A DNA stretch of 20,229 nt from a virus. Under the pieces are notes generated by a model. The model saw only the letters and a program-made list of their open reading frames with translations, was not told the DNA's origin and searched no databases. The stretch lies in the IMG/VR virus record IMGVR_UViG_3300031951_001516, positions 1-20,229 of that record; one strand, 5' to 3'. The position numbers were made by a program, and so were the translations under genes. Position 1 is the stretch's first letter. Each line of letters opens with the position of its first letter. Of the stretch, positions 1-20,229 are shown in pieces.

Positions 1-572
1 GCACGGAGCGAACGCGCAGCTCGTGAGTTACCTCCGCCGTAAGAAGCAATAAGTGCTTGAATAGGAATGGAATTGTTCGGGTCAGATTCAATGCGAGTCA
101 TGGAATAGATGTATGACTCGGAAGTTGGAGAATCAACCAAAACAGAGGCAACAAGTGGCTTGGATTCTGATGGGATGCGTGGATCAGCAAGAACCCAATT
201 CAAACGCGCTTGTGCAAAAGCAGAAGCAGTCATCGCATGGGGCTTTGTAGAACTTGGATGTCCTACAGGAAGCAAATCAGTGAACTGGTCTACAGAAGTG
301 CTAACAGACTTGTCATGATGTGCAAGATTGATAAACTCAGAAAGAGATTTAAGAGCACGATACTCACGCAAAGAATACTCAAGCCCAACAGTGCTAAGAA
401 GAGATTTTTTAACGACAAGAGTTGCCGCCCTTCTACTTATTCTGCGTTCAGCAGAAAACTCGGAGTTGGCTTTATCAACAATGGAGTAGACCTTTTTCTT
501 AAGTCTTTTAGCTTGCTCTTTCGTGGAAAGAGTTTTATTGCTTAGACTGAGTTTATGCGAGTGTCTACGCAT
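1..572 (-). CDS. Head-region protein, 3' end outside window (partial)
   Basis: Open minus-strand frame from ATG at 570-572 running off the left edge, about 190 codons visible. AGGAG lies about 10 nt upstream of the start, and the start overlaps the end of the Dps-fusion gene by 8 nt (ATGCGTAG), so the two are translationally coupled. The N-terminus is rich in Lys/Arg (residues 1-60). Around residues 98-110 it carries a DLLPVGHPSSTK segment that resembles DLLPASHPRSSK in the upstream gene. After that comes a helical stretch (MTASAFAQARLNWVL). The position after portal suggests a capsid, scaffold or maturation role, but I do not recognise the family and assign no function. Confidence 0.8.
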   Translation of the reverse strand, partial: MRRHSHKLSLSNKTLSTKEQAKRLKKKVYSIVDKANSEFSAERRISRRAATLVVKKSLLSTVGLEYSLREYRALKSLSEFINLAHHDKSVSTSVDQFTDLLPVGHPSSTKPHAMTASAFAQARLNWVLADPRIPSESKPLVASVLVDSPTSESYIYSMTRIESDPNNSIPIQALIASYGGGNSRAARSLR

Positions 573-1788
573 GGTCTACATTCTCCTTTAACGGTAGCAA
601 GTCAGCATCAATACTTTGATAGCCGTACTCAGCCAAATCTAGGGCTCTGTCGAATGGGTTTTGATTGTCTTTTACACCACGAGCCCACGCTGCTTTAAGT
701 GAAGGCTCAATTTCATATCCAAAACCTGAAAACTCTGCCATCGCAAGAATTGCTTCTTCTATAGAGGCATATTCTTCCTGGTCTTTAATCTCTACAGTAA
801 GTTCTGCATCATAGTTTTCCTCGAGTAAGGCTCCTGCAGTAACTGCTGAGTTAGATTTCTTTGAACTCCTTGGGTGCGAAGCAGGAAGAAGGTCGTTATC
901 TGTTGTGTAATTGGAGTTTGCTGGCTTACCAGACTTCAACAAACGAAGGAAAGCATTAACTCGACCCATAGCCCATTGGTCGCGAGTCATTCCAGGACGG
1001 TGCGAAGTGGAGAATGCTCCTGCGCCTCGTCGGTAGACTGCCTTAAGCATAGATAGAGAGGCTTTTCTTCCGTTAGGAGCGCTCTCATTGTGCTTAGAGA
1101 CTTTCTCTTTTAAACTTTTTTCAATTTTGTCAGAGAACTTTACTTTTCGAGCGCTCTTTGTTCCAGAAGCAGAGCCCGCTTTGTTAGTTTTCGACCCTTT
1201 AATTCTGTCCTTCTTTGGTGCAGGAGTTTTTGCAAGGCTTCCCGCAGCAAAAACAGGCTGTTCATCCATAAAAACCTCTTCGGTCTCTACTTCTACAGGT
1301 TGAACAGCCTCAGATTCCCCCGAGGACTCAGAAGTAAGGAAAGCATTTAACTGCCAACGCCATTTTTTGTGCATATCAATGCGACCAGCAATAAAATCTG
1401 CAATTCCTTGCTCGTTAGCGGCGTCTGCAACAGCAAAGCAATTATCAAGAGAGCGAATCATAATTTCATTGGAATCGTAGAGGTCTTTACACATAGACAT
1501 TGCGTTCGTTCCAACATTTGCATCTTTAACAGAAGAGAGTTGAGCGAATTCAACAAGTTTGTAAGGAGCAAAAGCACCAAGTTTTCTCATGTTCTCTGCA
1601 AGAGCATCAAAAGAAGAGTAAATATCCTCATAAATGTCAGCAAAGAAATCATGGAACTGTGAAAAATCATTTCCAACAACGTTCCAGTGATGGCCATGAG
1701 CCTTGAAGTAGAGAACAACAGCATTACCTAAAGTCTCCGCTAATGCCTCTGATACTTCTGGCTTTTCAATAGAAAAATCTTGTGCCAT
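565..1788 (-). CDS. Dps/ferritin-like domain fused to phage head-region protein
   Basis: 407 aa. Residues about 5-155 form a complete Dps-like four-helix mini-ferritin: HHWNVVGNDFSQFH then D61 and E65, and a closing KWRWQLNAFL helix. In Dps numbering the ferroxidase ligands correspond to H34, H46, D61 and E65. The fifth ligand position (H46+4) is A50, with D51 beside it, so the centre may be altered. A Ser/Pro/Lys-rich linker (about 156-225) leads to a second region (about 226-310: YRRGAGAFSTSHRPGM, NDLLPASHPRS) that I remember from other phage proteins without a known function. Start ATG; its AGGA RBS lies inside the last codons of the portal gene 2 nt upstream. Position after portal suggests a virion or prohead protein. 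Iron binding or DNA protection in the particle is inference. Confidence 0.85.
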   Translation of the reverse strand: MAQDFSIEKPEVSEALAETLGNAVVLYFKAHGHHWNVVGNDFSQFHDFFADIYEDIYSSFDALAENMRKLGAFAPYKLVEFAQLSSVKDANVGTNAMSMCKDLYDSNEIMIRSLDNCFAVADAANEQGIADFIAGRIDMHKKWRWQLNAFLTSESSGESEAVQPVEVETEEVFMDEQPVFAAGSLAKTPAPKKDRIKGSKTNKAGSASGTKSARKVKFSDKIEKSLKEKVSKHNESAPNGRKASLSMLKAVYRRGAGAFSTSHRPGMTRDQWAMGRVNAFLRLLKSGKPANSNYTTDNDLLPASHPRSSKKSNSAVTAGALLEENYDAELTVEIKDQEEYASIEEAILAMAEFSGFGYEIEPSLKAAWARGVKDNQNPFDRALDLAEYGYQSIDADLLPLKENVDHA

Positions 1789-1790
1789 TT

Positions 1791-3530
1791 TTAGATTCCT
1801 TCCTGCGGCGTTTCAGGTACTTCTTCTTGAGGTACTTCTTCTGGTGTTTGCGGAGCTTGCGATGTTTGACCAGAAAGAATCTGTTCTACCTCTGGAGGTA
1901 GTGGAGCAACGGAAGCTGCTTGTTGACTTTGTCGCACTGCGTTCATCATCTCTGGTGCAATAGCACCAAGCATTGCTTCGGTAAGTTCTGGAGTAATAGT
2001 TCCTCTTTCGCGAAGCATACGAATAGCAGTTTCGTTAGAGGTTGGAGCATCTGCGTTAGTAAATCCATGCGCTCTGCGCCATGACTCGTAAGAAATTGCT
2101 CCGCGGTCAAATCCTGAATCAGCATCGGCTGCGCGGTCATTGCGTGTGGAAACTGCTGATGGGTCATACCAAATAACAATTCGGTCTACTTCTGATTGTG
2201 GATAACCATTTGCTACAAGGTATGGTCGAAGATAAACAACGGTAAGAGAGTCTGCAATAAGAAGCATTAAAGGTTCGATGTGTGTTTTGTAAAGAGTCTC
2301 ATCTATTTGCAGTGCGTTGGAGTACTTAACATTAGCAAGACCAGTAATCATATCTTTAGGAACATCGAGACCTTGCAAAATACGCTCAAGAACTCGGTCT
2401 GAACGCTCAGCAAGTTGTGGGTCAAAGGAGCGCTCGAACTTGAACTGCTTAATTTTGTCGCCAAGTTCGGCAGGACCGCGAATAATGAGCGGAACAACTG
2501 CGCTAGCAGACTCTTCATCACGAATAGGAGTGGTCATCGCATCAATGAGTTGGTCTTCAAACTCATCTTCTGCTTCCTCAACAGTAAATCCTGGATTTAA
2601 ATCGTTATCGTCGTCATACGGGAAATCCCCGTCGCCTTGTGCGGCAACGGAGAGCCCGTCGGGAAGATAGAGTGCGCCCGCGTTGAGACGAGAACGTGCT
2701 GTGGCACGGAAAGTTCTATTAAGGAGAAGAAGTTCAGCGCAAAGGTCAAGCAAACCGCGAATCGACGAATCTGCTTCGTCAGAAAAACGTGGATGTGAAC
2801 GCCAAATGCGACCAACAAAAGCTTTGCTATTAAGTTTAAGAGGGTTGTTTCCAGAACTATATGCGGTCTGTCCTGTCACTTGTTCTCTACGCCCAATAAG
2901 GTTAAACCCACCTCGAACATCAGCAAGAAGTTCATCAACAGATTTGATATCCCATGACTCAGGGATGCCATGTCCTGGCTTTTCTGGAACTTGAACAAGA
3001 TAACATTCACCAGCAACGCTCAAATTAAGTGCTGCATCACGAAGGAGACCTGCTTGTCCGCCGTATGCTGAATCTAAACGTGATAACGCACGTTCTGCTG
3101 CGGCTGCAAGGGATGGGTCTACAGTAGAAGAAGTACGAACAGAGTTTGGTGCTTCTGCAGGATTATCAACAACTGCTGCGTAGAGTCGAATGCGTGAGAT
3201 GACAGATGCAACAAGATTAAATGCGTATTTAATTTCTCCGATAGCGTCGTAATACTCCCAGGCTTCTTGTTGCCATGAACTCGAACCTGCAGAGCGACGT
3301 GCTTTAAATTGCTCGAATTCTCCCTTGTCATTAATTTTAATTTGAGCAGCAGCAGCGGTGAGGGTTCGCGGTGTGCTGTATGTAGGGGTAGGGAGAGGGT
3401 TAAAGAATATGGAGGAAGCACCAGTTATAGGTGCTTGACTATTAATCCGTTGAGTAGATGCCGACGCTCGAAGCGGCTGAGAAGCGCTGTCGGCGTTTTG
3501 GCCTTGTTCTGTGCGTCTAAAGACGGCCAC
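1791..3530 (-). CDS. Phage portal protein
   Basis: 579 aa, GTG start with GGGAG 5 nt upstream (3536-3540). Size and layout fit a portal: a disordered N-terminus, a WEYYDAIGEIKYAFNLVASV segment entering the wing, then a stem/crown-like part (VLERILQGLDVPKDMITGL, NALQIDETLYKTHIEPLMLL) and a C-terminus rich in Gln/Pro/Glu. The second half has the typical portal run from the long helix to IVIWYDPSAVSTRNDRAADADSGFDRGAISYESW. Portal forms the dodecameric DNA channel at one capsid vertex and anchors terminase. It is followed after 2 nt by the Dps-fusion gene. Family assignment rests on memory of actinophage portals and synteny. Confidence 0.85.
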   Translation of the reverse strand: MAVFRRTEQGQNADSASQPLRASASTQRINSQAPITGASSIFFNPLPTPTYSTPRTLTAAAAQIKINDKGEFEQFKARRSAGSSSWQQEAWEYYDAIGEIKYAFNLVASVISRIRLYAAVVDNPAEAPNSVRTSSTVDPSLAAAAERALSRLDSAYGGQAGLLRDAALNLSVAGECYLVQVPEKPGHGIPESWDIKSVDELLADVRGGFNLIGRREQVTGQTAYSSGNNPLKLNSKAFVGRIWRSHPRFSDEADSSIRGLLDLCAELLLLNRTFRATARSRLNAGALYLPDGLSVAAQGDGDFPYDDDNDLNPGFTVEEAEDEFEDQLIDAMTTPIRDEESASAVVPLIIRGPAELGDKIKQFKFERSFDPQLAERSDRVLERILQGLDVPKDMITGLANVKYSNALQIDETLYKTHIEPLMLLIADSLTVVYLRPYLVANGYPQSEVDRIVIWYDPSAVSTRNDRAADADSGFDRGAISYESWRRAHGFTNADAPTSNETAIRMLRERGTITPELTEAMLGAIAPEMMNAVRQSQQAASVAPLPPEVEQILSGQTSQAPQTPEEVPQEEVPETPQEGI

Positions 3531-3565
3531 TGATACTCCCGTTCATTAAGTTACGGAACATGAAG

Positions 3566-3856
3566 TCAATCTCTCTCTTCATGTGCGGCTAATAGTCCTG
3601 CCACTGCAGATAAAGCAAGAATGCTTTCTACAGCTTTCGTCCCACTAGGCATAATTGTACGCGATATTTGTAGACCTGATGCTATCCAAATGCTGGTACA
3701 CCAGTCGCAGGTAATTAAGTATCCAATTTTTGTTGATTCAGGAGGATACTTCTTCCAAATTTTTTCTCTCAAGGGCTCTGCGATGCTATCTCGCGTCACC
3801 ATCCGCGTGAGGCGATAGGTGGCAAGACCTGCAATGACAAAAGTTAAAGGGCTCAT
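3566..3856 (-). CDS. DUF1360-like small membrane protein
   Basis: 96 aa. I choose the ATG at 3854-3856 because it overlaps the upstream stop as ATGA. Longer starts (TTG at 3913, ATG at 3907) would overlap that gene much more. The N-terminal hydrophobic segment with TYRLTRMVTRDSIAEPLR, a central YLITCDWCTSIW motif and a C-terminal hydrophobic segment (AVESILALSAVAGLLAA) match the DUF1360 pattern seen in phages and Gram-positive bacteria. Probably an inner-membrane protein. The role is unknown, and its place between a DNA-binding protein and portal gives no clear clue. Confidence 0.75.
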   Translation of the reverse strand: MSPLTFVIAGLATYRLTRMVTRDSIAEPLREKIWKKYPPESTKIGYLITCDWCTSIWIASGLQISRTIMPSGTKAVESILALSAVAGLLAAHEERD

Positions 3857-4200
3857 GAGTAGAGTATCTTCCCATAAGGGTTCCACGATTTTAGGCGCGA
3901 CCCGCATCCACAATTAGTATCCTTGGAGAAGATAACAAACTTGCCCGAGGCGGTCTGTGCCTTATGTACTCTATTTTCCTTTTTATATTGTACTATTGCC
4001 TCTTTAAAAATAACAACAATTCCCGTAGGGGAGTCTTGACCAATAAGAATCCCGTCATTAATAACAACAATGCGGATTCTCCCAAGGCGCTTACCCGCCG
4101 CGGGGAGCGGGGTTTGCATCGTCAAAGCATCGATGTCGCTAGCGGTGTCAGGCGGAAAAAATAAGGCTTCAGCAGGGAAAACATCAGCCTGTAACTTCAC
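3853..4200 (-). CDS. Conserved phage-type protein with CGCGSR motif, unknown function
   Basis: 115 aa, GTG start, overlapping the upstream gene by 4 nt (GTGA) and the next by ATGA. Beta-strand-rich middle (RIRIVVINDGILIGQDSPTG, IVVIFKEAIVQY) and a C-terminal DTNCGCGSRLKSWNPYG segment. I have the impression of similar CGCGSRLR endings in other actinophage proteins encoded near the head genes, but know of no function. The two cysteines could bind metal. The tight coupling says it is co-expressed with portal. Confidence 0.7.
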   Translation of the reverse strand: MKLQADVFPAEALFFPPDTASDIDALTMQTPLPAAGKRLGRIRIVVINDGILIGQDSPTGIVVIFKEAIVQYKKENRVHKAQTASGKFVIFSKDTNCGCGSRLKSWNPYGKILYS

Positions 4201-4652
4201 TTTGCCAGCCTTTTTGCCATTGCTCGGTAACTAACACCCGCTGCTTTAGCAAGTTCTACGGCTGGAACCCCCTTTTTTCGTAAATACTTGACCAGTTCGG
4301 TGAGTTTTTGGTTTGCCGCGGCAGGAGCAGAGGCAGGATCCATTTTGGAACGATATTTTCTGGCTTGTAGGGAGAGATTTTTAATTTCAGCCTCGTACTC
4401 GTGTTGGAGCGGAATGGGCGCCGGAAAATTTGGCTCTGGAAGTGGGTGATTTGCTTCAATATGAGTCGTAGCCTCGACCCGAGAGAGGCGGTAATGAAGC
4501 GTTGCCTTGGGAACGGGCGGAGAGAAAGAGTTTCCTATCTCGGAGAGCGACCAACCTATAGTCCACAAGCCCTTCATACGAGCCAGTTTCAACTCCATAG
4601 GGAGGCTAAGGATAAAGTCAATTTCTTCGTTAGGCAAAGTTGTTCTGTTCAT
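4197..4652 (-). CDS. Two-HTH DNA-binding protein, possible small terminase
   Basis: 151 aa, first gene of the head operon. Residues about 25-57 look like a helix-turn-helix (LWTIGWSLSEIG then PKATLHYRLSRV). Residues about 115-151 look like a second (YLRKKGVPAVELAKAAGVSYRAMAKRLAK). A proline-rich linker and a charged helix lie between. Heading the operon next to a repeat-rich non-coding region fits a small terminase subunit recognising a packaging site, but it could equally be a transcription regulator. No large terminase lies between it and portal. No ribosome-binding site is visible upstream, although a -10-like TACTAT ends 6 nt before the ATG. Confidence 0.75.
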   Translation of the reverse strand: MNRTTLPNEEIDFILSLPMELKLARMKGLWTIGWSLSEIGNSFSPPVPKATLHYRLSRVEATTHIEANHPLPEPNFPAPIPLQHEYEAEIKNLSLQARKYRSKMDPASAPAAANQKLTELVKYLRKKGVPAVELAKAAGVSYRAMAKRLAK

Positions 4653-4913
4653 AATCGTATAGTACAGGGAATGAGAGGAGGTGATTTTTTGAACGAAGAT
4701 GAACCTTAACGATTTTTGACTTGGGCCTGTGAGAAGGCAGTTGTTATTGTGTCCGATTTGTCCAAATCGTTTCCTAAATTATTTTTGCCCCATAACCGTT
4801 GATTTTATTATTTTGTCCGATTTGTCGTTACTGAGTGTTACATGAGCATAGATATAAAAATAAATGAGAGAAAACATAAAACAAAAATAAAAAAATTATT
4901 TTCTCTACCTCTA

Positions 4914-4964
4914 GTAGAGGTTGAGGGTTATCAAGTCTAGCTATCAAGTAGAGGTTGAAGGTTA
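4914..4964. repeat. Direct repeat pair GTAGAGGTTGARGGTTA
   Basis: GTAGAGGTTGAGGGTTA (4914-4930) and GTAGAGGTTGAAGGTTA (4948-4964) differ at one base, start 34 bp apart, and both lie near ATCAAG copies. A degenerate third copy (GTAGTAGAGAGTCAGGGTT) may follow near 4990. Such iteron-like copies suggest protein binding sites. Confidence 0.7.
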
Positions 4965-5071
4965 TAGTCAAGTGTGCTAAGTCTAAAGGTGTAGTAGAGA
5001 GTCAGGGTTCTAAAAATAAATTATAAATAGTTTGAATGGGTCGAATTGCTACTGGCGAGTAACTTATCTGG

Positions 5072-5100
5072 CTATATGCCTATATGCCTATCTGCCTATG
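5072..5100 (+). repeat. Tandem 8-mer CTATATGC abutting a -35 element
   Basis: CTATATGC, CTATATGC, CTATCTGC and a partial fourth copy CTATG run head to tail and end 1 nt before the TTGACT of the promoter at 5102. A simple-sequence slippage tract or stacked binding sites could modulate this promoter. Confidence 0.75.
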
Positions 5101-5101
5101 C

Positions 5102-5129
5102 TTGACTATTTCTGATTATTCTATATAGT
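5102..5129 (+). promoter_or_regulatory. Promoter for 5158 gene
   Basis: TTGACT (5102-5107), 16-nt spacer, TATAGT (5124-5129), about 29 nt before the likely ATG. Confidence 0.65.
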
Positions 5130-5157
5130 TGTCTTATATAACTATCTGGGGGTGATT

Positions 5158-5337
5158 ATGAAAGGTAACTGGGTCGCGGTTGATGTTCTGCCTAACTGTG
5201 ATGTCTGTGGCGCTGTGGCTTCCTATGACGCTTTACTCTTTGGCTCTAAGTGGGGTTATGCTTGCCAAGAGTGCTTCGATAATTTCGGGGCTGCCGTAGG
5301 GCTAGGCTTAGGTCAGCGTTTGGTTCTCCGCAAGTAA
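5158..5337 (+). CDS. Zinc-ribbon mini-protein (CDVCG...CQEC)
   Basis: 59 aa from ATG 5158, preceded by GGGGGTG at good spacing. A GTG two codons earlier (5152) is the alternative but sits inside the RBS. Two CxxC knuckles (CDVCG, CQEC) about 24 residues apart form a probable zinc ribbon. A glycine-rich tail (GAAVGLGLGQRLVLRK) follows. First gene of the plus-strand small-gene block, with its own promoter. Function unknown. Confidence 0.75.
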   Translation: MKGNWVAVDVLPNCDVCGAVASYDALLFGSKWGYACQECFDNFGAAVGLGLGQRLVLRK

Positions 5338-5372
5338 CTTAGACAAAACGGACATACCGCACGATATAACTA

Positions 5373-5386
5373 TGACCAAAATGACT
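5373..5386 (+). promoter_or_regulatory. TGAC-TGAC box
   Basis: TGACCAAAATGACT, a direct repeat of TGAC with 9-nt periodicity, ends exactly 10 nt before the -35 element at 5397. Related boxes lie at 6516, 10777 and 15499. Confidence 0.55.
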
Positions 5387-5396
5387 GGATTATTAT

Positions 5397-5425
5397 TTGA
5401 CTTCTATACCTACTAGGTATAATCT
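5397..5425 (+). promoter_or_regulatory. Promoter for 5472 gene
   Basis: TTGACT (5397-5402), 17 nt, TAATCT (5420-5425), with TATAAT in an overlapping register. Promoter plus leader (5397-5444) is 42/48 identical to 6296-6343. Confidence 0.75.
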
Positions 5426-5471
5426 TTACTCATAACTAAATAACACAACCGAAAAGAAAAGGGGAAATAAA

Positions 5472-5588
5472 ATGAACTTCTTTGGAAATGTAGCTGACTG
5501 GATTGAAGATAACTTTGCTATCGCTGGACCTGTAGGTGCGTTTATCGGTATAGCCGTAGCGGTTACGATAGCGCTACTAACACGCTAA
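5472..5588 (+). CDS. Small single-TM peptide
   Basis: 38 aa with a strong GGGG RBS (AAAAGGGGAAATAAA before ATG). MNFFGNVADWIEDNFAIAG is followed by one hydrophobic helix (VGAFIGIAVAVTIALL) and ends in TR. Likely an inner-membrane micro-protein with an acidic amphipathic N-terminus. Followed directly by a GCAA-loop terminator, so it is a single-gene unit or ends one. Function unknown. Many phage micro-membrane proteins affect lysis or host envelope, but nothing here proves it. Confidence 0.7.
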   Translation: MNFFGNVADWIEDNFAIAGPVGAFIGIAVAVTIALLTR

Positions 5589-5601
5589 AGTAAAAGTAAA
5601 A

Positions 5602-5625
5602 GTAACCCTCCGCAAGGGGGGTTAC
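5602..5625 (+). terminator. GNRA-loop terminator
   Basis: GTAACCCTCC / GGGGGGTTAC stem (one T-G wobble) closed by a GCAA tetraloop. No long T tract follows. Confidence 0.7.
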
Positions 5626-5675
5626 AACCTAAACAACTAAATAAATAAAAAACCAACTAGAAAAGGGGAAATAAA

Positions 5676-5843
5676 ATGAATACCTGCTCCGCATGTAACA
5701 CTACTGAAAATATCGTTCACTCAGGCGTAGATGCTTTCGCTCTAGGGGTAATGGATAGGGTCGGCCAAATCTGCTACGAGTGCGCTCATGCTGAATACCG
5801 CAGAAACTACCTAATCGAAGAAAGCCTCGCAGGGCTTGACTAA
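5676..5843 (+). CDS. Zinc-ribbon mini-protein (CSAC...CYEC)
   Basis: 55 aa; AAAAGGGGAAATAAA before ATG is the same leader motif as the 5472 gene. CSAC (residues 4-7) and CYEC (33-36) form two zinc knuckles; the tail is helical and charged (AHAEYRRNYLIEESLAGLD). It may be transcribed from 5397 if the 5602 terminator leaks, since no clear -35/-10 pair lies just upstream. Function unknown. Confidence 0.7.
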   Translation: MNTCSACNTTENIVHSGVDAFALGVMDRVGQICYECAHAEYRRNYLIEESLAGLD

Positions 5844-5854
5844 AGATAAAAATA

Positions 5855-5878
5855 CTAACCCCCCGCAAGGGGGGTTAG
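5855..5878 (+). terminator. GNRA-loop terminator
   Basis: Perfect 10-bp stem CTAACCCCCC / GGGGGGTTAG with GCAA loop. Near copy of the hairpins at 5602 and 6486. Confidence 0.75.
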
Positions 5879-5935
5879 GTATCTTCACACGCAAAAAACA
5901 AATAACCGCAAATAAAAACAAGAAAGGGAAGATAA

Positions 5936-6109
5936 ATGAGTAAAGCAAGAAAAGAACTAGGTCTGACTTGGTGGAGTTATGTTACCCACGCTTGGCACAA
6001 ACTTCGGTACTCAACTTCTAGAAAGTACCGCAACGAGTGGGACGCTTGGGAAAATGAACTCACCGCAATTACAAAATATCTACATAAGAAAGGGCTTCTA
6101 GACAAATGA
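5936..6109 (+). CDS. Small Trp-rich basic protein
   Basis: 57 aa, AAGGGAAGATAA before ATG. Tryptophan- and Lys/Arg-rich, helical (TWWSYVTHAWHKLRYS, EWDAWENELTAITKYLHKK). Its stop overlaps the next start as ATGA, so the two form a coupled pair. No family recognised. Confidence 0.7.
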   Translation: MSKARKELGLTWWSYVTHAWHKLRYSTSRKYRNEWDAWENELTAITKYLHKKGLLDK

Positions 6110-6291
6110 GCGTAAAAGAATTATTTGGACATATCGGCAAAAGCGGACTTCTCCCACTTGACGGCATACAAATAAAAGTAATGGTAAAAGATGTAAAGAC
6201 TTCCTACGGGGTGGAGAGGTTTCTCATCGCTCCAGAGGCAGGGTCGGGAGAGGTCTGGGTCAATGCTGAGCGAGTTTCTTTATCCGCATAG
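6106..6291 (+). CDS. Small beta-rich protein, unknown function
   Basis: 61 aa, translationally coupled (ATGA) to the 5936 gene. Alternating hydrophobic pattern (IQIKVMVKDVK, FLIAPEAGSGEVWVNAERVSL) suggests a small beta fold. No motif recognised. The next promoter lies immediately after its stop. Confidence 0.7.
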   Translation: MSVKELFGHIGKSGLLPLDGIQIKVMVKDVKTSYGVERFLIAPEAGSGEVWVNAERVSLSA

Positions 6292-6295
6292 GTTC

Positions 6296-6324
6296 TTGAC
6301 TTCTATCCGTATTAGTTGTAATCT
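6296..6324 (+). promoter_or_regulatory. Promoter for 6365 gene
   Basis: TTGACT (6296-6301), 17 nt, TAATCT (6319-6324). Duplicate of the promoter/leader at 5397. Confidence 0.75.
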
Positions 6325-6364
6325 ATACTCATAACTAAATAACCGCTAACGAAAGGGTCTAAAA

Positions 6365-6475
6365 ATGGAAATGTATATTGGTGGAGAACTTATAGATTTC
6401 TCAAATGAAGAATACTTTGACGGCATACAAAATCAAGAGTGGGTTGATACAGACCTCTACTATGAAAAGGGCTAA
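6365..6475 (+). CDS. Small acidic peptide
   Basis: 36 aa, GAAAGGG upstream of ATG. Acidic and aromatic (IDFSNEEYFDG, WVDTDLYYEKG). A single-gene unit: dedicated promoter at 6296 and strong terminator at 6486. That framing supports it being real despite its size. Function unknown. Confidence 0.65.
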   Translation: MEMYIGGELIDFSNEEYFDGIQNQEWVDTDLYYEKG

Positions 6476-6485
6476 GTCCAACCTC

Positions 6486-6515
6486 AACCCCCCGCAAGGG
6501 GGGTTATTTTTTTTC
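6486..6515 (+). terminator. GNRA-loop terminator with T tract
   Basis: AACCCCCC / GGGGGGTT stem, GCAA loop, then A and a run of nine T. Canonical intrinsic terminator. Confidence 0.9.
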
Positions 6516-6529
6516 TGACTGAAATGACT
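6516..6529 (+). promoter_or_regulatory. TGAC-TGAC box
   Basis: TGACTGAAATGACT lies directly after the terminator T tract and exactly 10 nt before the -35 element at 6540. Confidence 0.55.
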
Positions 6530-6539
6530 GAATATAGTA

Positions 6540-6568
6540 TTGACTTATAGCCTATAGTTATGTAGTAT
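6540..6568 (+). promoter_or_regulatory. Promoter for 6615 gene
   Basis: TTGACT (6540-6545), 17 nt, TAGTAT (6563-6568). Confidence 0.75.
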
Positions 6569-6614
6569 AGTCTTATTAGTTCATAGGGGACTAATCTAAA
6601 GAAGGGGATATAAA

Positions 6615-6743
6615 ATGACCGCAACTCTCGTAATGTTAGTTATGTTTGTAATCGCTCCACTTGCTTTATTGTCTTTCGGTATTGCTATGGAAAAGTGGGC
6701 TAACCGCAACGATGAAGAAGAAGACGAGTTCTACGCAATTTAG
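6615..6743 (+). CDS. Small single-TM peptide with acidic tail
   Basis: 42 aa, GAAGGGGATATAAA before ATG. One hydrophobic helix (LVMLVMFVIAPLALLSFGIAM) followed by an acidic tail (NDEEEDEFYAI), giving a likely N-out/C-in micro-membrane protein. Own promoter and a shared bidirectional terminator. It converges on the holin-like gene, so a lysis-related role is possible but unproven. Confidence 0.7.
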   Translation: MTATLVMLVMFVIAPLALLSFGIAMEKWANRNDEEEDEFYAI

Positions 6744-6756
6744 TAACAAAAAAGAG

Positions 6757-6785
6757 AGAGGGCGGGGATAATCTCCCTGCCCTCT
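6757..6785. terminator. Bidirectional terminator
   Basis: AGAGGGC / GCCCTCT stem extended inward by GGGA/TCCC with one mismatch. Pyrimidine-rich TTTCTTTT follows on the plus side and CTCTTTTTT on the minus side. Separates the convergent 6615 and 6804 genes. Confidence 0.8.
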
Positions 6786-6803
6786 TTCTTTTACCGCAAT
6801 AAC

Positions 6804-7064
6804 TTATTTCTTTTTACTAACCGCAGACTTCTTATCTACCTTATTAAAAATCTCATCAACTTCCTGGGCAGATAATTTTCCATCATTGAGGTAAGCTCTA
6901 GATAGACCCTCTACAACAGTAGCAACTCCACCTACACCAGCTACCAAAATAGCTTGCCACAGCTCAATTCCGGCAATAGTTCCGGCTCCAATAACAGATA
7001 AACCAGAGGACATAAATACAGCTAGGATACGAGCTAATATCTTCTTAAATTGTTCTAGGGACAC
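6804..7064 (-). CDS. Holin-like membrane protein
   Basis: 86 aa, GTG start with AAGGAG 5 nt upstream. Two hydrophobic helices (ILAVFMSSGLSVIGAGTIAG and LWQAILVAGVGGVATVVEGL), then a charged helical tail (LSAQEVDEIF) ending KKSAVSKKK. Length, two helices and the basic C-terminus fit phage holins, which open the membrane to let endolysin reach the wall. The endolysin-type genes lie upstream on the same strand, though a plus-strand gene intervenes. No exact family named. Confidence 0.65.
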   Translation of the reverse strand: MSLEQFKKILARILAVFMSSGLSVIGAGTIAGIELWQAILVAGVGGVATVVEGLSRAYLNDGKLSAQEVDEIFNKVDKKSAVSKKK

Positions 7065-7156
7065 TTTTTCTCCTTGGGAAAGGTTGTAACAATTTTACCG
7101 CGTAATAAAAAAGTGATAATTAGGACAAAAAGATAGCTCCGTGTATTTTTATAGTC

Positions 7157-7185
7157 TTGCGTATAGCTAACTAATTTGGTACACT
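7157..7185 (+). promoter_or_regulatory. Promoter for 7239 gene
   Basis: TTGCGT (7157-7162), 17 nt, TACACT (7180-7185). Confidence 0.55.
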
Positions 7186-7238
7186 TACACCAAGAAGCCA
7201 AGCCATAGGGGGCAAGGCAGCCAAAAAAGGGGAATCAA

Positions 7239-7469
7239 ATGGCTCAAATCATTAAAGACGAAGATCTCATTTCAATAATGAACGGCACAAATAAAAACGG
7301 AAAGAAAGTCTTTCTCGCAATTTTCGAGCCTCGCAAAAACTCTTTTCCACAAATGGACGGGCGCTCTATAATCTTCCACGCAAACACAAAGGCAGAGGCA
7401 GAGAACCTAGCCAAAGAATATGGCAGAAGGATTTTAGATAGAAACTTACAGTATCTAGGTGTTGCGTAA
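7239..7469 (+). CDS. Small basic protein, unknown function
   Basis: 76 aa, AAAAAGGGGAATCAA before ATG. Alternating beta-type pattern (KKVFLAIFEPRK, RSIIFHANTKAEAENLAKEYGRRI), reminiscent of a small alpha/beta domain. Net basic. Own promoter and terminator on the strand opposite the lysis genes. This single-gene insertion splits the holin-like gene from the lysozyme and peptidoglycan-binding genes. No family recognised. Confidence 0.75.
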   Translation: MAQIIKDEDLISIMNGTNKNGKKVFLAIFEPRKNSFPQMDGRSIIFHANTKAEAENLAKEYGRRILDRNLQYLGVA

Positions 7470-7497
7470 GCCTTCTATAAACTTTAGAGTTAGAGAG

Positions 7498-7530
7498 AAG
7501 CCCTCCGGAAACGGGGGGCTTTCTTCTTTT
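7498..7530 (+). terminator. GNRA-loop terminator
   Basis: AAGCCCTCCG / CGGGGGGCTT 10-bp stem with GAAA tetraloop, then TTCTTCTTTT. Ends the 7239 gene. Confidence 0.9.
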
Positions 7531-7618
7531 AATTTTTACCTTGATTAAAGTTAGAAACTTAGCTTAACCGCACAACTAAGCGGCGAGCGCAAACCGGGAA
7601 AATAATTTATGAGCTAGA

Positions 7619-8152
7619 TTAGTCTTCCAGCTGCATAGGGGTTCCGGCTAACAGAGCCTCTACAGTTTCTCGGGAAAATACTCCATCAACAGTTAGGCCC
7701 TTATCAGCTTGGAACTTCTTTACAGCTTCCACCGCGTAATCGTCTATCCAACCGGGTCTGCCGTATGAAGCTTCTACATAACCCAGCTCGGTGAGTCGAG
7801 TCTTTACCGCAATAACAGAAGCTGAGTTCCGGCTATTTGCTTTATATACGAGCTTGCTGAGCTTTACAGCTTCACCCGCAAAAGTTGTAACTCCAAGCTC
7901 GGTCCCAGCTGAGGAATTATTTTTATATTTTTTCTGAACTGGAACCGGAGCCGGAGATTCTTCAGGTGTAGGAACTGGAGCTGGCTCCTCTACTACCGGA
8001 GCTGGAGCTGAAACTTCCGGCTGAACCGGAGCTTCTACTACAGATTCTATTTTTTCCTCTACAGTAACTGAGCTAACCTCGTCAATAATAGCTGGAGCTG
8101 GCTCATGGACCGCGTTAGCTATATTATCCTGATTTGGTAGGTTATCACTCAT
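7619..8152 (-). CDS. Peptidoglycan-binding domain protein of the lysis block
   Basis: 177 aa, ATG immediately after the TAA of the lysozyme gene, with the RBS (AAAGGAG) formed by that gene's last codons. Residues 1-75 are acidic and Pro/Ala/Val/Glu-rich (PAPV repeats), probably an extended linker. Residues about 110-172 form a PG_binding_1-type domain (VIAVKTRLTELGY then AVEAVKKFQADKGLTVDGVF and ETVEALL). No signal peptide or catalytic domain. It presumably targets the cell wall and may act with the adjacent lysozyme as a two-chain endolysin. That partnership is inference. Confidence 0.85.
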   Translation of the reverse strand: MSDNLPNQDNIANAVHEPAPAIIDEVSSVTVEEKIESVVEAPVQPEVSAPAPVVEEPAPVPTPEESPAPVPVQKKYKNNSSAGTELGVTTFAGEAVKLSKLVYKANSRNSASVIAVKTRLTELGYVEASYGRPGWIDDYAVEAVKKFQADKGLTVDGVFSRETVEALLAGTPMQLED

Positions 8153-8740
8153 TTATACTCCTTTAGGAAAATCCTTTAGTCTTAGTTTGTAGGCTCCTGA
8201 GCGATATACGCTCCAAGCCTTCCAATTCTTTCCACCATTACTCATATGATACGCGATTCTTGCGTTCCTTATTGGATTGAATAAAGCGCTATTAGAATCT
8301 AAGTCGAACTTATCTCTACGAGATACGCCCGTGCTATCTATCATATTTATTTGGAATATCCCATAAGAATTATCTCCAGTTTTTCTATTGCCATTGTGAG
8401 CAAGGGGTCTGCCATTTGATTCGGCTTTAGAGATAGCCCACGCTATTTTCAAGGAACTGCCCTTGAATCCAGCATAGCGAAGAACCTCAACCAACTCTTT
8501 GTCGGACAACTTATCCGCGTTAGAGAGAACAGATATTCGCTTGGCCGTAATTTTCTTTATTACTGAGCGCTGAGTAGGTTTCATACTAACAGCCTTATGC
8601 TCTATGGTGAACCACTTAGCATTTCTTTGTTTTACTTCTAGTGCTTGCGCCCTTTGGTCGGCAAGGTAAATCGTTGAAGATACAACCATAACAAGGGCAA
8701 GGGTGAATCTTGTAAAAAACTCAACCTTGTTTTTATACAT
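8153..8740 (-). CDS. SLT/lysozyme-like muralytic enzyme with N-terminal anchor
   Basis: 195 aa. Residues 9-27 are a signal-anchor or signal peptide (FTRFTLALVMVVSSTIYLA). After a basic linker comes a lysozyme/transglycosylase-type domain: AWAISKAESNG with the candidate catalytic Glu107, then NSYGIFQINM (about 124-133) and ARIAYHMSNGGKNWKAWSVY. The family cleaves the MurNAc-GlcNAc bond of peptidoglycan. Export through the N-terminal segment would make it independent of, or only timed by, a holin. The RBS AAAGGA is part of a perfect palindrome (8741-8753). Directly coupled to the peptidoglycan-binding gene. Confidence 0.85.
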   Translation of the reverse strand: MYKNKVEFFTRFTLALVMVVSSTIYLADQRAQALEVKQRNAKWFTIEHKAVSMKPTQRSVIKKITAKRISVLSNADKLSDKELVEVLRYAGFKGSSLKIAWAISKAESNGRPLAHNGNRKTGDNSYGIFQINMIDSTGVSRRDKFDLDSNSALFNPIRNARIAYHMSNGGKNWKAWSVYRSGAYKLRLKDFPKGV

Positions 8741-8753
8741 AAAGGAATCCTTT
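8741..8753 (-). promoter_or_regulatory. Palindrome containing the lysozyme RBS
   Basis: AAAGGA-A-TCCTTT ends next to the ATG. The lysozyme gene's Shine-Dalgarno AAAGGA is one arm, so the hairpin could mask the RBS. A 6-bp arm with a 1-nt centre would be strained in RNA, so protein binding or chance are alternatives. Confidence 0.35.
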
Positions 8754-8874
8754 GATAGGGGACAGGGACTTGACTCGTTTGAGCCTTAGGGGTCGCTTGG
8801 CAACCATCTATCTTGGGTGTCTAATTCGTCGTTTGTATTCCGTCTCTACTTCGTGGGGTATAAGGATAGCATCC

Positions 8875-9036
8875 CTAAACCCTCTCTCGGCCAGCCAATA
8901 CTGCTGAGGTGACGGCGCACAGACCAAGGGATACGCTGATCTCCGACAAAGAGAATATAGCGGTCAAAACGGACAAAGCGCCCAAAGCAACCGCAGATAC
9001 GGCGCTCCAGACAAGGTTTTTAGGAATCTGAATCAT
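8875..9036 (-). CDS. Mini membrane protein (third of three)
   Basis: 53 aa; the ATG overlaps the end of the 9020 gene by 17 nt in another frame, with AAGGAG as RBS. Mostly hydrophobic with two possible helices (SAVSAVALGALSVLTAIFSL and ISVSLGLCAVTSAVLAG) and a basic end (RERV). A holin/antiholin-like or envelope role is possible given the lysozyme downstream. No family recognised. Confidence 0.65.
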   Translation of the reverse strand: MIQIPKNLVWSAVSAVALGALSVLTAIFSLSEISVSLGLCAVTSAVLAGRERV

Positions 9037-9166
9037 CGAATAACTCCTTGAAATAGAGATTTTCCTTTGCTAGAACATAGCAACGGCGGAAAAGAAATGC
9101 GCTCATAGAAAGTGACGCAAAAAGTGCCAAAATAATCGCGAAAATATCGCCATTACCTAAATACAT
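9020..9166 (-). CDS. Mini membrane protein (second of three)
   Basis: 48 aa; the AGGAGGG RBS lies within the last codons of the preceding gene. One TM helix (IFAIILALFASLSMSAFLF) followed by RRC and an acidic cytoplasmic tail (ELFDDSDS), so probably N-out/C-in. Co-transcribed with its two neighbours from the promoter at 9355. Function unknown. Confidence 0.7.
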   Translation of the reverse strand: MYLGNGDIFAIILALFASLSMSAFLFRRCYVLAKENLYFKELFDDSDS

Positions 9167-9168
9167 AT

Positions 9169-9324
9169 CTAGCCCTCCTTCGAGATAGAGCAACGATCTA
9201 CCTGACCGCGTAGGTCACAGTCTACCCACTTCCCGTGAAAAAAGACATTTATCCCTAGGGCGATTCCTATAACGGCGAGCGCGAGAACTACTTTACCCCT
9301 GCGTGTAAGTGTCAAACCTTCCAT
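9169..9324 (-). CDS. Mini membrane protein (first of three)
   Basis: 51 aa, AAAGGGG 7 nt before ATG 9324. A competing ATG 5 nt upstream gives only 5 codons. Basic LTRRGK precedes a TM helix (VVLALAVIGIALGINVFF), then a short external tail with two Cys (DCDLRGQVDRC), so probably N-in. This layout is common for small actinobacterial and phage membrane proteins of unknown role. It carries one of the CGGCGAGCGC copies. Confidence 0.7.
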   Translation of the reverse strand: MEGLTLTRRGKVVLALAVIGIALGINVFFHGKWVDCDLRGQVDRCSISKEG

Positions 9325-9354
9325 TTCATAACCCCTTTCTAGGTTGTTAGGATA

Positions 9355-9383
9355 ATTGTATCAAATCTAAACTCTAAAGTCAA
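9355..9383 (-). promoter_or_regulatory. Promoter for the three mini membrane genes
   Basis: TTGACT (9383-9378), 17 nt, TACAAT (9360-9355) on the minus strand. The -35 sits inside the inverted repeat 9370-9394. Confidence 0.8.
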
Positions 9384-9394
9384 ACTTTAGAGTT
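9370..9394. repeat. Perfect inverted repeat over the -35 element
   Basis: AACTCTAAAG-TCAAA-CTTTAGAGTT: 10-bp arms, 5-nt centre. It covers the -35 of the 9355 promoter and the stop of the 9393 gene. It could be a repressor operator or the upstream gene's transcription-end hairpin. A 15-nt half copy (AAACTTTAGAGTTAG) recurs at 7479-7493. Confidence 0.75.
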
Positions 9395-9542
9395 AGGCAG
9401 AATACTTTTTTCTTCTCGCTTGCGCGTTGAGATATGAGTAAGAACTTTTCCTAGAGGTAGAACTACGATACCTTTTAGGCTTGCCAATTCTCTTGACTCT
9501 CTTGTAAGTACCATATATGGCGCTATCAGGTAGTCCCCACAT
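9393..9542 (-). CDS. Small highly basic protein
   Basis: 49 aa, AAAGGGGATAAAAA before ATG. Very rich in Lys/Arg/Ser/Tyr (YKRVKRIGKPKRYRSSTSRK, QARRKKYSA) with almost no acidic residue, so probably nucleic-acid binding. Own promoter at 9572. Its stop overlaps the inverted repeat 9370-9394. Function unknown. Confidence 0.7.
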   Translation of the reverse strand: MWGLPDSAIYGTYKRVKRIGKPKRYRSSTSRKSSYSYLNAQARRKKYSA

Positions 9543-9571
9543 TTTTTATCCCCTTTCCTTTTCTTGATATA

Positions 9572-9600
9572 AGGATACAGGATAAGTCAGGGTAAGTCAA
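9572..9600 (-). promoter_or_regulatory. Promoter for 9393 gene
   Basis: TTGACT (9600-9595), 17 nt, TATCCT (9577-9572), minus strand. The TCCGGA array begins 28 bp upstream. Confidence 0.75.
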
Positions 9601-9628
9601 GAATAAAAGAAAAAATTTTATATTTAGT

Positions 9629-9670
9629 TCCGGACTCATGTCCGGATTTAGCTCCGGATTCAGCTCCGGA
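9629..9670. repeat. Four TCCGGA palindromes at exact 12-bp spacing
   Basis: TCCGGA at 9629, 9641, 9653 and 9665, each followed or preceded by A/T-rich AGYT-type spacers. It lies 3' of the 9674 gene and upstream of the minus promoter at 9572. It could act as tandem binding sites, or as hairpins ending 9674 transcription because TTTTTT follows on the minus strand. Confidence 0.8.
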
Positions 9671-9673
9671 TTT

Positions 9674-9886
9674 TTACCAACCAAACCGCGATTCATTCGG
9701 AACCTCGGTTATTTTTAGGGTCTCCCCCCTATGACCGCAGCGGTCACAAAAAAAGTAAATAGAGACAGGCTTATCATCCCGTAGCCAAACCATCCAGCGA
9801 CTTAGCTTTCCGCAACCCTCGCAAGGGATTTGGATATAATGATCGCTAATACCGATAACCTTATGATTTCCGAAAGTGTAAGACAT
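9674..9886 (-). CDS. Zinc-ribbon protein (CEGC...CDRC)
   Basis: 70 aa, TTGGGGGAAAT before ATG. CEGCG (residues 22-26) and CDRCG (47-51) form a four-Cys zinc ribbon on a beta framework (HYIQIPCEGC, SRWMVWLRDD, SIYFFCDRC). Promoter at 9910. Resembles the many zinc-ribbon proteins of actinophages; role unknown, possibly nucleic-acid binding. Confidence 0.8.
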   Translation of the reverse strand: MSYTFGNHKVIGISDHYIQIPCEGCGKLSRWMVWLRDDKPVSIYFFCDRCGHRGETLKITEVPNESRFGW

Positions 9887-9909
9887 ATTTCCCCCAATTT
9901 CTTAGTGTA

Positions 9910-9938
9910 ACTATACAATAAAATTATTTAGAAGTCAA
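9910..9938 (-). promoter_or_regulatory. Promoter for 9674 gene
   Basis: TTGACT (9938-9933), 17 nt, TATAGT (9915-9910), minus strand. A TCCGGA (9939-9944) abuts the -35. Confidence 0.8.
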
Positions 9939-9956
9939 TCCGGAGATAGCTCCGGA
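9939..9956. repeat. TCCGGA pair, 12-bp spacing
   Basis: TCCGGA at 9939 and 9951, immediately upstream of the minus-strand -35 element. Confidence 0.7.
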
Positions 9957-9965
9957 GCTAGAGGA

Positions 9966-10109
9966 TTAGTAATCGTCCCCGTAGTACCCGTAATCTTCGT
10001 CGGTACCCCAACCAATACTTACGAGGGTGTCGGCGTCAGCTTCGACGTCGCTCATGTCGTACTCAGCTTCGTACTCTTCATCTACTTCTACTACGTCTTC
10101 GTTCATCAT
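9966..10109 (-). CDS. Extremely acidic small protein, leaderless mRNA
   Basis: 47 aa with 18 Asp/Glu, six Tyr and no Lys or Arg. Acid runs (EVDEEYEAEYD, TDEDYGYYGDDY) surround a short hydrophobic centre. The -10 TAATCT ends 6 nt before the first ATG, so transcription should start at or beside the start codon. No ribosome-binding site exists. A second ATG follows at once (MMNED). Composition and size would suit a DNA-mimic or protein-blocking factor (compare Ocr-type anti-restriction), but there is no sequence proof. Confidence 0.75.
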   Translation of the reverse strand: MMNEDVVEVDEEYEAEYDMSDVEADADTLVSIGWGTDEDYGYYGDDY

Positions 10110-10115
10110 GGGTAA

Positions 10116-10144
10116 AGATTAGCATAAGTAAAAATAAAAGTCAA
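10116..10144 (-). promoter_or_regulatory. Promoter for 9966 gene (leaderless)
   Basis: TTGACT (10144-10139), 17 nt, TAATCT (10121-10116), then 6 nt to ATG 10109. Confidence 0.8.
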
Positions 10145-10173
10145 GTAGTAATCTCTCTCCGCGTGTCTATAAA

Positions 10174-10191
10174 TCCGGAGATGGTTCCGGA
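10174..10191. repeat. TCCGGA pair, 12-bp spacing
   Basis: TCCGGA at 10174 and 10186, beginning 29 bp upstream of the minus -35 at 10144. Confidence 0.7.
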
Positions 10192-10207
10192 ACAGATATT
10201 ATAAAAA

Positions 10208-10241
10208 AAGAAACCCTGCCAGAGGGGAAACTGGCAGGGAA
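10208..10241 (-). terminator. Intrinsic terminator for 10253 gene
   Basis: CCCTGCCAG / CTGGCAGGG 9-bp stem, 8-nt loop. Minus-strand run TTTCTTTTTTT follows; the plus side also has TATTTTTT, so it may work both ways. Confidence 0.9.
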
Positions 10242-10252
10242 TTATATTTTTT

Positions 10253-10525
10253 CTAGTCTTCCAGGTAATCAAGCCAAGGGTCTAAGTGATGATTTTCGAT
10301 AATAGCCCAGGCAGGGGCTTTACTATTACCGCGATAACTTATCCCTTCAGGTAACTCGATAAGCCTACCTGAGTCCATCTCGTTATACGCTTTGATGGCT
10401 TCGATACATGGTGTGACCATGCTCGTAGGTACAGGCGGATAATGATTACCGCGTAGGTGATAACTGATAGCAACCTCTAGGCTTACTCCTGATGAGGCTA
10501 ATTCTTCCGCAACTATTCTTCCCAT
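10253..10525 (-). CDS. Conserved actinophage-type protein, unknown function
   Basis: 90 aa, GGAAGGTG 9 nt before ATG. The AISYHLRGNHYPPVP / CIEAIKAYNEMD pattern is familiar from hypothetical proteins of actinobacteriophages. Mixed alpha/beta. Second gene of a two-gene unit with the zinc-ribbon peptide 10541, sharing the promoter at 10702 and ending at the 10208 terminator. No function known to me. Confidence 0.8.
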   Translation of the reverse strand: MGRIVAEELASSGVSLEVAISYHLRGNHYPPVPTSMVTPCIEAIKAYNEMDSGRLIELPEGISYRGNSKAPAWAIIENHHLDPWLDYLED

Positions 10526-10540
10526 GTACTTACACCTTCC

Positions 10541-10678
10541 TTAGTGTGATTCTTCGTAACATTGACCAAAACACTCGCAACAATAAAGAGTTGTCGCAAG
10601 ATAAAAAGAGTTAGCGACTACTTCATGCTTCGCTTCCTGCTCGAAACATGATGAGCAAAAGTCCCCTATTCCTAACAT
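10541..10678 (-). CDS. Cys-rich zinc-ribbon peptide
   Basis: 45 aa, AAAGGGAG before ATG. CSSC (8-11), CCEC (33-36) and a further Cys at 40 allow one zinc ribbon with spare thiols. It ends just before the RBS of the 10253 gene, so the two are co-expressed. Function unknown. Confidence 0.7.
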   Translation of the reverse strand: MLGIGDFCSSCFEQEAKHEVVANSFYLATTLYCCECFGQCYEESH

Positions 10679-10701
10679 TGGTACTCCCTTTCTTTGACCC
10701 A

Positions 10702-10730
10702 ACGATACACTAAATCAAATCATAAGTCAA
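10702..10730 (-). promoter_or_regulatory. Promoter for 10541-10253 unit
   Basis: TTGACT (10730-10725), 17 nt, TATCGT (10707-10702), minus strand. Confidence 0.75.
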
Positions 10731-10776
10731 ACATTGACCGCATATATCTATGTCCTAAATGTCCGGATTTGAATGA

Positions 10777-10790
10777 TGACCGAAATGACT
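10777..10790 (+). promoter_or_regulatory. TGAC-TGAC box
   Basis: TGACCGAAATGACT ends 21 nt before the -35 at 10812, about one helical turn further than in the other cases. A lone TCCGGA (10762-10767) precedes it. Confidence 0.5.
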
Positions 10791-10811
10791 AAAAATACTT
10801 TCCCTTACGCT

Positions 10812-10840
10812 TTGACTTAGATATAGAGATAGGGTAGTAT
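10812..10840 (+). promoter_or_regulatory. Promoter for 10870 gene
   Basis: TTGACT (10812-10817), 17 nt, TAGTAT (10835-10840). Confidence 0.8.
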
Positions 10841-10869
10841 TTCTCTTACACCTAGGGAAAGGGGGGAAT

Positions 10870-11112
10870 ATGAACCGCAGGTGGATTCTCGTCAAGGAAA
10901 GCGACGGACAACGCGGAATTGACGGCAAGAAAAAAATCTACGAAATTGTTCTTGAGGACAACATGGTAGAAATTCTTTGGGGTATGTTCGAGAAGGGCAG
11001 TAAGCAAACTGACCGCAAATACTTCTCTAACAGCCAAAAGGCTATGTCCTTTGCCTACGATAAGTATTGGGCAAAAATCGGCAAGGGCTACGAACTCGTA
11101 GTTAGCGCCTAA
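10870..11112 (+). CDS. WGR-like domain protein
   Basis: 80 aa, GAAAGGGGGGAAT before ATG. The whole chain fits a stand-alone WGR-type domain: W5 strand start, KIYEIVLED (22-30), the WG motif at 37-38 (WGM instead of WGR), EKGSKQ turn, KYFSNSQKAMSFAYDKYWAKIGKGYE with the closing GY (73-74). WGR domains bind DNA ends and occur in PARPs and in some bacterial and phage proteins. The missing Arg of WGR is a caveat. Single-gene unit with terminator at 11128. Assignment is by motif memory. Confidence 0.6.
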   Translation: MNRRWILVKESDGQRGIDGKKKIYEIVLEDNMVEILWGMFEKGSKQTDRKYFSNSQKAMSFAYDKYWAKIGKGYELVVSA

Positions 11113-11127
11113 AAGATTTACCAAATG

Positions 11128-11155
11128 ACCTCACCTCGAAAGGGGTGGGGTTGTT
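11128..11155 (+). terminator. GNRA-loop terminator fused to next promoter
   Basis: ACCTCACCTC / GGGGTGGGGT 10-bp stem (two T-G wobbles), GAAA tetraloop, then TGTTT leading straight into the -35 at 11155. Confidence 0.75.
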
Positions 11156-11183
11156 TGACTTCGCAAATGTAATTTGGTAGGAT
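11155..11183 (+). promoter_or_regulatory. Promoter for 11207 gene
   Basis: TTGACT (11155-11160), 17 nt, TAGGAT (11178-11183). Confidence 0.75.
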
Positions 11184-11206
11184 AGAGATATAAAGAAAGG
11201 GGAGAA

Positions 11207-11299
11207 ATGATTATTTACATCTCTTGCTGGAAATGCGGCGAGCGCATGGCAGTACAAGAAAAAAATTATTCACATGGAATCGTGTGCGGAAATTGCTAA
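11207..11299 (+). CDS. 30-residue zinc-ribbon peptide
   Basis: 30 aa, AAAGAAAGGGGAGAA before ATG. CWKCG (7-11) and CGNC at the very C-terminus make a minimal treble-clef or ribbon. A dedicated promoter and a perfect RBS support translation despite the size. It ends 1 nt from the convergent stop of the proteasome-like gene. Function unknown. Confidence 0.65.
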   Translation: MIIYISCWKCGERMAVQEKNYSHGIVCGNC

Positions 11300-11300
11300 A

Positions 11301-11873
11301 TTATTTTACAGACTGAACAGTAATAAAAAACGGCGCACCTGTTCCAGTATCTAACTTAGAAGAAATTGTTAGAGCCTGTTTGACCGCAGCCTTTACTTTG
11401 AGTTGAGTATATGTCTTACCATCAAGAGTGGCATAAAGAGAACCTAAAGCAAAAGAAGAACCAGAACCTATTGCGTAAATACCAGAATCATCATGACACC
11501 AAGCATAATCTTCACCAATTTCATATACCCTGCCATGAACCACTACAAGGATATTCGATTCATGTTCTCCATCTTTTCCATAAGAAGATTCCTCAAAACA
11601 ATTTTTCAACTCTGAAAGAAACTGAGTTGCCATAAACTTATCTAACCGCGCTCCTTTAAGATTTCCTGGAGCTGGGGGTTTGAAAACATGGGAAAGAATA
11701 TTTATAGCTCGCATATCACCAGCTGCTCCAAGAAGATATGCGCCATTCTGAAACATCTTTGGAGATTCTTTGGTTAGCGTATAGATTCTACTTCCAGCTC
11801 CATCATCAACAACTCTGGAATCGTAACCAACAACAGCCCAGTTAGGACCTTGAACTCCAATAATTGTTGTCAT
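11301..11873 (-). CDS. Proteasome/HslV-like N-terminal nucleophile hydrolase
   Basis: 190 aa. Removing Met1 exposes TTIIGVQG, the classic start of proteasome beta/HslV chains, so Thr2 is the likely nucleophile. D18 matches proteasome Asp17. The catalytic Lys is less certain: K35 or K39 in TKESPKMF. NGAYLLGAAGD (43-53) and YAIGSGSSFALGSLYA (133-148) match the conserved core and the GSG substrate motif. Length fits a single Ntn domain. Such proteins form ring peptidases with an unfoldase; here the partner would have to be a host or distant phage protein. Overlaps the upstream gene by ATGA. Confidence 0.8.
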   Translation of the reverse strand: MTTIIGVQGPNWAVVGYDSRVVDDGAGSRIYTLTKESPKMFQNGAYLLGAAGDMRAINILSHVFKPPAPGNLKGARLDKFMATQFLSELKNCFEESSYGKDGEHESNILVVVHGRVYEIGEDYAWCHDDSGIYAIGSGSSFALGSLYATLDGKTYTQLKVKAAVKQALTISSKLDTGTGAPFFITVQSVK

Positions 11874-12124
11874 TCATCACCAGAGTTCCAGAGAACATCT
11901 CTTAACCGCGCATCATATTTATCCCCAGAATAAGAATTATGCGAAGAAACATCTTCATCATTTATCAACTTATCTAAAGAGAGAACCGCAGTACAGTCTG
12001 GCTCATCAAACATGATGACGAGCTTAGTATCTCCATCATTAGGGTCATCAACTATTGCAGCATAGAAAGGGCTAGCGCCCCCATTATGGTGATAAAACTT
12101 TTCCACTACTTTGAGATAATTCAT
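11870..12124 (-). CDS. Small acidic protein coupled to the proteasome-like gene
   Basis: 84 aa, stop/start overlap ATGA with the 11301 gene, so the two may act together (inhibitor, adaptor or pro-factor are guesses). Acidic (DDPNDGDTKLVIMFDEPD, LINDEDVSS). The start has no purine RBS. TATTCT, a possible -10, ends 7 nt before ATG inside the tail of the terminator hairpin 12138-12154, so the mRNA may be leaderless or attenuated. No family recognised. Confidence 0.7.
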   Translation of the reverse strand: MNYLKVVEKFYHHNGGASPFYAAIVDDPNDGDTKLVIMFDEPDCTAVLSLDKLINDEDVSSHNSYSGDKYDARLRDVLWNSGDE

Positions 12125-12129
12125 GGGGA

Positions 12130-12154
12130 AAAGAATACCCCCGCAGAGCGGGGG
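12130..12154 (-). terminator. Terminator/attenuator between 12178 and 11870 genes
   Basis: CCCCCGC / GCGGGGG stem with a 3-nt loop. The minus-strand tail is TATTCTTTT, reaching almost to ATG 12124; the plus side reads TTATTTTTT. Placement just before a start codon is unusual. Confidence 0.75.
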
Positions 12155-12177
12155 TTATTTTTTAGACACAGTTTGGC

Positions 12178-12414
12178 TTACTCGCAACTTCCATAAACTT
12201 CTTCCCAACACTCAGGGTGAGTTCCCGTCATGAGTTGTTCCCTAAGAGCAACACTTAATTCGGGGTAAGCGTCTTGAATAAGAGCGCCTAATTGACGGCG
12301 TAGGAAGCCTTCCATTGGTACATCAACAGAACCTTCTGAACCGCAATGAAAACACTTTGGCGTTTCTACTGTGTAGGTAGTGTTCTCTACCATCTCTGAA
12401 AAACTATTAAACAT
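12178..12414 (-). CDS. Conserved actinophage-type protein with CxxC...HxxC
   Basis: 78 aa from ATG 12414, chosen because AAAGGGG lies correctly before it; an upstream ATG at 12447 would place the RBS inside the gene. PKCFHCGSEGSVDVPMEGFLRRQLGALIQDAYPEL then REQLMTGTHPECWEEVYG matches a familiar actinophage hypothetical family (VPxxGxxxxQxGxxIQDxFPxL, GTHPxCWxxxFG). CFHC and HPEC could bind zinc. Promoter at 12448. Function unknown. Confidence 0.8.
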   Translation of the reverse strand: MFNSFSEMVENTTYTVETPKCFHCGSEGSVDVPMEGFLRRQLGALIQDAYPELSVALREQLMTGTHPECWEEVYGSCE

Positions 12415-12447
12415 CTTTATTCCCCTTTCATTTTTGTCTTGATACAA

Positions 12448-12476
12448 ATAATACTAAAATAAAATAAATAAGTCAA
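12448..12476 (-). promoter_or_regulatory. Promoter for 12178 gene
   Basis: TTGACT (12476-12471), 17 nt, TATTAT (12453-12448), minus strand. Confidence 0.8.
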
Positions 12477-12502
12477 ATATAAAATTATATTTTTCTCGTC
12501 AA

Positions 12503-12516
12503 TGACCAAAATGACC
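12503..12516 (+). promoter_or_regulatory. TGAC-TGAC box (orphan)
   Basis: TGACCAAAATGACC, same motif as at 5373, but oriented away from the minus promoter at 12448 and just before the structured element at 12520. No plus-strand -35 is seen at the usual 10-nt distance. Confidence 0.4.
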
Positions 12517-12519
12517 GAA

Positions 12520-12618
12520 CCTCCCTAACTCTCAAGGGGGGAGAGTGGGAGGCTCGGGAGCGCTCAGATTGGGTAAGCGCTCTACTCAACCCGCGTTGAT
12601 GGTGAAAGGGGGTACCAT
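12520..12618 (+). ncRNA. Candidate structured RNA (four hairpins)
   Basis: Non-coding stretch with dense complementarity. Hairpin 1: CCTCCC+ACTCTC (12520-12533) pairs with GAGAGT+GGGAGG (12541-12552) around a TA bulge and AAGGGGG loop. Hairpin 2: AGCGCT pair (12559-12564, 12576-12581), extendable by two pairs, with loop CAGATTGGGTA that looks like a tRNA D-loop. Hairpin 3: TCAAC/GTTGA (12586-12599). Hairpin 4: ATGGT/ACCAT (12599-12618) with loop GAAAGGGGG. It does not fold as a tRNA. The strand is unproven, no promoter is obvious, and the GC-rich sequence differs from its surroundings. Confidence 0.45.
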
Positions 12619-12646
12619 CTTCGTCGGGGAGAGAATTATTCTACTG

Positions 12647-12678
12647 GAAAAAATAAACCCCCTATTTCTAGGGGGTTT
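12647..12678 (-). terminator. GNRA-loop terminator for 12692 gene
   Basis: AAACCCCCTA / TAGGGGGTTT 10-bp stem; on the minus strand the loop is GAAA and the tail is ATTTTTTCC. Confidence 0.9.
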
Positions 12679-12691
12679 AGTTTCAGAAACC

Positions 12692-12937
12692 CTAGAGCAT
12701 TTTTTCCCACTTCTTAGAATACTCGGCGAGCGCACATTTGTAATCCTCTAAGGATAGTTTTGCCGTGTAATAGCCAACTCGTTCCGACATAAGAGAGAGT
12801 TTTACTATAAGGTCAATAACATCACTCGTAACATCTTTATTTATCAAATGAATAATTTTCCTAATCAACTTATCCTGGTCTAATTTATTGTCAATAAGTT
12901 GATCCTTGAACAATTCTGTGAGAGTATCTGTTTTCAT
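12692..12937 (-). CDS. Small all-helical protein, unknown function
   Basis: 81 aa, GGAAAGGGAAAAA before ATG. Predicted all-alpha with heptad-like hydrophobic spacing (LTELFKDQLIDNKLDQDKLI, VIDLIVKLSLMSERVGYYTAKL). C-terminal basic WEKML. Own promoter and terminator. It carries a CGGCGAGCGC copy, encoding ALAE in reverse. No family recognised. Confidence 0.75.
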   Translation of the reverse strand: MKTDTLTELFKDQLIDNKLDQDKLIRKIIHLINKDVTSDVIDLIVKLSLMSERVGYYTAKLSLEDYKCALAEYSKKWEKML

Positions 12938-12964
12938 TTTTTCCCTTTCCTTTGTGTTGAGATA

Positions 12965-12993
12965 ACTATAACATTTTTTCTTTAGTAAGTCAA
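12965..12993 (-). promoter_or_regulatory. Promoter for 12692 gene
   Basis: TTGACT (12993-12988), 17 nt, TATAGT (12970-12965). The adjoining 33 nt (12951-12983) are duplicated at 13215-13247 with one mismatch. Confidence 0.8.
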
Positions 12994-13009
12994 ATATATT
13001 TTTACCGCG

Positions 13010-13198
13010 CTAGAGAATCTCTCCTAATCTTGGTAGCGTGGAATAACCATCTGTATTTGGGTGGCATCTAGCGCAAAGAATCCCTTGCTCACCTTGCTTC
13101 GCCCAAGATCTCAATGCGTGTCTTCCGCAAGCGTTACAAACAATCAACAACTCTGCCCATTCAACTGGCATTGGCTTCCAACCAACAGGTGTATCCAT
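13010..13198 (-). CDS. Zinc-finger mini-protein (CNAC...CARC)
   Basis: 62 aa, GAAAGGGGGAAAAA before ATG. N-terminal GWKPMPVEWAEL, then CNACGRHALRSWAKQGEQGILCARCHP: two CxxC knuckles 15 residues apart, followed by a His. A compact zinc finger, probably nucleic-acid or protein binding. Promoter at 13229. Confidence 0.8.
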   Translation of the reverse strand: MDTPVGWKPMPVEWAELLIVCNACGRHALRSWAKQGEQGILCARCHPNTDGYSTLPRLGEIL

Positions 13199-13228
13199 TT
13201 TTTCCCCCTTTCTTTTTGTGTTGAGAAA

Positions 13229-13257
13229 ACTATAACATTTTTTCTTTGATTAGTAAA
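13229..13257 (-). promoter_or_regulatory. Promoter for 13010 gene
   Basis: TTTACT (13257-13252), 17 nt, TATAGT (13234-13229), minus strand. The terminator stem 13261-13291 abuts it. Confidence 0.7.
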
Positions 13258-13260
13258 GTC

Positions 13261-13291
13261 CTAACTCACCCGCGTAGAGCGAGTGAGTTAG
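13261..13291 (-). terminator. Hairpin after 13303 gene
   Basis: CTAACTCAC / GTGAGTTAG outer stem with a C-A mismatch, then CGC/GCG and a 5-nt loop. No T tract; the next promoter's -35 begins 4 bases on. Confidence 0.6.
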
Positions 13292-13302
13292 AACCTAGTC
13301 TT

Positions 13303-13671
13303 TTAGTTGTAGAGAGCGCTAGAGAGGTAAGCAACGGGGATAACCCGACTATTGTAAGCGAGCCACTTCTCTACATCTTCCTCAGAAAGTCCAAGCGTGT
13401 AACCTTCTTCGTCCGCACCACCCGTGATGATCACATCTCCGAGAATCGGATTTCCAACGCCAAAAGTTTCTGAATAAATTGCTGAGGCAATCATATTGAG
13501 GTCACGGCGCTCGGCAATAGCATTTTCGTTACACCACATATCTTCGTTCTCAGAGAGACGAACACACTCGATATAACCACCAACCGCACCTGAAAGAGTG
13601 TCGTAAGAATTTTCGTGAGAAAACTCGACAACGCTCTTTGTGCCATCTGTTCTAATAATTACTGCTTTCAT
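13303..13671 (-). CDS. DUF3846-type protein
   Basis: 122 aa, GGGGAAAGATC before ATG. MKAVIIRTDGTKSVVEFS, GAVGGYIECVRL, MWCNENAIAERRDLNMIASAIY and ILGDVIITGGADEEGYTLGLSEEDV follow the DUF3846 pattern (a beta-rich N-terminal half, the GGYIE turn, a conserved Asn in the helix, then GDVxITG). The family is common in phages and mobile elements of Actinobacteria and Firmicutes; its function is unknown. Promoter at 13704. Confidence 0.85.
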   Translation of the reverse strand: MKAVIIRTDGTKSVVEFSHENSYDTLSGAVGGYIECVRLSENEDMWCNENAIAERRDLNMIASAIYSETFGVGNPILGDVIITGGADEEGYTLGLSEEDVEKWLAYNSRVIPVAYLSSALYN

Positions 13672-13703
13672 GATCTTTCCCCTTCTTTCTGTTTGGTTTC
13701 CTA

Positions 13704-13732
13704 ACCTTACTAAAATAAATTACAAAAGTCAA
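13704..13732 (-). promoter_or_regulatory. Promoter for 13303 gene
   Basis: TTGACT (13732-13727), 17 nt, TAAGGT (13709-13704), minus strand, directly after the stop of the 13733 gene. Confidence 0.75.
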
Positions 13733-13912
13733 TTACCTAGCAAAACTTCCCGCTAGTGTTACCTGCCAGTCAATAGGATCACCAAGCGGTAGCCCCTCGT
13801 CTTGCGTCATCTTTTGGAGAGCAAGGAACTTAGCCTCTTCCTCCGTATCAGCATAAACGACAGTAATAATAGAAAAATAGTCATACGTCAGCGTCACTGT
13901 GTAATCGTTCAT
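13733..13912 (-). CDS. Small protein, last of a five-gene overlapping run
   Basis: 59 aa, start overlapping the previous stop as TAATG. Beta-hairpin start (YTVTLTYDYFSIITVVYAD), then a helix (TEEEAKFLALQKMTQDEG) and LPLGDPIDWQVTLAG. The layout resembles small phage proteins that pair a beta sheet with an EEEA helix. Unknown function. Co-translated with the genes up to 14356. Confidence 0.75.
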   Translation of the reverse strand: MNDYTVTLTYDYFSIITVVYADTEEEAKFLALQKMTQDEGLPLGDPIDWQVTLAGSFAR

Positions 13913-14061
13913 TACCTACTCGATTCCTCTCTAGGGCAGTCCTCTGCCAGTTGTCCCTCTCCATTAGTACCTTCACAAATACACCAGCCGAATCTTTCCA
14001 CCTGGGTTGCGTGGGTAAGGTTTGCTAACTCTTCCCAGCTTATCGAATCTTCATCATTCAT
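13912..14061 (-). CDS. Small Cys protein, paralogue of 14425 gene
   Basis: 49 aa, TAATG overlaps at both ends. ISWEELANLTHATQVERFGW is followed by CIC and a late DCP. This matches the 14425 product (ISWGELAELTHKSQVELFGF, CTC, DCP) over most of its length, so the two are diverged duplicates within 0.5 kb. The CxC...C set could bind metal. Function unknown. Confidence 0.75.
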   Translation of the reverse strand: MNDEDSISWEELANLTHATQVERFGWCICEGTNGEGQLAEDCPREESSR

Positions 14062-14198
14062 TACTTGATCACTTCCTCAAAAGGATTCGGCGCTTCTACC
14101 TTAAACATCTTCACCTTAACTAGGCAAGGAATACATATCCCCCGCATATCTTCCAGAATCAAAAATGCTTGCGAGTTCTCGCATAGTCCGCACTTCAT
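14061..14198 (-). CDS. Zinc-ribbon mini-protein (CGLC...CIPC)
   Basis: 45 aa, GAGGGGGAAGC before ATG, with ATGA overlap to the upstream gene and TAATG to the next. CGLC (3-6) and CIPC (22-25) form a short zinc ribbon, followed by KVKMFKVEAPNPFEEVIK. Function unknown. Confidence 0.75.
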   Translation of the reverse strand: MKCGLCENSQAFLILEDMRGICIPCLVKVKMFKVEAPNPFEEVIK

Positions 14199-14356
14199 GC
14201 TTCCCCCTCTTCTAAAGTAAATTGGAACTCTTCCGAATTACATACAGGGCAATTACCACCCAAGTCATTGAGGATTTCCATTTCTAGGGTTTCCTCAGTT
14301 GCCCAACTACATACGGCGCAACTAACCTTTGTTATCCCGTGATAAGTCCTTGCCAT
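14195..14356 (-). CDS. Zinc-ribbon mini-protein (CAVC...CPVC)
   Basis: 53 aa, AAGGGGAAATC before ATG. CAVC (13-16) and CPVC (36-39) are a classic ribbon with an amphipathic insert. First gene of the overlapping run 14356 to 13733, served by the promoter at 14387. Function unknown. Confidence 0.75.
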   Translation of the reverse strand: MARTYHGITKVSCAVCSWATEETLEMEILNDLGGNCPVCNSEEFQFTLEEGEA

Positions 14357-14386
14357 GATTTCCCCTTCCCTAAGTTGTGTAGTCAG

Positions 14387-14415
14387 ACTTTACTCTCTCA
14401 TGATCATTTAGTCAA
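14387..14415 (-). promoter_or_regulatory. Promoter with TGATCA in spacer
   Basis: TTGACT (14415-14410), 17 nt, TAAAGT (14392-14387). TGATCA (14401-14406) lies 3 nt from the -35, as in the promoter at 14905. Confidence 0.8.
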
Positions 14416-14424
14416 GTCTATTTA

Positions 14425-14580
14425 TCAAAACTTTTTTTCAATATCTATCACTGTGGGGCAGTCCGCGTAAGGATTCTCCTCTTGATCATTATCTTCGCAA
14501 GTACAAAACCCAAACAACTCCACTTGAGATTTGTGAGTTAGCTCTGCCAGCTCACCCCACGAGATATACGTTTCAGTCAT
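14425..14580 (-). CDS. Small Cys protein, paralogue of 13912 gene
   Basis: 51 aa; the RBS AAAGGGTG lies in the last codons of the 14589 gene, so co-transcribed with it. Shares the ISWxELAxLTHxxQVExFG core, CxC and DCP with the 13912 product, then its own acidic tail ending in IEKKF. Function unknown. Confidence 0.75.
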   Translation of the reverse strand: MTETYISWGELAELTHKSQVELFGFCTCEDNDQEENPYADCPTVIDIEKKF

Positions 14581-14588
14581 ATTATTTT

Positions 14589-14879
14589 TCACCCTTTAAC
14601 GATTAACAAATTGTTAGATTTAATTACTTCATAACCCTTGCTCTTTAACACTCTATTCATAAGATATAAAGCGCCATGCTGACGTTCTAAAAAGATTTCA
14701 TGACCTTTTTCAGAATTATGATTTAGGGAAGTGCTTACATAATAAACTTTTACATTTTCTCCGTCTTGTTTACAAACGTAACCTTCACTAACAACATCTG
14801 AAACGCGACCTCGTTCAGTAGTGCTTTTATCTAATTTGGTATTTGCCTTAATAACCCTTGAGATAGTTGAGGCTTTCAT
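14589..14879 (-). CDS. Small basic alpha/beta protein, unknown function
   Basis: 96 aa, GAAAGGGGAAGAA before ATG. Basic N-terminus (TISRVIKANTKLDKSTTERGR), beta strands (GENVKVYYVSTSLN) and a C-terminal helix-strand pair (LYLMNRVLKSKGYEVIKSNNLLIVKG). No family recognised. Promoter at 14905. Confidence 0.75.
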   Translation of the reverse strand: MKASTISRVIKANTKLDKSTTERGRVSDVVSEGYVCKQDGENVKVYYVSTSLNHNSEKGHEIFLERQHGALYLMNRVLKSKGYEVIKSNNLLIVKG

Positions 14880-14904
14880 TTCTTCCCCTTTCTTTATAGT
14901 GATG

Positions 14905-14933
14905 ACTTTACTACTTTGTGATCACTTAGTCAA
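14905..14933 (-). promoter_or_regulatory. Promoter with TGATCA in spacer
   Basis: TTGACT (14933-14928), 17 nt, TAAAGT (14910-14905), with TGATCA at 14919-14924. The terminator 14934-14964 abuts the -35. Confidence 0.8.
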
Positions 14934-14964
14934 ATACCCCCACCGCGCAAGGCGGTAGGGGTAT
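14934..14964 (-). terminator. Hairpin after 14981 gene
   Basis: ATACCCC / GGGGTAT plus ACCGC / GCGGT with one C-A mismatch between and a 5-nt loop. The minus-strand tail TTT is shared with the next -35. Confidence 0.75.
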
Positions 14965-14980
14965 AAAACAAAAACGAAAC

Positions 14981-15079
14981 CTAGTCTTTCTCGATTTCGT
15001 CCAAAATCTCCCACAAGACTATCTCCGCAGCTTGTGCAGCTTTGTCTAGTCTTTCTTGGAGTGTAAGCGGTGTACCCAT
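14981..15079 (-). CDS. 32-residue helical peptide
   Basis: 32 aa, GGAAGGGGGAAAC before ATG. Almost entirely amphipathic helix (LTLQERLDKAAQAAEIVLWE then ILDEIEKD). It has a promoter at 15109 and a terminator of its own, which supports expression. Function unknown. Confidence 0.6.
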   Translation of the reverse strand: MGTPLTLQERLDKAAQAAEIVLWEILDEIEKD

Positions 15080-15108
15080 GTTTCCCCCTTCCTTTAGGTA
15101 TTGAGATG

Positions 15109-15136
15109 ATCCTACCACAGGGGAGTAAAAAAGCAA
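15109..15136 (-). promoter_or_regulatory. Promoter for 14981 gene
   Basis: TTGCTT (15136-15131), 16 nt, TAGGAT (15114-15109), minus strand. Confidence 0.6.
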
Positions 15137-15165
15137 AACACATTTTTATTTTTTTTTATTTCCAA

Positions 15166-15186
15166 CCCCGCAGGGGAATTGCGGGG
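15166..15186. terminator. Hairpin after 15206 gene
   Basis: CCCCGCA / TGCGGGG 7-bp stem with a GGGGAAT loop, extendable by TTTCC/GGAAA. An A tract rather than a T tract follows on the minus strand, so termination there is doubtful. Confidence 0.5.
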
Positions 15187-15205
15187 CGGAAACTTTACGG
15201 CGCAA

Positions 15206-15433
15206 TTACGCCGAGAGTGTGGAGCGGTTCTCTCGAACGCTTTTCATAAAACTCTCGAGTTCTAGAGCCTTGTGATATTTCGCAACAATTTGCTCTAACT
15301 GAGTTCGAGTGAGTTCGATTCGAAGGCCGTCCGCAAAATTAATCCAAGAAACATCACCGAGTACGATTACGTTCGTAACATCTGATCCGTCTATGAATCC
15401 ATCTTTTCGGATAGAAACCAAATCAATTTCCAT
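15206..15433 (-). CDS. Small protein, unknown function
   Basis: 75 aa from ATG 15433, chosen because AAAGAAAGGGGGGAAA lies directly before it; a start at 15469 would translate that RBS. Beta strands (MEIDLVSIRKDGFIDG, NVIVLGDVSWINFADGLRIEL) followed by a helix (TQLEQIVAKYHKALELESFM). The layout resembles small phage proteins with a helical tail. Promoter at 15460 with a TGAC box. Confidence 0.8.
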   Translation of the reverse strand: MEIDLVSIRKDGFIDGSDVTNVIVLGDVSWINFADGLRIELTRTQLEQIVAKYHKALELESFMKSVRENRSTLSA

Positions 15434-15459
15434 TTTCCCCCCTTTCTTTTGATAGGTAA

Positions 15460-15488
15460 AAATTACCATTTTTCTTAGTGAAAGTCAA
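15460..15488 (-). promoter_or_regulatory. Promoter for 15206 gene
   Basis: TTGACT (15488-15483), 17 nt, TAATTT (15465-15460), minus strand. Confidence 0.75.
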
Positions 15489-15498
15489 GAGGGGAGTT

Positions 15499-15512
15499 AG
15501 TCAATTTGGTCA
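15499..15512 (-). promoter_or_regulatory. TGAC-TGAC box
   Basis: Minus-strand TGACCAAATTGACT, exactly 10 nt upstream of the -35 at 15488. Same geometry as at 5373 and 6516, on the opposite strand. Confidence 0.6.
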
Positions 15513-15558
15513 GAGTTACTAAGCCACACTCTCTAATTCTTTAATCGGCGTACCTTCC

Positions 15559-15756
15559 TCATCTGAACATACGCGCTAGGATAAATTCAACTGTGTCTTT
15601 TTGGTATTGATGTCTATACTTCTTTGATAGTTTGAGTTTTACTTTATGCAAGGCGTAATTTAGATACTCGTGTGGGGTTACGGAAACCGCGCCCTCCATA
15701 ATGTGGGTTACTAGTTCTGCCTTTTCTTGCTCCGTCGTTTCGCTTGCTTTACTCAT
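15559..15756 (-). CDS. Small helical protein, unknown function
   Basis: 65 aa, GAAAGGAAGCAGAAC before ATG. Mostly helical, acidic N-terminus then basic C-terminus (HKVKLKLSKKYRHQYQKD). 27 nt downstream of the 15784 gene on the same strand, so the end of a three-gene unit starting at 16364. No family recognised. Confidence 0.75.
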   Translation of the reverse strand: MSKASETTEQEKAELVTHIMEGAVSVTPHEYLNYALHKVKLKLSKKYRHQYQKDTVEFILARMFR

Positions 15757-15783
15757 TGTTCTGCTTCCTTTCTTGTAGTAGTT

Positions 15784-16140
15784 CTAGTTCATCGGCGTTA
15801 GGGTAAAACTAGCGCCAGTTGGCTCATCGTGTGAATATCGCTTGATAGAAAGATCGCTCCCATCTAGAGTAAAAACTAATCGGTACTCTCCATTAATTCC
15901 CAGCGCTCGTGGCAGTTCGTCTACCGTAGTTTCGAGATACCCTGAAAGTCGTTGCCAACCAATTGCTCTACCATCAACGCGAACCTCAGTCCCATCAAAA
16001 TTAATCGCTTCCGTCCAGTTATTAATTACTTCCTTGACCCACTCCAGTGAGTCTTCGAAACAACCGTAGCAATCCTCTAAGTAGTTGCCATCTTCATCAG
16101 AACATATGCAAGTATTCTCTAGTGTTGCCGTATCCATCAT
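15784..16140 (-). CDS. Acidic protein with N-terminal Cys cluster
   Basis: 118 aa, ATGATG start overlapping the stop of the 16140 gene by 1 nt. Cys cluster at the N-terminus (CICSDEDGNYLEDCYGC) may hold zinc. The remainder alternates strands and helices (EVRVDGRAIGWQRLSGYLE, YRLVFTLDGSDLSIKRYSHD). I recall similar unnamed phage proteins but no function. Confidence 0.8.
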   Translation of the reverse strand: MMDTATLENTCICSDEDGNYLEDCYGCFEDSLEWVKEVINNWTEAINFDGTEVRVDGRAIGWQRLSGYLETTVDELPRALGINGEYRLVFTLDGSDLSIKRYSHDEPTGASFTLTPMN

Positions 16141-16364
16141 TACTCCCCGCTCTCAGGAATAGATAAACCAAAAATAAATCCTCCGCCATTACCTTCAGTA
16201 TCTTGGCTTATGGATATTTGCCCCACTTCACCATTTGCGAACCGCACCTGGAAAGTAGGAAACCCATCGCCAAACTCCAAGTCATCGCCAACCATCCCAA
16301 CAAACTTCTGAATAGTTGCGCCTTCTAAATCTTTGTAGTACTTCTCGTAATACGTCGTGCTCAT
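16140..16364 (-). CDS. Small beta-rich protein, unknown function
   Basis: 74 aa, GAAAGGGAAAAA before ATG. Short helical start (TTYYEKYYKDLEG), then beta-type sequence (FQVRFANGEVGQISISQD) and Gly-rich GNGGGFIFGLS. First gene of the unit 16364-15559; promoter at 16391 lies inside the end of the upstream gene. No family recognised. Confidence 0.75.
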   Translation of the reverse strand: MSTTYYEKYYKDLEGATIQKFVGMVGDDLEFGDGFPTFQVRFANGEVGQISISQDTEGNGGGFIFGLSIPESGE

Positions 16365-16390
16365 TTTTTCCCTTTCTTTTGAGTTACCTA

Positions 16391-16419
16391 ACTATACCAT
16401 GGTCGGTTCGCAACCGCAA
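16391..16419 (-). promoter_or_regulatory. Promoter for 16140 unit
   Basis: TTGCGG (16419-16414), 17 nt, TATAGT (16396-16391), overlapping the 3' end of the 16392 gene. GGTT-CGC-AACC palindrome in the spacer. Confidence 0.6.
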
Positions 16420-17003
16420 CCACATTCCGTGGCTTCTTCTCTTTTTCTTGTGTAGTGCGCTTCCCTACTTTCGTAAAGTTTCTGCGCTCTCTCCACAACT
16501 TTATCCACATCCTCGGCGAGCGGGTCTATCTGTAAAGTAACATGGCTTCCATCTTCGACATCTACCGTGTAGTAGGGATATTTATATTTCTCTCGGCTTG
16601 TCCACCGCACAACACCTTCCTCAGAGAACATTTGTCCTTCGTTGATGGTGAACTTCCACATCTCGGTATCTTCGCCTGTCCACTCCATCCACGAACCTTC
16701 ATCCGTGTAGGGAGCCATCCACGCTAAAAACAAATCTTGTTGTCCGTGTTTATTGTCGTAGCCTGTAATATAAAATCCACCTTCCTCTTTATTCGTCTGA
16801 AAGCCCAGACCCTCAAATACCTGTTCTACGGATTCGGCTTCTTCTATCTCTGAATCGTTCATCCACGCAAACCAACGCTCGTGAACTGAACCACCACTCT
16901 TTATGCCGTGAAACTTTTTCGGCATCTCTCGTACTGCCTTCAGCGATTCTTCCGTTTCTCGGATGAACCAATCGCTGTTATCTATTTTGATGTAGTACCC
17001 CAT
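16392..17003 (-). CDS. Conserved phage-type protein, Trp-rich, unknown function
   Basis: 203 aa from ATG 17003, preceded by GGGAGG at 7 nt; a start at 17036 would overlap the upstream gene. MGYYIKIDNSDWFI, HERWFAWM and FYITGYDNKHGQQDLFLAWMAPY are reminiscent of a recurrent actinophage family beginning MGYYI. A duplicated WF/WM plus strand pattern suggests a beta-rich fold, perhaps repeated. The C-terminus has CGCGC. Third position in a run with the 17006 gene, 2 nt apart. Function unknown. Confidence 0.8.
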   Translation of the reverse strand: MGYYIKIDNSDWFIRETEESLKAVREMPKKFHGIKSGGSVHERWFAWMNDSEIEEAESVEQVFEGLGFQTNKEEGGFYITGYDNKHGQQDLFLAWMAPYTDEGSWMEWTGEDTEMWKFTINEGQMFSEEGVVRWTSREKYKYPYYTVDVEDGSHVTLQIDPLAEDVDKVVERAQKLYESREAHYTRKREEATECGCGCEPTMV

Positions 17004-17005
17004 CT

Positions 17006-17311
17006 TCAGCCTCCCTGGGGGACTACTGAGTGCCAACTCGGTTCCCCTGTTCCCTTCGCGCCAAGTGCCGTTTCTACGGCTTCAATAAATCTCAATCCGC
17101 ACGATTCGCGGTACCAATGGAGAACTGTGCTGTAAAGAAGATGATTATTTGTGGAGTAGTTCGCTTCGATGAGAGTTTCGTAGCCGTAGCCTTTCATCTT
17201 TTCTGTCTGTTCCTCGTCCATCAGAATATAAATCTTGTGGCAATTATCCCAAGCGATGGAGTGGCAGTTCTCGATCTTCTGCCGTAAATCTTTTCGTTGC
17301 GTAGTTTTCAT
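17006..17311 (-). CDS. Conserved phage-type protein, unknown function
   Basis: 101 aa, AAAGGGAAAGGGAAGTA before ATG. Basic N-terminus with Cys/His (KIENCHSIAWDNCHKIYILMD), then LIEANYSTNNHLLYSTVLHWYRESCGLRFIEAVET. Its last codons supply the RBS of the 16392 gene. No family recognised. Confidence 0.8.
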   Translation of the reverse strand: MKTTQRKDLRQKIENCHSIAWDNCHKIYILMDEEQTEKMKGYGYETLIEANYSTNNHLLYSTVLHWYRESCGLRFIEAVETALGAKGTGEPSWHSVVPQGG

Positions 17312-17338
17312 TACTTCCCTTTCCCTTTGTGTAATCAG

Positions 17339-17367
17339 ATACTACCATTACTTCTTACTAATGGCAA
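17339..17367 (-). promoter_or_regulatory. Promoter for 17006 unit
   Basis: TTGCCA (17367-17362), 17 nt, TAGTAT (17344-17339), minus strand, overlapping the end of the 17348 gene. Confidence 0.6.
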
Positions 17368-17755
17368 GCGCATTCTCAATATCTTCCCGCGTATAAACCC
17401 AACACTCGGCGAGCGCCTTTCTCGGCAACTCTTTGCTCATATACACCCAACTGCTCGCACCGCCGAAATGCTGTGGGCTGTGATCATTACCAACTTCCCA
17501 TAAATCTTTTTTCGTTTTCGCCGTGTTGATTTCCCAAACATGAATTGCGTCATGGCGAACGAACTCGGCGGAGAGTTTTCCATCTTCATTGGTGTAGTGA
17601 GGATGGTCAAGGATTCTGAACCACATAAAGGTCAGAGCCTCGGCTGGAGATTCCGTAGCGTAGATTCCTGAATACTGAGAACGCAAACCTTCTGCGTATA
17701 TTTGTGAAACCACGCATTCTGGAGCCGCGTGAAATAGTTTCTTTGGTACTCCCAT
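17348..17755 (-). CDS. Candidate ADP-ribosyltransferase-fold protein
   Basis: 135 aa from ATG 17755, preceded by AAAGGGGGAAAG; longer starts would run through the promoter at 17784. KLFHAAPECVVSQIYAEGLR followed by SGIYATESPAEALTF resembles the opening of ART/KptA-like folds (LxHxT...I...GL...vYlt...A), with H9 and Y32 as candidate NAD-site residues. VYMSKELPRKALAECWVY may be the third element. No Arg-Ser-Glu or clear catalytic Glu can be assigned, so activity is uncertain; it could be a DUF of the same shape without catalysis. Confidence 0.5.
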   Translation of the reverse strand: MGVPKKLFHAAPECVVSQIYAEGLRSQYSGIYATESPAEALTFMWFRILDHPHYTNEDGKLSAEFVRHDAIHVWEINTAKTKKDLWEVGNDHSPQHFGGASSWVYMSKELPRKALAECWVYTREDIENALAISKK

Positions 17756-17783
17756 CTTTCCCCCTTTGTCTTGATGTAAGTCA

Positions 17784-17812
17784 AGCCTACACCAAGACAG
17801 AGGAATAGTCAA
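17784..17812 (-). promoter_or_regulatory. Promoter for 17348 gene
   Basis: TTGACT (17812-17807), 17 nt, TAGGCT (17789-17784), minus strand. Confidence 0.7.
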
Positions 17813-17819
17813 ATACCTC

Positions 17820-18314
17820 TTACCAAGATGATTGGTAGTAGAAAGAGAGGTCGTCAAACTCAGGGAGAGCGACAATTCTTTCTAGTTGCTCAATTGTGTT
17901 TTTGATACTTTCCCAGTACCACTCGTCAATATCGGTGGAGCCGAAAAAGAATCCTGACTTCGGCATAAGAACGCCAGGGTCTTTTCGAGCGTAGGAATCT
18001 TTGCAAATCTCTAACAGATTTTGTAATTGCTCATTTGAGACAAAGTACTCTTTACAGTCATCCTCCCCATTTTGGACATTCTCGACAAACCAACTATGAA
18101 TCTGATTTGCTTTACGCCAGTAAGCAACGTGAACAGAAACAGTAACGCCGTGAACATCACTATTGACTACATGAGAAAGACCTGCCGATTCTACGAGAGA
18201 GATATATTCGGGAGTAGTAGCAACTCCGTTATACATATCGCCAGCCTCTTTTACCTTGCTCCAATCAATTTTTTGGATATTCTTTCTTGCCTCTAAATAC
18301 ATATCTAGCCCCAT
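17820..18314 (-). CDS. MGLDMYL-family phage protein, unknown function
   Basis: 164 aa. The start MGLDMYLEARK, the centre VAYWRKANQIHSWFVENVQNG and the end GFFFGSTDIDEWYW ... FYYQSSW match a family widespread in phages of many hosts. The order and the full length agree. Its function is unknown to me. The conserved Trp/His/Cys and FGS turns suggest a folded enzyme-like domain. RBS AAAGGAAAAAC; promoter at 18343. Confidence 0.9.
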   Translation of the reverse strand: MGLDMYLEARKNIQKIDWSKVKEAGDMYNGVATTPEYISLVESAGLSHVVNSDVHGVTVSVHVAYWRKANQIHSWFVENVQNGEDDCKEYFVSNEQLQNLLEICKDSYARKDPGVLMPKSGFFFGSTDIDEWYWESIKNTIEQLERIVALPEFDDLSFYYQSSW

Positions 18315-18342
18315 TGTTTTTCCTTTCGTTTTGGTTATTCCA

Positions 18343-18371
18343 ATCGTACACTATCAAATCAAGTAAGTCAA
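18343..18371 (-). promoter_or_regulatory. Promoter for 17820 gene
   Basis: TTGACT (18371-18366), 17 nt, TACGAT (18348-18343). The -35 contains the TGA stop of the 18368 gene. Confidence 0.75.
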
Positions 18372-18541
18372 TTATCTAATGCCTTATGCCAGCCGTACCA
18401 CTCTGAGGAATCTATGCCTTCCGCCCAAATATCTATGAGCTGGCTAGCTTGTTGTGGAGTGAACCCGTGTTCTTTTATGAAATCCATCAATCGGTGAAAA
18501 GCCTTCACTCTGTTGCCGTGAGAGAGTTCGCTCTCTTTCAT
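18368..18541 (-). CDS. Small helical protein, unknown function
   Basis: 57 aa, ATGA overlap with the 18538 gene. Helical with aromatic C-terminus (RVKAFHRLMDFIKEHGFTPQ, LIDIWAEGIDSSEWYGWHK). The FTPQQASQLIDIW segment could be a small HTH-like or protein-binding helix pair. Third gene of the unit 19039-18368. No family recognised. Confidence 0.75.
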   Translation of the reverse strand: MKESELSHGNRVKAFHRLMDFIKEHGFTPQQASQLIDIWAEGIDSSEWYGWHKALDN

Positions 18542-18738
18542 ACCGCAACGCCATTGAGTGGATCAGGTTCTACTTCGACAACGGACAACGCTTGCTTCTC
18601 TAGATTCTTTTTGTAGCTACGGGCGTGATGCCAACAGAACATCAACCTTCCGTTGAGGAAGTCGGCTACAACCTTCGCCTGAGATTGGCACTTATCGCAC
18701 CTGTCCTGAGCCGTAAGAATAATTTCTTGCGTTTCCAT
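18538..18738 (-). CDS. DUF7455-type zinc-finger protein
   Basis: 66 aa, AGGAGAGTT before ATG. DRCDKCQSQAKVVADFLNGRLMFCWHHARSYKKNLEK matches a family common in actinobacteria and their phages (RCDxCgaxA...G.LxFCxHHxxxyxxxL). CDKC and CWHH are the zinc ligands. Overlaps the 18368 gene by ATGA. Role unknown. Confidence 0.85.
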   Translation of the reverse strand: METQEIILTAQDRCDKCQSQAKVVADFLNGRLMFCWHHARSYKKNLEKQALSVVEVEPDPLNGVAV

Positions 18739-18745
18739 AACTCTC

Positions 18746-19039
18746 CTATTCGTGTAGAGAACGCCACATTTCGTTTGACATACCCTGCGCCTCTAGAACT
18801 ATCCGTAGCAAGTTTTTCATCTCGAACTTCGTGGAGAACATATCGCACACAACATTGGCAGGATTTTCGCCTTCATATAATTCGGTAACATCTAATTCTT
18901 TTATTTGTTGGTTTATTTGCGAGCCTTGATACGCAATAAGCGAGCCGAGAAAGCCGAGTTCTCTTTTCGTAAAGGTAACTGTAACTGTTTCCGTGTCGAG
19001 ATAACTGTCGTCCATCTCGAAATCCATATCTTCTTCCAT
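18746..19039 (-). CDS. Small acidic helical protein, unknown function
   Basis: 97 aa, AAAGGGAAAGGACAAAA before ATG. Acidic start (MEEDMDFEMDDSYLDTE), a strand (TVTVTFTKRELGFLG) and long helices (YQGSQINQQIKELDV, FEMKNLLRIVLEAQG). Begins just after the terminator 19068-19085; no clear promoter seen between, so readthrough or a weak promoter must serve it. No family recognised. Confidence 0.75.
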   Translation of the reverse strand: MEEDMDFEMDDSYLDTETVTVTFTKRELGFLGSLIAYQGSQINQQIKELDVTELYEGENPANVVCDMFSTKFEMKNLLRIVLEAQGMSNEMWRSLHE

Positions 19040-19057
19040 TTTTGTCCTTTCCCTTTT

Positions 19058-19085
19058 TATGAGAAAACCCCCGCCGTAGCGGGGG
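19058..19085 (-). terminator. Intrinsic terminator for 19098 gene
   Basis: CCCCCGC / GCGGGGG stem with CGTA loop; minus-strand tail TTTTCTC. Confidence 0.85.
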
Positions 19086-19097
19086 CTTCCCGTAAGA

Positions 19098-19445
19098 TTA
19101 CTTTGCTACTACGAGAAAATCGTAGTTTGTAGTGCGCTTACACGCTTCGTATGCTTCCGCCCAAGCGGTTTGTAGCAATTCGGTATCAACACTTACGCGA
19201 CTACGCTCAGCGACCTTTACTCGCTCAACGCCATCAATGATTCCGAACTTCTTATCGCCAAGTAGTGCGCGAATTGCGCTTTCAGCATTTGCCTTCTTTT
19301 CCTCGAAAGCCTTTATTGCTTCTTTAGCATTTACGAACTCTTTGATGAGTTCGTCAGCATTAGTACCATCTAGAACTACCTTGTCCTTCTCAATAGCAAC
19401 GCTACTGCGAACGACTTCGGTAATAACTTCGGTGCTAACTTTCAC
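19098..19445 (-). CDS. Possible recombination/nuclease-associated protein
   Basis: 115 aa, GTG start with GAAGGGAAG 5 nt upstream. Central coiled helix (FVNAKEAIKAFEEKKANAESAIRALLG) and a strand-helix end (GIIDGVERVKVAERSRVSVDTELL). That order resembles the C-terminal part of YqaJ/RecE-type phage exonucleases (helix, G..DG..V....R..VD...L) but without the nuclease motifs, so it could be a stand-alone accessory subunit. The similarity is weak and from memory. Promoter at 19493. Confidence 0.7.
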   Translation of the reverse strand: MKVSTEVITEVVRSSVAIEKDKVVLDGTNADELIKEFVNAKEAIKAFEEKKANAESAIRALLGDKKFGIIDGVERVKVAERSRVSVDTELLQTAWAEAYEACKRTTNYDFLVVAK

Positions 19446-19492
19446 AGTTACTTCCCTTCGTCATTTATACCCCCTTGTGAGGTACAGAGATA

Positions 19493-19521
19493 AAATTACA
19501 CGATTAGAGTTTTCGTGTCAA
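19493..19521 (-). promoter_or_regulatory. Promoter for 19098 gene
   Basis: TTGACA (19521-19516), 17 nt, TAATTT (19498-19493), minus strand. A second TTGACT overlaps upstream. CACGA/TCGTG repeat in the spacer. Confidence 0.7.
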
Positions 19522-19579
19522 GTCAAAACCCAAAAAATCTAAAAAAATTTTTTCTTCGCAAATCGGACATATTAGGCAT

Positions 19580-19606
19580 AAGGCGCAACTCTAGGTAGAG
19601 TGCCTT
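19580..19606 (-). terminator. Hairpin after 19624 gene
   Basis: AAGGC / GCCTT outer and ACTCTA / TAGAGT inner stem separated by a 3-nt bulge, GG loop. A T tract comes only about 40 nt later (TTTTTT near 19545). Confidence 0.55.
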
Positions 19607-19623
19607 AGTACTATTACATCAGG

Positions 19624-19779
19624 TCAATAAAGCGAAGGCTGCTCCATAAAGTCGTTACTTACGAGTATCTCAGTGATGAGGTCTATCTTTCTATCCGCAC
19701 CCTTGCTTGAATCTTCAACTACGACAACAACATCCTTCAGGATGGCTTCGTATATCTTTTCCCAATCTTTATTGTTCAT
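19624..19779 (-). CDS. Small protein, unknown function
   Basis: 51 aa, GACGAAGGGAAGTTAG before ATG, the same RBS string as the 19098 gene. Helix-strand pattern (WEKIYEAILKDVVVVVEDSS, RKIDLITEILVSNDF). Second gene after 19794. No family recognised. Confidence 0.7.
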   Translation of the reverse strand: MNNKDWEKIYEAILKDVVVVVEDSSKGADRKIDLITEILVSNDFMEQPSLY

Positions 19780-19793
19780 CTAACTTCCCTTCG

Positions 19794-20045
19794 TCAGGCG
19801 TAAGAGATAGGTCGGTGGAACTCTTTCGAGACCAACCTATTTCCGTTGCTATCGAGAATTGCGACAACCTTTGTGAGGTCAGCAAATCCCCAGTCGGTAA
19901 AACTTTCGTAACAGCGCAAGGCTTCTTCTAGCGTGAGGAACTTCTTCTCCCAAATCTTAGAAGATTCAGGTCGGAGAATATAATCTTCCTTTGACGGGTC
20001 TTCGATAGAGACCACTTTGTATTTGTATTCCGTGTTTGTTTTCAT
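19794..20045 (-). CDS. Small protein, probably leaderless mRNA
   Basis: 83 aa. Strand-helix-strand (EYKYKVVSIEDPSKEDYIL, LTLEEALRCYESF, KVVAILDSNGNRLV). TAAGGT ends 6 nt before the ATG with TTGATT 17 nt further up, so the transcript should begin at the start codon, as for the 9966 gene. AAGG overlaps the -10 and could not serve as a transcribed RBS. No family recognised. Confidence 0.75.
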   Translation of the reverse strand: MKTNTEYKYKVVSIEDPSKEDYILRPESSKIWEKKFLTLEEALRCYESFTDWGFADLTKVVAILDSNGNRLVSKEFHRPISYA

Positions 20046-20051
20046 AATCCA

Positions 20052-20080
20052 ACCTTACCATTTATCCAAAAATAAATCAA
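20052..20080 (-). promoter_or_regulatory. Promoter for 19794 gene (leaderless)
   Basis: TTGATT (20080-20075), 17 nt, TAAGGT (20057-20052), then 6 nt to ATG. Confidence 0.65.
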
Positions 20081-20090
20081 CCTTTGCTAT

Positions 20091-20229
20091 TCAGCGGGTC
20101 GCTCCGTTCACGCAACCACACTCGCATAACCACAATGTCGGGTCGTTTAGGTCTAATTTTACTGATTTCCGAAGTATGTCAGATATGTCCGATATGTCGT
20201 AAAAAACATCTACTACTTCTTCACCCGTA
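20091..20229 (-). CDS. C-terminal end of a gene entering from the right (partial)
   Basis: Open minus-strand frame from the right edge to TGA at 20091-20093, 45 codons visible. VVDVFYDISDISDILRKSVKLD then a Cys-rich end (LCECGCVNGATR), similar in spirit to the other Cys-rich small proteins here. The start is outside the window, so size and identity are unknown. Confidence 0.6.
   Translation of the reverse strand, partial: TGEEVVDVFYDISDISDILRKSVKLDLNDPTLWLCECGCVNGATR

Follow-up and report, generated by a model that had tools for sequence, protein, structure and literature searches.

The window, by which we mean the whole analysed stretch of 20,229 nt, is a 20-kb viral contig of an uncultured freshwater phage in which the head operon is visible only in part, and directly behind its portal gene a protein is encoded that joins a Dps-type mini-ferritin, in bacteria usually a protein of iron storage and DNA protection, to the phage domain DUF5824. 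We regard it as fairly probable that this is a head-internal protein, whose mini-ferritin half would shield the packaged DNA from iron and peroxide or carry iron.

Architecture of the Fusion Protein

A full-length Dps-like domain had been proposed in the preliminary description of this DNA, and the assignment has been borne out by profile searches and structure prediction (Table 1). Residues 14–152 match the Pfam family Ferritin (PF00210) with E 1.6e-19 and 70.7 bits against a cut-off of 24.5, the ORF matches PHROG 3636 (Dps) with E 1.5e-24, and Pseudomonas Dps 8ff9 has been obtained as PDB sequence match (E 2.7e-21). The AlphaFold model, calculated for the monomer, reaches a pLDDT of 96–99 across residues 11–150 and has shown the ferritin-type four-helix bundle (helices 10–36, 42–69, 96–123 and 127–152) with a short BC-loop helix at 78–84, and the Foldseek matches listed are all Dps structures, with TM scores (target) of 0.77–0.93. 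A chance resemblance to ferritin is excluded by the Pfam, PHROG, PDB and Foldseek matches, and an EncFtn-type ferritin has been discarded, as the closest structures and sequences are those of Dps, with no EncFtn among the matches listed. The earlier reading of four ferroxidase ligands with alanine at the fifth position agrees with the alignments, in which H34, H46, D61 and E65 are retained and A50 stands where E. coli has D67, so that the five-ligand site of the window protein is incomplete. As the fifth acidic ligand is absent, we speak, judging from sequence, of a Dps-type domain and make no claim of ferroxidase activity.

Table 1. Features of the fusion ORF and its neighbours in the window
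Feature	Position	Strand	Evidence
Portal protein	1791..3530	(-)	PHROG 776, E 4.1e-107
AGGAAGGA, Shine-Dalgarno-like, inside portal gene end	1797..1804	(-)	Sequence
Dps::DUF5824 fusion ORF, 407 aa, ATG start	565..1788	(-)	ORF call, Pfam, PHROG
Dps (mini-ferritin) domain, residues 10–152	1333..1761	(-)	Pfam, PHROG, AlphaFold, Foldseek
Ferroxidase ligand positions, whole span	1594..1689	(-)	Phage and cellular Dps alignments
Ferroxidase ligand H34	1687–1689	(-)	Phage and cellular Dps alignments
Ferroxidase ligand H46	1651–1653	(-)	Phage and cellular Dps alignments
A50 at fifth ligand position, normally acidic (D/E)	1639–1641	(-)	Phage and cellular Dps alignments
Ferroxidase ligand D61	1606–1608	(-)	Phage and cellular Dps alignments
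Ferroxidase ligand E65	1594–1596	(-)	Phage and cellular Dps alignments
Disordered linker, residues 156–215	1144..1323	(-)	Low pLDDT over most; motif in alignment
DUF5824 domain, residues 216–310, basic	859..1143	(-)	Pfam PF19141; giant-protein N-terminus homology; charge
Acidic C-terminal region, residues 311–407	568..858	(-)	AlphaFold; conserved in relatives; pI 4.1
Giant downstream protein, start	1..573	(-)	Overlaps fusion stop (ATGCGTAG)

The linker that had been described between the Dps domain and a phage-type region is present and disordered (pLDDT mostly 38–56 over residues ~159–214 in the AlphaFold model), it carries the motif PAPKKDRIxGSxxNxxGSA conserved in the alignment of relatives, and it is followed by DUF5824 and by an acidic end with a helical domain at ~343–391, whose C-terminal helices are modelled with a pLDDT of 89–98. 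DUF5824 itself is recognised by its Pfam match (residues 209–300, E 3.8e-10), whereas its fold has been modelled with low confidence and has given no Foldseek match. With a computed pI of 10.7 and a charge of +12, this part of the window protein could touch DNA. The Dps part carries a charge of about -11. A Lys-rich DNA-binding tail on Dps was considered and is absent: the basic motif and the basic domain are part of DUF5824 and occur also in loci with a separate Dps gene. An assembly or frameshift artefact joining two genes, named beforehand as what would undo the fusion, has been ruled out, since the same uninterrupted ORF is found in two assemblies from other samples (L003 and L004, one nucleotide difference each) and homologous fusions exist elsewhere.

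Gene Order around the Portal

The portal gene is identified by its PHROG match, while Pfam Phage_portal stays under its cut-off (E 1.2e-4). Its stop codon TAA (1793–1791) is followed by two bases and then by the ATG of the fusion ORF at 1788. Of the start coupled to portal that had been claimed, the spacing and the AGGAAGGA element inside the portal gene fit, and translational coupling is therefore plausible.

The giant protein that follows has a length of 1939 aa in L003 and contains a DUF5824-like N-terminal domain (hhalign 97%, E 8.9e-11) and, further along, a DEDD exonuclease domain. Regarding the DUF5824 proteins of relatives, that of L020 (4321–5457) extends into the giant protein's LQRRDRKGRFAEMGGG motif, one more fusion, which ties the three neighbours together, and those of L012, L013 and L019 share the recurrent N-terminal motif GPCWDGYKQVGMKxKxGxMVPNCVP. 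Elsewhere in the window, an HslV/proteasome-like peptidase (11301–11873, minus strand; PHROG 1040, E 4.1e-23) and a lysozyme-like SLT_3 protein (7619–8740, minus strand) with a peptidoglycan-binding protein behind it, likely a lysis pair, have been recognised.

The wider operon can be read from DSL-LC01, a complete relative with a predicted Actinomycetia host (PMC10611076), whose genes run in the order terminase, portal, DUF3626 protein, DUF5824 protein, giant protein, head maturation proteases, major capsid protein and tail, and from the cultured Arthrobacter phage Racecar with portal, giant protein, protease and capsid. Based on the gene order in these two phages, with head genes identified by their profile names and sequences taken from metagenome contigs, we assign the fusion to the head operon in a lineage that resembles actinophages. 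In DSL-LC01 (L083), the DUF3626 protein (7005–8405) fills the slot behind portal that Dps holds in relatives, several PHROGs of unknown function match the PAPKKDRIxGS region, and a gene of the head operon is annotated as high potential iron-sulfur protein.

The giant neighbour also brings in another reading, in which the fusion protein is packaged alongside this protein of polyvalent type and enters the new host together with the DNA, where it buffers iron or peroxide. The neighbour is multidomain and exonuclease-bearing and shares DUF5824 with the fusion, and for polyvalent proteins of phages with portal and terminase, packaging and injection have been proposed (PMC5512222). A folded Dps dodecamer measures about 90 Angstrom outside (PMC10536872) and would have to come apart before it could pass a tail channel, and we hold delivery as an injected effector to be quite unlikely.

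Dps in Head Genes of Related and Unrelated Phages

The same fusion was searched for in other phage proteins, and homologous Dps-DUF5824 fusions have been found in relatives. Among the loci fetched with the window protein, Dps follows portal in 57, with its start lying -4 to +2 nt from the portal stop in 48 of them, and the order portal, Dps, DUF5824, giant protein is fixed. Dps is either a separate gene before the DUF5824 gene or fused to it through linkers very unequal in length; the portal tree implies three or more switches between the two states and places the fusion of the window among relatives with separate genes. A ferritin match occurs exactly once in 25 of 26 viral contigs and is missing in L068, a DUF5824-bearing sister represented by an 83-kb fragment. 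As no Dps has been found in L068 or in DSL-LC01, the domain is dispensable. No cultured phage of the collection has turned up with a member of this Dps clade.

Behind portal, Dps is lacking in a set of sister phages. In the near-identical L059 and L060, it resides instead inside an ORF of 1719 aa with matches to head maturation proteases (PHROG 18402, E 1e-54), adjoining the major head gene (PHROG 777, E 3.5e-80). The 1719-aa ORF at L250 (G005:C1, 3868–9024, minus strand) combines a PHROG 2859 module, a head-maturation-protease region and Dps, beside the major head gene. Cys-rich modules of HiPIP-like or zinc-like appearance (CxNC...C...GxC) have been noticed in the L059 protein (~145–235), in the linkers of L023–L037 and in the L096 fusion; for the HiPIP-like module only weak Pfam matches below cut-off have been obtained (E 0.003–0.008), and the window protein lacks it.

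A second, smaller phage group contributes 51 ORFs in which an N-terminal module, Dps and an S78 prohead protease are all present, in addition to incomplete ORFs in the same order, and these fusions stand between the portal and capsid genes, as they do in L095 and L096, two contigs binned in bacterial genomes. One such ORF holds both Pfam S78 (E 6.7e-39) and Ferritin (2.8e-11), and public collections of predicted structures contain such proteins under the names 'Prohead protease' or 'DNA-binding protein Dps'. The linkers between Dps and protease are very unequal in length (L174–L238, L095, L096). The N-terminal module is PHROG 2859, for which hhalign has given no homology to DUF5824. Further placements include Dps between terminase and portal (L073), Dps 3' of the major head gene (L094) and standalone Dps of the same clade near replication genes (L078, L079).

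The suggestion that the protein uses the 12-fold symmetry of portal has found no support, because Dps 12-mers are tetrahedral (23) shells and not 12-fold rings (PMC10536872), and Dps is also located within protease genes. The capsid-interior location that had been claimed beside it has fared better, being favoured by the fixed order of portal, Dps, DUF5824 and giant protein and by the fusions with maturation proteases. In HK97-type phages, the maturation protease acts inside the procapsid. Gene order alone does not prove that Dps is packaged; its repeated positions among head genes, together with its fusion to a protease acting inside the procapsid, make enclosure likely, and on these sequence grounds we consider the enclosure of Dps in the procapsid as strongly suggested.

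The placements also bear on the possibility that Dps is an antioxidant of the infected cell, i.e., an auxiliary gene product that protects host and replicating phage DNA and is merely located in a late operon. Such a function is the usual reading of phage ferritin and Dps genes in the available text of the respective reports (PMC6802176, PMC8008677), and the known phage Dps genes examined are standalone, as are the clade members near replication genes. An antioxidant of the cell leaves unexplained, however, why Dps is placed at the portal stop and repeatedly fused to DUF5824, and why it is joined to a prohead protease between portal and capsid genes, and we consider this explanation unlikely.

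Origin and Ligands of the Phage Dps

One clade unites the phage Dps domains to the exclusion of cellular Dps (support 100/99, and 100/98 in a second tree), and the clear cellular Dps found have at most about 34% identity to them. Within the phage domains, the protease-borne Dps of L250 clusters with the other protease fusions and apart from the portal-linked copies (96/83), in trees in which some deep branches are weakly supported. Within one phage family, Dps therefore seems to have arrived among the head genes along two routes. A single origin of all head-placed Dps is not claimed, as these copies form a clade in the tree but with weak support (88/62).

The ligands H, H, D and E are invariant in 70/70 phage copies and in all further sets aligned. 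The fifth position is acidic in 72/77 cellular relatives, a set selected for resemblance to the phage proteins rather than drawn at random from Dps, compared with 16/58 portal-linked copies and 0/53 protease fusions (8/28 and 0/17, respectively, when counted per 90%-identity cluster). One relative with the fifth ligand retained is L005. Of the two iron sites of Dps, one binds tightly and the other weakly (PMC10536872), and loss of the fifth ligand likely weakens one iron site; owing to this loss, the di-iron site may be impaired in the window protein and most of its relatives.

An alternative is that phages have taken over the Dps fold for structure or scaffolding, for oligomerisation or as a procapsid spacer, with iron chemistry lost or incidental. 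In line with this, most phage copies have lost the fifth ligand, and all 53 protease fusions have a non-acidic residue there; in these fusions, Dps is moreover embedded between other domains. A purely structural role would have no need of the H, H, D and E residues, which have stayed invariant in every copy despite strong divergence, nor does it fit with the acidic fifth residue kept in 16 of the 58 portal-linked copies, and we regard recruitment for structure as very doubtful.

Proposed Function

Returning to a head-internal mini-ferritin, we infer the packaging, the oligomer, the iron chemistry and the biological benefit of Dps, and the targeting role given to DUF5824 is a guess. The fusion protein would be made in the late head operon through coupling to portal, the DUF5824 part would bring it into the procapsid, and the Dps part would there form a small ferritin-type shell or a partial assembly, in which the retained H/H/D/E sites would bind ferrous iron. 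With the iron bound, iron and peroxide would be kept from damaging the packaged genome; alternatively, the iron may be carried into the next cell. Sister phages as well as unrelated phages would achieve the same end with Dps inside the head maturation protease. That several freshwater tailed-phage lineages build an iron-binding mini-ferritin into the procapsid, with Dps attached either to an internal protein next to portal or to the maturation protease, is put forward tentatively, with the chances slightly below even. Virions would thereby gain an internal buffer against iron and peroxide, for protection of the genome or for delivery of iron, as a phage counterpart of encapsulated ferritin.

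So far, ferritin genes of phages have been taken for antioxidants that serve the host. Should Dps instead belong to the head, the particle itself may control iron and the oxidative damage to the DNA packaged in it, with consequences for how virions survive in sunlit water and for the open issue of iron in virions. Through the prohead-protease fusions, a location of Dps in the head lends itself to a direct test.

Comparison with Known Systems

The Dps domain is known, while its architecture is new and its location probably so. A literature search, with most subscription journals outside its reach, has found no description of Dps fused to head proteins, and no papers on DUF5824. Members of the Dps family itself, such as PA0962 of Pseudomonas (PDB 8ff9) and Bacillus brevis Dps (1n1q), share with the window domain the four-helix fold, the BC-loop helix and the residues H, H, D and E (Foldseek TM(target) 0.86–0.92). 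The window protein differs from them by its fusion to a phage domain, the Ala at the fifth ligand position, its phage-specific clade and the missing Lys-rich tail on the Dps part.

Dps genes ascribed to defence against ROS are likewise found in tailed phages, among them freshwater phages, Gratiaviridae, Lactobacillus phages and Synechococcus phage S-SRM01. As far as the available text of the reports goes, ferritin has been listed among the ROS-defence genes of freshwater phages (Kavagutti 2019, PMC6802176), and the ferritin/Dps of gut phages (Gratiaviridae; Benler 2021, PMC8008677) and of Lactobacillus phages (PMC6669764) has been read in the same sense; that text contains no mention of a Dps fusion in the head operon. 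The ROS-defence genes examined are standalone, in contrast to the fused Dps of the window.

Polyvalent proteins (Iyer 2017, PMC5512222) are multidomain, encoded beside portal genes and thought to be packaged, a description that the giant neighbour fits. The window protein shares their placement, as it adjoins portal, and in DSL-LC01 as well as Racecar, portal, giant gene, protease and capsid gene form one run; ferritin and Dps are named nowhere in the main text of that paper. With regard to the S78 fusions, the Roseobacter phages CRP-811 and CRP-823 have the PHROG 2859 module in common with the phage Dps-protease fusions but, unlike these, lack a Dps domain. In CRP-811 the module heads a protease-capsid polyprotein, and in CRP-823 it precedes DUF5824 in an ORF between portal and the protease-capsid gene.

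A natural parallel is provided by the encapsulins, which combine a phage-like HK97 shell fold with ferritin-like cargo. There, the gene of an HK97-type shell is accompanied by a partner of the ferritin superfamily, and the ferritin is held inside the capsid (PMC10536872). In the phages considered here, the shell would be the capsid of an infectious particle, with a Dps as its partner that is linked to a protease or to DUF5824 instead of carrying a short targeting tag.
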